Origin: Sphingomonas pokkalii
GTDB lineage: Bacteria > Pseudomonadota > Alphaproteobacteria > Sphingomonadales > Sphingomonadaceae
NCBI RefSeq assembly: GCF_003096275.1
Contig: NZ_QENQ01000001.1
Span: 3,329,565 to 3,393,564, forward strand
Length of the DNA stretch: 64,000 nucleotides
Reading direction: 5' to 3'
The notes beneath the pieces were generated by a model that saw only the letters and a program-made list of their open reading frames with translations, was not told the origin of the DNA and searched no databases. This document shows, one piece after another, positions 1 through 64,000 of this stretch; positions within the stretch are counted from its first letter, which is position 1, and each line of letters begins with the position of its first letter. The translations under genes were made by a program, and so were the position numbers.

Positions 1-516
1 TTCCAGCAGTTCGCGGGCTCCTGCGCCCATCGCTGCCCAGGTCGCGATGGAAGGCAGCCCGATCAGCACAAAGGCTGCGACGATAACGCCGAGCTGCAGG
101 GCGAGCGGTCGACCGGGCACAGTGAAGCTGGCGATGGCAGGCATAGTGATCGCCCAGGCCTTGGGATTGACGAACTGGAAGGCAGCTGCCTGCAAGAAGG
201 TCAGCGGATGCGCGCCCTCACGCCGTTCGACGCCTTCCGATCGCCAAAGCTTTACCGCCAGCCAGGCAAGATAGACGGCACCAAAGATCCGCACCGCCCA
301 GCGCAGCACCGGCCATGCCTCGAACAGCGCCCCCAGACCCAGCCCACTGAGCACGAGCATCAGCGCGCAGCCGAAATTGATCCCGAAGATATGCGGGATT
401 GTTCGCCGGAATCCGAAAACCAGCCCCGACGAGGCGAGCATGATGTTGTTGGGGCCGGGTGTCGCCGTGCAGACGAAACTGTACAGCGCAAGCGGGGCAA
501 GCAGACTCGTGTCCAT
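1..516 (-). CDS. LysE/RhtB family amino-acid exporter, 3' end outside window
   Basis: The minus strand is open from an ATG at 516 to the window edge (172 codons), so the C-terminus is missing. The N-terminus carries the LysE-family hallmark TPGPNNIML after a short first hydrophobic stretch, followed by further hydrophobic segments, as expected for a multi-pass inner-membrane exporter of amino acids or related small molecules. A good ribosome site (AGGAGAA) lies just before the ATG. The gene is divergent from the MocR-type regulator at 598, with a perfect inverted repeat between them, which suggests that the regulator controls it. The substrate cannot be told from sequence. Seen: motif, frame and hydrophobic pattern. 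Inferred: export role and control. Confidence 0.88.
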   Translation of the reverse strand, partial: MDTSLLAPLALYSFVCTATPGPNNIMLASSGLVFGFRRTIPHIFGINFGCALMLVLSGLGLGALFEAWPVLRWAVRIFGAVYLAWLAVKLWRSEGVERREGAHPLTFLQAAAFQFVNPKAWAITMPAIASFTVPGRPLALQLGVIVAAFVLIGLPSIATWAAMGAGARELLE

Positions 517-546
517 GATGTTCTCCTGAACCGCTGGATGATCATG

Positions 547-586
547 ATTGAACTATGAGTCAAATGTGATATTGCACCGGTTCAAT
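547..586. promoter_or_regulatory. Inverted repeat in the LysE/MocR divergent promoter
   Basis: ATTGAAC (547-553) and GTTCAAT (580-586) form a perfect 7-base inverted repeat with 26 bases between them, in the 81-base gap between the two start codons. MocR-type regulators often bind spaced repeats in the promoter they share with a divergent gene, so this is the likely operator. Binding is inferred. Confidence 0.5.
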
Positions 587-597
587 ATAGATCGGGG

Positions 598-1992
598 ATG
601 GCAATGAAGGACTGGCAGCCGGATATCTCGAAGGGCAGTGCGCCGGTGTACGAGCGTCTCGTGTCCGCGCTGGAGGGCGATGTGCGCGATGGCCGCCTTG
701 TGCCCGGCGACCGCTTGCCACCGCAGCGCGATCTGGCGCACCGCCTGTCCCTGAGTGTCGGCACGGTCAGCCGGGCCTATGTCGAGGCGGAGCGGCGGGG
801 GTTTGTTTCCAGCCATGTGGGCCGGGGTTCGTTCGTTGCCGATCGCGCGAGGCCGCATTCCGCGTCACATGACACCGGCCCGCTCGACATGGCGCATAAT
901 GTGCCGCCGCTCGATCCTGCCGAGCGCTGGATCGGGGAGGGGCTATCCCGCGTGCGCCAGCGCGCCGATCTTGGCGTAGCGGTGAACTATGCGCCGCCCG
1001 AAGGCTTGGCCTCGATCCGCGAGGCCGGGGCTTCCTGGTTGAAGCGCCGTCATGGCGTAATGCGTGCGGCTGCGGATCGGGTTATTCAGTGTAATGGCGG
1101 GCAGCATGGCCTTGCGCTCGCTTTCGCGGCGCTGGCGCGGCCGGGTGACACGATCCTGTGCGAAGCCGCAACCTATCCCGGCATCCGGACACTGGCCGAC
1201 CATGCGGGTTACCGCCTGCAGGGCGTTGCCATGGATGAGCGCGGCATCGACCCCGAAGCGCTCGCCCGCTGGGCCCGGGAGACTGGCGCCAAGGTGCTGG
1301 TCATAATCCCGACCTTGCAGAACCCGACCACGATCACGCTCGATGCCGCGCGCCGCGCTGACATCATCGAGGTCGCGCGCGCCCATGATCTGATGATCGT
1401 GGAGGACGAGGCCTATCGCGTATTCGCAAATGACGGTGCGCGGGACTGCTTTGCCGATCTCGCGCCTGAAAGGACATTGATGGTCGCGGGCGTTTCCAAG
1501 GCGGTCGCGCCCGGTTTGCGGCTCGGTTTCCTGTTGCCGCCTGATAATGAAGATATTCGCGATCGCCTGCTGCTGGGCATTCGTGCCTTTGGCTACAGCC
1601 CACCCTCGCTGGGCGGTCTGGTCTTCAGCCAGTGGGAACAGGATGGAACGGCCGACAGGATCGCTGACGATGTAATCACCGAAAGCGAGGCGCGGACACA
1701 GCTGGCCGCGTCGATCCTCGGCAAGGCGATGGCCCCGCCGGGGGCGGGCCGCAGCCTGCATGTCTGGATGCCGATGCCCATGCTCGATGCCGAACGGCTG
1801 AGCGCCCGCGCCTTGCGTGCCTCCATCGCGCTGACGCCGCCTGACGGACCGATTGTCGATGAGGCTGCACCCTCTGGCGTCCGTCTGTGTCTTGGCGGCC
1901 TGCGCTCGCGCGATGCTCTTGAACAGGCGCTTCGCGATATCGCTGCCATGCTGGCGACTGCCGGAGGCAGCGCTTCGAGCGGTCTGGTCTGA
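598..1992 (+). CDS. MocR-type transcriptional regulator (GntR HTH + aminotransferase fold)
   Basis: A 464-residue protein of the PLP-dependent GntR/MocR family. The winged-helix DNA-binding domain spans about residues 15-80 (PGDRLPPQRDLA, then SVGTVSRAY), followed by a fold-type I aminotransferase domain from about 110 to the end. The PLP-binding lysine is probably K301 in GVSKAVAPG, and D270 in VEDEAY is the usual pyridine-nitrogen partner. Such proteins act as regulators whose cofactor domain senses an amine or amino acid. It faces the LysE exporter gene and probably controls it. The next gene (AraC type) starts 2 bases after the stop. The length is normal for the family. A metabolic aminotransferase is unlikely because of the HTH domain. 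Confidence 0.9.
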   Translation: MAMKDWQPDISKGSAPVYERLVSALEGDVRDGRLVPGDRLPPQRDLAHRLSLSVGTVSRAYVEAERRGFVSSHVGRGSFVADRARPHSASHDTGPLDMAHNVPPLDPAERWIGEGLSRVRQRADLGVAVNYAPPEGLASIREAGASWLKRRHGVMRAAADRVIQCNGGQHGLALAFAALARPGDTILCEAATYPGIRTLADHAGYRLQGVAMDERGIDPEALARWARETGAKVLVIIPTLQNPTTITLDAARRADIIEVARAHDLMIVEDEAYRVFANDGARDCFADLAPERTLMVAGVSKAVAPGLRLGFLLPPDNEDIRDRLLLGIRAFGYSPPSLGGLVFSQWEQDGTADRIADDVITESEARTQLAASILGKAMAPPGAGRSLHVWMPMPMLDAERLSARALRASIALTPPDGPIVDEAAPSGVRLCLGGLRSRDALEQALRDIAAMLATAGGSASSGLV

Positions 1993-1993
1993 C

Positions 1994-2833
1994 ATGTGGC
2001 GTTACAGGCGGGCCGGAGCAATCGAACTGGCTTCATGCGCAGGAAATGCTCTGCCGGATTTGCGCCTCCATTTCCACGAGACTGCCCAGCTCTGTCTGGT
2101 TCAGAGCGGGAAGCGCCGGGCGGTAACCCGCTACGGGATCGTCGAAGTGACCGCGGGCGAATGCCTCTACGTTCCCGCCGGTCTGCCGCATCGCTTTATC
2201 GATAGCGCAACCGCCGAAGGGCGCTGCCTGAATGTCTATGCGCCCCTTGACCTGGGCGCCTATCCCCGCTGCCTTCCTGCCGTGGGCATTCGGCCATTGT
2301 TGCAATCACTGGCCTTGTCAGGATCCTCGCTGGCCGGATCAGAGCGGTCTGGCACGCAAAGCACCGGGCCCGAAAATGGTCCAGTCCCAATACAGGCGCT
2401 GGCACGCGCGGCGGGGGTGTCGCGCGAGCATTTCAGCCGGACCTTTGTGCAGCAGCATGGTCTCCCTCCGCATCGCTATCGCATCTTGTGCCGCCTCAAC
2501 GGTGCGCGCCAGGCGATCGCTCGGGGACATCCGCTGGCAGATGTCGCCGCCCGGTTCGACTTTGCCGATCAGAGCCACCTTGGCCGCCTGTTCCGCCAGA
2601 CTTTCGGGACGACACCGGGATCTGCGCGAGCGCAGCCGCGAAATCGCCGCGTAGAAACTCTCGCAATATTGCTGAGAAAGGTTCATCGTCGGGCATGCGT
2701 CGGAGATGGCCGAGCGCCATCGCGGGATAGCCTGCGACCTGATAGGCCGCAGCCGAGAGGAGATGCATCGGCGTCGTCGGAGGCCTCAGCGACGGTTGCG
2801 AAACCCATTCGAGAACTTCGGCCGCGCGTTTGA
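1994..2833 (+). CDS. AraC-family regulator with cupin sensor, 3' end replaced
   Basis: The open frame has 279 codons, but only about residues 1-208 look authentic. A cupin-like AraC ligand domain (HFHETAQLCLV, VPAGLPHRF) occupies the first ~110 residues. A two-helix-turn-helix DNA-binding domain follows (about 135-205), ending FDFADQSHLGRLFRQTFG. After FGTTPG, near base 2618, the frame runs antisense into a helicase gene fragment and gives an arginine- and proline-rich tail unlike any AraC protein. The native stop has therefore been lost at a rearrangement point that also marks the left edge of the conjugative-element remnant. Most of the DNA-binding domain survives, so the protein may still work. 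The start is ATG two bases after the MocR stop. Its target is unknown. Confidence 0.75.
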   Translation: MWRYRRAGAIELASCAGNALPDLRLHFHETAQLCLVQSGKRRAVTRYGIVEVTAGECLYVPAGLPHRFIDSATAEGRCLNVYAPLDLGAYPRCLPAVGIRPLLQSLALSGSSLAGSERSGTQSTGPENGPVPIQALARAAGVSREHFSRTFVQQHGLPPHRYRILCRLNGARQAIARGHPLADVAARFDFADQSHLGRLFRQTFGTTPGSARAQPRNRRVETLAILLRKVHRRACVGDGRAPSRDSLRPDRPQPRGDASASSEASATVAKPIRELRPRV

Positions 2834-2935
2834 CCGCCTGCTGCCAAGCCCGCCCGCCACCGGCGGAGCGCTCGATCCACGCCGCCTCCAGCAGAAGCAT
2901 AGCTTCGTCGAGCCGCGCGGTCAGCTCGCCCGGAG
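2618..2935 (-). pseudogene. Internal fragment of an element-borne helicase-like gene
   Basis: The minus strand encodes about 105 residues (including PTTPMHLLSAAAYQVAGYP and LREFLRGDFAAALAQI) that I recall as the N-terminal region of DEAD/DEAH helicases found near Trb conjugation loci in alphaproteobacteria. No start or stop belongs to it. The apparent N-terminus (MRIAMPRGAPG) is antisense to trbD, and the C-terminal side becomes antisense to the AraC gene. It is thus an inverted internal fragment joined at about 2618 and 2932. The helicase assignment is from memory and moderately sure; the double truncation is seen directly. Confidence 0.5.
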
Positions 2936-3126
2936 CGCCGCGCGGCATCGCGATCCTCAACGGAACGCTCGCCGCCGCGATGGGGCTGGGACTTCAGCAG
3001 TGGATCGCGGGGCTTCTGCTCTGGCTCGCCGGGCACAGCCTCGCGGTGTTTGCTGCCAAACGCGATCCCGATTTCGCCACCGTCCTTGCTCGCCACCTCC
3101 GGCAGAAGGCCTGTCTCTCATGCTGA
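2932..3126 (+). pseudogene. trbD: trbD (VirB3-like) 3' fragment
   Basis: About 64 codons reading GAPRGIAILNGTLAAAMGLG and onward through a hydrophobic helix pair to KRDPDFATVLARHLRQK. This matches the C-terminal two thirds of TrbD, the small VirB3-like inner-membrane protein of conjugative type IV secretion. The N-terminal end is missing because the frame upstream of about 2932 is antisense helicase sequence. The stop (TGA 3124-3126) overlaps the trbE ATG at 3120, the normal trbD-trbE arrangement. It cannot be made as a normal protein without a new start. Confidence 0.65.
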
Positions 3127-4187
3127 ACCTCAAGGAATATCGTGGGACCGCCGACCGGCTTGCCGATCATCTGCCCTGGGCCGCATTGGTTGCTCCCGGG
3201 GTGGTGCTCAACAAGGATGGCAGTTTTCAGCGGACGCTGCGCTTTCGTGGTCCCGATCTTGAAAGCGCGACCGAAGCCGAACTCGTCTCGGTCTGCGCGC
3301 GAGCCAATAATTCGCTGCGGCGTCTGGGCTCGGGCTGGGCGCTGTTCTTCAATGCCGAGCGCCTGCAGGCGCTCGGCTATCCTGCAAGCGACTTTCCCGA
3401 TGCAGCATCATGGCTGGTCGATGAGGAACGCCGGGCCCATTTCGATGGACGGCGCGCCGAGCATTTCGAGAGCCGCTATCACCTGACCTTCTGCTATCTG
3501 CCACCTGCCGATCAAGTGAGCCGGGCCGAACGGGCGCTCCTAGAGCGGGATGTTCCGCAGCATGGACGAGACTGGCGGCAGGAACTGCGCGCGTTTGTCG
3601 CCGAGACCGACCGGGTGCTCGATCTGCTGGCCGGCTTCATGGCCGAAGTCAGAGCGCTCGACGATGCCGAGACGCTGACATTCCTCCACGGCAGCATCTC
3701 GACGAAGCGGCATGTCGTCGCGGTCCCGGAAACGCCGATCTATCTCGACGGGCTGCTGGTCGACACGCCGCTTTCGGGCGGGATCGAGCCCATGCTGGGG
3801 GACCAGCATTTGCGGACGGTGACGGTCATGGGTTTCCCCAACGCCACCCGGCCGGGCATTCTCGATGCGCTCAATGTCGCACTCACCGATCTGCGCTTCC
3901 GCTATGCCATTACCGGCGACAATCCGCCCTGGCGCCCCGTCCGGGCATGGGATGATGGCAACAAGGTCTATATCGAGTTTCCGGCCCGGCTCGACCAGGG
4001 CGAGGCGCCGCCCCTGTTCGTGGTCGGGCCGCTCGGGCAAAGCCAGCTGGTCAACTACCGTGTCAGCGGCAATCACTACATCGTCGATCGCCTCTTTGGC
4101 GCCGCTGAGCTGCGGCTTGGCGAAGACCCGCAGGCTGTCGTGCGCATTGCCCGCACCGATGCTGCGCAGCGGAGGGCACGCCCATGA
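3120..4187 (+). pseudogene. In-frame TrbE'-'TrbG fusion left by an internal deletion
   Basis: A 355-codon open frame. Residues 1 to about 252 match the N-terminal part of TrbE, the VirB4-type ATPase (LPWAALVAPGVVLNKDGSFQ near the start, PMLGDQHLRTVTVMGFP at about 225-240). From about residue 253 the sequence becomes the C-terminal domain of TrbG, the VirB9-like outer-membrane subunit (FRYAITGDNPPWRPV, KVYIEFPA, QLVNYRVSGNHYIVDRLF). The junction is near base 3873. Lost between them are the ATPase core of TrbE with its Walker motifs and the genes that normally lie between (trbJ, trbK, trbL, trbF and the front of trbG). The reading frame is kept, so a chimaeric protein may be made, but it cannot do either parent's job. 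The stop overlaps the trbI start. Confidence 0.8.
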
Positions 4188-5485
4188 GCGGACCCGATGA
4201 GGAGGGCGCTGGCCCGGAATCGCGTGCTCCCGGTGAATCCACGGCACGCCCGCCTGAACCGTCCAAGCAGAATGCGGAAAAGCTCGTCCTGCGCGCCGCA
4301 CCACGGCGCGTTGTCCGGTTCCGGCGTGGTGTGATCATCGGCGGAGCCGCTTGCGCCTCGCTCGCCATTGCCGGTGTCGCCTGGATGGCGCTGGGGCCGA
4401 AGACGTTGCAGGTGGTCGCCACCGGTAATGAGAAGGCTGTCGCGGATCGGCGCACGCCCGCCGATGCCGTCGCCAATCTGCCGGGAACCTATAGCGAGCT
4501 GCAGCCCGGTGTTCCGGTGCTGGGCGATCCGCTGCCCGGTGATCTCGGCCGACCAATATTGGAGCACCAGCGCAGTCTCGGCATCGATCCGGCAACCGAT
4601 CGGGGCGCCATGCCGCCATCCATGACCATGGAGGAGCAGGCCGCCGAGGCTGAGCGTCAGCGGATCGCTGCCCAGGCGGCGCAGGCCCGCGAAGCAGGCG
4701 TCATGGTCCAGTCGTCTGGGCGGGGTGCAGCGGCGCCGGTCACAGGTGCGGACAGCACGCCCACAGGCAGCGCAGCGCCAGGCCAGAGCGAGCAGGCGGG
4801 GCGTCTCGCGCTCGATCCGGAGCGGGACCAGAACAACCAGGAGCGCAAGCTCGACTTTGTCGGGAGCCAGGCGTCGGCCGGCATCACCAATGCCCATGCG
4901 CTGCAGATCCCGGCATCGCCCTATCAACTGATGGCGGGCAGCGTCATCGCCGCCAGCCTGATGACGGGGCTTAATTCCGATCTTCCGGGCATGGTGGTCG
5001 CGCAAGTGACCGAGCCGGTCTTCGACACCGTGACCGGGCGTATCCTGCTCATCCCGCAAGGCTCGCGGCTGATCGGCAACTATGACAGCGTCGTGGCCTT
5101 CGGACAGCGGCGCGCCTTGCTGGTCTGGCAACGGATCATCCTGCCCGATGGCAGTTCGGTTCAGATCGACAATCTGCCCGCCACCGACAGCGCGGGCTAT
5201 GCGGGCCTCGCCGACAAGGTCGACTTCCATAGCTGGCAATTGCTCAAGGGCGTCGCGCTTTCGACCCTGCTGGGCGTCGGCACCGAACTCACGCTCGGCA
5301 GCGACGAGAGCGATCTTGTCCGCGCGATCCGGCAATCGACCCAGCAATCCGCCAATCAGGCGGGCCAGCAGATCGTCTCGAAGAACCTCAATATCCAGCC
5401 CACCATCACCGTCCGTCCCGGATGGCCGCTGCGCGTGATCGCCCACAAGGACATCGTGCTGCGGCCCTGGGCGGGCGGTCGCTAG
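4184..5485 (+). CDS. trbI: TrbI, VirB10-like conjugation protein
   Basis: A full-length (433 aa) TrbI/VirB10 homologue. It has a short cytoplasmic N-terminus rich in Pro and Glu, one membrane segment at about residues 49-70, a proline- and glutamine-rich periplasmic stretch, and the conserved VirB10 barrel domain (SPYQLMAGSVIAASLMTG, then GRILLIPQGSRLIGNYD). In an intact system it bridges the inner and outer membrane complexes of the mating channel. Here its partners are missing or broken, so conjugation is not possible. The ATG overlaps the stop of the TrbE-TrbG fusion by 4 bases. It is the only complete Trb structural gene left. Confidence 0.9.
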   Translation: MSGPDEEGAGPESRAPGESTARPPEPSKQNAEKLVLRAAPRRVVRFRRGVIIGGAACASLAIAGVAWMALGPKTLQVVATGNEKAVADRRTPADAVANLPGTYSELQPGVPVLGDPLPGDLGRPILEHQRSLGIDPATDRGAMPPSMTMEEQAAEAERQRIAAQAAQAREAGVMVQSSGRGAAAPVTGADSTPTGSAAPGQSEQAGRLALDPERDQNNQERKLDFVGSQASAGITNAHALQIPASPYQLMAGSVIAASLMTGLNSDLPGMVVAQVTEPVFDTVTGRILLIPQGSRLIGNYDSVVAFGQRRALLVWQRIILPDGSSVQIDNLPATDSAGYAGLADKVDFHSWQLLKGVALSTLLGVGTELTLGSDESDLVRAIRQSTQQSANQAGQQIVSKNLNIQPTITVRPGWPLRVIAHKDIVLRPWAGGR

Positions 5486-5500
5486 ACAAGGAGAGCCGCG

Positions 5501-5772
5501 ATGCTCAAGCTCGCCAAGGGGAGATCAACACCCTCTCCATCCAGCGTGCGATCCGGCTTGTGCCCAACGACAATAGGGTCAGCGACAAGGCCCCGGCGTT
5601 CCGGGTCATGCTGGGCTGGCAGCATATCGGGGACGCCTGGGAGCTGATGTCGCGCACCGAGCCTCCCCGTGAATATTGGCGGGTGCGGATCGACGATCCC
5701 TTCTGTCCGCTCAGCGCCATGCTGTTCCCCGACGCCGAAGGCATGACCGCGCAACTGGTGCTGCAGGTCTGA
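5501..5772 (+). pseudogene. DUF2274 start joined out of frame to a DUF736 fragment
   Basis: After trbI and a ribosome site (AAGGAGAG), ATG 5501 begins MLKLAKG, the typical start of the small DUF2274 gene that follows trbI. At about 5518 the sequence switches frame to GEINTLSIQRAIRL... and then SDKAPAFRVMLG and YWRVRIDDPF, which match the DUF736 family (a small protein common on conjugative elements) but without its own start. The two pieces are out of frame by one base. I read this as another deletion scar. The DUF736 stop is 2 bases before the next ATG. A weak internal GTG start for the DUF736 part cannot be excluded. Confidence 0.6.
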
Positions 5773-5774
5773 CC

Positions 5775-6092
5775 ATGGGCGAGGGAGCCGAGCGCGTTCT
5801 GACCATCCGGGAAGCGGCAGCGCTGCTCAAGGTGCACCCCAACACCATCCGCAATCTGCTGGCCGAGGGGCGCATTCCGGCGGCCCGCGTCGGGCGCCAG
5901 TGGCGCTTTCTGGAAGGCGAACTTGTCGCGTGGATTCGCTCGGGCTACTCTACGCCTGCACGAATGCAGTCAGGTGCCCAACGAAAGGAGGCATTATGGC
6001 ACTCTGGAAACGTGCAGGAAAATACTACGTCAAGCTCACAGCACCTGACGGAACGCTCATTAGACGCTCTACTGGAACGACCGACAGGCTGA
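5775..6092 (+). CDS. Small excisionase-like HTH protein
   Basis: A 105-residue protein whose first ~55 residues are a MerR/excisionase-type helix-turn-helix (LTIREAAALLKVHPNTIRN, then GRIPAARVGRQWRFLEGEL). Proteins of this kind sit next to element integrases and act as directionality factors or local regulators. The last ~40 residues overlap the integrase gene in another frame and look like read-through with no domain. The gene lies between the DUF736 scar and the integrase, 2 bases after the former's stop. An excision role is inferred from position and fold. Confidence 0.7.
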   Translation: MGEGAERVLTIREAAALLKVHPNTIRNLLAEGRIPAARVGRQWRFLEGELVAWIRSGYSTPARMQSGAQRKEALWHSGNVQENTTSSSQHLTERSLDALLERPTG

Positions 6093-7123
6093 AGGCGCTC
6101 GAATTTCACGACAAGCTGAAGGCCGAGCTGTGGGACCTTGCCAGGCTGAAGCAGAAGCCGAAACGGACCTGGGACGAGGCGGCTTTGCGGTGGCTGAAGG
6201 AGAAGGCACACAAGAAGTCCTACCGGGACGATGTGAGCCGGATCCGGTGGTTCACCAGGCATCTGCGTGGCAAGACATTGGATCAGGTGAGCAGGGACAT
6301 GATCGACCGGCTCATATCGCGCCATTTCGCCCGCAAGAGCGATCGCACCAAGGATCTCTATGTCGCGCTTATCCGCGCGATCTTCCGGAAGGCGATGCGG
6401 GAATGGGAATGGATCGCGCATGTGCCGGCGTTCAAGACCTATGCGCGCAGTGGCCGGGTCAGGGTGCGGTTTCTCACCCACGATCAGGCCGCCGAGCTCA
6501 TGGGTCGGCTTCCTGAACACCAGCGCGAGGTGGTGCTGTTCGCTTTGTCGACCGGCCTGCGTCAGGGCAACATACTCCATCTGCGATGGGATCAGGTCGA
6601 TATGACCCGGCGCATCGTCACGATCGGATATGGCGAGACCAAGAACGGAGAAGCGCTCGGCGTTCCCCTGAACGAGGCGGCTCTTGGCGTGTTACGACGG
6701 CAGAAGGGCAAGCATCCGGTTCATGTGTTCACATTTCGGGGCAGGCGCCTTGCCAATGCGAATACGCGGACCTGGCGTGCGGCTTTGAAGGCCTGCGGGA
6801 TCGAGGATTTCCGCTGGCACGATCTGCGGCACACCTGGGCGACCTGGCTCCGGCAGAATGATGTGCCCACCTGGGTGCTTCAGGAGCTGGGGGGATGGAA
6901 ATCGGAGTCGATGGTGCGGCGTTATGCGCACATGTCGGTGAAGCATCTCCAGCCTTATGCCGACCAGCTGATTTTGCCGGGCACAGACCCGCTGATTAAT
7001 CCGGTCACAGACACGAAAAAGTCTAACTGCCCGGAAAAGCTGGAAAGCTCAGGTCACAAAAATGGTCACAGTGAGAGCCGTCCGCGGCTCAAGCTTGTCG
7101 CCGGCCTCGACGTAAACTCTTGA
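5996..7123 (+). CDS. int: Tyrosine recombinase (integrase) adjacent to tRNA-Lys
   Basis: A 375-residue phage/ICE-type integrase. It has an N-terminal arm-binding region (WKRAGKYYVKL), a core-binding SAM-like domain (about 55-150) and a catalytic domain with the expected residues: R189 in TGLRQGNIL, a lysine near 216, H275 and R278 in HDLRH, and the nucleophile Y310 in RRYAHMS. ATG 5996 is chosen because of a strong ribosome site (AAAGGAGG) 4 bases upstream; an upstream in-frame start would lie inside the HTH gene. The gene ends 17 bases from the 3' end of tRNA-Lys, the classic placement beside a tRNA attachment site. It looks intact and could still act. Confidence 0.93.
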   Translation: MALWKRAGKYYVKLTAPDGTLIRRSTGTTDRLKALEFHDKLKAELWDLARLKQKPKRTWDEAALRWLKEKAHKKSYRDDVSRIRWFTRHLRGKTLDQVSRDMIDRLISRHFARKSDRTKDLYVALIRAIFRKAMREWEWIAHVPAFKTYARSGRVRVRFLTHDQAAELMGRLPEHQREVVLFALSTGLRQGNILHLRWDQVDMTRRIVTIGYGETKNGEALGVPLNEAALGVLRRQKGKHPVHVFTFRGRRLANANTRTWRAALKACGIEDFRWHDLRHTWATWLRQNDVPTWVLQELGGWKSESMVRRYAHMSVKHLQPYADQLILPGTDPLINPVTDTKKSNCPEKLESSGHKNGHSESRPRLKLVAGLDVNS

Positions 7124-7140
7124 TTATGAAGGAAGAAAAA

Positions 7141-7216
<76 letters not shown>

Positions 7217-7319
7217 ATTCCGGCTTCTGCAGGGGGCCCTTTGGTAGGGGCTCCGCCACATCGGAGGCGCGCCTTTAGCGTCGCGCTCTCCGACTTGTAA
7301 AGCCCCAAAATGAAAAATG

Positions 7320-8438
7320 TCACCAGCGCGTTTTGGTGCGCGCGTCCCGATCGATCGACAGTAGCAGGCCCAGGCAGAGCATGAAGGTCATCACCGCCGT
7401 GCCGCCGAAGCTGATCAGCGGCAGCGGCACGCCGACGACGGGCGCCAGGCCGATCACCATCGCCATGTTGATCGAGCAATAGAGGAACATCGTGCCGGAC
7501 AGCCCGGCCGCCGTCAGCCGCCCGAATCGCGTCTTGGCGCGCATCCCCACGCCAATCCCCCAGGCGATCAGCAGCCCGAAGGCGATGATCAGGAAAACGC
7601 CGCCCACCAGCCCCCATTCCTCCATCATCGTCGCCAAAGCGAAGTCGGTCTGGCCTTCGGGCAGATAGTCCAGATGGCTCTGGGTGCCTTTCAGGAAGCC
7701 CTTGCCGAAGATGCCGCCCGATCCGATCGCGATCTTCGACTGGGTGATGTGATAGCCGGTACCGAGCTTGTCGCGTTCCGGATCGAGGAAGATCAGCACG
7801 CGATTGCGCTGATAGTCGTGCAACGCGAAGTTGAAGGCGAGAGGGGCGGCGATCGCCAGCGCGAGCGCGCCGGCGATGAACAGGCGGAGCGGCACGCCCG
7901 CCAGGAACATCACCATCACGCCGCAACCGGTGATCATCAGCCCGGTGCCGAGATCGGGCTGCATGATGACAAGAAGTGCCGGCACGCCGATCAGCACGCA
8001 GGCCGGCCAGATCGCGACGAATTTGCGGGTCTCGCTGGCCGGCAGCATCTCGTAGAAGCGGGCGAGCGCCAGCACGATCATCGGCTTCATCAGCTCCGAT
8101 GGCTGGAACTGGAAGCCGCCCAGGCTGATCCAGCGCTGGCTGCCCCCGGCCACTTTTCCGAGCAGTTCCACGCCCAGCAACGCGATGACGAGCAGACCAT
8201 AGACCGGCAATGCCCCCTGCGACCAGATTCGAACCGGCACCCGCGACATGGCGATCGCCACCGCGAAGAAGAGGAGGAAGCGGGTGCCCTGGTTGATCGC
8301 CCAGGGCCGGATGCTGCCGCCTGCCGCCGAATAGAGCACGACGAGTCCGAAGCCGCCGATGGCGAGGACGAGGAACAGCACCTTCCACGGAAGCTGCGCG
8401 ACTTGGCTGGGAACGATGCCGTCGCCGGGACGTGCCAT
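7320..8438 (-). CDS. rodA: RodA, SEDS-family peptidoglycan glycosyltransferase
   Basis: A 372-residue SEDS protein with about ten membrane segments. RodA polymerises lipid II in the elongation complex together with PBP2. Recognisable family stretches are QRWISLGGFQFQPSELMKP, then MQPDLGTGLMI (the conserved Asp of the active site region) and the C-terminal VPLPLISFGGTAVM. The ATG shares one base with the PBP2 stop, so it is translationally coupled as the last gene of the mre operon. Length and start are normal. Confidence 0.96.
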   Translation of the reverse strand: MARPGDGIVPSQVAQLPWKVLFLVLAIGGFGLVVLYSAAGGSIRPWAINQGTRFLLFFAVAIAMSRVPVRIWSQGALPVYGLLVIALLGVELLGKVAGGSQRWISLGGFQFQPSELMKPMIVLALARFYEMLPASETRKFVAIWPACVLIGVPALLVIMQPDLGTGLMITGCGVMVMFLAGVPLRLFIAGALALAIAAPLAFNFALHDYQRNRVLIFLDPERDKLGTGYHITQSKIAIGSGGIFGKGFLKGTQSHLDYLPEGQTDFALATMMEEWGLVGGVFLIIAFGLLIAWGIGVGMRAKTRFGRLTAAGLSGTMFLYCSINMAMVIGLAPVVGVPLPLISFGGTAVMTFMLCLGLLLSIDRDARTKTRW

Positions 8439-10465
8439 CAGTCGCGATCCGCGCTGCCGATGGGGGCGACGTCGGACCGCGTGGTATTGGCGGTGGCATT
8501 GGCGGCATCGGAAGCGACGACGCTCGCCGCCTCCGCTGCATCTTCGGGCGCGGGCGGCGGTGGGATGTTCTGCGCCTGGCGGAACGCGGCGCCCTGGGCG
8601 GCCAGGCGTGTCGTGTAGTCGCCCCCCCAGGTCGGCTCCACTTCCGCCAGCGTCTTCATCGCCAGGTCGCGATCGAACAGATAGGTCATGATATCCCGGC
8701 CGATCAGCGGCGTATCGAGGTTGCGGATGGTGTGCCCGTTATGCTCCAGCACGATGGCGGCGGCATATTTCGGATTGTCGTGCGGGGCGAAGCACACGAA
8801 CAGCGCGTGATCGCGCATCTTGAAGGGCAGGGCGGCGTTCTTCAGCACGCCGGTGCGGCGTTCCGCCATGGTGATGCGGCGCACCTGCGCGGTGCCGGTC
8901 TTGGCCGCGATGGCAACGCCGGGCACATACATGCGCGCCGCGCCGCCGGTGCCGCCGCCATTGACCACCCCGTACATCGCGTCGCGAACGATCGCCAGAT
9001 CCTCCGGGCTCACGGGCAGCGGCTGCGCGCCCGACGGCCCGGTGGAGAGCAGGCGCGGTACCAGGATCTTGCCGGAAGCCAGCCGGCTGGCCATCACCGC
9101 CAGTTGCAGCGGGTTGGCAAGCACATAGCCCTGGCCGATCGATGCGTTGAGCGAATCCGCCACTGTCCAGGGGCGGTGATATTTCTTCAGCTTCCAGGCG
9201 CTGTCCGGCACGGTGCCATAGCGCTGGGTAGTGAAGGGCATGTCGAACTTCTGGCCCATGCCCAGCATCCGCGCCATCGGGGCAATCGCATCATAGCCAA
9301 CGCGGCGGACCATCTCGTAGAAATAGATGTCGCAACTCTGCATGATCGCGTTCTTGAGGTCGAGCGGCCCGTGCCCGCCCTTTTTGTGGCAGTGGAACAC
9401 GCCATTGCCGACGCGCAGAGCGCCGGAGCAGACCACCCGATCATGCGGGTTCACCCCGGCCGCCATCAGCGCCAGCCCGTTCATCGGCTTCACGGTGGAG
9501 CCGGGCGGATACAGGCCCTGCAGCACCTTGTTCATCAGGGGGACGTGATCGTCCTCGGACAGCATCTTCCATTCGGTCTGGGTGATGCCGTCGGAGAAGC
9601 TGTTGGGATCATAGGCGGGCATCGACGCCATCGCGAGAATGTCGCCGCTCGCCACGTCGATCACGATCGCCGAGCCGGAATTGGTGCCCAGCCGTCGCGC
9701 CACATATTCCTGGAGGCCGGCGTCGATGGTGAGCTTGATGCTTTCCCCGGGCTGGTCGGCGCGCGTTTCCAGCTCGCGCACCGGGCGGCCATGTGCCGTC
9801 ACCTCGACGCGCTTGGCGCCGGGCTTGCCGCGCAGCCTTTTGTCCAGCGTCTTTTCCAGCCCGTCCTTGCCCAGTTTGAAGCCGGGTGTGACGAGCAGCG
9901 GATCCTTGTCGAGCTTGTACTGCTCGGCCGAGGCGGTGCCGACATAGCCGATCAGATGGCCGACACCGGCGCCCAGCGGATAATGGCGGGCATAGCCTCG
10001 GGTAGGGGCGACGCCCGGCAGTTCGGGCTGGCGCACCAGTACCGCGGCGAACCGGTCCCAATCGAGATTTTCCGCCACCTGCACCGGGCGGAAGCCGCCG
10101 GCGCGCTTCAGGTCGGTCTCGATCCGAGCGAGGTCCTCGGGCGCCAGATTCAGCAGCCGGGTCAGTTCGGCGAGCAGCTTGTCCTTGTCGACGATGCGAT
10201 CGGGGATCAGGTCGACGCGGAAATCGGTGCGGTTGCTGGCGAGCGGCTTGCCGGTGCGATCGAGCAGCCAGCCGCGCCGCGGCGGAATGAGCGTGTTGTT
10301 GACGCGGTTGCTCTCGGCCTTGAGCTTATACTGTTCGTTCTCGACCACCGAGAGCCAGGCCATGCGGCCCGCAAGCACCAGCCCGACGGCGCCCTGCGCG
10401 GCGCCGAGCACCAGCGCGCGCCGGGAGAAGCTGTAGATCTGCGCCGCTTCGGTAACCCGTACCAT
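8438..10465 (-). CDS. mrdA: Penicillin-binding protein 2 (elongasome transpeptidase)
   Basis: A 675-residue class B PBP with an N-terminal membrane anchor (about 10-35), a PBP dimer domain (RGWLLDRTGKPLASNRTDF), and a transpeptidase domain with all three active-site motifs: STVK (in PPGSTVKPMNG), SLN (in DSLNASIGQG) and KTG (in AAKTGTAQ). It cross-links the side-wall peptidoglycan made by RodA. The C-terminal tail (~60 residues after the transpeptidase domain) is rich in Ala and Pro. It starts 3 bases after the mreD stop. The Cys pair in the HCHKKGG region is common in PBP2. Confidence 0.96.
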   Translation of the reverse strand: MVRVTEAAQIYSFSRRALVLGAAQGAVGLVLAGRMAWLSVVENEQYKLKAESNRVNNTLIPPRRGWLLDRTGKPLASNRTDFRVDLIPDRIVDKDKLLAELTRLLNLAPEDLARIETDLKRAGGFRPVQVAENLDWDRFAAVLVRQPELPGVAPTRGYARHYPLGAGVGHLIGYVGTASAEQYKLDKDPLLVTPGFKLGKDGLEKTLDKRLRGKPGAKRVEVTAHGRPVRELETRADQPGESIKLTIDAGLQEYVARRLGTNSGSAIVIDVASGDILAMASMPAYDPNSFSDGITQTEWKMLSEDDHVPLMNKVLQGLYPPGSTVKPMNGLALMAAGVNPHDRVVCSGALRVGNGVFHCHKKGGHGPLDLKNAIMQSCDIYFYEMVRRVGYDAIAPMARMLGMGQKFDMPFTTQRYGTVPDSAWKLKKYHRPWTVADSLNASIGQGYVLANPLQLAVMASRLASGKILVPRLLSTGPSGAQPLPVSPEDLAIVRDAMYGVVNGGGTGGAARMYVPGVAIAAKTGTAQVRRITMAERRTGVLKNAALPFKMRDHALFVCFAPHDNPKYAAAIVLEHNGHTIRNLDTPLIGRDIMTYLFDRDLAMKTLAEVEPTWGGDYTTRLAAQGAAFRQAQNIPPPPAPEDAAEAASVVASDAANATANTTRSDVAPIGSADRD

Positions 10466-10468
10466 CGA

Positions 10469-10981
10469 TCAGGCCTTCTGTACGTCGCGGTCGAGCCAGG
10501 CACAGAAGCGCGAGGCGATCGGGAACAGCATCGCCGATGCACCGGCCTGGAGCAGCAATGCCGCATCCACCTTCGCCGAAATGGGTGCGGCGAAGAAACG
10601 GCCGGCGATCAGGACGAAGCCGATCGCGCCTGCGGCAAACAGCCAGTCCTGCCAGAAACTCCGCCACACGATGCGCGTCTCTAGCACGTCGATCAGCAAC
10701 ATGCATGTCATCCACAGGAACATCGCCGAGCCGAATGGCTGCCCGCTCACCAGATCGTCGAACAGGCCCAGCGGCGCCGCCATCCAGACCCGCAGTGCGT
10801 CGGCACGGGTGAGCCGCCAGCCGAGCAGCATCAGCAGTCCGAACGGCGGCAGGAACGGCACCGTCGCCACCACCGGCAGCAGGGTGAGGAGAGAGGCCAG
10901 GGCGATCGACAAGGGCGCCAGCCAGCGCGCGCGGGGGCGCGGCGGCGGCACACCCAGCGGCGTCAGGTCCAGCGCCATCAC
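10469..10981 (-). CDS. mreD: MreD, rod-shape inner-membrane protein
   Basis: A 170-residue, mostly hydrophobic protein with about five membrane segments (LTLLPVVATVPFLPPFGLLM among them) and the MreD-type stretch GLFDDLVSGQPFGSAMFLW. It belongs to the MreBCD cell-wall elongation complex. Its start overlaps the mreC stop by 4 bases (ATGA), and mrdA follows 3 bases later. MreD is poorly conserved, so the call rests on hydrophobicity, this motif and gene order. Confidence 0.92.
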   Translation of the reverse strand: MMALDLTPLGVPPPRPRARWLAPLSIALASLLTLLPVVATVPFLPPFGLLMLLGWRLTRADALRVWMAAPLGLFDDLVSGQPFGSAMFLWMTCMLLIDVLETRIVWRSFWQDWLFAAGAIGFVLIAGRFFAAPISAKVDAALLLQAGASAMLFPIASRFCAWLDRDVQKA

Positions 10982-11877
10982 TTCGCCTTGGGCTTGGGCG
11001 TGGCGGTGGGGAAAGGCTGGGGCGGCGGTGCAGGCTCGGGCAGGAATATCCGCAGCACCATCACGAAATCTGCCATGTCGGGGTTGCTGGTGGGGGCGGC
11101 AGTGGCATTGTCACGCCCGCTTTCGGTGATCCGGCCGATCGGTATGTTCGGCGGGAAGACGCCGCCGGTGCCGGACGTGACCATCAGATCCCCCGGTCGG
11201 AAGGGATTTGCCGCGGCGTTTGCGGCGCGTACGTCCAGCGTGCCGTCGCCACGGCCGGTGATGATCGCGGGCAGGCCGTCGCTCGCGCGGCGAACCGGAA
11301 TGGTGCTCTCGGGATCGGTGACCAGCAGCACGCGCGCGGCATTGGGGCCGGCCTCGATCACCTGTCCGATCAGGCCGGCGGCGTCGCGAACCGGCTGCCC
11401 CCGCTCGACGCGCTGCCAGCTGCCGGCGTTGAGCGTCGCATAGCGGCGGGTGCTGGCGGCGGAGGAACTGACCAGCCGGGCGACGATGATCGTCTCCGGG
11501 GTGGCATCGCGCACCTTCAGCAAGGCGCGGAGCCGCTGGTTCTCGCGCTCCATCCCCAGCGCGCGCTGCAGCGCGGCCCGTTCCGCCTCGATCTGGCGCT
11601 TCAGCCGGGCATTCTCGCTCCGCACTCCGAAAAAGCTGCCGATCTCGTCCGGCACGGTGCCGATGGCGCGGCGGACCCAGTCGAGCCCGGAGGAGACCGG
11701 CGTGGTCACTTCGGCGATCGCGCTGCGGGCGGGCGCGAACAAATGCGGGTTGTAGCGCGATATCAGCACGAGCGCGGCGCCGATCAGCAACAGGCCGATC
11801 GCCGCCACATAGCTGAAGAACAGCCCATATTGCGCCCGTCGCGAGAACCCCGGGCGCCGAGTACGTGGCGGCGCCAT
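10978..11877 (-). CDS. mreC: MreC, rod-shape periplasmic protein
   Basis: A 299-residue protein with a short basic N-terminus, one membrane segment (about 20-42), a coiled coil (ENARLKRQIEAERAALQRAL) and a periplasmic beta domain (GLIGQVIEAGPNAARVLLVT, then VTSGTGGVFPPNIPIG). MreC links the MreB filament to PBP2. The proline-rich C-terminal tail has no structure I recognise. ATG 11877 (MAPPRTRRPGF) is preferred over an upstream in-frame ATG because it gives the normal MreC N-terminus and lies just after the mreB stop. Confidence 0.94.
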   Translation of the reverse strand: MAPPRTRRPGFSRRAQYGLFFSYVAAIGLLLIGAALVLISRYNPHLFAPARSAIAEVTTPVSSGLDWVRRAIGTVPDEIGSFFGVRSENARLKRQIEAERAALQRALGMERENQRLRALLKVRDATPETIIVARLVSSSAASTRRYATLNAGSWQRVERGQPVRDAAGLIGQVIEAGPNAARVLLVTDPESTIPVRRASDGLPAIITGRGDGTLDVRAANAAANPFRPGDLMVTSGTGGVFPPNIPIGRITESGRDNATAAPTSNPDMADFVMVLRIFLPEPAPPPQPFPTATPKPKAK

Positions 11878-11893
11878 CGCCGATGGCCTTTCG

Positions 11894-14921
<3,028 letters not shown>

Positions 14922-14930
14922 CCCTGCGGA

Positions 14931-15581
14931 TTAGGGGCGCGCCGCGGGGACGAGGATCTTCACCGGGCTGCCGTCGATCGTCGCGCTCATGTCGATCACG
15001 CAGATATGCTCCAGCGTGGCGTGCGGGCTACATCCGGCACCGGCGAAGCGAAAGTCCGGGTTGAACAACAGCGTGCGATGACCGCGACCTGGCACGCCAT
15101 CATCCACCACCATTTCACGCAGCAGTGATTCCACATCGGGCGCGCCATAGGCGATGCCTTCGCCCAGATAGATGTCGCCGCCGAGCCGGCGTACCCGCTC
15201 GCCTGGGGTGGAGCCGTCCGCTCCGACATGTCCGCGTGCGCCGATCGCCCCTTGCGCCTGTGCGAATGCCGCCGCCGCCTGTTCCAGCAGCGGCGCGTGC
15301 GCAAGCGGCGGGAGCGGCGCCTGTTGTTCCAGAAAGGCGATCGCTTCGTCCACCGCGGCAATGCCTTCGCGGGTAAGGACCGGCACAGGTTCGCCCGGCA
15401 GGATCAGTATCGTGCCCCGAAAGTATCCGCGATAGATGCGCAGTTGCGCGGCATAGGCGCCGGGATCCTGCCGAACGGCGTTGATGCGGGCGATCAACTG
15501 CACTTGCAGGTTCTGCGCGTGCGCGGCGGGCGCACCCGCCAGCAGCGTCATGCCCAAGAATCCGCAAAGCCCCGCGCGCAT
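14931..15581 (-). CDS. Secreted CAP/SCP-domain protein
   Basis: A 216-residue protein with a clear signal peptide (cleavage after AAHAQ, about residue 23). A CAP (SCP/PR-1/YkwD) domain follows: NAVRQDPGAYAAQL near the start, ARGHVGADGSTPGERVRRLG in the middle, and YLGEGIAYG with PGRGHRTLLFNPDFRFAGAG toward the end. The His and Glu positions of the CAP cavity are present (H in RGHV, E in GEGI, H in GHR). The role of bacterial CAP proteins is mostly unknown. It is convergent with mutL, 9 bases apart. Confidence 0.85.
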   Translation of the reverse strand: MRAGLCGFLGMTLLAGAPAAHAQNLQVQLIARINAVRQDPGAYAAQLRIYRGYFRGTILILPGEPVPVLTREGIAAVDEAIAFLEQQAPLPPLAHAPLLEQAAAAFAQAQGAIGARGHVGADGSTPGERVRRLGGDIYLGEGIAYGAPDVESLLREMVVDDGVPGRGHRTLLFNPDFRFAGAGCSPHATLEHICVIDMSATIDGSPVKILVPAARP

Positions 15582-15695
15582 CGATCTCCACCCTCCCCAG
15601 GGCCGATCGTTTGCGCGCCGGAAGAGCGGCTTTCAAGCAATTTGGTTGTGGTTGTGCAACGAACGCGCCGGGGGGTGGGAGGCTGGACGGATGCG

Positions 15696-16574
15696 TCAGT
15701 TCTTGACGCGGATCAGCCCTTCCTGCGCGACACTCGCCACCAGCCTGCCGTCGCGGGTGTAGATGCTGCCCCGGTTGAAGCCGCGGGCATGGCCGGCCCA
15801 GGGGCTGTCGGTCGCGTAGAGCAGCCAGTCGTCGAAACGGAACGGCGCGTGCAGCCACAGCGCATGATCGAGGCTGGCGGTCTGCACATGGCCGCTGACG
15901 ATACTCACGCCATGCGGCAGCATCGAGGTGCCGAGCAGGATCATGTCGCTGGCATAGGCCAGCATCGCGCGATGCAGCGCGGCTTCGTCGGGCAACGGGG
16001 CCACGACGCGGAACCAGCTATATTGGCGCGGAGGGCTCGCTTCGGGCCGGAACCAGTTGCGCGGATGGACTGGACGGATCTCGATCGGGCGCGCGCGCAG
16101 GAAGAAGCGCTTGAACTTTTCCGGGATTTGGTCGCGGATGTCGTCGCGCAGCTCGGCTTCGGAGCGGAGCGCCTCGGGCGGCGGCACGTCGGGCATCACG
16201 TCCTGATGGTGCAGCCCCTCTTCGGGCAGCTGGAACGAGGCCGCCATGTTGAGGATCGGCTGGCCCTTCTGCATCGCGATCACGCGGCGATTGGCGAAGC
16301 TGCGCCCTTCGAAATCGCGCACCACCCGATAGAGGATCGGGTAATTCTCGTCTCCGCCGCGCATGAAATAGGCGTGGAGCGAGTGCGCGACCTTGCCGTC
16401 CTCGACCGAGCGCTGCGCCGCCTGCAGCGCCTGCCCTATCACCTGCCCCCCGAACACCCGGCCGACGCCGCCGGGCTGGCGCGCGCCGCGATAGAGATCG
16501 GTGTCGAGCGTCTCGACATCGAGCAGCGCGGTGAGTGCGGCAACCAGGTCTTCGGGGGATTTGGGATCGGTCAT
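15696..16574 (-). CDS. tesB: Acyl-CoA thioesterase II (TesB family)
   Basis: A 292-residue double-hotdog thioesterase of the TesB type (VFGGQVIGQALQAAQRSV near residue 40; HSLHAYFMRGGDENYPI near 65; a C-terminal SLDHALWLHAPFRFDDWLLY). It hydrolyses acyl-CoA to free acid and CoA in the cytoplasm. The start overlaps the stop of the upstream acyl-CoA dehydrogenase (ATGA), so it is coupled to the acyl-CoA degradation operon. Substrate range is not readable from sequence. Confidence 0.93.
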   Translation of the reverse strand: MTDPKSPEDLVAALTALLDVETLDTDLYRGARQPGGVGRVFGGQVIGQALQAAQRSVEDGKVAHSLHAYFMRGGDENYPILYRVVRDFEGRSFANRRVIAMQKGQPILNMAASFQLPEEGLHHQDVMPDVPPPEALRSEAELRDDIRDQIPEKFKRFFLRARPIEIRPVHPRNWFRPEASPPRQYSWFRVVAPLPDEAALHRAMLAYASDMILLGTSMLPHGVSIVSGHVQTASLDHALWLHAPFRFDDWLLYATDSPWAGHARGFNRGSIYTRDGRLVASVAQEGLIRVKN

Positions 16575-17698
16575 CAGTAGCCAGCTGCCTCCGCAAGCGC
16601 GTTCGCGTGATAGTTCGAATCGCCGAACATCTCGGCGAGCACGCGGGCGCGCTTCATGTAGAAGCCGATATCATATTCGTCGGTCATGCCGATGCCGCCA
16701 TGCATCTGGATACCCTCCTGCACCGCGAGCGTGGTGGCAAGCCCGGTCATCGCCTTGGCGATGGCGACGGCCTCGTCGGCGGGTTCGCCGGCATCGAGCA
16801 GCTGCTGCGCCTTGAGCGTCGCGGCGCGGGCGACCTCCAGCTCGCTGTAGAGATGCGCGGCGCGGTGCTGGAGCGCCTGGAAGCTGCCGATCAGCGTACC
16901 GAACTGCTTGCGCTCCTTGAGATAGCCGAGCGTCATGTCACTGGCGCCCGCGCCGACGCCGAGCAGCTCGGCCGAGGCCCCGGCCCCGGCGGCGCGGAGC
17001 AGGCGGCCGAGCGGATCGGCGCCCGCATCGATCTCGCCCACCACCGCATCGGCGGTGACCTCGACACCGTCGAAGGTCGCGTGCGCGGCAAGGCTGGAGT
17101 CGGCGAGGCGCTCGGGGCGGAGGTCGAGCCCGGCGGCCTTGGGATCGATCGCGACCAGGGTGATGCCGGCGGTGTCCGTATCGCTGCCGGCGGTGCGGGC
17201 GGTGACGAGGATCAGGTCGGCGGCATGGGCGTGGTGGGCGAAGCGCTTGGCGCCGGTCAGCCGGAAGCCGTTGCCCGCCCGCTCAGCCTTGAGCGCGACA
17301 GCGCGGCCGAATTTGGGCTTTTCGTCATGCGCGATCGCGATCACCGCCTCGCCGGCGGCGATACCGGGAAACCAGCGATCGGCATGGCCGGTGCCCTTCA
17401 GCGCCTCGACCGCGGCGACGGCGGTGGATAGGAAGGGGGAGGGGGTGAGGTTGCGGCCGATCTCCTCCAGCACCACGCCCGCCTCGACATGGCCGAGGCC
17501 CAGGCCGCCGGACGTTTCGGGGATCAGGATGCCGGTGAGGCCCATCTCGGCGAACTGCTTCCACAGGTCGCGGCTGAACCCGGTCGGGTCCTTGGCGTCG
17601 CGCAGCGCACGCAGATGGCGGACGGGGGCATGTTCGGCGACGAACTCGCGGGCGGTGTCGCGGAGCATCGTCTGTTCGTCGTTGAGGTAGAGCGGCAT
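16574..17698 (-). CDS. Acyl-CoA dehydrogenase
   Basis: A 374-residue acyl-CoA dehydrogenase: N-terminal helical domain (LNDEQTMLRDTAREFVAEH), mid beta domain (less conserved than usual, with LTGAKRFAHHAHAADLILV), and a C-terminal FAD-binding helical domain (LKERKQFGTLIGSFQALQHR, then VQEGIQMHGGIGMTDEYDIG). It oxidises acyl-CoA to enoyl-CoA. ATG 17698 (MPLYLNDEQTML) is the family start; an upstream in-frame ATG lies in a palindromic repeat. It is probably the partner of the second dehydrogenase just upstream; paired genes of this type often form one heteromeric enzyme for bulky acyl-CoAs such as steroid side chains. That last point is inference. Confidence 0.92.
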   Translation of the reverse strand: MPLYLNDEQTMLRDTAREFVAEHAPVRHLRALRDAKDPTGFSRDLWKQFAEMGLTGILIPETSGGLGLGHVEAGVVLEEIGRNLTPSPFLSTAVAAVEALKGTGHADRWFPGIAAGEAVIAIAHDEKPKFGRAVALKAERAGNGFRLTGAKRFAHHAHAADLILVTARTAGSDTDTAGITLVAIDPKAAGLDLRPERLADSSLAAHATFDGVEVTADAVVGEIDAGADPLGRLLRAAGAGASAELLGVGAGASDMTLGYLKERKQFGTLIGSFQALQHRAAHLYSELEVARAATLKAQQLLDAGEPADEAVAIAKAMTGLATTLAVQEGIQMHGGIGMTDEYDIGFYMKRARVLAEMFGDSNYHANALAEAAGY

Positions 17699-17710
17699 CG
17701 TTCCATTCCT

Positions 17711-17820
17711 CCCTCTCCCCTCCGGGGAGAGGGCCGGGGAGAGGGGCAGTCTCTCGCGCCGGCCCGTTATGTGACTCTGGGACTGCCCCTCTCCCAACCC
17801 TCTCCCCGGTGGGGAGAGGG
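17711..17820. repeat. Cluster of CCCTCTCCCC palindromes between two genes
   Basis: The gap between the two acyl-CoA dehydrogenase genes holds two near-palindromes with CCCTCTCC arms (17711-17733 and 17798-17820). Between them is a perfect 14-base inverted repeat, GGAGAGGGGCAGTC (17738-17751) against GACTGCCCCTCTCC (17781-17794). Related palindromes occur at 19024 and 32404, so this is a dispersed intergenic repeat family. Confidence 0.8.
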
Positions 17821-17823
17821 CTT

Positions 17824-19008
17824 TCAGCCCGGCAATTCGAGGATCCGCTTGGCGACGATGTTGAGCTGGATCTCGCTCGTCCCGCCCTCGATCGAATTGG
17901 CCTTAGTGCGCAGCCAGGCGCGGGGCTTCGCGCCCTTGGCCGAGGCCTCGCTCTCCCATTCCAGCGCGTCCGATCCGCCGGCGGCCATGATCAGCTCGTG
18001 GCGCTGCTTGTTCAACTCGGTGCCGACATATTTCATCATGCTCGGCTGGGCCGGATGGGCGCGGCTGGCCTTGAGCTCGTCGAGGAACCGCTCGGACATC
18101 GCCGAGAAGGCGCGCATCCGCACCTCGAACAGCGCGATCTGCGCGCGCAGGATCGGATCGGCGAGCCGGCCCTGGTCGTCGAGCCCGATCGTCGCGATCG
18201 CGCCTTCGATCAGCGGGTTGCCGCCCGCGCGGTCGAGGCCCATGCCCGAGATCATCTCGCGCTCATGGCCGAGCAGATACTTGGCGACGTCCCAGCCCTT
18301 GTTCTCCTCGTGGACGCGCTGGGACTTGGGCACCTTCACATTGTCGAAGAAGGTTTCGCAGAAAGGCGAGTAGCCGGAAATCAGCAGGATCGGCTTGGTC
18401 GAGACGCCGGGCGAGGCCATGTCGAACAGCACGAAGCTGATGCCGCCCTGCTTGGCCTCCTTCGAGGTGCGGACCAGGCAGAAGATCCAGTCGGCCTTGT
18501 CGGCATAGCTGGTCCATACCTTCTGGCCGTTGACGACATAATGGTCCCCGGCATCCTCGGCCCAGGTCTGGAGGCCGGCAAGGTCCGAGCCGGCATTGGG
18601 CTCGGAATAGCCCTGGCACCAGCGGATCTCGCCGCGCGCGATCTTGGGGAGATGTTCGAGCTTCTGTTCCTCGGTGCCGTATTTGAGCAGCGCCGGCCCG
18701 AGCATCGAGATGCCGAAGCTGTTGAGCGGGGTGCGCGCGCCCATCCGCTTCATTTCCTCGCGCAGGATCTTGGTCTCGGCCGGCGAGAGCCCGCCGCCGC
18801 CATACTCCGTCGGCCAGTCGGGCACCGTCCAGCCGCGTGTCGCCATCCGGTCCATCCACAGCTTCTGGTCGGGATGCGCCCAGTCGGGATTGCGCCCGCC
18901 CCAGACGATGTCCTTCTCGGACCGGATCGGTTCGCGCATGGTCGCTGGGCAGTTCGCCTCCAGCCAGGCGCGGGTTTCCCTGCGGAACGTGTCGAGATCC
19001 TGCGTCAT
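17824..19008 (-). CDS. Acyl-CoA dehydrogenase
   Basis: A 394-residue acyl-CoA dehydrogenase with the classical family signatures: GYSEPNAGSDLAGLQTWA for FAD and substrate binding, NGQKVWTSYADKADWIFCL, HEREMISGMGLDRAGG, and a C-terminal EGGTSEIQLNIVAKRILELPG. The N-terminal RAWLEANCP is typical of the FadE26/FadE34-like group. It lies upstream of the second, more divergent dehydrogenase with only the palindrome cluster between them; the two probably work together on one acyl-CoA substrate. Confidence 0.93.
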   Translation of the reverse strand: MTQDLDTFRRETRAWLEANCPATMREPIRSEKDIVWGGRNPDWAHPDQKLWMDRMATRGWTVPDWPTEYGGGGLSPAETKILREEMKRMGARTPLNSFGISMLGPALLKYGTEEQKLEHLPKIARGEIRWCQGYSEPNAGSDLAGLQTWAEDAGDHYVVNGQKVWTSYADKADWIFCLVRTSKEAKQGGISFVLFDMASPGVSTKPILLISGYSPFCETFFDNVKVPKSQRVHEENKGWDVAKYLLGHEREMISGMGLDRAGGNPLIEGAIATIGLDDQGRLADPILRAQIALFEVRMRAFSAMSERFLDELKASRAHPAQPSMMKYVGTELNKQRHELIMAAGGSDALEWESEASAKGAKPRAWLRTKANSIEGGTSEIQLNIVAKRILELPG

Positions 19009-19023
19009 ATCCTCTCCTCAGAC

Positions 19024-19162
19024 CCCTCTCCCGCCTGCGGGAGAGGGAGGGGCCCGCCGCCGTCAGGCGGTGGGAGGGTGAGGGTGACTCTTGCCTACCT
19101 CACGCACCCTCACCCTTCCGGCGCTTCGCGCCTCCCTCCCTCTCCCGCAGGAGGGAGAGGGA
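19024..19162. repeat. Palindromic repeat cluster, second copy
   Basis: The gap between the fadJ-like gene and the acyl-CoA dehydrogenase gene contains the palindrome CCCTCTCCCGC/GCGGGAGAGGG (19024-19047), a perfect 11-base inverted repeat GGGTGAGGGTG (19076-19086) with CACCCTCACCC (19105-19115), and a third CCCTCTCCC-type hairpin at about 19139-19162. It is the same family as at 17711, and there is no coding sequence. Confidence 0.8.
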
Positions 19163-19170
19163 AGATCAGG

Positions 19171-21195
<2,025 letters not shown>

Positions 21196-21251
21196 GCAAT
21201 CGAACTCCTAGTTCGCAATTCCGGCCGGAGCCGGGAGGGGGTGAGGGGCGC

Positions 21252-22487
21252 TCATCGGGTGAGCGCCGAATAGATCAGCGTCTTCAGCTCGCGCCGGATC
21301 GGGTAGAGCATCGACGGAGAAAGCTGGGTCATGAACACCATCGAGATCCGCTCAACGGGGTCGACGAAGAAGGCGGTCGAGTACATGCCGCCCCAGTAGA
21401 ATTCGCCGACCGAGCCCGGGATCAGCGTCTTGGCCACATCCAGGTTGATCGCGAAGCCCAGCCCGAAGCCGGTGCCGGCATTGGTCGTCTCGCTGAACAG
21501 CGCGCGCGACATGGCGGCGAGGTCGCTGCCGCCGGGCAGGTGGTTGGTCGTCATCAGGTCGATCGTTTTCGGCGAGACGATCCGCACCCCGTCCAGTTCG
21601 CCGCGGTTCAGCAGCAGGGTGTTGAACCGGTGATAGTCGAGCGCGGTCGACACCAGCCCGCCACCGCCCGAGACCAGCCGGGGGAAGCGCGCCCAGGCCG
21701 AGGCCTCGCCGCGATCATAGAGCTCGGGGCCCGTGCCCTCCTGCATCGTCCAGCAGTCGGACAGGCGGTGGATCTTGTCCTCCGGCACCTGGAAGAAGGT
21801 GTCGTGCATGCCGAGGGGCGCAAAGATCCGCTCGGCGAAGAAGCGGTCGAGCGACAGGCCGGAGACCCGCGCCACCACCGCGCCCAGCACGTCGGTGGAG
21901 ACCGAATAGTTCCATGCCTCGCCCGGCGAGAATTCCAGCGGGAGCGTGCCGAGCGCCGCGACGAATTCGTCCAGCGTCAGATTGCCGTGCCAGTTCTCGA
22001 TCCGGCCTTCTCGATACGCCGCATCGACATTGGTGCGGTTCTGGAAGCTGTAGGTGAGCCCCGACGTATGGCGGAGCAGGTCGACCATCCGCATCGGCTG
22101 CGCGGTCGGCTTGGTCAGGAACGGCACCCCGCCGCCGCCGCCGGCATAGACGCCCACGCCCTTCAGCTCGGGAAGAACATGGTGCACCGGGGTGTCAAGC
22201 GCGACCAGCCCTTCTTCCACCAGCATCATGAAGGCGAGGCTGGTGATCGGCTTGGTCATCGAGGCGATGCGGAACAGTGTCGATTCGTCCACCGTCGCGC
22301 CGCCTTCGCGGGCCGCGCCCTGGTGCGAGAAATGGACGATCCGGCCATTGCGGGCGAGCAGCAGCTGGGCGTGCGGCAGCTTGCCCGAATCGAGATAGCG
22401 GGCCTTCAAAAACGCATCGAGCCGCCCCAGCCGGGCGGGATCGAAACCATGGGCGATCGGATCGGCGACTTCCATCGCTAACGGCAT
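21252..22487 (-). CDS. Serine hydrolase, class C beta-lactamase/esterase family
   Basis: About 411 residues of the beta-lactamase-related serine hydrolase family (COG1680). The SxxK nucleophile motif is in LFRIASMTKPITSLAF, and a Tyr that may serve as general base is in GEAWNYSVSTDVLG. The late conserved stretch GFGLGFAINLD is present. In this genomic setting an esterase acting on an acyl or ester substrate of the fatty-acid cluster is more likely than a lactamase; no signal peptide is seen. Two starts are possible: ATG 22487 (MPLAMEVADP) and ATG 22475. Both have imperfectly spaced ribosome sites (GAGAGG). The longer upstream frame is antisense to the synthetase gene. Confidence 0.85.
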   Translation of the reverse strand: MPLAMEVADPIAHGFDPARLGRLDAFLKARYLDSGKLPHAQLLLARNGRIVHFSHQGAAREGGATVDESTLFRIASMTKPITSLAFMMLVEEGLVALDTPVHHVLPELKGVGVYAGGGGGVPFLTKPTAQPMRMVDLLRHTSGLTYSFQNRTNVDAAYREGRIENWHGNLTLDEFVAALGTLPLEFSPGEAWNYSVSTDVLGAVVARVSGLSLDRFFAERIFAPLGMHDTFFQVPEDKIHRLSDCWTMQEGTGPELYDRGEASAWARFPRLVSGGGGLVSTALDYHRFNTLLLNRGELDGVRIVSPKTIDLMTTNHLPGGSDLAAMSRALFSETTNAGTGFGLGFAINLDVAKTLIPGSVGEFYWGGMYSTAFFVDPVERISMVFMTQLSPSMLYPIRRELKTLIYSALTR

Positions 22488-22579
22488 ACCTCTCGTTCGA
22501 ATTTGGTTCAATGCACCTTCTCGCGGATGCCCGCTTTCTATTGCCTTGAGCGCGCTGCAAATCAACACTAACGTAGGGC

Positions 22580-24382
22580 ATGGTTGGCTTTCGGGCCAAA
22601 CCCAAAGTTCAGAATTCGATGGAGAGAGCTGCCTTGACCCTCGAACCGATCGTGCCCTTGCCCCCAGATTGGCCCAAAGCCCCGCTCGCTGTCGTCGACG
22701 CACTGCTGACCGCGCCCGGCGCCAAGTTCGAGATGGAGACAGTGGAGATCCGCGGCATTCCCACGCGCGTCTGGAAAAACAGCCCGCCCAACGCTGCGAT
22801 CCTGGCCCGGCTGGCGCGCGGCTATGGTGATCGCCCCTTCACGGTCTATCAGGACGAGCGGGTCAGCTACGAAGCCAATTATCGCGCGACCTGCCATCTC
22901 GCGACCTGGATGCAGGCGCACGGCGTGGCCAAGGGCGACCGCGTCGCGCTGGCAATGCGCAACCTGCCTGAATGGCCGACGATCTTCTTCGCGGCGGTGA
23001 GCATCGGTGCGATCCTGGTGCCGCTCAACGCGTGGTGGACCGGCGCCGAGCTCGAATTTGGCATGCAGGATTCGGGCGCCAAGCTGTTGTTCGTCGACGG
23101 CGAGCGGCACGAGCGGCTGAAACAATGTTACGCCGCGCTGCCCGATCTGGAACGGGTGGTGGTCAGCCGCGCCTGTTCGCCGCTGGAGGGCGAGGCGGTC
23201 GCGCTCGAATCGATTCTCGGCCCCTGCAACAGTTGGGCGGCGCTTGCCGATATCGCCTTTCCAGAGGTGGCGATCGCGCCGGATGACGAGGTCACGCTGT
23301 TCTACACCAGCGGCACCACCGGCAACCCCAAGGGCGCGGTGGGCACCCATCGCAACCTGATGACCAACATCCTCACCTCGGGCTATTCGGTGGCGCGCGC
23401 GATGCTTCGCCGGGGAGAGGTGCCGCCGCCCGCGCCGCCCTATAAGGTGGGGCTGCTGGTGATCCCGCTGTTCCACGTCACCGCGTGCAGCGCCGGGCTG
23501 ATGGCGCTGATCGCGGCCGGCGGCACGGTGGTGTTCATGCGCCGCTGGGACGCGACCGAGGCGATGGCGATCATCGAGCGCGAGAAGGTCAACCAGACCG
23601 GCGGCGTGCCGACCATCGCCTGGCAGCTGCTCGAACATCCCGAGCGCGCCAACTACGACCTTTCCAGCCTGGAGACGATCTCCTACGGCGGCGCGCCATC
23701 GGCGCCCGAGCTGGTGAAGCGCATCTATGAGGAGTTCGGCGCGCTGCCCGGCAATGGCTGGGGCATGACCGAGACGATGGCGACGGTGACCCATCACACC
23801 GGCGAGGACTATCTCGCCCGCCCGACCAGCGCCGGTCCGCCGGTGCCGGTCGCCGAGCTCAAGATCATGGACGTCGACGGCACCCGCGAACTGCCGGTGG
23901 GCGAGGTTGGCGAGCTCTGGGCCAAGGGGCCGATGATCGTGAAGGGCTATTGGAACAAGCCCGAGGCAACGGCCGAGACGTTTCGTGACGGCTGGGTGCG
24001 CACCGGCGACCTGGCGCGGCTGGACGACGAGGGGTTCCTCTATGTCGTCGATCGCGCCAAGGACATCATCATCCGCGGCGGCGAGAATATTTACTCCTCG
24101 GAAGTGGAGGACGTGCTCTACGCCCATCCCGCGGTTACCGATGCGGCGCTGATCGGCGTGCCCCATCGCTCGCTGGGGGAGGAACCTGTCGCGGTGGTGC
24201 ATCTGGCGCCGGGCATGACGGCCAGCGAAGCCGAATTGCAGCAATGGGTCGCCGCCCGAATCGCGGCATTCAAGGTGCCGGTATCGATCCGCTTTTCGCG
24301 CGAAACGCTGCCGCGCAACGCCAATGGCAAGATATTGAAAAAGGAACTGCGTGGCATGTTCTTCGGCGAGGCTGCTGCCTGA
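22580..24382 (+). CDS. Acyl-CoA synthetase (class I adenylate-forming)
   Basis: A 600-residue AMP-binding enzyme that activates a carboxylic acid to its CoA thioester. The P-loop-like A3 motif LFYTSGTTGNPKGAV, the A5 motif GNGWGMTETM, the A7 motif RTGDLARLDDEG and the A8 hinge IIIRGGENIYSSEVED are all present, and the catalytic Lys is near the end (NANGKILKKELR). It is divergent from the serine hydrolase and belongs with the acyl-CoA cluster. The start is uncertain: ATG 22580 and ATG 22619 have no clear ribosome site, whereas TTG 22634 is preceded by GGAGAG at good spacing. Chain length of the substrate is unknown. Confidence 0.92.
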   Translation: MVGFRAKPKVQNSMERAALTLEPIVPLPPDWPKAPLAVVDALLTAPGAKFEMETVEIRGIPTRVWKNSPPNAAILARLARGYGDRPFTVYQDERVSYEANYRATCHLATWMQAHGVAKGDRVALAMRNLPEWPTIFFAAVSIGAILVPLNAWWTGAELEFGMQDSGAKLLFVDGERHERLKQCYAALPDLERVVVSRACSPLEGEAVALESILGPCNSWAALADIAFPEVAIAPDDEVTLFYTSGTTGNPKGAVGTHRNLMTNILTSGYSVARAMLRRGEVPPPAPPYKVGLLVIPLFHVTACSAGLMALIAAGGTVVFMRRWDATEAMAIIEREKVNQTGGVPTIAWQLLEHPERANYDLSSLETISYGGAPSAPELVKRIYEEFGALPGNGWGMTETMATVTHHTGEDYLARPTSAGPPVPVAELKIMDVDGTRELPVGEVGELWAKGPMIVKGYWNKPEATAETFRDGWVRTGDLARLDDEGFLYVVDRAKDIIIRGGENIYSSEVEDVLYAHPAVTDAALIGVPHRSLGEEPVAVVHLAPGMTASEAELQQWVAARIAAFKVPVSIRFSRETLPRNANGKILKKELRGMFFGEAAA

Positions 24383-24507
24383 CGGAAACCGTTTCCTCGA
24401 CTTGATCAGAACCCGTCCGCCCGGTTGCGCCTGCCATTGTGCAGACGCCGCCGCTGTCATTGCCCCGACTGGAGCACGCATCTAGAGTGCGCCCGAAGGG
24501 ATTGGAT

Positions 24508-25740
24508 GTGGACCAGCGGACGGAAATGATGGGCGAAGGCGAGAATCGGCTGGACTATGCCGATGATCTGTTCGCCACCAATGACGAGGCGGAGGGGGCG
24601 GCAGGGCAGATCAGCCTTCGGCGCGATCGCCTGGTCGCCGCCCTGGTGCTGATCGCCGGCATGGGGCTGGTGCTGGCGCTGCCCTTCGCGCTGCAGGCGG
24701 GCGCGCGTTTCTTCCTGCCGCTCACCGCGTCGTTGGTGATCGCGATCGCGCTCGTGCCCTTCCTGGAATGGCTGGAACGCCACCGGATGCCGGCACCGAT
24801 CGCGGCGTTCCTGTGCGTGTTGCTGTTCCTCGCGGCGGCGAACATCGCGCTCGCTTCGATCGTGGTGCCGGCGTGGCAATGGGTGCGACGGCTGCCGGAG
24901 AGCATTCCGCAGATCCAGCATAATCTGGAACCGGTGATTCGCTTCTATTCGAACCTCGAGCGGTTCGTGAACAAGACGCTGAACAACTTCGCGTCGGCGC
25001 CGGTGCGCCAGACGGTGCCGGTTCCGGCCCAGCCACCGACCTCGCTGATGGATCTGTTCACCACCTCCGCGCCCTCGGCCCTGATCGAGATGTTCTTTGC
25101 GATACTCGTCATCTATTTCTTTCTCGCCGGGTGGACGCGGCTGCGGCGCCGGGCGATTACCAGTCGATCGAGCTTCGGCGGTGCGATGGCGACGGCACGG
25201 GTGATCCAGGATGTGGTGGACGATACCTCGGCCTATCTGGGCACGATCACGCTCATCAACTTCACGCTCGGCCTGATCGTCGCCGGGGCCCTGTGGCTGA
25301 TGGGGATGCCGACGCCGCTGATGTGGGGCGGTATCGTCGCGCTGCTCAACTATATTCCCTATATCGGCCCCGTGATCGCCGCGGTGCTGCTCGCGGTGGG
25401 GGGGCTGATGACCTATCCCGATATCGGCTGGGCCATGGTGCCGCCCGCTATCATGGTAGGTGCGCATCTGGTCGAAGCGAATCTGGTGACGCCGCTGATC
25501 GTCGGGCACCGGCTGACGATCAACCCGATCATGATTCTGATCTCGCTCAGCTTCTGGGGATGGGTTTGGGGCACCACCGGTGCGTTGCTGGCCGTGCCGC
25601 TGCTGATCATCATCCAGACCGTGCTGAACGCGGCCGGCAAGCCCGATATCGCGGGATTCCTGTTCGAACACGGCACCTTGGTGCGCGATCCGGGGGAAGT
25701 TCGCCGTCGCCGTCGCGCAGACCCCGATCAATCCGGTTGA
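24508..25740 (+). CDS. AI-2E transporter family (PerM/TqsA-like) membrane protein
   Basis: A protein of about 410 residues with the architecture of the AI-2E/PerM family: two N-terminal membrane pairs (LVAALVLIAGMGLVLALPFA), a soluble middle region (WVRRLPESIPQIQHNLEP), then a dense C-terminal membrane part with the family stretches INFTLGLIVAGALWLMGMP, ALLNYIPYIGPVIAAVL and HLVEANLVTPLIVGHRL. Members act as exporters or Na+/H+ antiporters; the name does not prove AI-2 transport. GTG 24508 is chosen because AAGGGA lies 6 bases upstream; an ATG at 24439 would add 23 residues. Confidence 0.88.
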   Translation: MDQRTEMMGEGENRLDYADDLFATNDEAEGAAGQISLRRDRLVAALVLIAGMGLVLALPFALQAGARFFLPLTASLVIAIALVPFLEWLERHRMPAPIAAFLCVLLFLAAANIALASIVVPAWQWVRRLPESIPQIQHNLEPVIRFYSNLERFVNKTLNNFASAPVRQTVPVPAQPPTSLMDLFTTSAPSALIEMFFAILVIYFFLAGWTRLRRRAITSRSSFGGAMATARVIQDVVDDTSAYLGTITLINFTLGLIVAGALWLMGMPTPLMWGGIVALLNYIPYIGPVIAAVLLAVGGLMTYPDIGWAMVPPAIMVGAHLVEANLVTPLIVGHRLTINPIMILISLSFWGWVWGTTGALLAVPLLIIIQTVLNAAGKPDIAGFLFEHGTLVRDPGEVRRRRRADPDQSG

Positions 25741-25786
25741 CAGCCCAAATTCGCGCGGCTAGGTGCCGCCTCCTCGCTTGGCTCAA

Positions 25787-25863
<77 letters not shown>

Positions 25864-25933
25864 CTCGCCATGCGGGATCCCAGATGGAATCCGGCGGCGA
25901 CTGGCCGTCCAAGATTTCCTCGCTTGGAAGCAA

Positions 25934-26010
<77 letters not shown>

Positions 26011-26094
26011 TGCGGCGCATCTCCCAGAAAAGAAGCACATGCGCGCTGGCCGGGCCCTTTGCAGGCCCTCCCGTTTCTGCGCTAAGCCGCTGCG

Positions 26095-27741
26095 ATGATC
26101 CGCACTTCTGCCCGCGCGCTCGCGCTGCTGCTCGCCCCCATCGCCATCCCCGCCTCGGCCCAGATCGCCGCCGATCCCGCGCGAATCGAACAGACCGTCC
26201 GCACGCTCGCCTCCGATTCGTTCGAGGGCCGCGCGCCCGGCACCCGCGGCGAAGATCGCACGCTCGGCTATCTGGTGGCGCGCTTCGAGGCGCTGGGGCT
26301 GCAACCCGCCGGTCCGGACGGCCAGTGGCTACAGAAGGTGCCGCTGCTCCACACGCGCCTCGGCACGCCCGCCACGCTGCGGTTCGATGGCCCCAGGGGC
26401 GCGATGCCGGTGGAGCAGGCCAGGGACCTCTACGTCTCGACGATTCGGCCCGATGCCGCCGCGCGAATCGCGAACGCGCCGGTGGTGTTCGTCGGCTATG
26501 GCGTCACCGCGCCCGAGCGGCAGTGGGACGACTTCAAGGGCGCCGACCTGAAGGGTAAGGTCGCGGTCTTTCTGGTCAACGATCCGGACTTCTCGGCGGA
26601 CAAGGGCGAGCCGGTCGCCGGCAAGTTCGGCGGCCGGACGATGACCTATTATGGCCGCTGGACCTACAAGTTCGAGGAAGCCGCGCGGCGGGGCGCCGTG
26701 GGCGCGCTGATCGTCCATGACACGCCCGGCGCCGGCTATGGCTGGAACGTGGTGATCAGCAGCGGCGGCGAGAATTACGACATCGTCCGCAAGCCCGAGG
26801 ACCTCACCAGCGTGGCGCTGCAGGGCTGGCTGGAGGGCGGGGCGGCGACGCGCCTGTTCGCCGCGGCCGGGCTGGACCTGGCCAAGCTGCGGGTCGAGGC
26901 GCGCAAGGCGAGCTTCCGGCCGGTGCCGCTGGCGGGCGTGCGCTTCACCGCCGACGTGCCGGTGACCGCCGAGCAGGTGGACAGCTATAATGTGCTGGCG
27001 AAGATCCCCGGCAGCGAACGGCCCGACGAGGCGGTGATGTTCGGTGCGCACTGGGATGCATATGGGGCGGGGAAGCCCGACGCCAAGGGCCGCATCTACC
27101 GCGCGGGCGCCAATGACGACGCGCTGGGTATCGCCGGTCTGCTGGAGATCGCGCGGAGCATGAAGGCAGGGCCGGCGCCCAAGCGCAGCGTCGTCTTCGC
27201 GGCCTGGACGGCGGAGGAGCGGGGGCTGCTCGGCTCGCTCTACTACACCCAGCACCCGGTGGTGCCGATGGCCAAGACGGTCGCCAATCTGACGCTCGAC
27301 ATCCTCCAGACCGCGGGCCTCGCCAACGACGTGGTGCTGGTCGGCAAGGGGCAGAACACGCTGGAGGACGACATGGCCCGCGTCGCGGCGACGCAAGGGC
27401 GCCGGGTGACACCGGAGGGGCTGCCCGAACGCGGGCTGTTCTACCGCGCGGACCATTTCTCCTTCGCCAAGCAGGGCGTGCCGACGCTGCTGCTGATGGG
27501 CATCGCCGGCGCCTCGGACCTCAAGCAGGGCGGGGTGGCGGCCGGGCAGGCGTGGATCGATGCCTATACGGGGCAGTGTTACCACCAGGCCTGCGACGCC
27601 TGGGGGCCGGACTGGAACTTGGACGGCGCGGTGCAGGACATCGATTTGCTGGGGACGATCGGCGCGGAGCTGGCGAACGGATCGGCCTGGCCGACGTGGA
27701 AGGCGGGGTCGGAGTTCAAGGCGGTGCGGGAGCGGCGCTGA
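26095..27741 (+). CDS. Secreted M28-family zinc metallopeptidase
   Basis: A 548-residue protein with an N-terminal signal peptide (hydrophobic core ALALLLAPIAIPASA, cleavage about residue 22). A PA-domain-like insert lies around 120-270 (VFVGYGVTAPERQWDDFKG). The M28 catalytic domain begins near 300. Its zinc ligands are recognisable: H and D in VMFGAHWDAYG, D in NDDALGIAGLLEIA, the E pair in AAWTAEERGLLGS, D in LTLDILQ and the last His in RADHFSFAKQGVP. It should be a periplasmic or outer-membrane-associated aminopeptidase. There are no neighbours of related function. Confidence 0.93.
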   Translation: MIRTSARALALLLAPIAIPASAQIAADPARIEQTVRTLASDSFEGRAPGTRGEDRTLGYLVARFEALGLQPAGPDGQWLQKVPLLHTRLGTPATLRFDGPRGAMPVEQARDLYVSTIRPDAAARIANAPVVFVGYGVTAPERQWDDFKGADLKGKVAVFLVNDPDFSADKGEPVAGKFGGRTMTYYGRWTYKFEEAARRGAVGALIVHDTPGAGYGWNVVISSGGENYDIVRKPEDLTSVALQGWLEGGAATRLFAAAGLDLAKLRVEARKASFRPVPLAGVRFTADVPVTAEQVDSYNVLAKIPGSERPDEAVMFGAHWDAYGAGKPDAKGRIYRAGANDDALGIAGLLEIARSMKAGPAPKRSVVFAAWTAEERGLLGSLYYTQHPVVPMAKTVANLTLDILQTAGLANDVVLVGKGQNTLEDDMARVAATQGRRVTPEGLPERGLFYRADHFSFAKQGVPTLLLMGIAGASDLKQGGVAAGQAWIDAYTGQCYHQACDAWGPDWNLDGAVQDIDLLGTIGAELANGSAWPTWKAGSEFKAVRERR

Positions 27742-27768
27742 GGCGGGGCCCCTTCCATCGCCGCCGCG

Positions 27769-27996
27769 CTAGCGGCGTGGTGGAGGGGGCAACCGCCAGC
27801 GCCCGGTTTCCATCCAGCGCAGCAACGGCTTGAGCGGTAGAATCCAGACGATTCCCAGCGCCAGGTAGATCAGCGTCTGCACCAGGATCGGCAGGCCGCC
27901 GATCTGGCCGGAGAAGCTGGCGACCAGCACCACCCACACCAGGATCAGCCCGATGATCGCCAGCGCGCCGGCGGGTTTGCGCCAGCTGGGGTTCAT
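27769..27996 (-). CDS. DUF2842 small membrane protein
   Basis: A 75-residue protein with two membrane segments (GALAIIGLILVWVVLVAS and IYLALGIVWIL) and the signature KPLLRWMETGRWRLP at the C-terminus, which matches DUF2842, a family found in alphaproteobacteria. Function unknown. The ATG overlaps the stop of the cyclo-ligase gene (ATGA), so the two are coupled. Confidence 0.85.
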   Translation of the reverse strand: MNPSWRKPAGALAIIGLILVWVVLVASFSGQIGGLPILVQTLIYLALGIVWILPLKPLLRWMETGRWRLPPPPRR

Positions 27997-28547
27997 GGCT
28001 CGGAATGGCAGCGCATGCCCTGCTCGGTCACCACGGCGTGCAGGGGGACGTCCCAGATATCGGCGGGCAGGGCGGGAACTTCCTGCGCCGACCACGCGAC
28101 GCCCACCCGCCACGCCGCCTCGTAGCGGGCGAAGGCGCGGTCGTAGTGGCCGGCGCCCTGGCCCAGGCGGTTAAGACGGGGATCGAAGCCGACCAGCGGC
28201 GTCAGGATCACGTCCGGGGCAATCTCGGGCGCGGATTCGTCCGGCTGGCGCAGGCCGAAGGGGCCGGCGACCAGCGGGGCGCCCATCTCCCAGGCAAGGA
28301 AGCGGATCGGCGCGGCGCGGTCGATCACGTGCGGCAGCGCAAGCGCGCAGCCGCGCTCGGCGGCGGCGGCGGCAAGCTGGGTGGGATCGGCCTCGCTGCC
28401 CACCGGGCAGTAGGTGGCGACGATCATCCCCGGCGTGAGTCGCTCGACAAAGGCCTCGGGCGCGCGGATCGCGGTGCTCGATTGCGCGGCGAACAGGTCG
28501 CGCGTGGCGCGCAGTCGGGCGCGGAGGGCGGGCTTGTCGCTCAGCAT
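27993..28547 (-). CDS. 5-formyltetrahydrofolate cyclo-ligase
   Basis: A 184-residue enzyme of the 5-FTHF cyclo-ligase family, converting 5-formyl-THF to methenyl-THF with ATP. The conserved C-terminal signature is GFDPRLNRLGQGAGHYDRAF, and the N-terminal part has LRARLRATRD and an Arg-rich nucleotide site. ATG 28547 (MLSDKPALRARLR) is chosen over an upstream ATG because the upstream segment is the 6S RNA. The gene directly follows the 6S RNA, the arrangement widespread in proteobacteria (ssrS-ygfA). Confidence 0.95.
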   Translation of the reverse strand: MLSDKPALRARLRATRDLFAAQSSTAIRAPEAFVERLTPGMIVATYCPVGSEADPTQLAAAAAERGCALALPHVIDRAAPIRFLAWEMGAPLVAGPFGLRQPDESAPEIAPDVILTPLVGFDPRLNRLGQGAGHYDRAFARYEAAWRVGVAWSAQEVPALPADIWDVPLHAVVTEQGMRCHSEP

Positions 28548-28565
28548 CGCGAGGTCCTGCAGGGT

Positions 28566-28732
28566 GTGACGGGAACCACCATGGGCCGTTGGCCTGAATA
28601 TCCACCGACGCACAGAACGTCAGGTGGGAACCATGTGTTGCAGACCAGGATCTGCACAGGGACAGCTCCCATGGATGAAGATTATAGCCTCAGGGATAAT
28701 TGCTAAGGCTCGCACCGGGCAGTTCCCGCCAC
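28566..28732 (-). ncRNA. ssrS: 6S RNA
   Basis: This minus-strand stretch between zapA and the cyclo-ligase gene holds the position of 6S RNA in alphaproteobacteria. Its ends pair over 15 bases with no mismatch, allowing G-U pairs: 28718-28732 (GTGGCGGGAACTGCC as RNA) with 28566-28580 (GGTGGTTCCCGTCAC). The span of about 167 bases is a normal size. The middle can open into the large bubble needed to mimic a promoter for RNA polymerase. It regulates sigma-70 transcription in stationary phase. Exact ends are taken from the closing stem. Confidence 0.85.
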
Positions 28733-28741
28733 GGTGCCAAT

Positions 28742-29044
28742 CTAGGACGTCGCGGCGCTTTCCTCAAGGGCCAAGGCAACCGCTTCCAGCCGATCGGCGA
28801 TTCGTTCGAGCAGCATGGGCGACAGATCGTCCTTTGGTCTCGCTTCCGCCTCGTCCAGCGCGTCCGCCAGGATCAGCACCAAATATAGCAGGGTCCGCTC
28901 GCTGCCGAGCCCGCCGGCGGCGCGGTGGGCGGTTTCGGCGTGGCGGGCGATGCGGTTCTCGATGTGCCGGAGATGCGGTTCGTCTTCCTCGCGTGCGGAG
29001 ACGGAATAGCTGCGGCCGGCGATCTGAAGGGTGATTTCGGCCAT
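28742..29044 (-). CDS. zapA: Cell division protein ZapA
   Basis: A 100-residue ZapA: N-terminal TLQIAGRSYSVSAREEDEPH, followed by helical regions (LLYLVLILADALDEAEA) that dimerise. It bundles FtsZ filaments at the division site. ATG 29044 overlaps the stop of the upstream coiled-coil gene. It sits just upstream of the 6S RNA, as is usual. Confidence 0.93.
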   Translation of the reverse strand: MAEITLQIAGRSYSVSAREEDEPHLRHIENRIARHAETAHRAAGGLGSERTLLYLVLILADALDEAEARPKDDLSPMLLERIADRLEAVALALEESAATS

Positions 29045-29274
29045 CAGCCCGCCTCCACCCCGTCGGCATCCGCCCCGGACTCGCCATCGATCTCGCGCGC
29101 GATAAGATCGTCGAGATCGGCGATCGCGGTTTCGATGCGTCCACGCAGCTGCGCATGCCGGCGCTCCAGCTGGGCGGCGGCATAGGCGCGTTTGGCGGCG
29201 GCGGCTTCGATACGCGCCAGCGCTCGCTCGATCCGGTCTGCTACAAGGTCGGGCATCGCCAAGTCGGATAGCAT
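29044..29274 (-). CDS. Small coiled-coil protein upstream of zapA
   Basis: A 76-residue, highly helical, charged protein ([36 protein letters not shown]) predicted to be a coiled coil. A small coiled-coil gene precedes zapA in many alphaproteobacteria (DUF4164-like), and the overlap with zapA (ATGA) suggests a linked role in division. ATG 29274 or the in-frame ATG 29256 may be the true start. No catalytic motif. Confidence 0.7.
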
Positions 29275-29393
29275 GGATCGCCGAGTCCACAAGCCTTGGT
29301 AGCTGCAACCTATCGCAGCTGTGCGGCGGGCGGACAGTTGACGCGCGCGTTTCCCGCTTCCAAAGGCATCCGCGACGAGACGGGGAATATCAA

Positions 29394-32362
<2,969 letters not shown>

Positions 32363-32710
32363 TACCAACGTCCTCCTCGCAGGCGGGGAGGACACTTCTA
32401 CATGCCTCTCCCGCTAGCGGGAGAGGCGGGGGAGGGGAGGACGGATGCATGGCCTGCAGCGCCTCCCATCTTCAAAGCGGCCGTAGCGTCGCTGGGTAGC
32501 TCCTCTTCTGTCATCCCGGCGAAAGCCGGGATCCATTCGCCCCCCGGGCGAGGCAGGAGCCACAACGTCCAGGCCAATGGATCCCGGCTTCCGCCGGGAT
32601 GACGCTGGTGGGGCGGGGGCGGCACGGCGGCCAACGGCACAAGCGCAGGGTGCGAGCGCTCCGCCATCAGGATGCCGCTCGCGCAGATATTCAAACGCGA
32701 GGGGTTCAGC
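32363..32710. repeat. gap-pgk spacer made mostly of palindromic repeats
   Basis: This 348-base gap has no gene. It contains a perfect 24-base palindrome (32404-32427, arms GCCTCTCCCGCT) of the same family as those at 17711 and 19024. It also has a 28-base inverted repeat with one mismatch (32510-32537 against 32576-32603), of the GTCATCCCGGCGAAAGCCGG type widespread in sphingomonads. Either could form a strong hairpin in the tkt-gap-pgk transcript and affect its processing. Confidence 0.85.
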
Positions 32711-33901
32711 ATGGCGCGCAGTTTCAAGACGCTCGACGACATGGGCGATATCACCGGCAAGCGGGTGCTGGTCCGCGAGGACCTCAACGTGCCGATGGCC
32801 GACGGCAAGGTGACCGACGACACGCGGCTGCGCGCCGCGATCCAGACCGTCGCCGAACTGGCCGACAAGGGCGCCAAGGTGCTGATCCTCGCCCATTTCG
32901 GCCGTCCCAAGGGCAATCCCAGCGCGGAGTTTTCGCTGTCGCAGGTGGTTGAGCCCCTGTCGCAGGTGCTCGGCCGCCCGGTCCGCTATATCGACTGGGA
33001 AGGCGATGCCGCCGCGGTCGCGACGCTGAACGACGGCGACATCGCGCTGCTCGAAAACACCCGCTTCTTCGGCGGCGAGGAAAAGAACGATCCCGCCGTG
33101 GTCGATCGCTTCGCATCGCTCGGCGACCTCTATGTCAACGACGCCTTCTCGGCCGCGCACCGTGCGCACGCCTCGACCGAGGGCCTTGCCCACAAGCTGC
33201 CCGCCTTTGCCGGCCGCCAGATGGAAGCCGAGCTCGACGCGCTCGACAAGGCGCTCGGCAATCCCGAGCATCCGGTGGCGGCGGTGGTCGGCGGCGCCAA
33301 GGTCTCGACCAAGCTCGACGTGCTCAAGCATCTCGTGGCACGCGTCGATCACCTGATCATCGGCGGCGGCATGGCCAACACCTTCCTCGCCGCCCGCGGC
33401 GTCGATGTCGGCAAGAGCCTGTGCGAGCACGACCTGACCGGCACCGCCGAGGAAATCCTCGACGCCGCCGATGCCGCGGGCTGCACCGTCCACCTGCCCT
33501 ACGACGTGGTGGTGGCGAAGGAATTCCGCGCCAATCCGCCGGTTCGCACCGTCAACGTCCACGAAGTCGCCGCCGATGAGATGATCCTCGATGTCGGCCC
33601 GGCGGCCACCGAGGCACTCGCCGACGTGCTCAAGACCTGCAAGACGCTGGTGTGGAACGGCCCGCTCGGCGCGTTCGAGATCCCGCCCTTTGACGCGGCG
33701 ACCGTCTCGCTCGCCCGCACCGCGGCCGCGCTCACCAAGGAAGGCCAGCTCGTCTCGGTCGCCGGCGGCGGCGATACGGTGGCGGCGCTCAACCAGGCCG
33801 GCGTGGGCGGCGAGTTCAGCTTCGTCTCCACAGCAGGCGGCGCCTTCCTGGAGTGGATGGAAGGCAAGGAACTGCCCGGCGTCGCGGCGCTGGCACGCTG
33901 A
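32711..33901 (+). CDS. pgk: Phosphoglycerate kinase
   Basis: A 396-residue PGK. Substrate-binding residues are in [13 protein letters not shown] (usually RxDxNVP; here RED) and AHFGRPKG, followed by [14 protein letters not shown] and [13 protein letters not shown]. The nucleotide site has [14 protein letters not shown] and the late motif [15 protein letters not shown]. It makes ATP from 1,3-bisphosphoglycerate. ATG 32711 ([11 protein letters not shown]) is the family-like start; the in-frame upstream ATG is in the repeat-rich spacer. Confidence 0.96.
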
Positions 33902-33934
33902 CGGCCGAACGGCCCGGCAGCCGATAGCAGGGAG

Positions 33935-33969
33935 GGGCGGGATGCGGTTGCGCTCCCGCCCTTTTCTTT
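33935..33969 (+). terminator. Intrinsic terminator after pgk
   Basis: GGGCGGGA (33935-33942) pairs perfectly with TCCCGCCC (33954-33961), with further GCG/CGC pairs inside, and is followed by TTTCTTTT. This is a textbook Rho-independent terminator 33 bases after the pgk stop, separating the operon from fba. Confidence 0.9.
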
Positions 33970-34110
33970 TCCACGATGCCGCTGCCTGGTCATGATTCGC
34001 GCTGCGCGGGTGCAGTCTTGGGTGACCGCGCAAATGGTACCGCGTCAATCCAGACGCTTGTGCGAACCAATACCGTACCAATTTCTTGCCAGGTTATCGA
34101 GCTGTTACGC

Positions 34111-34139
34111 TGCTGCGGAATAAGTTTTGCTCCGCAGCA
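34111..34139 (+). promoter_or_regulatory. Hairpin in the fba leader
   Basis: TGCTGCGGA (34111-34119) and TCCGCAGCA (34131-34139) form a perfect 9-base stem with an 11-base AT-rich loop, 80 bases before the fba start. It is not followed by T residues. It may be an operator or a leader structure. The 318-base pgk-fba gap otherwise holds only the pgk terminator. Confidence 0.4.
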
Positions 34140-34219
34140 TGTGACCAGCGTTGTCAGCCTTTTCGTAACCAATCGCCCGCGATAGGGACCCGCTCGACAT
34201 CACCATTGAGGGGAACATC

Positions 34220-35137
34220 ATGGGCATCACGCCGGCCGTCAAAGCGATCCTCGACAAGTACGGCTCCGACAATCCTGGGGTGAAGGCGAACCTTGCGCGC
34301 ATCCTGATGCAGGGCCGGCTCGGCGGCACGGGGAAGCTGATCATCCTGCCGGTCGACCAGGGCTTCGAACACGGTCCGGCGCGCAGCTTCTCGGTCAATC
34401 CCGACGCCTATGATCCCCATTACCACTTCCAGCTGGCGATCGATGCGGGGCTTTCCGCCTATGCCGCGCCGCTGGGCATGATCGAGGCGGGTGCAGACAC
34501 CTTTGCCGGCCAGATTCCGACCATCCTCAAGGTCAACAGCTCCAACAGCTGGGCGACCGGCATCGACCAGGCGGTGACCGGCGGTGTCGATGATGCGCTG
34601 CGGCTCGGCTGCTCGGCGATCGGCTTCACCATCTATCCGGGCGCCGACGGCGTGTTCGAGATGATGGAAGAGATCAAGGAAATGCGCGCCGAGGCCGCTT
34701 CGGTCGGCATCGCCACGGTGATCTGGTCCTATCCGCGCGGCGGCAAGCTCAGCAAGGACGGCGAACTCGCGCTCGACGTCGGCGCCTATGCCGCGCACAT
34801 GGCGGCGCTGCTGGGCGCACACATCATCAAGGTGAAGCTGCCGAGCAACCATGTCGAGCAGGCCGAGGCCAAGAAGCTGTACGAGGGCACCGACTGGTCG
34901 GCCCAGGGTGACCGCGTGCGCCATGTCGTGCAGAGCTGCTTCGCCGGCCGCCGCATCGTCGTCTTCTCGGGCGGCGCCGCCAAGGGGGCCGATGCGGTGT
35001 ACCAGGACGCCCGCGACATTCTCGCCGGCGGCGGCAACGGCTCGATCATCGGCCGCAACACCTTCCAGCGTCCGCGCGCCGAAGCGCTGGCGATGCTCGA
35101 CAAGCTGGTCGCGATCTACAAGGGCGAGGAGGCCTGA
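34220..35137 (+). CDS. fba: Class I fructose-bisphosphate aldolase (FbaB/DhnA type)
   Basis: A 305-residue archaeal-type class I aldolase. Stretches that fit the family are LPVDQGFEHGPARSF, GCSAIGFTIYPGA, VIWSYPRGG, then IIKVKLPS (the probable Schiff-base Lys) and the phosphate site FSGGAAKGAD with GNGSIIGRNTFQRP. It cleaves fructose-1,6-bisphosphate without a metal. It follows pgk but has its own leader after the pgk terminator. A strong hairpin follows the gene. Confidence 0.95.
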   Translation: MGITPAVKAILDKYGSDNPGVKANLARILMQGRLGGTGKLIILPVDQGFEHGPARSFSVNPDAYDPHYHFQLAIDAGLSAYAAPLGMIEAGADTFAGQIPTILKVNSSNSWATGIDQAVTGGVDDALRLGCSAIGFTIYPGADGVFEMMEEIKEMRAEAASVGIATVIWSYPRGGKLSKDGELALDVGAYAAHMAALLGAHIIKVKLPSNHVEQAEAKKLYEGTDWSAQGDRVRHVVQSCFAGRRIVVFSGGAAKGADAVYQDARDILAGGGNGSIIGRNTFQRPRAEALAMLDKLVAIYKGEEA

Positions 35138-35146
35138 AACCTGCCC

Positions 35147-35185
35147 CGGCGGCGCCGACGGGGTTCTCCCCGGACGGCGCCGCCG
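35147..35185 (+). terminator. Strong hairpin after fba
   Basis: CGGCGGCGCCG (35147-35157) and CGGCGCCGCCG (35175-35185) pair perfectly over 11 bases, with an inner GGGG/CCCC pairing. There is no T-tract, so it may end transcription weakly or protect the 3' end. Confidence 0.6.
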
Positions 35186-35301
35186 TATAACTGCCGCGGC
35201 GCCGTGCGCCGTACCCGCTGCTTGACCCCGACGGACAGGGGGTGGAAGGCCAGCCGCCAAAGGCGGTAGAGTTCCGCCCGATTTCAGCAGCGGAGTATCC
35301 C

Positions 35302-36000
35302 ATGTCCGACCCCTTCGACGATCTCGAAGACGAAGCGAACCTCGAAGGTTTTGCCGAGAAATTCGTCCGCGACGATCGTCGGCCGCCCTGCCAGCTTTAT
35401 CTGATCTCGCCGCTGGACGTGACCGGCGGCTTTGCCGATCGGTTGCGTCGCGCGCTCGATGCCGGGCCGGTCGCGGCCTTTCAGTTCCGCGTGAAGCATG
35501 TCGACCAGCATCAGGCGGCCAAGCTTGCCGAACCGCTGCAGCGGATCTGCGCCGACGCCGATGTCGCCTTCATCGTGAACGATAGTGTCAGCTTGGCGAA
35601 GCGCATTGGCGCGGATGGCGTCCATCTCGGCCAGGAGGATGGCGACGCGCGCGAGGCGCGCGCGATTCTCGGGCCGAACGTCCAGATCGGCGTGACCTGC
35701 CACGACAGCCGCCATCTCGCGATGGAGGCCGGGGAGGCAGGCGCCGACTATGTGGCGTTCGGTGCCTTCTATCCGACCAGCACCAAGGAAACGAACCATC
35801 GCCCTGAGCCGGTGATTCTGTCCTGGTGGTCGGCGCTGTTCGAGATCCCCTGCGTGGCGATCGGGGGAATCACCCCGGCCAACGCGGCTCCCTTGGTGGC
35901 AGCGGGTGCGGACTTCCTCGCGGTCAGCGGTGCGATCTGGGGCGACGACGAGGCCGAAGCGGTGCGTGCGTTTGCCGCGATTCCGGGGATGCAGGGCTGA
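35302..36000 (+). CDS. thiE: Thiamine-phosphate synthase family protein
   Basis: A 232-residue TIM-barrel protein of the ThiE/TenI family. It has LYLISPLDV at the first strand, FQFRVKH where the pyrimidine-pyrophosphate site lies, NDSVSLAKRIGADGVHLGQED (the standard ND...GVHLGQ signature), CHDSRHLAMEAGEAGADYV, and GAFYPTSTKE with VAIGGITPAN. It should join HMP-PP and thiazole phosphate to make thiamine phosphate. An N-terminal extension of about 30 acidic residues (DPFDDLEDEANLEGF) is unusual. Transketolase in the same block uses the product cofactor. ATG 35302 is chosen over the in-frame ATG 35242. Confidence 0.9.
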   Translation: MSDPFDDLEDEANLEGFAEKFVRDDRRPPCQLYLISPLDVTGGFADRLRRALDAGPVAAFQFRVKHVDQHQAAKLAEPLQRICADADVAFIVNDSVSLAKRIGADGVHLGQEDGDAREARAILGPNVQIGVTCHDSRHLAMEAGEAGADYVAFGAFYPTSTKETNHRPEPVILSWWSALFEIPCVAIGGITPANAAPLVAAGADFLAVSGAIWGDDEAEAVRAFAAIPGMQG

Positions 36001-36333
36001 TTCGAGCCGGATTCGCGGATGATTCGGCGGCGAGCGTCATCGATCCGTCATCGCCGCCGGATTTCTCGACCCGATAAAATCATTTTATTTCAAAAGGTTG
36101 AAGGGCGATTCCGGAAAAAACGACATAAAAATGCAAAAAGGCGTTGACCGGTCGGAACCTCCCGCATAGAAGCCACTCCACCGACGCGGTGCTCTTCACT
36201 GAACGGCGCGGCGGTCACCGAAAATCAGGCGCAAGGGGCCACGGATCTCAGGCCCTGGAAGAACTGACGATTTTCTGCGGGTTTCAGCGTTAGATATGAG
36301 TCCTGTAAGCGAAGCGGGGCAAAGAATGCGCGG
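36001..36333 (+). promoter_or_regulatory. Gap with thiE 3' hairpin and a strong AT-rich promoter-like element
   Basis: No gene is seen in this 333-base gap. First comes a hairpin (CGGCGGCGA 36025-36033 with TCGCCGCCG 36051-36059), probably the end of the thiE transcript. Then comes a very AT-rich tract (about 36074-36140) in otherwise GC-rich DNA, followed by TTGACC (36144-36149) and, 17 bases on, TAGAAG (36167-36172). This looks like a plus-strand promoter with an upstream UP element, and the sequence after it (CCGACGCGGTGCTCTTC) recalls ribosomal RNA leaders. No rRNA follows. Confidence 0.5.
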
Positions 36334-36876
36334 TCAGTCGTGGCTAGGGGCCGGCCTTGCAAGATCACCAAGCATCGCTCTCCCGCTTCTGGCGGCGGTC
36401 GCTTCGATTTCGACCAGATAGCCAGGCTGCGACAACCCGGCAACCTGCACCGTCGAGCGGGCGGGAAGGTGAGGCTGCGCGGCAGTACCGAAATATCGGA
36501 CATAGGCGCGCGTGAACCCATCCATGTCCAAGCGACCCGACTTCTCGGGAACGCCGACGAGAAACACCGTCAGCTTCACCACGTCGCCCAGAGCATAGCC
36601 GCGATCGCGCAGCGTCCGCTCGATCTTCCGGAACACGCTCAATGTTTGCGTTTCGGTGTCGCCAAATTCCGGAGCTTCGCCATGCGCGCCGGCTGCCGCG
36701 ATCGGAGACGCCACCTCGCCGCTCAAGTAGAGCGTCTCCGCCGTCTGCGGCACCTGCACGGTCCTCGCTATCGGCAGCGTGGCGTGGCGCTCGAACCGCT
36801 CGATCGCTTGCGCCTGGGCAGGCCCGGCGAAGGCCAGAATGACCGGCAGGACCGCCGGGCAGGTTCTGAGCAGCAT
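36334..36876 (-). CDS. Secreted RidA/YjgF-family protein
   Basis: A 180-residue protein with a signal peptide (PAVLPVILAFAGPAQAQA, cleaved about residue 20) and a RidA/YjgF domain. The domain has LYLSGEVASPIA, a central TLSVFRKIERTLRDRGY, VVKLTVFLVGV, and RSTVQVAGLSQPGYLVEIEA; the conserved Arg (in PARSTV) and Glu (in VEIEA) of the deaminase pocket are present. RidA proteins hydrolyse reactive enamine/imine intermediates, but secreted members are less understood. It lies 59 bases downstream of an alpha/beta hydrolase gene on the same strand, and may share its promoter. Confidence 0.88.
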   Translation of the reverse strand: MLLRTCPAVLPVILAFAGPAQAQAIERFERHATLPIARTVQVPQTAETLYLSGEVASPIAAAGAHGEAPEFGDTETQTLSVFRKIERTLRDRGYALGDVVKLTVFLVGVPEKSGRLDMDGFTRAYVRYFGTAAQPHLPARSTVQVAGLSQPGYLVEIEATAARSGRAMLGDLARPAPSHD

Positions 36877-36935
36877 TGCATGTCTCTCCTGTGCGAAGGC
36901 GCCGCGCCTCCTGCGAGGCGCGGCGCTTCTTTCGG

Positions 36936-37715
36936 TCACTTCGCCGCGGCGGCGTGCGGCTTGGTGGTCAGCGCGCCCTTGGCGGCCTGATCGATGACGT
37001 CCGCAACCGCCTTGGGCTGGGTCAGAAACACGACGTGGCTACCCTTCACTTCCGTGGTGATCGCGCCGATCCGGTGTGCCGTGCTGCGCAGCAGCTTGGG
37101 GTCGATCGCGCCGTCTTCGGTGGCGACCACTGCCCAGCTGGGCTTCGACTTGAATGCGGCAAAGGCTATTTTCGCCTTCAGCGCGGCCATGGCGACCGGG
37201 ACCTGGCTGTCCCGCAGGAAGGCGCCTACCTCCTCGCTGGTGTCGGCGGCAAAACCCGCCTTGAACTTCTGCTTGTTGAGGAACGCGAAGCCATCCGCGG
37301 TCTCTTCGGGAACGAAGTTCGGTGGCGGCGCAACCTCGGCATATTGGTCGAGGGTGGACGTGCCAACTTCCGGCGCGAAGGCCGCGACGTAAACCAGGCC
37401 AACAACCTTGTTGCTGCCGCCCGCCTGGGTGATGACGCTGCCACCATAGCTGTGGCCCACCAGGATCGTGGGGCCGTCCTGCCGGGCCAGGACGCGGTTC
37501 GTGGCGGCGACGTCGTCGTCGAACGAGGTCAGTGGATTCTGAACGATGCTGACGTGGTAGCCGCGCGACGTGAGCTCTTCATATACACCCTTCCATCCCG
37601 ATCCGTCCGCGAAAGCCCCGTGGACGAGCACGATGTTCTTAACGGCTTGTGCATGGGCCGCACCCGAGAAGCCGACGGTTGCGGTGGCGGCGAGAATGGC
37701 GTGACGAATGTTCAT
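36936..37715 (-). CDS. Secreted alpha/beta hydrolase (paralogue A)
   Basis: A 259-residue alpha/beta hydrolase with a signal peptide ending AAHAQ. The oxyanion region is VLVHGAFADGSGWKGVY, the nucleophile elbow is LVGHSYGGSVIT (Ser in GHSYG), and the catalytic His is in KGSHVVFLTQPKAV. The acid is probably in AVVATEDGAID. It resembles the group of small secreted hydrolases annotated as salicylate-esterase-like. A close paralogue is at 41052 in this window. Its promoter contains tandem TATCGCGATA palindromes, so it is likely under a specific repressor. Substrate unknown. Confidence 0.88.
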   Translation of the reverse strand: MNIRHAILAATATVGFSGAAHAQAVKNIVLVHGAFADGSGWKGVYEELTSRGYHVSIVQNPLTSFDDDVAATNRVLARQDGPTILVGHSYGGSVITQAGGSNKVVGLVYVAAFAPEVGTSTLDQYAEVAPPPNFVPEETADGFAFLNKQKFKAGFAADTSEEVGAFLRDSQVPVAMAALKAKIAFAAFKSKPSWAVVATEDGAIDPKLLRSTAHRIGAITTEVKGSHVVFLTQPKAVADVIDQAAKGALTTKPHAAAAK

Positions 37716-37731
37716 GGCTATATTCCTTAGT

Positions 37732-37809
37732 GCGATAATAATTATCGCGATATCTGTATTTTAGACAACTCGCATCGATTCTGTCTAGCAAAAATAGTTA
37801 TCGCGATAA
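37732..37809. promoter_or_regulatory. Tandem TATCGCGATA operators upstream of hydrolase A
   Basis: Three palindromes lie just upstream of the hydrolase start: GCGATAAT-A-ATTATCGC (37732-37748), overlapping TATCGCGATA (37743-37752), and TTATCGCGATAA (37798-37809). The outer sites are about 60 bases apart in AT-rich DNA. This is the pattern of a dimeric repressor binding two operators around a promoter. The regulator is not identified. Confidence 0.6.
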
Positions 37810-37853
37810 TATTCTTGCGACGGCACCCTCGAGCTGCGTGCACCGTCGGCGCG

Positions 37854-38624
37854 TCAGCTTCCCGCGAGCCGGTGGTCGCAGACCGGCGGGAGCCACTCCC
37901 AAAAGCGGACCAGATCGCCCACGCAGGATGCTCCTAGCTTCCGCATCATGCTTCCTCGGTGAAGCTTGACCGTAATCTCGCTGATCCCGAGTTCGTGTGC
38001 GATCTGCTTGTTGAGGCGTCCGGTCACCACCGCGCGCAGGACCTGACGTTCGCGGGGCGTCAGCATTGCCAGCCTGGCGGCACGGCGCTTGGCGATTTCG
38101 TCGGCCATGCGGCGGTTGCGATCCTGCTCCGTTGCGCGAGCGACTGCATCGAGGAGCGCCTGGTGGCGAAACGGCTTCGTGAGGAAGTCCACTGCGCCCA
38201 GCTTCATCGCCTGCACGCTCATCGCAATGTCGCCATAGCCAGTCAGGAACACGATCGGCCGGCTGTTTCCCTGCGAGAGGAGGATCTGTTGCACGTCGAG
38301 GCCGCTAAGACCTGGCATGCGGACGTCGAGAACGAAGCAGCCGGCACGGTCCGGCAAATCGGCCTGCAGCATCTCCCTGCCGGAGCCAAAGGCGAGGACT
38401 TCGATGTCGACGGTTTCCAGAAGGGATATGATTACGTCGCGAACCATCGGATCGTCATCGACGACGACGACTAAGGGGGCGGTGCATTGGTCATCGACAT
38501 TATTCGAAGATTCCAAAGGCGCCTGCGCACCGACGAACGGCGCCTGTCTACTTTTGTCGCCTTTACCAACCTTCGGCCAGAATGCGGATTGCATCTCCAG
38601 CCCAGTGCGGTCGATCGTATGCAT
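37854..38624 (-). CDS. FixJ-type response regulator, orphan
   Basis: A 256-residue response regulator with a ~65-residue N-terminal extension, a canonical receiver (VVVVDDDPMVRD acidic pocket, phospho-Asp in CFVLDVRMPGLSGLD, switch Thr in VFLTGYGD, Lys in FLTKPF), and a LuxR-type HTH (LTPRERQVLRAVVTGRLNKQ). The linker is charged and helical, as in FixJ/NarL proteins with a Q-linker. No histidine kinase gene is adjacent. ATG 38624 is chosen because GAAGGG lies 8 bases before it; the frame is open further upstream. Confidence 0.9.
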   Translation of the reverse strand: MHTIDRTGLEMQSAFWPKVGKGDKSRQAPFVGAQAPLESSNNVDDQCTAPLVVVVDDDPMVRDVIISLLETVDIEVLAFGSGREMLQADLPDRAGCFVLDVRMPGLSGLDVQQILLSQGNSRPIVFLTGYGDIAMSVQAMKLGAVDFLTKPFRHQALLDAVARATEQDRNRRMADEIAKRRAARLAMLTPRERQVLRAVVTGRLNKQIAHELGISEITVKLHRGSMMRKLGASCVGDLVRFWEWLPPVCDHRLAGS

Positions 38625-38964
38625 CTCTTGACCCTTCATCGCATCCGCTTCGATCTGCCGGCAGTTTCCCACGCGGCAACGGGCGGGGACACCCCAAGTC
38701 GGGTTAGCGTTACATCCGCCATTTGGGTGGAGGCTTTCTCGGGGACGCTCCGCACGGGCCCGCGCCGCTATGCCCTGCAGGAAAGCGGGGGGAAGCAATG
38801 GTTCACATCGTGCCGGCTAGCAGAGCCTCCTACATCCCGGCATCCCGAGACGAGGTACCGCCGAGTTGGTCTTTTGGAGGTGCCGATGCAGTATGGGGGA
38901 GGTAGGCTATTTCCCTGCTTCCGGGCGAGGGAGCATGGTTTGGGGAAAGGGGGCTGGTTCGACA

Positions 38965-39150
38965 ATGCTGATGCACAACATTCGGCAACACGCATATGGG
39001 CGTGAAATCGAGATCCTGTTGATGTGGGAACATGGAAGGCCGAGCCTGTTGCTGCGCGACGACGGCATCGGCCTCCCGGAGGAGTTGCTCGCCCGGGGCG
39101 TCGGCGTTCATGCCCTGCTGCATCGCATCCGCAGGCTGGTCCGGCGATGA
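38965..39150 (+). pseudogene. C-terminal remnant of a histidine kinase
   Basis: About 61 codons reading NIRQHAYGREIEILLMWEHG, then LLRDDGIGLPEELLARGVGV and MLLHRIRRLVRR-like end. This is the last part of a HATPase domain of a NarX/DegS-type kinase: only the G1 box (DDGIGLP) and the end remain. The dimerisation domain, phospho-His and N box are absent. Its stop overlaps the ATG of the next regulator (ATGA), the normal kinase-regulator arrangement. It is thus the tail of a lost kinase gene. Confidence 0.6.
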
Positions 39151-39773
39151 CGTCGCCGCCGATCCGCGTCCTGGTGGTCGATGACCATGTCCTGTTGCGA
39201 CAGGGCATTGCCGGGATCCTTGCGCCCGAACCCGACATCGAGCTGGTTGCCGAGGCGACGAACGGTGCCGAAGCGGTCGAGACCTTCGTGCGCATGCGGC
39301 CCGACGTGACGCTGATGGACCTTCAGATGCCCGTCCTCGCGGGTATCGAGGCGATCCAGCGCATCCGCAGCGGCGCCCCCCATGCCCGAATCATCGTTCT
39401 GACAACCTATCCCGGCGACGTGCAGGCGGTGAAAGCGCTCAAGGCAGGTGCCTCCGGATATCTGCTCAAGAGCTCGCTGATCGACGAGTTGCTGCGCGCC
39501 ATTCGCGCCGTACACGGCGGGCGACGCTATATCCCCGCGGACGTGGCCCAGGAAATCGCCTTGCACGCCGCCGAAGAGCCGCTGAGCGCCCGGGAGGTCG
39601 ACATCCTGGCGCTGGTCGCGGCGGGCAAGGCCAACAAGGTGGTGGCGCATGAACTGTCCGTCTCCGAACAGACCGTGAAGGCGCATCTGCGCACGATCTT
39701 CCAGAAGCTCGGGGTCAACGACCGGACGCAGGCTGTCACCACCGCCCTCCGGCGGGGAATCATCACGCTATAG
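39147..39773 (+). CDS. NarL/LuxR-family response regulator
   Basis: A 208-residue NarL-type regulator. The receiver is complete (VLVVDDHVLLRQGI; phospho-Asp in VTLMDLQMPVLAG; Thr in IIVLTTYPGD; Lys in YLLKSS), and the C-terminal LuxR HTH reads LSAREVDILALVAAGKANK and VSEQTVKAHLRTIF. It would be activated by a histidine kinase, but the kinase gene fused upstream by an ATGA overlap is reduced to a short tail. It may now be driven by another kinase or by acetyl phosphate. Confidence 0.92.
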   Translation: MTSPPIRVLVVDDHVLLRQGIAGILAPEPDIELVAEATNGAEAVETFVRMRPDVTLMDLQMPVLAGIEAIQRIRSGAPHARIIVLTTYPGDVQAVKALKAGASGYLLKSSLIDELLRAIRAVHGGRRYIPADVAQEIALHAAEEPLSAREVDILALVAAGKANKVVAHELSVSEQTVKAHLRTIFQKLGVNDRTQAVTTALRRGIITL

Positions 39774-40129
39774 CGCGGGCCCTACGGTGTCGCCTGTCTA
39801 CCTGTCCTCGGGGATGGGGTGCGGCGCGTTTTCGTATTGGGCGGCTGCCGGCAAACCCATAAATTCTCCAAAGCGACCAACCACTTCGCACGATTGGCGC
39901 GCGCCCTTTCATTTGCCACCTTCTGGCGACCTCAGAGGCCCTTGGCGTTGAAAGGACTTCAGAAATGACGCGTCCTCCGCAACCTGTACGAAGCCGAGCT
40001 TTAACGTCGCGCGCAGGCATATCAGGCACGCCGTACGTGTCGGCATCCATCGGCGCGCATGTCGCAAACCGGATCCGTACCGCCCGCCGGCCGCGACGCC
40101 TCTCGCCGCGAAGCTGAGACGTTGCCGGC
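39774..40129. other. 356-base gap without a supported gene
   Basis: It lies between two regulator genes. A 50-codon frame (39965-40117) begins after AAAGGA, but its Arg-rich translation has no recognisable feature. It should contain the promoter of the regulator at 40130. I see no repeats or terminator. Confidence 0.5.
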
Positions 40130-40906
40130 ATGTACCACTCCGTATCGCCCTTCGACGAGGACATGGAACATCCGATTTCCTCCGCCGGACCCGCGGGGAT
40201 CGGACGCGTTCTTGTCGTCGAGGAAGATCTCGGCCGGCGCGGTGCGATCCTGTCCTACCTCGTCGATCGCCAATGCTCCCCGATGGGCTGCGGGGCGTCC
40301 GAGGTGCTGCGCCACATCCGCGGCCCGTCGTTCGGCCTGATCACCCTCAACGTGCGTCTGGGCTCGGTGGACGGGGTGGAGATCCTGCGGCAGATCCGAG
40401 CCCGCTCGGACGTTCCCGTGATCTTGTACGCCGATGGCCCCCAAGCGGACGTCGATCGGATCATCTGGCTCGAACTGGGGGCGGACGACGTCCTGAGCGG
40501 CCCCCTCAACCTCGACCTGTTGCTGGCGCGCGCCCGCGCGATCCTTCGGCGGCAGGAACTGGGGCGCTCCGTCATCGCATCTTCCCGCGGCGGATATGCC
40601 TTTCGCGGGTGGGAACTCCGCAATGCGACACGAGAGCTCAAGGCCCCGGGCGGAGCGGACGTCAGCCTGACGAAGCGGGAATATGCGCTGCTGGTGGCGC
40701 TGCTGGTGGCGCCGGGCCGCACCCTTTCGAGGGTGCACCTGATGCGCGCCACCAGGACGCAAGAGGATGTGTATGACCGAAGCATCGACGTGCAGATTCT
40801 CAGGCTGCGGCGCAGGCTGGAAAGCCATCCCTCCGGCAGGGGCCTGATACGAACCGAGCGGGGCGTCGGCTATGCGCTGGACGCCCGGGTCGAGCCCCTA
40901 TTCTGA
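40130..40906 (+). CDS. OmpR-type regulator with degenerate receiver (paralogue 1)
   Basis: A 258-residue protein with a receiver-like domain (about 25-140) and an intact OmpR-type winged-helix domain (LTKREYALLVALLVAPGRTL; YDRSIDVQILRLRRRLE; GVGYAL). The receiver has the acidic pair (VVEEDLG), but the phospho-acceptor Asp is Asn74 (LITLNVRLGSVDG), the switch Thr is Tyr100 (PVILYADG), and the conserved Lys is Gly124 (VLSGPLN). It cannot be phosphorylated in the usual way. A paralogue with the same three changes is at 50392. It lies 145 bases upstream of hydrolase B on the same strand, a possible target. Confidence 0.88.
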   Translation: MYHSVSPFDEDMEHPISSAGPAGIGRVLVVEEDLGRRGAILSYLVDRQCSPMGCGASEVLRHIRGPSFGLITLNVRLGSVDGVEILRQIRARSDVPVILYADGPQADVDRIIWLELGADDVLSGPLNLDLLLARARAILRRQELGRSVIASSRGGYAFRGWELRNATRELKAPGGADVSLTKREYALLVALLVAPGRTLSRVHLMRATRTQEDVYDRSIDVQILRLRRRLESHPSGRGLIRTERGVGYALDARVEPLF

Positions 40907-41051
40907 CGCCGCCGCAATGGACGAGCGCAATGCGACATCATCGCGAGCAGCCGATGCCGCGGAAGCCGTCGCGAGATCACCGGCGGACGCAGGCAGTGCC
41001 GGTCAGCCAACTTCACAGCGGCGCACGTGCGCCTTTTTCCTAGGAGACATT

Positions 41052-41855
41052 ATGATGCGAAAAACCCTTGCACGCACGGCGATTGCCGCCGCTGCCCTGC
41101 TGTGGATGATCCCAGCCGCCGAGGCCCAGACCGCCACGGCACCGTCGACAACCGCCCGCATCGTTCTGGTGCATGGGGCGTTTGCGGACGGATCGGGTTG
41201 GCGGGGGCTGTATGATGTGCTCACGGCGCGAGGCTATCGGGTGTCCATCGTCCAGAATCCACTGACGTCGTTGAAGGAGGATGTGGATGCGACGACGCGG
41301 GTGATCGAACGACAGGACGGGCCGGTGATCCTCGTTGGTCACAGCTGGGGAGGCACGGTCATCACGGCTGCGGGCGTCCACCCCAAGGTCAAGGCGCTCG
41401 TCTACATATCCGCGCTCGCGCCCGATGCCGGCGAGACGACCGCGCAGCAATATGAAGGTTTTCCGCCGGCTTCCGAATTCGTGATCGACAAGCAGAGCGA
41501 CGGCTACGGGTTCATCGACCTGCAGCGATTCAAGGCCGGCTTTGCTGCCGATACGAATGACGCCGATGCCGCGTTCCTGCGCGATTCCCAGGTGCCGATC
41601 AACATGTCCGTCTTCGGCACGCGGCTCACCCAGGCCGCCTGGCGCACCCGGCCCAGCTGGGCCGTCATCGCCAAGCAGGACAAGGCCTTCGGCGCGGGGA
41701 TGCTGATGCACATGGCAAAGCGCATCGGCGCGAAGATCACCGAAGTGCCGGGCAGCCACGCCGTCTTCATGACGCAGCCCAAGGCCATCGCCCGGGTGAT
41801 CGACAGCGCGGCACAGGACATTGGTAGCGCCCCTAGCGTGGCAAAGGTTCGGTAG
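41052..41855 (+). CDS. Secreted alpha/beta hydrolase (paralogue B)
   Basis: A 267-residue protein with a signal peptide (AIAAAALLWMIPAAEAQ) and the same catalytic layout as hydrolase A: VLVHGAFADGSGWRGLY, nucleophile Ser in LVGHSWGGTVIT, and His in GSHAVFMTQPKA. The two share long identical stretches such as SIVQNPLTS. ATG 41052 follows AGGAGA at good spacing. The 3' end overlaps the truncated tssH frame by 35 bases. It probably belongs to the regulon of the upstream OmpR-type protein. Substrate unknown. Confidence 0.88.
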   Translation: MMRKTLARTAIAAAALLWMIPAAEAQTATAPSTTARIVLVHGAFADGSGWRGLYDVLTARGYRVSIVQNPLTSLKEDVDATTRVIERQDGPVILVGHSWGGTVITAAGVHPKVKALVYISALAPDAGETTAQQYEGFPPASEFVIDKQSDGYGFIDLQRFKAGFAADTNDADAAFLRDSQVPINMSVFGTRLTQAAWRTRPSWAVIAKQDKAFGAGMLMHMAKRIGAKITEVPGSHAVFMTQPKAIARVIDSAAQDIGSAPSVAKVR

Positions 41856-43113
41856 CGGTTACCGGCTGTTCGTCGGGATCGCGCCCACCATAGAGGCGCT
41901 TGCGGAAGCGCGCGCGGCCCTGGCGGAGCTCGAGTTGCGATGGGCGGAGGAGCGCGCGGCGGTTGCCGCCGTGGCGCAGGCGCGGCTGGCCCTGCGCGAT
42001 TCGGCCGACGGTGCGGATGCGCTCGCGGCGGCGGAGGCGGCGCGTGGGGAGCGCGAGATGGTCCATGGCGAGGTGACCGCCGAGATGGTCGCGACGGTCG
42101 TCGGGGACTGGACCGGCATTCCGGTCGGGCGGATGGTCAAGGACGAGCTGTCCGCCGTGCTGGAGATGGAGGATCGGCTCAAGCGCCGCGTGATCGGGCA
42201 GGACCATGCGATGGCGGCGATCGCCCGACGGCTGCGCACCAACCGCGCCCGGCTGGACAATCCGGACAAGCCGGTGGGGGTGTTCCTGCTCTGCGGTCCT
42301 TCGGGTGTCGGCAAGACCGAGACCGCGCATGCGCTCGCCGAACTGCTGTACGCGGGCGACGACAGCCTGATCACGATCAACATGAGCGAATTCCAGGAAG
42401 CGCACACCGTCTCGACGCTCAAGGGCGCGCCCGCGGGCTATGTCGGCTATGGGCAGGGCGGGGTGCTGACCGAAGCGGTGCGCCGCCGCCCCTATTCGGT
42501 GGTGCTGCTCGACGAAGTCGAGAAGGCGCACCCGGACGTCCATGAGATGTTCTTCCAGGTGTTCGACAAGGGATATATGGAGGACGCCGAAGGGCGCTAT
42601 ATCGACTTTCGCAACACGCTGATCCTGCTCACCTCGAATGTCGGCACCGACCTCATCGCGACGTTGTGCGAGGACGAGGAAACCGCGCCGGCACCCGAGG
42701 CGCTGGCCAGCGCGCTACGCCCCGAACTGCTCGGGGTGTTTCCGCCCGCGCTGCTCGGACGGCTGAATGTGCTGCCCTATGTGCCGCTCTCGCAGACGAT
42801 GCTCCGGCGAATCGTCGAACTGCAGCTCGCCCGCATCGTCCGCAGGGTTGCGGAGAACCACAACGCCGCCCTGATCTGCGCGCCGGCGACGATCGATCTG
42901 ATCGTGTCGCGCTGCGAGGAAGTCGCCTCGGGTGGGCGCATGATCGACGCGATCCTCACCAACACGCTGCTCCCGGAGCTGTCGCTCGGGCTGATCGAGC
43001 GTCAGATCGCCGGCGATACCGTGATCGCCATCCATGTCGGTGTCGACGAGGCCGGCTTCACCTATCGGTTCGATGTCGAGGGCGCCGAAGCGCCCGCGCT
43101 CGCGGCCGAATGA
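41821..43113 (+). pseudogene. tssH: tssH (clpV) 3' half, type VI secretion ATPase remnant
   Basis: A 430-codon frame equal to the second half of TssH/ClpV, which is normally about 880 residues. Residues from about 25 match the middle-domain end and the second AAA+ module: Walker A GPSGVGKTETAH at about 159-170, the NMSEFQEAHTVSTLKGAPAG stretch typical of ClpV, Walker B VVLLDEVEKAH near 227-237, and the C-terminal subdomain (GGRMIDAILTNTLLPELS). The N-terminal sheath-binding domain and the first AAA+ module are missing. The frame opens inside the hydrolase gene with no real ClpV start. It cannot recycle a T6SS sheath. Confidence 0.85.
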
Positions 43114-43126
43114 GCGGGCAGGGGCT

Positions 43127-45460
43127 GTGACCGATCGCGAGCAATCCGGCGGCGACCGTACGGTCGTCGCCATCGAGGGCGGGGCCGGCGTGTCGATGCC
43201 GGGTAGGGGCTGGGCTGGCCGGGTATCGGCCAGCCTCGCGCCCGGGGACGTGCTGAACGGCATCTATCGCGTCAAGCGCTTCGTCGCGCGCGGCGGCATG
43301 GGCGAGGTGTTCGAAGGCATCAACGTCGAGAGCGACGAGCGCGTCGCGATCAAGGCGATCCGCAGCCACCTTGCGCAGGACATCAAGGTGATCGCGATGT
43401 TCCGCAAGGAAGCGCGGGTGCTCACGCAGATCGCCCACCCCGCGATCGTACAATATCGCGTGCTGGCGCGCGATCCGGTGCTCGAGCTCTACTACATCGT
43501 CACCGACTTCATCGACGGCGAGCCGCTGACCGCCCACCTCAACGGCACGCATCCCTCCGTCGGCGCCATCGTGACGCTCGCGCGGCGGCTCGCGGCGGGG
43601 CTGCAGGCGGCGCACGACCATGGTGCGATCCATCGCGACATGTCGCCGGACAACGTGCTGCTTCCGGACGGGCGGATCAAGCGCGCCAAGATCATCGACT
43701 TCGGTATCGCCAAAAGCCTCGATGTCACGGCCGAAACGGTGCTGGGGGACGGCTTCGCAGGCAAGATCGGCTATGTCGCGCCGGAGCAGTTCGGCGACTA
43801 TGACCGGCAGGTGGGCCCGTGGACCGATGTCTACAGCACCGCGTTGGTGCTGCTCGCCTATGCGCGGGGCAAGCCCCCCCCCATGGGCACCAGCCTGGCC
43901 GACGCTGTCGAACGTCGCCGCCAGCGGCCGGATTTCGATGGGCTTCCGCCGCTGCTCGAACCCCTGTTCCGCCAGATGCTTGCGCCTGATCCTGCGGAGC
44001 GGATTCGCTCGATGGCCGAGGTGCTGGCCTTCCTGGACGCGCTGGAGCTGCCGGAGGCGCCCCCTGCGATCGATCCGGACCCTCCAATTGCTCCCCCGCC
44101 GCCGCCTGTCGATGCGCTCCAGGCGGCGGGGCCGGAAACGATGTTCGTGCCCGCGCCCGATCCCGCCCCCCTCCGCACGCCAAGCCCGTCGCCGACGCCG
44201 CGCGCCTCCGGCCCGGCCAAGCGCCCCGCGACGACACCCCGAAAGCGGCGGAGCAAGGTGAAATGGGGGGTGGCGGCACTGCCGGTTGCCGGGTTCGCAT
44301 TGTGGCACGTCGTACCGCCTTCGCCGCCGCCGCCCGCACCCGCGCCGGTTCGTGCTGCGCCGGTGCCAAAGCCCGTCGCGGATGGCGGGCCGCAGGTGCA
44401 GGTCGAGCGGCTGCTTGCCGGGCTCGCAAAGGCGCCCTGCACCTGGGTCTCGGCAAGAGAAGGGGGCGGCGGCGCGCCGTTGATCCTCAGCGGTGCCGCG
44501 GGCGATCGCGCCTCCTTCGACCAGCGTGCCGGCGGGTTCGCGACCCAGGCCGGGCTCGCCGGCAGGCAGCTCGACTCGAGCAACGTGATGCCGCTGCCGC
44601 CCGGACGCTGTGCGCTCATCGACGCGCTGAAGCCGTTCGATACCCCGAGTGCGGGTGGCGATCGGCTGGGCATCTCAGCGAGCAGGGTCTCGCTTGGCGA
44701 GGCTCGGCCTGCATGCCCCGGCGGGGTCGGCGCGCAGCTCGACATCTGGGTCGAGGAACGCGATCCCGCGCGCGATTTCGCACTGCTTGCGCTCGATCCG
44801 TCCGGCAGCGTGCGTTCGCTCGTCGCGGGGCGTGACGCGTTTCGCACGCGCTCGCAAGAGAATGCGAAGGCCTATTATACCAACGGCAATGGCCGCTTCC
44901 ACGTCGCCGCCTGCTTCGCCTCTACCGGTACCGCTGGCGTGCTGCTCGTCGACCGCCGCGGGCCTCTCGACCTTGGTGGCAGCCGGGAAGCAGGCTTGCC
45001 CGAGCGCCTCGGTGCGCTTGCGGCGGCGCAGGGGTGGCGCGTCCGATCGGAATGGGTTGCCGTGGAGACGCCGCCGCCCGGCGGGCCAAGCACGCTGGCG
45101 TCGCCGAGCCCAAGCCCCGAACCAACGGCGAGCACCAAGCCGCAGCCGACGGCGACAATGGCCGGTACGGCGCCCGTGCCCCCTGCGGATTCACCCAAGG
45201 GTATCGCCGACCTGCGGGATCTCGAAAGGAGCCACCAGCGGCAGAATAGCGGCGTGGGCGCCTGTTACAGCTATCGCGGGGCCTGGACCTCGCTCGGCTA
45301 CACCAGCAAGTCTGCCTGCGTGCTTTCCGTGTTCCAGAACCGGTGCGACGTGAAGAACGGGCAATTCGACAAGACCGAACTGCGCCGCGCGGGCGGCTTC
45401 ATCGAGGAGCGGCGCGGGCGCAAGTGGCGCGTGATCCTCAGCGATCGCCGCTGCGGGTGA
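43127..45460 (+). CDS. PpkA-like serine/threonine kinase with periplasmic domain
   Basis: A 777-residue membrane kinase. The kinase domain (about 45-320) has a Gly loop (FVARGGMGEVFEG), Lys76 (VAIKAI), HRD at 169-171 with Asn176 (HRDMSPDNVLL), and DFG at 191-193, so it should be active. A proline-rich linker, a membrane segment (about 378-398) and a periplasmic region follow, ending in a Cys-containing domain (GACYSYRGAWTSLGY). In T6SS loci such kinases (PpkA) switch on secretion through Fha. Here it follows the tssH remnant by 13 bases, and no other T6SS gene is in the window. Start GTG 43127 follows GGCAGGGG. Confidence 0.82.
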   Translation: MTDREQSGGDRTVVAIEGGAGVSMPGRGWAGRVSASLAPGDVLNGIYRVKRFVARGGMGEVFEGINVESDERVAIKAIRSHLAQDIKVIAMFRKEARVLTQIAHPAIVQYRVLARDPVLELYYIVTDFIDGEPLTAHLNGTHPSVGAIVTLARRLAAGLQAAHDHGAIHRDMSPDNVLLPDGRIKRAKIIDFGIAKSLDVTAETVLGDGFAGKIGYVAPEQFGDYDRQVGPWTDVYSTALVLLAYARGKPPPMGTSLADAVERRRQRPDFDGLPPLLEPLFRQMLAPDPAERIRSMAEVLAFLDALELPEAPPAIDPDPPIAPPPPPVDALQAAGPETMFVPAPDPAPLRTPSPSPTPRASGPAKRPATTPRKRRSKVKWGVAALPVAGFALWHVVPPSPPPPAPAPVRAAPVPKPVADGGPQVQVERLLAGLAKAPCTWVSAREGGGGAPLILSGAAGDRASFDQRAGGFATQAGLAGRQLDSSNVMPLPPGRCALIDALKPFDTPSAGGDRLGISASRVSLGEARPACPGGVGAQLDIWVEERDPARDFALLALDPSGSVRSLVAGRDAFRTRSQENAKAYYTNGNGRFHVAACFASTGTAGVLLVDRRGPLDLGGSREAGLPERLGALAAAQGWRVRSEWVAVETPPPGGPSTLASPSPSPEPTASTKPQPTATMAGTAPVPPADSPKGIADLRDLERSHQRQNSGVGACYSYRGAWTSLGYTSKSACVLSVFQNRCDVKNGQFDKTELRRAGGFIEERRGRKWRVILSDRRCG

Positions 45461-45495
45461 ACTGCGTGGCATGAGCCTGTGCCCACGCCCTGCGA

Positions 45496-46851
45496 TCAGG
45501 CGAACCTTCTCCGCGTGGGAAGCATCGGTTGCAGCTTCCAATAGGTCAGGGATCGCCACAGCCATTCCAGCGGCCCGAAGTGGAAGAAATGCAGCCAGAC
45601 CAGGCTGAACGCAATGTTGAACGCCCACACCGACAGGACGACCAGCATCAGCTGATAGTGTTCAAGCGTCCCCGTCGGCAGGGTGGCCGTCCAGGTGAAG
45701 ATGCCGGTGCAGATGGCACTGGTGGCGATGTAGTTGGTCAGCGCCATCCTGCCGACTGCCGCCAAGGCGCGCTGGACGGGCAGCATCGTGCCATGCCGTA
45801 CCAGCAGGAGGATAACCGCTGCGTCGGCGAGTGAGGCTGCGATGGTCTGGAGCTCATAGGGTGCCATCATCGCCACCGTCGTCACGGCGCTGCTGAAGCC
45901 GTAGCGATGGGCATGGGCCAACCCGCCCAGAATGATCGGGAAGGCGAGGGCGTATCCCAGCACGGCGATCGCGACATAGCGTGCCGAAGACAGGCGGCCG
46001 GTCAGGAAACCGGTCTTGAACAGGCCCATCCCCGCGATGAGGAAGCCCAAGGTCTCCAGAATCCAGCCGGAGGTGAAGATCGCCGTCACGAAGCCCCGAT
46101 AGGCCGCCGCCGGGATGCTATCGAGGTAGGCGCGTGCCGCAGGGGTGGGCGCAGCCTTCATGCCAGCGATCTGGTCGCGCCTTTCCGCCTGCGCGCCGGC
46201 CAGGGCTTCGGCTTGGGCTTTGGCGGGGCGCTCGCCTTTCGCCATCGCGTCGTGCGCCGTTTCCTCCAGCTGCGCGACGGGCCAGGCGGTGGCGACGTCC
46301 ATCGCGGTCCAGACGCCGAAGGTGCCGCCGACGAGTGCCACCGCCAGGCCGATGCCGACGAGCCATTTGCCGGCGAGATGGCGTAACGGGTAGAGTGCCA
46401 GCAGCGCGACGGACGCATAGAAGAACAGAACGTCGCCGTTCCAGATCAGCGTGCCGTGCAGCGTGCCGAACAGCAGCAGCCACAGGTTGCGCCGATGAAA
46501 AATGTCCGCCGCGGTGCCGGCACCGTCGCGCTGTTCGATGCGGGTCAGCAGTACCAGCGCGCCTGCGCCGAACAGCATCGAGAAGAGGGCGCGCATCTTG
46601 CCCTCGAAGAACAGCCACTGCAGGACCATCACCGCTGCATTGAGAACGGGACGCTGTCCGGCGAACGCCACGACGCGCAGCGGCACGTTGAAGGCGACAG
46701 TCTGCGCGCCGGCGAAAGACTGGATGTTGATCACCAGGATCCCGAGCAGCGCCGCGCCGCGCAAGACGTCCAGCGATGGCACGCGCTCGGATCGGGACAC
46801 GGGGGCAACAGGAGGGGCGGCGACTGCCTTCCCATGGGATGTTGAAATCAT
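45496..46851 (-). CDS. DUF418-domain membrane protein
   Basis: A 451-residue membrane protein with about ten hydrophobic segments. The N-terminal SLDVLRGAALLGILVINIQSF and the C-terminal GRMALTNYIATSAICTGIF, then GPLEWLWRSLTYW, match the DUF418/YeiB family. It is distantly related to acyltransferase-3 proteins. Function unknown; no close gene partner. A charged loop near residues 200-250 (ERPAKAQAEALAGAQAERR) lies outside the membrane. It is convergent with the kinase gene, 35 bases apart. Confidence 0.9.
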   Translation of the reverse strand: MISTSHGKAVAAPPVAPVSRSERVPSLDVLRGAALLGILVINIQSFAGAQTVAFNVPLRVVAFAGQRPVLNAAVMVLQWLFFEGKMRALFSMLFGAGALVLLTRIEQRDGAGTAADIFHRRNLWLLLFGTLHGTLIWNGDVLFFYASVALLALYPLRHLAGKWLVGIGLAVALVGGTFGVWTAMDVATAWPVAQLEETAHDAMAKGERPAKAQAEALAGAQAERRDQIAGMKAAPTPAARAYLDSIPAAAYRGFVTAIFTSGWILETLGFLIAGMGLFKTGFLTGRLSSARYVAIAVLGYALAFPIILGGLAHAHRYGFSSAVTTVAMMAPYELQTIAASLADAAVILLLVRHGTMLPVQRALAAVGRMALTNYIATSAICTGIFTWTATLPTGTLEHYQLMLVVLSVWAFNIAFSLVWLHFFHFGPLEWLWRSLTYWKLQPMLPTRRRFA

Positions 46852-47282
46852 GCGAGGGCACTCTGCCTGTGGTCGTACCGCGTCGTGCGCGGGCCTTCGC
46901 TACATTCCCGCTTCAGACCGTCGCGATTTCATCGCGAATGCAACACGAGCGGCGGAGGCTCGGGATCCGGCCACGCGCCTCGAGTCCGCATTGCAAGTGT
47001 AGCCAAGCGTGGAGGTGCAGTAGTCTTGCCGTGGCAGCGATTGGCTAGCCGGATCAAATGCTCGATCGTGATCATCGTCCGTCATCCGGTGGGTGGCGTC
47101 TCGTCTGGGACGTTCTCCTCGAAGGTCTTGGTGCGTATCATCATGCGCACTATCCTTCGGCGCTGACGCCTGCATTCCTGCAGGATCCCACGGATCGGCG
47201 ACTTCAACCGAACCCCCATGGTGCGAGCACGGACAGGCAGTCGCCGTCCGCACGTCCGCGCAACCGACACTGGAGACCCAAT
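46852..47282. promoter_or_regulatory. Divergent DUF418/DoxX gap with an inverted repeat
   Basis: A 431-base gap without a supported gene. TCGCGAT (46921-46927) and ATCGCGA (46931-46937) form a perfect 7-base inverted repeat with a 3-base spacer, 70 bases upstream of the DUF418 start. It shares the TCGCGA core with the palindromes at 37732. The rest of the gap shows nothing. Confidence 0.35.
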
Positions 47283-47741
47283 GTGCAGCACCGCATCACG
47301 ATGCTCTTGCGCACGCCGATGATGGCGTGGCTCGCCCGGGGCCTGTTGACTTTGCCCTTCTGGTCCAGCGGCCTGTCCAAGCTCTTCCTGTTCGACAAGG
47401 GCGTGGCCGAAATGGCACGTGCCGGTCTCGAACCGGCGGCGGCCTTCAACATCGCGACGATCGCCTTGCAACTGGCGGGATCGGCCCTCATCATCGCGAA
47501 CCGCGCCGCGTGGCTGGGCGCGGGGGCGTTAGGCCTGTTCACCGGCCTGACCATCCTGCTGGTCCACCGCTTCTGGGCGATATCGGAAGAGCCGTTCCGG
47601 ACGATCGCACTGCATGTTTCGAGCGAGCATGTTGGGATGATCGGCGGCTTGCTCGCGGTCGCCATCCTATCTGCTCGCCGCGAGTCCGCAGCGGCCGCGC
47701 CGCGCGCGCATCCCGCCCAAGCAGGAGCGGCGCGGCGATAA
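47283..47741 (+). CDS. DoxX-family membrane protein
   Basis: A 152-residue protein with four membrane segments (LLTLPFWSSGLSKLF; FNIATIALQLAGSALIIA; GAGALGLFTGLTILLVHRFW; MIGGLLAVAILSA), the DoxX layout. Members are linked to redox stress or act as subunits of quinone-linked enzymes. The C-terminal tail is Ala- and Arg-rich. GTG 47283 follows GGAGA by 6 bases; ATG 47301 is an alternative. It stands alone. Confidence 0.85.
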   Translation: MQHRITMLLRTPMMAWLARGLLTLPFWSSGLSKLFLFDKGVAEMARAGLEPAAAFNIATIALQLAGSALIIANRAAWLGAGALGLFTGLTILLVHRFWAISEEPFRTIALHVSSEHVGMIGGLLAVAILSARRESAAAAPRAHPAQAGAARR

Positions 47742-47840
47742 CGTCGCAGGGTAGCTGCCGCCGCACAGAAAGACCCGATGCAGCATCCCGCCGACCGGTG
47801 CCGATAGCGCGGGGTCGACGGGTGCTCGCCGCGTCGGACC

Positions 47841-48620
47841 TCAGGCGGTGGGGATGGTGCCGCCGTCGATCACATGCTCGGTGCCGGTGATGCTGCCGGC
47901 ACGTTCCGAGACGAGAAAGGCGATCAGGCTCGCCACTTCCTCGGGGTGTGCGGGGCGGCCGATCGGGATGCCGCCAAGTGCCTGCATGATCAGCTGCTTG
48001 CCCGCCTCGACGCCGCCGCCATGCTCGGCACCGAGCCGTTCGGCGAGATGCACCGATGCCTCGGTCGCGATCCATCCGGGGGAGACGCGCACGATGCGGA
48101 CACCGCGCGGGGATACCTCCTTCGACAGGCTCTTGCTGTAGGTCGACAGCGCTGCCTTGGCGGCCGCATAGGCGGTGGTCGCATCGGGCAGCGGCAGGCG
48201 GTTCTGGATCGACGTCACATGGACGATCACGCCGCTGCCCCGCGCAACCATCTGCGGCAACAGCGCGCGATCGAGGCGGACCGCGGGCATCAGGTTCAGG
48301 TCGAGCTCGCGCTGCCACTGGCCGTCATCCAGCGCCGCGAAGCCCCCCGCAGGAGCCGAGGAGCCGCCGAGCATGTGGACGAGGATGTCGGGCGTGCCCA
48401 AACGGTGCTGCACGGCCGCGGCGAGGTCGGCACAGCCTTGCGCGGTGGTGAGATCGGCCGTGACAAAGTCCGCTTCGGCAATGTTCGCCGGGCGCGTGCG
48501 GGCGGTGGTCAGCACTTCCGCTCCCAGTTCGCGGAGGAGCCGGACGGTCGCCGCGCCAGCCCCGCGCGTGCCGGAGGTGACCAGGGCCTTCTTGCCCTCC
48601 AGGTTGAGGAACGCGCTCAT
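47841..48620 (-). CDS. Short-chain dehydrogenase/reductase
   Basis: A 259-residue classical SDR. The nucleotide-binding stretch is [18 protein letters not shown] (usually TGxxxGxG; here TSGTRGAG), the structural Asn-Ala-Gly site is replaced by HMLGGSS, and the catalytic Ser-Tyr-Lys appears as [11 protein letters not shown] with [10 protein letters not shown]. The C-terminal end [16 protein letters not shown] is typical. The Gly-rich motif hints at NADP. It is coupled to the NTF2-like gene by an ATGA overlap, the last gene of a three-gene unit. Confidence 0.93.
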
Positions 48621-48946
48621 GGTTTGATCTCCAGCGCGGCGATCTTGCCCGCGCGCAGGGTGAAGAAATAACGCAGATCCAGCGGGCTGCCTGGGAAGTC
48701 GCCGGTCAGGCGGCTGGTGACGATCGTCTGGTCGGTGTCGCTGGTGGCGGCAAAGGGCGCGCTGACATAATTGTAGGCGGCGGAAGACTTTGCCTTCCAT
48801 GCGCGCACCGCGTCATGCCCCTGGTGCATCTTGCCTTCGTCCAGGACAGAAGCGTCTTCGGTGAAGCAGGCGAGGATGGCATCGATGTCGCCGGCTCTGT
48901 CGACACTGAAATATGCCGCGATGGCGGGCGGAAGCTGGAGGGTCAT
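48617..48946 (-). CDS. NTF2-like/SnoaL-fold protein
   Basis: A 109-residue NTF2-like protein ([59 protein letters not shown]). Such proteins are small hydrolases, isomerases or binding proteins. It ends in the SDR start (ATGA) and lies 40 bases downstream of the CutA-like gene, so all three are probably one operon. Confidence 0.88.
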
Positions 48947-48986
48947 GGCAGGTTCCTTTCTTTGAGGTGGGGTTCGAGGGCGCGGA

Positions 48987-49457
48987 TCAGCGACGGGTGC
49001 CTTCCGGGCCAATGGAGCTCTTGGTGCGCGTCGGGATCATTGCCTTGGGCACGAAGGTCAGCGCGGCGACGGCGTCGACCGCATCGGGAGACACTTCGGT
49101 CTCGCGTCCTTCGAAGGTGGCGTCGAGCAGGCGGCGGAGCGCGCGGTTCGGCTCCATCGACAGAAAGGAGATCATGCAGACCTCTTCCAGCGACGCCGCC
49201 TCGGCCACGTCGACCAGCGTTTCCTTCAGGTCCTCGCGGGTATAGGTGACGATGAACTTGTAATCCTGCTCGACGACAAGCAGCTTCTTCTCGCGAAGAT
49301 GCTCGGGAACGTCACTGTCCTTGAAGTTCCAGAGGAACTTGGCGGGGCCGCCGAGGATGGGGCCGCCGGATACAAGTTGCTTGGCCATGAGCGCATCGAG
49401 AATGCGTTGCGCCTGTATCGTCTGCTCGGCGCTGATGAACACCTGATAATATTGCAT
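48987..49457 (-). CDS. CutA-like protein with C-terminal extension
   Basis: A 156-residue protein. Residues 1-105 follow a CutA-like ferredoxin fold pattern: QVFISAEQTIQAQRILDALM (cf. strand, then helix), ILGGPAKFLWNFKD, a basic stretch KKLLVVEQDYKFIVTYTREDL, and SLEEVCMISFLSMEPN at the end. The usual metal-site cysteine of CutA is not clear. The last 50 residues have no match I know. ATG 49457 follows AGGAGGTGCGAC, a strong ribosome site. It is the first gene of the CutA-like/NTF2/SDR operon. The family call is moderately sure. Confidence 0.6.
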   Translation of the reverse strand: MQYYQVFISAEQTIQAQRILDALMAKQLVSGGPILGGPAKFLWNFKDSDVPEHLREKKLLVVEQDYKFIVTYTREDLKETLVDVAEAASLEEVCMISFLSMEPNRALRRLLDATFEGRETEVSPDAVDAVAALTFVPKAMIPTRTKSSIGPEGTRR

Positions 49458-49789
49458 GTCGCACCTCCTTCTTCAGGGCGGCGGCGCGCATTGGCGACCG
49501 CATCTTGAAGCCTGGAAATAAGCCCGACCCTGCGTTCGGATAAGCTGGATGATCCGGGATGTGCTGTGCCTGAAAGTGGGATAATCGTGCGCCGCGCGGA
49601 CGGCGCCACCGCGTTCGAATGCAAGCCGTTCGAGGCGCCGGCGGTCCGCGCTCGCATGGCCAGCGCCTCGGCCCTCCTGGCGAAGGCGAACGGATCTGGG
49701 CGAGATCCTGACGTGGTTCCGTGCGGGAACGCGTCTGGACCCGCAGGTGCCACCCGGGCGACAGACGCTGCCGCTCGGGGGCAGGTCGC
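49458..49789. other. 332-base gap, possibly decayed coding sequence
   Basis: No supported gene. Frames in both directions are partly open and have coding-like base composition, but no domain or ribosome site is visible. The promoter of the CutA-like operon should be at its left end, where DNA is locally AT-richer (about 49510-49590). Confidence 0.4.
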
Positions 49790-50251
49790 TCAGGCGGCGC
49801 GCGGCAGGTGGTTGTTCGGGGTCCGGTCGCCCGCAAGCCAGCGGGTCAGCGCATCGCGGGCGCTCTCCTTGGCGCCTTCGCCATGATGCTCCGGGTCGAC
49901 GCAAAGCTCGAGCGTCTGGCCATCGGGATCTTCGACATAGAGCGAGCGTGCATAGCCGTGATCGAATTCCATGGCCGGGATTCCTGCCGCCTGGAGGCGA
50001 TCCCGAAGGGCGACCTGCTGTTCGGGTGCGATCTTCAGTGCGAGATGGACGAAAAGCCCCTGCGGCTTGGCGGCATAGCGCGCCTGGAGCTCGGGATCGG
50101 CGAAGTGGAAGAAGGACAGCGCACTGCCATCGGCAAGGCCATAGGAGGCGAGGGCGAATACATGCTCCACCCCGCCCAGGACCTCGCGCTCGATCCAAAA
50201 GTCAGTCAGCGGAATGCCGAGAATATCTTTAGAAATGTCGCGTGCGTTCAT
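49790..50251 (-). CDS. VOC-family (glyoxalase-like) protein, shortened N-terminus
   Basis: About 153 residues. Its core looks like a VOC dioxygenase/glyoxalase domain (DILGIPLTDFWIEREVLGG, LSFFHFADPELQA, HLALKIAPEQQVALRDRLQ, YARSLYVEDPDGQTLELC with a final metal Glu). The first beta-alpha-beta unit with the usual starting metal His (HxxLxxxD) is missing: ATG 50251 begins MNARDISKDILG directly. Upstream frames are open to 50317 but do not supply it. So one metal ligand is absent and activity is doubtful. Confidence 0.7.
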   Translation of the reverse strand: MNARDISKDILGIPLTDFWIEREVLGGVEHVFALASYGLADGSALSFFHFADPELQARYAAKPQGLFVHLALKIAPEQQVALRDRLQAAGIPAMEFDHGYARSLYVEDPDGQTLELCVDPEHHGEGAKESARDALTRWLAGDRTPNNHLPRAA

Positions 50252-50391
50252 GGTCGGAGGAAACATGGGCGGCATGGTGCAGGCGTGCGGGCGGCAGTGT
50301 TGTCGTGCTATGGTCAAAAGTTGCCATAAGAAGTTACATTCATGTCAGATATTGGTCTGGATAATATTGTAAATTGGATGCTGTGGGCGCG

Positions 50392-51153
50392 TCAGAACAG
50401 GCGTTCGACCTGGGCATCCAGTCGGTAGCCGAAACCGCGCTCCGTCTTGATGAGCGCCTCGCCGCCCGGCACTGCGGCGAGCTTCTTGCGCAACCGCAGG
50501 ACCTGCACGTCGACACTCCGGTCGTAAATGTCGTCATGCGCGCGCGTGGCCCGCATCAGGTGCACCCGCGAAAGCGAGCGACCGGGTGCCTCCAGCAATG
50601 CGGCGAGCAGGCCATATTCCCCTTTGGTGAGATCGATTGCGCTGCCGTCGGGTGCCACGAGGGCGCGATCAGCATGCCGCATTTCCCAGCCCGAGAAGCG
50701 ATAGCCGCCGCGCAGCGGTGCACCGGCAATGCGTCCCAGGTCCTGCCGCCGCAGCACGGCACGGGCGCGCGCCACCAGTTCTGCCGGGTTCAGCGTGCCT
50801 GCGATGAAATCGTCGGCACCCAGTTCCAGCCCCACGATGACGGAAACGCTGTCCTGGCAGAGATCGTCATACAGGATCACGGGAACGTCGGAGCGACTAC
50901 GGATCTCCCGCAGCACATCGAGCGCATCGCGGCTTTGCAGACGCGCATTCAACACGATCAGGCTGAGCTGCCGGCTGTGCAACTGGTGTGCCACCTCGCG
51001 CGCACCTGCGCTGACGGAGATCCAGCGATGGTCACGCAGATAGGCGGTGATGCGATCGCGCGCGCGCTCGTCTTCATCGACGACGAGAATGCGGCCGAGG
51101 CTGAGGGGGAGGTTGGACGGTTCGGCAAATTCACCCATCGGAAAGCGGTACAT
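50392..51153 (-). CDS. OmpR-type regulator with degenerate receiver (paralogue 2)
   Basis: A 253-residue paralogue of the regulator at 40130. The winged-helix domain is intact (LTKGEYGLLAALLEAPGRSL; YDRSVDVQVLRLRKKL; GFGYRLDAQVERLF), and the receiver fold is kept with an acidic pair (VVDEDER). As in its paralogue, the phospho-Asp is Asn69 (LIVLNARLQSRDA), the Thr is Tyr95 (PVILYDD) and the Lys is Gly119 (FIAGTLN). ATG 51153 follows GGAG by 8 bases. It lies 87 bases downstream of the GMC oxidoreductase gene on the same strand, so may be co-transcribed with it. Confidence 0.88.
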   Translation of the reverse strand: MYRFPMGEFAEPSNLPLSLGRILVVDEDERARDRITAYLRDHRWISVSAGAREVAHQLHSRQLSLIVLNARLQSRDALDVLREIRSRSDVPVILYDDLCQDSVSVIVGLELGADDFIAGTLNPAELVARARAVLRRQDLGRIAGAPLRGGYRFSGWEMRHADRALVAPDGSAIDLTKGEYGLLAALLEAPGRSLSRVHLMRATRAHDDIYDRSVDVQVLRLRKKLAAVPGGEALIKTERGFGYRLDAQVERLF

Positions 51154-51240
51154 TGCGTCAACTCCGTGGGGCGCGACGGCGCCGGTATCAGGAGCAGGGG
51201 ATGCGCCCGCACGGGGCGGGCGCACGGTTGGTGGCGGGCG

Positions 51241-52860
51241 TTAGAGCTGGTGCGCCGCGCGGAGGCTGGCGGCGGCCTGCTCCCCGATGATCGCACAGGG
51301 CGCCTGCGTGTTGCCGGTGGCGACACGCGGCATGATCGAGCTGTCGGCAATACGGAGCCCTTCGATGCCGTAGACGCGCAGCGCCCCATCCACCACCGAC
51401 ATGCTGTCGCGGCCCATCTTCGCCGTGCAGGTCTGGTGCCAATAGGTCACCGCCGCATCGCGCACATATTCCTTCAACGCCTCGCGGGAGAGCTTGCCGG
51501 GCATCGCCTCGCCGCGCACCAGCGTCCGGAAGGCCTGCGCGTTGCCGAGGTCGCGGCAGAGCTCGACGCATGCCAACGCGGCTTCCATGTCGGCAGGGTC
51601 CGACATCATGTTGGCGTCGATCTGCAGCGGTACCGCAGCGTCGGCGCTCCGAAGCCGCAGGCGCCCGCGGCTATGCGGCCGCGCCAGGCCGGCGAACATC
51701 GTCCAGCCATGTTCGGGCACGCCGCGCGCCGCGGTCCGCTCGCTCGGCACCGGGAACTCGACCTGGCAGAACAGCAGGTCGGGCGCGGTCAGTTCGGGGC
51801 GGCTCTTCCAGTACAGCGTGGCTTCGCTGCCGCTGTTGCGCGGTGCGATCGGCGCCGCATATTCCCAGATGCACCCGAAGGAGACATGGTCCTGCAGATT
51901 GGCGCCGACCCCGGGCAGGTGCTGGCGGACCGGGATGCCGACTCGGCGCAACTCGGCTTCGTCGCCGATGCCGGAGTGCATCAGCACCTTGGGCGTCTGC
52001 ATCGCGCCCATCGACAGGACGACCTCGTGCACCGCGCCGATGCGTTGGCGCTGGCCGCCCCGCACGATGTCGACGCCGACGGCGCGGTTCCCCTCGAAGG
52101 CGATCCGCTCGACCGTCGTCCCCGTCACCACGGTGAGGTTCGGGCGATCGAGATAGGGGTGCACATAGGCGCGGAACAGCGAGTGGCGGCGGCCGTCGCG
52201 GACCAGCATGTCGCTGATCGCGACGCCGCCTTCGCCTTCCATCATCCGCCCGTTCGGGCTGTCATAGCTGGGAATCCCCAGCGCGTTCGCAGCGTCGAGA
52301 AGCGCATGGGCGACCGGGCTCGGATCCGCCGCGGGCTGGACCCAGACCGGGCCGTTCGAGCCACGGCGAAGCGGATCGGGCGCGCCCTGCCAGTTCTCGA
52401 TACGGCGATAGATATCGAGGACGTTCTGGTAGTTCCAGCGCTCGTCCCCGGCTTCCTCGGCGAAATGGTCCCAGTCGCTGCGATGGCCGCGCGCCCACAC
52501 CATGACGTTGATGCTGGAGCCGCCGCCCAGTCCCTTGCCCATCGACATCGGCAGCGCGCGACCGTTGAGATGGGGGTTCGGCTCGGCGGTGAAGCGCCAG
52601 TCGCGCTCGCCGCCGAGATTGGTCGGCCACAGCGCGGGATCGAGCACGGCCTCGGCCTCGTCGCTGCCGCCGGCCTCGATCAGCAGGACCTGCACCGCCT
52701 CGTTCTCGGCCAGCCGCCGCGCGACGACCGAGCCGGAGGCGCCGGCGCCGCAAACGATGAAGTCATAGGCGGGCTTGAGTTCTGCGGTCAGCCGGGCCTG
52801 GTTTTCGGCAGCGCGGCGCTGGAAGTCCTGCGCGTCGTCGTGATTTGCATGGGTCATCAT
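51241..52860 (-). CDS. GMC-family FAD oxidoreductase
   Basis: A 539-residue glucose-methanol-choline oxidoreductase. The Rossmann motif is FIVCGAGASGSVVARRLAE, followed by LLIEAGG, the GMC-1 signature GKGLGGGSSINVMVWARGH, and the GMC-2 region LSMGAMQTPKVLMHSGIG. The C-terminal active site reads TYWHQTCTAKMG (catalytic His) and ATGNTQAPCAIIGEQAA (second residue is Asn instead of the usual His). It probably oxidises an alcohol. ATG 52860 follows GAAGGAG. The OmpR-type regulator follows on the same strand. Confidence 0.93.
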   Translation of the reverse strand: MMTHANHDDAQDFQRRAAENQARLTAELKPAYDFIVCGAGASGSVVARRLAENEAVQVLLIEAGGSDEAEAVLDPALWPTNLGGERDWRFTAEPNPHLNGRALPMSMGKGLGGGSSINVMVWARGHRSDWDHFAEEAGDERWNYQNVLDIYRRIENWQGAPDPLRRGSNGPVWVQPAADPSPVAHALLDAANALGIPSYDSPNGRMMEGEGGVAISDMLVRDGRRHSLFRAYVHPYLDRPNLTVVTGTTVERIAFEGNRAVGVDIVRGGQRQRIGAVHEVVLSMGAMQTPKVLMHSGIGDEAELRRVGIPVRQHLPGVGANLQDHVSFGCIWEYAAPIAPRNSGSEATLYWKSRPELTAPDLLFCQVEFPVPSERTAARGVPEHGWTMFAGLARPHSRGRLRLRSADAAVPLQIDANMMSDPADMEAALACVELCRDLGNAQAFRTLVRGEAMPGKLSREALKEYVRDAAVTYWHQTCTAKMGRDSMSVVDGALRVYGIEGLRIADSSIMPRVATGNTQAPCAIIGEQAAASLRAAHQL

Positions 52861-52887
52861 CAACTCCTTCGAATGGTTGATGCGCAA

Positions 52888-53298
52888 GCAGGCGGAAGGC
52901 GCGCGCCTCCGTCGGCGCGGAGGCGGCGCAATGCACGCCGCGGACCGCGCCGCAGGAAGGTGGCTCTCGACATGTTTGCGCGACCGGTATGCCGAGCGCT
53001 GGGGCTCGGACGAACCGGCGTTCCGAAGGGGGTGAACTCGCTGAGGGCCTTCGGTGCAGCCCAGGTATCATTTCTATCAAATTTGGCAATGCTGCCGAAT
53101 GCGGTATTTGGCTACAAGTCTGTAACAATGCCGCGACAAGGGGCGACCTGTCGAAGTCTCGCGGCTAGCTTGCTGCTCACGTCGATCATTGTGGGGACGT
53201 GAAAGGACGCGCGCGGCCATGAACACGGCGCGTCGTTGCTGCATCGGCGGGAGGACTTCGCACTCGCCGGCAGGAAGACGGCGCGGCTGCGGGAAGGC
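52888..53298. other. 411-base gap upstream of the GMC gene
   Basis: No supported gene. A GC hairpin (GCCTCCG...CGGAGGC at about 52910) is near the GMC start, and an AT-rich stretch at about 53075-53135 (with TTTCTATCAAATTTGG) is the best candidate for a promoter. Short frames here have no features. Confidence 0.4.
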
Positions 53299-54381
53299 TT
53301 ATCGTTTCGTGCGACCGACCGACCGCAGCTTGCGATCCAGCGACCGCAGCCGCACCTCGTTGGAAGCCACCGCGGCAAGTGCCCGGATCGTCTTGGTTTC
53401 GCGCTCGTCGATCACGCGCGGCTTGCAATCGATCACGCAGAGCGATCCGACGATGAAGCCTTCGTCGTCCAGGACCGGCGCGCCGGCGTAGAAGCGGAAG
53501 CCGGGCGCCCCGGCCACGGCGGGATTGGCGGCGAAGCGCGAATCGGCCGACAGATCCGGCACCGTGAATACGTCGCGCTGCAGGATCGTATGGTTGCAAA
53601 AGGCCCAGCTGCGCGGCGTATCGGCCATGTCGAGGCCGATCTTCGACTTGAACCATTGTTTGGTCGGGGTCAGCAACGTCAGCAGGGCGATCGGCGCCTC
53701 CAGGCTCTGGGCCGCCAGCCAGGTAAGCCGGTCGAAGCTTTCCTCGCTTTGGGAATGCAGCAAGCCGGAGCGTTCGACCGCCATCAGCCGGCGGCGCTCG
53801 TCCTGCGAGACCGGGAAGGCGACGCCCCATTCCTCAAAATCATTGTCCTCCGCGGCGAACACGGAACCGCGCAGCTGCGCCAAGGCCGCGGTCGGCGTGG
53901 CGGCGCGGCTGATCCTGGCTTCAAGGTCCGAAGGCACCGCGCCTTCCTCGCCGACGGCGACGATCCGGGTGGTGGCGATCGCCTTGTTGGCGGCGAGGCT
54001 GTGCAACAAGGCCTCACTGTTCAGCCCCGAGGTGCAGTCCACCAGAATACCGAACGGCTGCGCGGAGCCGATCGCCACCAGTGCGGCAAGAACGTCGTCG
54101 AAATAGTCGATGGCGAAGTCGGCGGCATTCTCGGCGGCGGCGCGATATGCCGGCAGCCGGTCGCCGGTGGCCACGACGATGAGGATCGCGGACGGAGCGG
54201 CTTCGGCAGGTGGCTGCCTGCTGTCGATCAGCGCGACGACATCGGCATGATAGACGCGGCGGTGGCCACCCGGTGTCTTCCACGAAGGGATCGTCCCGCC
54301 TTCGATCAGCACCTGCGCGGTACGTACCGAGATGCCCAGCAGCTTCGCGGCATCGGCGGTCGTCAAAATGTCCTTCTTCAC
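53299..54381 (-). CDS. Excisionase-type HTH + receiver-like + GAF protein
   Basis: A 360-residue protein with three parts. Residues 1-55 are a MerR/excisionase-type HTH (LTTADAAKLLGISVRTAQVL; TPGGHRRVYHADVV). About 65-175 is a receiver-like domain with an Asp at the usual site (FGILVDCTSGLNSEAL) but little else conserved. About 200-350 is a GAF domain (EAPIALLTLLTPTKQWFKS; RSWAFCNHTILQRD; GFRFYAGAPVLDDEGFIVG). It may couple a small signal or redox state to transcription; Cys in SWAFCNH and VGSLCVID are conserved GAF features in this subgroup. GTG 54381 follows GGAAG; a longer frame to 54435 is open. Confidence 0.8.
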   Translation of the reverse strand: MKKDILTTADAAKLLGISVRTAQVLIEGGTIPSWKTPGGHRRVYHADVVALIDSRQPPAEAAPSAILIVVATGDRLPAYRAAAENAADFAIDYFDDVLAALVAIGSAQPFGILVDCTSGLNSEALLHSLAANKAIATTRIVAVGEEGAVPSDLEARISRAATPTAALAQLRGSVFAAEDNDFEEWGVAFPVSQDERRRLMAVERSGLLHSQSEESFDRLTWLAAQSLEAPIALLTLLTPTKQWFKSKIGLDMADTPRSWAFCNHTILQRDVFTVPDLSADSRFAANPAVAGAPGFRFYAGAPVLDDEGFIVGSLCVIDCKPRVIDERETKTIRALAAVASNEVRLRSLDRKLRSVGRTKR

Positions 54382-54605
54382 GCTTCCGACTCCCTGACCG
54401 CCGGATCCGTCTCCACCGTCAAGCGGCTTCCACAATCTGCTCGAGCGATGTTCCAGACCGATATATTGATAGAATCGGCAATTTAAAGAGCGATCGATGG
54501 TGGCGAAAGTGCGGTGAGCCGTTGGGCAGCGCTAAATGGCTGCGGACGTAACCTTAAGCATCGTCTCCGCGCTTTTCAGAAGATAGGTGCAGGGTATCCG
54601 TATTC

Positions 54606-54758
54606 ATGAATGCGGTGCTCAATGGTCCTGCCAAGAGGTATGGCATGACGGAAGAACAGGTGCGCACGATATCGCAGAGGATGCACCAGAAAGCCGACCC
54701 CGTGCTTCTGATGCTTTTGTGTCTCTCGCCGTTCTGCGACTGGGTGGTCGCTCCTTGA
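54606..54758 (+). CDS. Possible small protein (50 aa)
   Basis: A 50-codon frame with a plausible helical start (KRYGMTEEQVRTISQRMHQK) and a hydrophobic, Cys-containing end (LLMLLCLSPFCDW). No clear ribosome site, no family recognised. Its last codons lie inside the hairpin at 54736. The surrounding 407-base gap (54382-54788) is otherwise empty apart from an AT-rich promoter-like stretch near 54455-54500. Confidence 0.25.
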   Translation: MNAVLNGPAKRYGMTEEQVRTISQRMHQKADPVLLMLLCLSPFCDWVVAP

Positions 54759-54781
54759 GAAACGAGCGGCCACCCAGTCGC
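54736..54781. terminator. Hairpin after the P450 gene
   Basis: GCGACTGGGTGGTCGCTC (54736-54753) pairs with 54764-54781 over 18 bases with one G-U pair and a 10-base loop. It lies 8 bases after the P450 stop. There is no T-tract on either strand, so it may end transcription inefficiently or stabilise the mRNA end. Confidence 0.55.
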
Positions 54782-54788
54782 GGCAATA

Positions 54789-56081
54789 TTATGCAGCGCC
54801 TGGGCGCGGCAGCCGGACCATCACCTGCTGGTACCCGTTGATGAAGGTCGACGGAACCCGCACGGAGTCCGCAGCGACGTCGAAGGCGGGGATGCGGCGC
54901 AGGATCTCCTCCCACAGCGTCCGCACCTGCAGGTCCGCCAGTCGCGCGCCGATGCAGCGATGCACGCCGAACCCGAAGGCGAGGTGGCGCCGCGCGTTGG
55001 GGCGCTCCAGGACGAAATCGTCCGGACGCTCGAACAGCGCCTCGTCGCGATTGGCGGAGAGGTACCACAAGATCACCTTGTCCCCGCGCCGGACGTGCTG
55101 GCCGCGGATGGTGACATCCCGCGTCGCCGTGCGCCGCATATGCGCGATCGGGGTCTGCCAGCGGAGCAGCTCGGGGGTGAGGTTCGCGAGCAGGTCCGGG
55201 TCCGCGCGCAGCTTCTGCAAGGCGTCCGGAAAGGCATGCATCGCCACGATGCTGCCGCTGATGCTGTTGCGCGTGGTGTCGTTGCCGCCGACGATGAGCA
55301 GCAGGACGTTGCCGTAGAATTCCGGTTTGGGCATGTGCCGGGTCTCTTCGCCCTGGGCGAGCAGCGAAATCAGGTCGTCGCCGCCGGGCGTTTCGAGCCG
55401 CGCCGCCCAGATCGCGTCGAAGGTGCCGAAGCATTCCTGCATCAGCCGCATCTTGTTCTCGGGCGTGGTATAGGCGGGATGCCCGGGAAGCGCGACCATC
55501 GCTTCGGACCAGCGGATCAGGTCGCGCGATCGCTCCTGGGGAAAGCCGAGCAGCAGCGCCAGCGTTCGCGCGGTCAGCTCGATCGAGACGCGGTCCACCC
55601 AGTCGAACCATTCGCCGCGGGGCAGTGCCTCCAGGATTTCCGCGCACCAGGCGCGGATTTGGGGTTCCATCTGCGCCAGCCGCTCGGGGGAAAAGGCGGG
55701 CGCGATCACCCGGCGCTGCGTCGCGTGCCGCGGCGGGTCCATCGAGATGAAGGCCGGGAAGAACTGGGGATCGTCGGCGCTCGATCCGATGGTGATGCCG
55801 CCATTGGCATGCGCCGAGGAGAAGGTCTCGGTATCGAGCTCGATGGCTTCGATGTCGCTGTGCCGGGTGATCGACCAATAGGGCGCGAACCGGCCTTCGG
55901 CACAATAATGCACCGGCGCTTCGTGCCGAAGCCGCGCGAGGTAGCGCGGTGCGAACCCGGCGCTGAACAGATCGGGCTGGGCAACGTCCAGCGCCGCGAT
56001 CGGCAGCTGATGGAGATCCTGTTCGAAGCGCTGCGCGTTCGAGGCGGCGGAGCTGTTCTCGGTGGTTTGCTCTTGGGTCAT
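54789..56081 (-). CDS. Cytochrome P450
   Basis: A 430-residue bacterial P450. The I-helix is LLIVGGNDTTRNSISGS (acid-Thr pair replaced by N-D-T-T), the ExxR-type K-helix is LLRWQTPIAHMRR region with preceding Glu (PELLRWQ), and the heme ligand is in AFGFGVHRCIGARLA. NDTTRNS resembles CYP153/CYP108-type hydroxylases of alkanes or terpenes. No ferredoxin or ferredoxin reductase gene is nearby, so it must use partners from elsewhere. ATG 56081 gives a normal start. The hydrolase gene upstream is on the same strand. Confidence 0.93.
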   Translation of the reverse strand: MTQEQTTENSSAASNAQRFEQDLHQLPIAALDVAQPDLFSAGFAPRYLARLRHEAPVHYCAEGRFAPYWSITRHSDIEAIELDTETFSSAHANGGITIGSSADDPQFFPAFISMDPPRHATQRRVIAPAFSPERLAQMEPQIRAWCAEILEALPRGEWFDWVDRVSIELTARTLALLLGFPQERSRDLIRWSEAMVALPGHPAYTTPENKMRLMQECFGTFDAIWAARLETPGGDDLISLLAQGEETRHMPKPEFYGNVLLLIVGGNDTTRNSISGSIVAMHAFPDALQKLRADPDLLANLTPELLRWQTPIAHMRRTATRDVTIRGQHVRRGDKVILWYLSANRDEALFERPDDFVLERPNARRHLAFGFGVHRCIGARLADLQVRTLWEEILRRIPAFDVAADSVRVPSTFINGYQQVMVRLPRPGAA

Positions 56082-56136
56082 GGCGCAGCATGCCGGCGCT
56101 TGCGCTACCGTCCCGCTACGGTTCGCCTTGCGGTCG

Positions 56137-57045
56137 TCACCGACGTAGCGGCGCGCGCCTCGAGCGAGCGGGGCGGGCGCCGTCCAGGAAGGTCAGCAAC
56201 GCGCGGTTGAACAGCGCCGGATTCTGCCATGGAAGGAAGTGCCCTGCGGCCGGAAACAGCTCCAGCTGCGCCGACGGGATCGCGTTGGCCAGCGCGCGGA
56301 AATGCGCGGGCAGAATGAACTCGTCCTCCTCCGAGCCGGCGATCGTCACCCGTGTGCGGATCCGCCGGAGCTGCACCGGGCGGATGTCTTCCTGGCGCGC
56401 CTGCATCGCGCGCACGGCCTGTTGCAGCCGACCTAACCCGCTCGGTTCCGGCGAGCGCGCGGCATAGTCCGCCACGAGGCGGGGCGCGACCGTTGCGAGG
56501 ATCGGTGCATCGCCCGCATTGGGGCGAACGCTCGCCTTGTCCATGTTGGCGCCAAAGGCGTAGATGGCGCCCAGCCGCTGCGGCGCACGCATCGCGACCA
56601 GCAAGGCGACGATCGCCCCGTCGCTCCAGCCGATGAGCGCCGGCTTGGCCAGATGGAGATGGTCCAGCACCGCCAGCACGTCCGCCGCGAGCAGGTCGTA
56701 GCGCAGCGGCAGCGGACCCATCGTGCTCCGGCCATGGCCGCGGCTGTCGATCAGGATGACCCGGTGGCTCGACGCGAGGAGCGCCGGGACCTGCGCGTCC
56801 CAGCTGCGGCTGCTGGTCAGCCCGCCGTGCAGCAATACCACCGGCTTGCCCTTCCCGATGCTGGCGTACCAGATGCGGGCGCCCTTGCTTTCGACATAGT
56901 CGCCGCGGGGATCGATGGCGGTCGCTTCGCTGCGGACCGCCGTCTGCTGCGCAACCGGCGTGGCGATCGCGGGGACGCCGGCGAAGATGCCCGCCGCGAG
57001 GCAGGCTGGCCACAGCAGGCTGGGCAACTGCACATTCCGTCGCAT
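56137..57045 (-). CDS. Secreted alpha/beta hydrolase (third, distinct)
   Basis: A 302-residue alpha/beta hydrolase with a signal peptide (WPACLAAGIFAGVPAIATP). The oxyanion site is VVLLHGGLTSSRSWDAQ; HRVILIDSRGHGRST follows; the nucleophile elbow reads ALIGWSDGAIVALL, where the usual GxSxG is GWSDG; the acid is in TIAGSEEDEFI and the His in PAAGHFLPWQNPALF. It is unlike hydrolases A and B. It lies just upstream of the P450 on the same strand (55 bases), so the two may act on one compound. Confidence 0.9.
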   Translation of the reverse strand: MRRNVQLPSLLWPACLAAGIFAGVPAIATPVAQQTAVRSEATAIDPRGDYVESKGARIWYASIGKGKPVVLLHGGLTSSRSWDAQVPALLASSHRVILIDSRGHGRSTMGPLPLRYDLLAADVLAVLDHLHLAKPALIGWSDGAIVALLVAMRAPQRLGAIYAFGANMDKASVRPNAGDAPILATVAPRLVADYAARSPEPSGLGRLQQAVRAMQARQEDIRPVQLRRIRTRVTIAGSEEDEFILPAHFRALANAIPSAQLELFPAAGHFLPWQNPALFNRALLTFLDGARPARSRRAPLRR

Positions 57046-57462
57046 CGTCGTTCTTCCTCATGTGGCGGCGGCAACGCCCAGCCGTTCCGCGAAAAGGGCC
57101 GGGCGGCAGGGGGCCGCCGGGCCAGGACGGTGCCTTCGCAGAAGAAGGCGTCGGGTCGCAACGCCGTCCTGCGCCTGGCTGGATGTCGTTGCGGCTACAA
57201 TACAGCGCTCCAAGGATACAGTTGTAACAACGCTGACGATATTCTTTATCGTTCGACTTTCGATCGCTTGGATGGTGGTATCATTTTGTATTTTCTTGAC
57301 AGGGTGAACGGGTCGATGTCGGCGCGCGTTGCGGGCCGCATATTTCCTATGTGACCAGATTATTACCAATGAAGTTGGTTATTTCTTCTCTAAAGCGCCT
57401 TCGGAGATTAATTTGGTCAGGTCAATGCATGCATTTGACGATAAGTGTTTCCTGGAGGATTT
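57046..57462. promoter_or_regulatory. Divergent hydrolase/outer-membrane-protein gap
   Basis: A 417-base gap with no supported gene. The AT-rich segment (about 57195-57400) includes TTGACA at about 57296 on the plus strand and several T-runs, and should hold the promoters of both flanking genes. No clear operator. Confidence 0.4.
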
Positions 57463-58188
57463 GTGCGTATCTTGATTTCTGTTGCCGCTGCTGCTGGCGC
57501 CCTGCTGACCGCGATGCCCGCCCTTGCGCAGGATGGCGCAACTGCCGACGAGCCCCGCGCCGGATCGATCTATGTAGCCGGCTTTCTGGGCGACCGGTTC
57601 GGTCGCGAACAAACCCTGCGCGGTGCGACGCCGGCCGGTCTGCCCCGGGTGATCGAAACCGACGCCAAGGACGGTCTCACGGGCGGCCTGGTGCTCGGTG
57701 CCGTCGCCGCCACGGGTGACTGGGGGCGGGCGCGTGTCGAGGCCGAGTTCTCGGCCAGCCGCAACACGCTCAAGCGGCTGAACCTCAACGGCCAGCAGCG
57801 CACGCTGCTGGAGGGCAGCCGCTCGGTGACCACCGAGATGGTCAACATCCTCTACGATACGCCGCGCATCGCCGAACGCCTGCGCTTCACGCTGGGTGCC
57901 GGCGTCGGGCATGGCGCGATCGACTATGACACGCGCTATCTGGTCGCCGCGGCGGGTCCGGAGATCAACATCCCGACCAGCGTCTCGGGCAAGATCGCGC
58001 TTCAGGGTATCGCCGGCGCCTCGGTCGCACTGGGCGGCGGACTCGAACTGACCACCGACGTGCGCTATTCGCGCATCGCCCGGCACCAGGTGGAGCGATT
58101 CAACGCAACCGCGGGCACGCTCGATTCGGTGCTTTCGGCGCGGTACAGCAACGTGGTCGCGACCGCGGGCTTCCGCTTCTTCTTCTGA
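57463..58188 (+). CDS. Outer-membrane beta-barrel protein
   Basis: A 241-residue protein with a signal peptide (ISVAAAAGALLTAMPALAQ). Alternating amphipathic strands follow (SIYVAGFLGDRFGR; GLVLGAVAATGDWGRARVEAEF; LRFTLGAGVGHGAI; LELTTDVRYSRIARHQVE), ending VVATAGFRFFF with the terminal Phe typical of outer-membrane proteins. It matches the small OmpA-like/porin-like 8-strand family in general form; no OmpA peptidoglycan domain. GTG 57463 follows GGAGG by 4 bases. Role unknown. Confidence 0.85.
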   Translation: MRILISVAAAAGALLTAMPALAQDGATADEPRAGSIYVAGFLGDRFGREQTLRGATPAGLPRVIETDAKDGLTGGLVLGAVAATGDWGRARVEAEFSASRNTLKRLNLNGQQRTLLEGSRSVTTEMVNILYDTPRIAERLRFTLGAGVGHGAIDYDTRYLVAAAGPEINIPTSVSGKIALQGIAGASVALGGGLELTTDVRYSRIARHQVERFNATAGTLDSVLSARYSNVVATAGFRFFF

Positions 58189-58231
58189 TGCGCCGGGGCC
58201 GCGGCGCAGCGTTGCCGCGGCCCCGATCGGT

Positions 58232-59164
58232 TCAGGCGTTGGCGGACATTGCGCGTGCCAGCGCGATGAAGGCCTTCAGCGCTGCGGACTGGTTGCGACG
58301 CCCGGGATAATAAAGGGCGAGCGGCGCGCCGGGTGGCGTCCAGTCTTCCAGCAAGCGGACCAGCCGGCCGGCTGCGATGTCCTCGAGGACGTTGGACTCC
58401 ATGAAGAAGCCGATGCCGATGCCGTCCAGCACTGCCATGCGCGCCAGATGCGGTTCGTCGAGCGTGACCGGCCCGGCGACGTCGACATGGAGGGTTTCCC
58501 CATCTCGCGTGAACTGCCAGCGATAGCGTGCGCCGTTGGGAAGGCGGATGCGGATACAGGGATGCCCCAGCAGGTCGGAAGGTGTCTTGGGCGCTTCGTG
58601 CGTCGCCAGATAGTCCGGCGTGGCGACGACGGCAAACCGGCGCGCCGGCCCGAGCGGGAGAGCGATCATATCGGTCGGCACCAGCTCGGCGGTGCGGATG
58701 CCGAGATCGAAGCCGCTGTCGACCACGTCGATCAGCTTCCCCTCGGTCACGAGGTCGATATGCACTTGCGGATAGCGACGCAGATATTCGAGGATCAGCG
58801 GGGCGAAGACCTCCTGCGCGGCGGTGGCGAAGGCATTGATCCGGATGGTGCCCGACGGGGTCGCCTGTTGCGACCGCGCGGTCCGCATCGCCTCCTGGAT
58901 GTCTTCGAGCGCGGGCCCCACCTGCTCGACGAAGCGGCGCCCGGCATCGGTCAGCGAAACGCTTCTGGTCGTGCGGTTGAACAGTTGCACGCCCAGCTGG
59001 CGCTCGATCTTGCCGATGCTGCTGCTCAGTGCGCTGGTCGACATGCCGAGTTCCAGCGCGGCCTGGCGGAAGGAGCCGCGTCGCGCGATCGCCATCACCG
59101 CTTCCAGTTCGATGAGACCGTCCTTGCTCACTGTCCCGCTTTTCCGAAGGCCACGTCCCGCCAT
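58232..59164 (-). CDS. LysR-family regulator
   Basis: A 310-residue LysR-type regulator. [23 protein letters not shown] with [17 protein letters not shown]; linker to about 90; effector-binding domain of two Rossmann-like subdomains ([31 protein letters not shown]). ATG 59164 is the most likely start; the open frame further upstream is antisense to the Ohr gene. It is divergent from the ohr-like gene at 59305, its probable target. Confidence 0.92.
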
Positions 59165-59304
59165 AGGCCGATTATCCAGGCATAGGTAACCCTCTAAGTG
59201 AGGACAGGTTGGCACGTGCCGCTGCTTCCTCGAAACATGGTGGCCGTCCCGGTGCCGGAAAGGCGGGGGCGGTGGCATCCGCCTGCAGATGAAGAGAGAA
59301 GTCC

Positions 59305-59733
59305 GTGATGAACATCCTGTACGAAACGCGCGCGCGGGTGGTCGGCGGTCGGGCGGGCCATGCGACGGTGGAAGACGGTGCCCTGGCGCTGACGCTCGCC
59401 ACGCCGCGGGCGCTGGGCGGCGGCGAGGAGAGCGGGACCAATCCGGAGCAGCTCTTCGCAACCAGCTTCGCGGCCTGCTTCCTCAGCGCCCTCCGCTTCG
59501 TGGCAAATCGACGCCGGCTCGCCCTCACCGACGACAGCGCGGTGGTCGCCGCGGTGGGGATCGGGATGCGCGAGGATGGGGCAGGGTTCGGGCTGCAGGT
59601 GGCATTGTCGGTCAGCCTGCCGGGGCTGGAACCGGGCCTGGCCGCCAAGCTGGTGGAGGAGGCGGACCAGATCTGCCCCTATTCGCACTTAGCGCGCGCG
59701 GGGGCGGAGATCCGCGTCGCCATCGACGACTGA
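59305..59733 (+). CDS. ohr: Organic hydroperoxide resistance protein (Ohr/OsmC family)
   Basis: A 142-residue Ohr. The two redox cysteines are present: Cys in [11 protein letters not shown] (peroxidatic) and Cys in [12 protein letters not shown] (resolving); the catalytic Arg/Glu sites are in the [13 protein letters not shown] and NPEQLF regions. It reduces organic peroxides with lipoyl-dependent partners. Divergent from the LysR gene, which probably controls it; Ohr is more often paired with OhrR (MarR type). Confidence 0.93.
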
Positions 59734-59765
59734 CGCGACCCGCTGCCTGCGGATCGCCACGTCGT

Positions 59766-60140
59766 TCAGCCTTCTTCCTCTATCTTGGCGTCGAACGCGG
59801 CGCGGCTCGCGGCCAGGCTGGCCAGATGGTTTTCCACCCAGCCGCCCAATTCGCGGCCCTGCGCGGCGAGCGAGGCGCCCATCGGGGTCAGCCGATATTC
59901 CACCTTGGGCGGCGTGGTGGGATAGACATCGCGGCACACCAGGCCGTCGCGCTCCAGTGCGCGCAAGGTGCGGGTCAGCATCTGTTGCGAAATGCCGGGC
60001 ACCGCGCGTCGCAGCGCATTGAAGCGTAATGCGCCTGACTGCAGCGTCACGACGATCGGCAAGGTCCAGCGATCGCCGATCCATCGCAGATGATGCGAAA
60101 GCTCGACGCAGCGGTGTGATCCTGGGTCCAGCAAAGTCAT
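59766..60140 (-). CDS. HxlR-family regulator
   Basis: A 124-residue HxlR-type winged-helix regulator ([54 protein letters not shown]). These sense quinones or electrophiles, often through a cysteine. It has a Cys near the N-terminus ([11 protein letters not shown]) that may serve this. Divergent from azoR, 95 bases apart; the HxlR/azoreductase pair is a common arrangement, and a repressor role is likely. Confidence 0.92.
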
Positions 60141-60235
60141 ATGGATCTGACCATGTCAGGAAAATATGCGTTCTTGGCCGACGTTCAACCCGCCCGTACG
60201 GATCCTGCATTCCACCAACAGCAGGATAGTCAGCG

Positions 60236-60817
60236 ATGCAGCTTCTTCATCTCGACTCGTCGATTCAGGGCGAGACGTCGGTCACCCGGTTGCTTTCCGC
60301 CGCCGTGGTCGAGCGGTATCGGCAGCGCGTCGACGGGATCGCCGTCGACTATCGCGATCTCGCCGCAGCGCCGCTTCCGCACATCACCTTGCCCCGTTTC
60401 GGCACCGACGCGGCGGAGGCCGTTCTCGCCGAATTTCTGGCCGCCGACGTCCTGGTGCTGGGCGTCCCGATGTACAATTTCGGCATCCCCAGCCAGTTGA
60501 AGAGCTGGTTCGACCACATCCTGGTTGCCGGCAAGACGTTCCGCTACGGCGCCGGCGGCGTCGAGGGCCTCGCCGCCGCGAAGAAGGCGGTGGTTGTGCT
60601 GTCGCGCGGGGGTGTCTACTCGGAAGGGCCGGCAGCCCCAATGGAGCATGCGGAGACGCATCTTCGCGCCATGCTGGGGTTTATCGGAATCGATCGGCCG
60701 CAGATCATCGTTGCGGAGGGCGTCGCGATGGGCGACGAACCGCGGCGTGCCGCGATCGACGCTGCCCTCGCCGCCGTGGCGCACGTCGCAGAGGCGAAGC
60801 AGCCGGTCGGAGCGTAG
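60236..60817 (+). CDS. azoR: FMN-dependent NADH-azoreductase
   Basis: A 193-residue flavodoxin-fold enzyme of the AzoR family: LHLDSSIQGETSVTRLLSA at the phosphate loop, VPMYNFGIPSQLKSWFDH (FMN-binding), AGKTFRYGAGGVEGLAAAKK, and VVLSRGGVYSEGPA. It reduces azo compounds and quinones. Divergent from the HxlR regulator, which probably represses it. Confidence 0.95.
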   Translation: MQLLHLDSSIQGETSVTRLLSAAVVERYRQRVDGIAVDYRDLAAAPLPHITLPRFGTDAAEAVLAEFLAADVLVLGVPMYNFGIPSQLKSWFDHILVAGKTFRYGAGGVEGLAAAKKAVVVLSRGGVYSEGPAAPMEHAETHLRAMLGFIGIDRPQIIVAEGVAMGDEPRRAAIDAALAAVAHVAEAKQPVGA

Positions 60818-61059
60818 TTCCGGAACGCCGTGAATCGAACTACGGCCGAAACGAAATGGCAGTTCACCGGCGTATCTCGCTCGATCCGTGTCGCGGGCGA
60901 TGATCGAGGAGATCCGCCAGGCCTCGGTTGCCAACTATGGCGCAGCGCTAACGCTACGTTCGAAACCGGTTTCGCCGCGCATGAAGCGGCGGAGAAACGA
61001 AGATCGGCAACATGGCGGGCACGCGCTTCGGCGCAGCCCTTCAAGGATGCGAACCAGCG

Positions 61060-61686
61060 GTGACCGCCGATCTCTTCATAACCTATATCATCACCGCGGC
61101 GCTGCTGACGATGGCACCTGGGCTCGACACGGCCACCGTGCTGCGTTCGGCGATGGTCGAAGGTGCTGCCCATGGGGCGGCGACGACGGCGGGCGTGGCC
61201 ATCGGCTGCTTCTGCTGGGGCAGCGCCGCCGCCTTTGGACTGGCGCAATTATTCCGGGATGCACCGGTAGCAGGCGGCTGCCTGCGCGTGGCGGGCGCCC
61301 TCTATCTCGGCTATGCAGGCATCGCGTTGCTGCTGCGGCGGCGTTCCCGCATGATCGTCGACGGATCCGGCGGGCCGGCTCCCAGGCTGCGCACGTCCGT
61401 GCTTCGCGGCTTCACGACCAACATCCTCAACCCCAAGGTCGGCATTTTCTATTTGACCTTGCTGCCGCAATTTGCCCCGCAGGACGGCGACGTGGAAATC
61501 GCGTGGCTGCTCGCACTCGTCCATGTGGCGATCGCCACCTTCTGGTTTCTCGGCCTGTCGGCCTTTGCAGGCGGCGTCCGGCCGCTGCTGTCCAACCCGC
61601 GCACCACCCTGGCGATCGACCGGGTGACCGGGGGCATCTTCGTACTGTTGGGTGTCGGCCTCATCCACGCGGCCGCGACGGCGTGA
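61060..61686 (+). CDS. LysE-family exporter (second copy in window)
   Basis: A 208-residue LysE/RhtB-type transporter with about six membrane segments. The N-terminal signature is LLTMAPGLDTATVLRSAMVEG (here APGLDT instead of TPGPN), and the central RGFTTNILNPKVGIFYLTLL is highly typical. GTG 61060 or the in-frame ATG 61012 is the start; the former gives a family-like N-terminus. No regulator is divergent from it. Substrate unknown. Confidence 0.88.
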   Translation: MTADLFITYIITAALLTMAPGLDTATVLRSAMVEGAAHGAATTAGVAIGCFCWGSAAAFGLAQLFRDAPVAGGCLRVAGALYLGYAGIALLLRRRSRMIVDGSGGPAPRLRTSVLRGFTTNILNPKVGIFYLTLLPQFAPQDGDVEIAWLLALVHVAIATFWFLGLSAFAGGVRPLLSNPRTTLAIDRVTGGIFVLLGVGLIHAAATA

Positions 61687-61809
61687 CGGCAACCCCGCAT
61701 CGGCTTGGCCGAGGCTATATGCGGGCGCTTGCGCGCTGATCGTTTCACGAACCTGGTGCGTTGATGCCGAATTCGACGCCGCGGTGATTCACGAGGAGTA
61801 TCGATAGTC

Positions 61810-62190
61810 ATGCGCACCTACGGTTTTCGCGGTCTCTTCGTAGCGATGGCATTTGGGCTGGCTGCCGCCCCGCTGGCGGCCCAGACGCAGTCCACGACGA
61901 ACGCTTCGGCCGCGCGCGAGGCGCGTGCTGCCGATCAGGCTTTGAATGCCCAATTCAGGGCCGCAAATGCGCGGTTGTCGCCCGCATCCCGTCTGCTGCT
62001 TCGCAATGCCCAGCGAAACTGGATCGCGTTTCGCGACGCCCAGTGCACGTTCGAGACCTCGGGCGTGCAGGGTGGTTCCGCCCACACGGTGATCCAGGCA
62101 CGCTGTCTGAAGGAACTCAGCCAGCAGCGTACCCGGCAGCTTGAGAGGATTACGGCTTGTGAAGAGGGTGATCTTGCCTGTCCGCATTGA
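61810..62190 (+). CDS. Secreted LprI/DUF1311-like protein
   Basis: A 126-residue protein with a signal peptide (FVAMAFGLAAAPLAAQ). A DUF1311/LprI-type domain follows (ALNAQFRAANARL; LLRNAQRNWIAFRDAQCTFE; ARCLKELSQQRTRQLE), with the typical pair of cysteines and W-x-x-F/Y-R-D core. LprI proteins can inhibit lysozyme; other members have no known role. Its start follows an AGGAG site. The next gene, also secreted, begins 55 bases later. Confidence 0.85.
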   Translation: MRTYGFRGLFVAMAFGLAAAPLAAQTQSTTNASAAREARAADQALNAQFRAANARLSPASRLLLRNAQRNWIAFRDAQCTFETSGVQGGSAHTVIQARCLKELSQQRTRQLERITACEEGDLACPH

Positions 62191-62245
62191 AGCCGGCCAG
62201 TCCGATGGAAAACCACAATATCCCTGTCGCGTTGAAGAGGCTGCC

Positions 62246-62701
62246 ATGTACCAGACAACCGTTCGCCATGTCCTTGCTTCCTTCGCGCTCCTGACGGTTG
62301 CTGCGCTAGCTGCTACCCCGGCGGCCGCCGATCCGGATCGCTCCCCCCCGCCGGGCGGCGTGTACAAGTTGAAGCCGGGTATATTCGTCGCGAAGGGCGT
62401 GTCGTGCGGCAATCCGCCGAACGCCGCGATCAGGCGCTATGACGGCAAAGGCATCAGCTCGGCGCATAGCCGCGCGTGCATCGCGCGGATCCTGTCTAAG
62501 CGGCGCAGCGGATATGGCAGTCTCTACAGGGTACGCCAGTCCTGCATCGATGCGGGTGCCGGGCCCGCGAAGCGCGTTGTCGAGCGGCAGACGATCGACA
62601 TTCCCGATGCACTCAACTTCACGATACGGTCTCAAGGAAACACGGCCTATCGCTATTGCCCGATCCGGGAACTGCCCGCCGGCCTGCGCGCGGCCGGCTA
62701 G
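62246..62701 (+). CDS. Secreted hypothetical protein with six Cys
   Basis: A 151-residue protein with a signal peptide (FALLTVAALAATPAAA). I do not recognise the family. The mature part is basic, with several Cys (VSCGNPPN, RACIARIL, QSCIDAG, YRYCPIREL) that could form disulphides. The pattern SRACIARILSKR...YRVRQSCIDAG resembles short secreted proteins of sphingomonads. It follows the LprI-like gene on the same strand, and may be co-expressed. Confidence 0.7.
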   Translation: MYQTTVRHVLASFALLTVAALAATPAAADPDRSPPPGGVYKLKPGIFVAKGVSCGNPPNAAIRRYDGKGISSAHSRACIARILSKRRSGYGSLYRVRQSCIDAGAGPAKRVVERQTIDIPDALNFTIRSQGNTAYRYCPIRELPAGLRAAG

Positions 62702-62760
62702 GGCGGTCGAGGCGCAGCAGGACAGGATCATCGATCACCCGGTCCGGCGTGGCGACGCAC

Positions 62761-64000
62761 TCAGCGGCGTCGCCCGGGCCACATGCCGCGCAGCATCGTG
62801 CGACAGCGATTTAGGCGACGACCCGGTTGGGCACGGTACGCCGCGCGTGCCGGTACGACGAGCCCTACTTCGGTGCCGCCGCCCGATCGGCCGCCGCTTC
62901 CTCTGCTGATGACCACAAGCCGGCCGCCGATGCGCTCGGCGCGCTCACGCATGCCGCGCAGTCCGAAATGGCCTGGCCGCTCACCATGCGCGAGGATGTC
63001 TGCAGGCATGCCTACGCCGTCGTCGCAAACCGACAGCCGCAAGCTCCGCCGACCCCAAATCAGCAAGACGGCAATCGAGGCTGCATTGGCGTGCTTTTGG
63101 GCATTGCGTACGGCCTCCTCGCCGATCCGATGCACTTCCTCCAGAACCAGCGGGCGCAACGCGCGGGGTTCGCCTTCGGTCGTCACCTGCACGGTAGGTC
63201 CCGTCCTGCTTGCGGTCATCGAAGCGCTATCGATCAGCGCTTGTGCAAGATCGCCGGCACGATCGCGGGTGCGAAGCTCCTGCACGCGATCGCGACCCTC
63301 AATGAGCACGGCCTGTGCCTGCTTCAGCGCCTCGTCCAGCGGCTTCCGCGTTGCCGCGTCGGGCAACCGGTTCACCCCCGCCTTGATCTGCAGCATCAGC
63401 CCCTGGAATCCTTGCAGCAACGTATCATGCAACTCGCGTGCGATACGTTCGCGCTCGGCAATGCGGATATCGAAGCGATGTTGCAGCCGCGCAGTAAGTT
63501 GCTGGAGCCGCCACAGATAACAAGCGGCGAGCATGCCGATCACCCAGAGTCCGACCAGCAGCTTGAACCAGGCCGACTGCACGAAGGTGGGCGGGATGGT
63601 GAATTCGAGCGTCGCGCCCTCGCGGTTCCAAACCCCGTCATTGTTGGCAGCGATAACTCGGAAGCGATACGTGCCGGGTCCGAGGTTGGTGTAATAGGCG
63701 TCGCGTCGCGTCGCGGCGTCGATCCAATCCTCGTCGATGCCTTCGAGGCGATATTGAAAACGGACCCGGCTTGGTATCGACAGACTGAGGCCCGCATATT
63801 CAATGGCCAGCTGCGACGTTCCCGCCGCGAGGGTCATGCTGGAAGGATTGCGATAGCGCACGCCCGCCACCGTCATCGCGCGGATCGAAACCGGCGGCGG
63901 CAACGCGTTGCGCACCAGCCGGGCCGGATCGACCGACACGACGCCACCCGTCGTCGTGAACCACAGCCGACCGTCGCCGCCGCGCACGGCGTTCCGGTCG
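62761..64000 (-). CDS. Propeller-type sensor histidine kinase, 5' end outside window
   Basis: The frame is open to the right window edge, so the N-terminus (probably the beta-propeller sensor) is missing. Visible in order are the end of the propeller repeats (GGDGRLWFTTTGGVVSVDP), a Y_Y_Y domain (RVRFQYRLEGIDEDWIDA; GPGTYRFRVIAANNDG), one membrane segment (FKLLVGLWVIGMLAACYLW), the HisKA_3 phospho-acceptor (ERERIARELHDTLLQGFQGL, His in RELHD), and a HATPase with GIGEEAVRNAQKHA-like N box (EEAVRNAQKHANA) and G boxes (CDDGVGMPAD; GHFGLRGMRER). No cognate regulator is visible within the window. Confidence 0.93.
   Translation of the reverse strand, partial: DRNAVRGGDGRLWFTTTGGVVSVDPARLVRNALPPPVSIRAMTVAGVRYRNPSSMTLAAGTSQLAIEYAGLSLSIPSRVRFQYRLEGIDEDWIDAATRRDAYYTNLGPGTYRFRVIAANNDGVWNREGATLEFTIPPTFVQSAWFKLLVGLWVIGMLAACYLWRLQQLTARLQHRFDIRIAERERIARELHDTLLQGFQGLMLQIKAGVNRLPDAATRKPLDEALKQAQAVLIEGRDRVQELRTRDRAGDLAQALIDSASMTASRTGPTVQVTTEGEPRALRPLVLEEVHRIGEEAVRNAQKHANAASIAVLLIWGRRSLRLSVCDDGVGMPADILAHGERPGHFGLRGMRERAERIGGRLVVISRGSGGRSGGGTEVGLVVPARAAYRAQPGRRLNRCRTMLRGMWPGRRR

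Follow-up and report, generated by a model that had tools for sequence, protein, structure and literature searches.

Pocketless VirG-like response regulators in Sphingomonas pokkalii and their association with a GMC oxidoreductase and an HTH-REC-GAF regulator

Introduction

Atypical response regulators are an established kind of protein. ChxR, HP1043, CosR, GlnR and NblR are described as independent of Asp phosphorylation. In the available part of a 2025 review (PMC12632262), the known atypical regulators are given as mostly orphans and in several cases as dimers without phosphate; the alpha4-beta5-alpha5 face is the dimer surface in many pseudo-receivers, and Leu, Ala, Ile or Val two residues after the conserved lysine (K+2) push CheY towards active forms. 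The switching of pseudo-receivers is called a mystery there. According to the accessible portion of another study (PMC4395418), receivers that lack the phosphorylatable aspartate mostly retain a basic residue at the position of the lysine (70%) and seldom the second acid of the metal site (29%). RitR of Streptococcus pneumoniae, which is treated in the same portion, carries Asn instead of Asp, an Asp at the Thr position and a DNA-binding output; it has kept the lysine and lost the second metal-site acid.

Here, we analyse two regulators, copy 1 and copy 2, that are encoded in a stretch of 64,000 nucleotides of Sphingomonas pokkalii (contig NZ_QENQ01000001.1, positions 3,329,565 to 3,393,564 of the forward strand; the whole of this stretch is called the window). 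They resemble the regulators named above in their proposed independence of Asp phosphorylation, and RitR in the exchange of Asp for Asn, in the DNA-binding output and, for copy 2, in the Asp at the Thr position. Unlike RitR, they have Gly in place of the lysine, keep both acids, and belong to a clade without a common Cys. ChxR, HP1043, CosR, GlnR and NblR belong to lineages other than this clade. Among named families, VirG of the Agrobacterium-type VirA/VirG system is the closest to both copies and to three intact relatives that were compared, and the REC-wHTH layout is common to all of them; unlike VirG, the two copies have lost the phosphorylation residues and score below the VirG cut-off, and there is neither a DAHL match in the S. 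pokkalii genome (G000) nor a vir box in the window. A third protein of the locus, the presumed partner of copy 2, is similar to BldC in the fold of its HTH and in the link with 9-bp direct repeats. BldC itself is a 68-residue protein that differs from the partner in having neither a receiver nor a GAF domain, and each of its protomers binds one 9-bp direct repeat (PMC5859096, available part). Searches of titles and abstract openings found no account of the clade or of its GMC/HTH-REC-GAF module, and neither is mentioned in the available part of PMC12632262 on atypical regulators; the clade is of a known kind, and it and its module were not found described.

Results

Copy 1 (positions 40130-40906 of the window, plus strand) is an uninterrupted open reading frame of 258 amino acids with the architecture of an OmpR/PhoB response regulator: both Response_reg (PF00072; E 7.4e-10, 39.4 bits, gathering cut-off 30.2) and the winged helix Trans_reg_C (PF00486; E 4.1e-19, 68.9 bits, gathering cut-off 26.2) score above their cut-offs, and the latter bears out the statement of an earlier note on this DNA that the DNA-binding domain is intact. 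The AlphaFold2 model (57 sequences; mean pLDDT 86.2, pTM 0.61) has an ordinary receiver and winged helix, and the solved structures closest to it are those of OmpR/PhoB regulators and receivers. The pocket positions were read from an alignment that included 20 intact relatives, of which two are identical and others close. In place of the Asp, Thr/Ser and Lys that, together with two acids, make up a phosphorylatable pocket, copy 1 has Asn74, Ala101 and Gly124, followed by Leu126 at K+2; both metal-site acids are retained (Glu31 and Glu32). Copy 1 is thus a VirG-like regulator with a pseudo-receiver and, since the Asp is missing, an Asp-less receiver (ALR) by the definition given in the available part of PMC12632262. 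The earlier note had seen all three switch residues changed, to Asn, Tyr and Gly, and this was right for Asn74 and Gly124; the Tyr was misplaced by one residue. In the ungapped alignment of PVILVTGNRREEIDRVLGLELGADD with PVILYADGPQADVDRIIWLELGADD of the nearest intact relatives, the segments from the Pro of beta4 to LELGADD are equal in length, so that Tyr100 is the residue preceding Thr and Ala101 occupies the Thr position. Two aspartates were considered as displaced phosphate acceptors. Asp81 is unconserved, being Asn in two and Val in one of the eight clade members introduced below; Asp102, at T+1, is present in seven of the eight (Asn in L176), yet none of them has the pocket Lys. Asp102 may nevertheless have some role.

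The second pocketless regulator, copy 2 (50392-51153, minus strand), probably starts with the ATG at 51153, as judged by eye within the open reading frame 50392-51225, and is 55% identical to copy 1. Its pocket consists of Asp and Glu as the two acids, Asn at the phospho-site, Asp at the Thr position and Gly at the Lys position. The N/Y/G pattern said to be common to both copies is therefore reduced to its Asn and Gly, copy 2 being Asn/Asp/Gly, and as a signature of the family it does not hold, because the Tyr was misplaced and the phospho-site is Asn, Ser or His in the clade. An open reading frame of 942 amino acids (50374-53202, plus strand) covers copy 2 and the GMC gene in antisense orientation; it is probably a mirror frame of GC-rich coding DNA, and similar mirror frames occur in relatives.

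Homologue searches, in which G000 is always counted, gave matches in 8 of 151 genomes of the genus (E<=1e-45), in 7 of 397 genomes of a family sample and in 6 of 385 of a class sample; when all of the 295 genus genomes were searched with a profile (E<=1e-50), 22 had matches, and six of these carry the pocketless clade. For G000 itself, 20 matches were listed, and the six that follow the two copies (L003-L008) have Asp, Thr/Ser and Lys and are thus of the ordinary kind. A contig scan of the genomes gave, among the matches listed, mostly distant canonical regulators. The pocketless clade comprises eight proteins in seven genomes: two in G000 and one each in G006, G027, G096, G150, G1018 and G274, the last of which belongs to another genus. 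The first seven members formed one clade with support of 100/99 (99/99 for the DNA-binding domain alone), and the eight members, after addition of G1018, one with 100/100. The branching of copy 1 inside the clade is unsure, as it was deepest in the seven-member tree and unresolved in the eight-member tree; in both trees copy 2 was placed among members with Ser at the phospho-site. A tree with copies 1 and 2 as sister genes was rejected (p 2.5e-5, before G1018 was added). Two more pocketless relatives stand elsewhere in the tree, L013 of G002 (Asn/Ser/Trp) and L183 of G018 (Glu/Gly/Arg). A single origin of all ten pocketless forms was rejected (p 0.0038), and grouping L013 with the clade was not (p 0.28). 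L183, with its Glu at the phospho-site, is an independent pocketless relative. In the G002 stretch L116, L013 directly adjoins a P450 gene, and no GMC match was present in that stretch.

Over the eight members, the phospho-site reads N, N, S, S, S, S, N and H, and the T position A, D, T, D, D, A, K and G; the single Thr at or adjoining this position is that of L009, whose alignment is ambiguous there owing to an extra residue. Other positions of the pocket are constant in the clade. The second metal-site acid (Glu32 in copy 1) is Glu in all eight members and Asp in all 20 relatives, and the Lys position (Gly124) is Gly in all members and Lys in all relatives. Leu at K+2 is present in all members as opposed to Phe in 19 of the 20; Asn at K+3 (Asn127) in all members and one relative; Arg at D+2 (Arg76) in all members and five relatives. 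Tyr or Phe at T-1 occurs in all eight and Asp at T+1 in seven members, and neither in any of the relatives. With Lys lost and the second acid kept, the clade is opposite to the usual pattern of Asp-less receivers as given in the available part of PMC4395418. All 28 proteins retain E115, D119, D120 and R134, which in the model would lie on the alpha4-beta5-alpha5 face.

The earlier note had regarded the altered pocket as an inherited trait of a family of regulators without phosphorylation site rather than as decay. The family is real, a single clade retained by selection; the Asn itself is not simply inherited, as the nearest relatives of copy 2 (L010, L011 and L012) carry Ser and L176 carries His. 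The four closest members have dN/dS values of 0.12-0.18 for the receiver and of 0.05-0.12 for the DNA-binding domain, with synonymous sites partly near saturation in this and the following comparison; together with the two intact open reading frames, these values indicate that the loss of the pocket is more than chance. For copy 1 against the six other members, the receiver reaches 0.40-0.60. This higher value, and the fact that copy 1 is not part of the conserved operon and adjoins a truncated clpV gene, would fit a decaying paralogue without function. We consider this quite unlikely, since the reading frame is full-length, the DNA-binding domain is constrained in the same comparison (0.14-0.23) and copy 1 retains the residues that are fixed throughout the clade.

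The intact relatives point to a VirG-like ancestry. VirG (NF010430) was the best NCBIfam match of copies 1 and 2, with 156 and 159 bits, and the intact relatives L104, L100 and L014 reached 254, 247 and 266 bits, likewise under the cut-off of 344. In G875, the kinase encoded next to the intact relative, the one kinase compared with NCBIfam, matched the VirA-like profile NF010411 (732.5 bits, cut-off 647) and had a DAHL domain (145 bits against 38). DAHL kinase matches occurred in 10 of 14 genomes of one search set and in 4 of 18 of another. They are present in 14 of the 17 genomes with an intact relative, the exceptions being G976, G1023 and the more distant G883, and in none of the four genomes that hold only the pocketless clade (G000, G027, G274 and G1018), of the two with L013 or L183, or of nine others of the same genus, three of which (G943, G1054 and G047) have a distant regulator of the ordinary kind. 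As the kinase is likewise missing from genomes that have no intact regulator, the result for the four genomes shows only that the pocketless regulator persists without the kinase. Thirteen loci of intact relatives, from genomes other than G006, were scanned for their neighbours: a match to the G875 kinase was found at 12, to a MauG-like cytochrome peroxidase at 11 and to TssK at 8. Among these 13 loci, an HTH-REC-GAF gene together with a close GMC gene was found only in G875, where a stretch of 11 kb contains the kinase, the intact regulator, the HTH-GAF gene and an oxidoreductase gene of 63% identity; in G969, L201 has a GMC match (50%) and no HTH-GAF gene. With this single locus, and with neither gene beside the nearest intact relative (G207), an ancestral GMC gene under the control of a VirA/VirG pair is conjectural. 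The vir box TNCAATTGAAAY was not found in the window with at most one mismatch.

The genes around copy 2 form a conserved arrangement. The GMC oxidoreductase gene (51241-52887, minus strand) immediately precedes copy 2, which is read in the same direction, and in all seven clade genomes a pocketless regulator gene directly follows the 3' end of the GMC gene in this order and orientation, with the HTH-GAF gene at most 5 kb away. In G000, this operon position is occupied by copy 2, and copy 1 is an extra gene outside the operon. The gathering of homologues that the earlier note had proposed thus did yield one clade, without the constant Asn-Tyr-Gly that it expected; what is constant, in seven of seven genomes, is the presence of the GMC and HTH-REC-GAF genes. 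The HTH-GAF gene occurs in 6 of the 295 genus genomes (E<=1e-60), the very set that carries the pocketless regulator, and GMC matches of at least 77% occur in the same six (E<=1e-180), with matches of 54-74% in 11 further genus genomes at the same threshold. As the three genes are linked, their co-occurrence is not independent evidence for each pair, and within one linked island it may reflect joint transfer. In G006, the kinase, an intact regulator, the pocketless regulator and the oxidoreductase gene adjoin, and the HTH-GAF gene lies beyond the kinase. Such a neighbourhood, and the presence of both kinds of regulator in G096 and G150 as well, could suggest that the pocketless protein modulates the output of an intact VirA/VirG-like pair, either as a heterodimer partner or as a competitor for the promoter, in the manner of WhiI/BldM or CmrT. 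This is very unlikely in our opinion: G000 has neither a DAHL match nor an intact close relative, and G027, G274 and G1018 are without a DAHL match, too.

The partner of copy 2 (53299-54435, minus strand) consists, according to profile and fold matches, of an excisionase/BldC-like HTH head, a receiver-like middle part and a GAF domain. The head exceeds the cut-off of the excisionase-type profile TIGR01764 (40.5 bits against 28.8) and stays far below that of HTH_BldC NF033787 (26.4 against 77); sequence matches to the BldC structures 6AMK and 6AMA have E values of 0.014-0.018. In Foldseek searches with the model of the partner (ma1d17ea7735e; mean pLDDT 59.7, and 64-88 by blocks in the receiver-like part), the head matched BldC chains of 6AMA with a TM of 0.82-0.86 of the target, the middle part receivers such as DivK and FrzS (TM 0.64-0.70), and the tail a GAF-containing diguanylate cyclase. 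For three homologues, no Pfam receiver was found in the middle part at E<=1. Asp133, at the end of the strand 129-133, is invariant in the eight aligned homologues; by eye, no acid pair follows the first strand. In the G006 loci L237 / L109, the HTH-REC-GAF match contains one internal TAG, though the open frame has 387 codons. The pseudo-receiver itself might sense a small molecule, such as a product of the oxidoreductase pathway, or the redox state and so switch DNA binding, similar to JadR1/RedZ or RitR. Direct ligand and redox cases are on record (PMC12632262, available part), the pocket of the clade is rebuilt and not random, and the clade is associated with a metabolic island that contains the GMC gene and, in some loci, hydrolase, P450, BenE, OsmC and MarR genes. 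We nevertheless regard such direct sensing as rather unlikely, because the separate GAF protein is the more obvious sensor and because the eight members have no Cys in common, which argues against a disulfide switch throughout the family.

Two kinds of direct repeat are present in the GMC promoter. The 9-bp repeat TGATA-N4-TGATA (TTGATAGAAATGATA, 53066-53080, minus strand) was found in the GMC promoter of all eight loci with both regulators, i.e. the seven pocketless ones and G875, and in none of 11 loci where a related GMC gene stands without the two regulators (three at 66-74% and eight at 54-58%); seven of the eight positive loci had shaped the pattern, in which G1018 and the 11 GMC-only loci had no part. 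Between 0 and 4 of 200 mononucleotide shuffles contained a match. In the genome of G000, the only site with at most one mismatch is the GMC promoter. A genome-wide 9-bp regulon was considered and dropped, as the 19 sites with up to three mismatches compare with 15 for the reversed control pattern. A looser pattern has two sites in the window, and at least two sites occurred in 10 of 100 shuffles. A related site (TTGATAGAATCGGCA, 54466-54480, plus strand) lies upstream of the HTH-REC-GAF gene and was seen in four genomes. Further upstream in the GMC promoter, TGTTAC-N5-TGTAGC (53111-53127, minus strand) is a candidate 11-bp direct repeat of the OmpR/PhoB type. A spacing of 11 bp is usual for OmpR/PhoB proteins. 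The repeat, in the form TGTaAC-N5-TGTaGC, is present in G000, G150, G027 and G096, four of the seven clade genomes; the G274 and G006 loci have none with up to two mismatches, and G1018 has a single match far from the GMC gene. A second repeat of this type (TCTGAC-N5-TGTAAC, two mismatches) is located at 50333-50349 on the minus strand, just 3' of copy 2 and before the next gene. Since each BldC protomer binds one 9-bp repeat (PMC5859096, available part), the partner fits the 9-bp repeats better than copy 2 does; from their co-occurrence, the two cannot be distinguished as readers of these repeats. Upstream of copy 1, there is no match to the promoter motifs of the GMC and HTH-GAF genes and no 11-bp repeat. 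A degenerate HTH-REC-GAF promoter motif was considered there and discarded, as it reached 3.7 of 50 bits in a position weight matrix and 55 window positions were as good or better.

Copy 1 has different neighbours. The alpha/beta hydrolase B gene (40872-41855, plus strand; signal-peptide-like start near 41052, by eye) does lie directly downstream, as the earlier note had it, although a hydrolase is not the constant neighbour of the clade. It is followed on the same strand by a 5'-truncated type VI secretion clpV gene (41821-43113, of which 42058-43071 matches residues 537-874 of an 889-residue homologue) and by a full-length gene for a PpkA-like Ser/Thr kinase (43034-45460). TssK (PF05936) had no match in G000 and was found in 8 of 14 genomes searched, and the segment 41821-45460 is a type VI remnant beside copy 1 in a genome without TssK match. 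The kinase gene, complete and only 2 kb downstream, raises the idea that copy 1 is controlled by Ser/Thr phosphorylation, which is known for the atypical regulator GlnR (PMC12632262, available part). We judge this to be highly improbable, given that PpkA was found in only G000 and G150 of the seven clade genomes, within the stretches covered, and that it adjoins ClpV in the type VI loci of relatives. Upstream of copy 1, a weak HATPase_c fragment (E 0.019; 38866-39150, plus strand) precedes a NarL-type regulator gene (39024-39773) and is possibly a truncated histidine kinase gene. The palindromic elements TATCGCGATA and GCGATAATTATTATCGC at 37716-37830, found by eye in the promoter of hydrolase A (36936-37715), represent a different operator.

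Discussion

Our analysis leads us to lean towards the view that both copies are regulators with phosphorylation-independent pseudo-receivers, copy 2 acting with the HTH-REC-GAF partner and copy 1 being a divergent form outside the operon. On the sequences sampled, the pocketless clade arose once, within a VirG-like family; VirA-like kinases adjoin most of the intact members of this family. The phosphate relay would have been replaced by dimerisation through the intact alpha4-beta5-alpha5 face without phosphorylation, and the Leu at K+2 together with the rebuilt pocket (Glu32, Arg76, Asp102 and Gly124) may bias the protein towards the active state. Copy 2 would bind the oxidoreductase promoter of its own operon jointly with the partner. 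The BldC-like head of the partner fits the 9-bp TGATA repeats, and the signal probably enters through its GAF domain. Copy 1, by comparison, probably binds DNA constitutively and would be controlled by its amount. Several observations count against this interpretation, among them the higher dN/dS of the copy 1 receiver; the lack of the promoter motifs upstream of copy 1, and of the 11-bp repeat near the GMC gene in G274, G006 and G1018; the three genomes that have an intact relative and no DAHL match; the locus of G207, the nearest intact relative in the tree, which has neither a GMC nor an HTH-REC-GAF neighbour; the intact gene of G006, which is not the closest relative of the pocketless gene that it adjoins; and the low mean pLDDT of the partner model.

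It is tempting to speculate further that a VirA/VirG-like relay was replaced, with the target promoter kept, by a pair made up of a pocketless VirG-like protein and a BldC-headed receiver-like/GAF protein acting on the 9-bp and 11-bp repeats. A cytoplasmic GAF protein would then have taken over sensing from a membrane kinase, and phosphate-free pairing of the two receivers would be the switch. As a whole, this scenario is at present rather doubtful.

The most interesting part of the locus is the paired module of copy 2 with the HTH-REC-GAF regulator, of which copy 1 is a divergent relative. Intact and pocketless forms of one family are present in related genomes, in G006 side by side and next to a kinase, and in G875 an intact form has a target gene and an operator of the same type close by. 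With such pairs, the residues that became fixed, those that drift and the new source of the input can be tested one by one. The clade is thus a good natural case for how phosphate-blind switches work.
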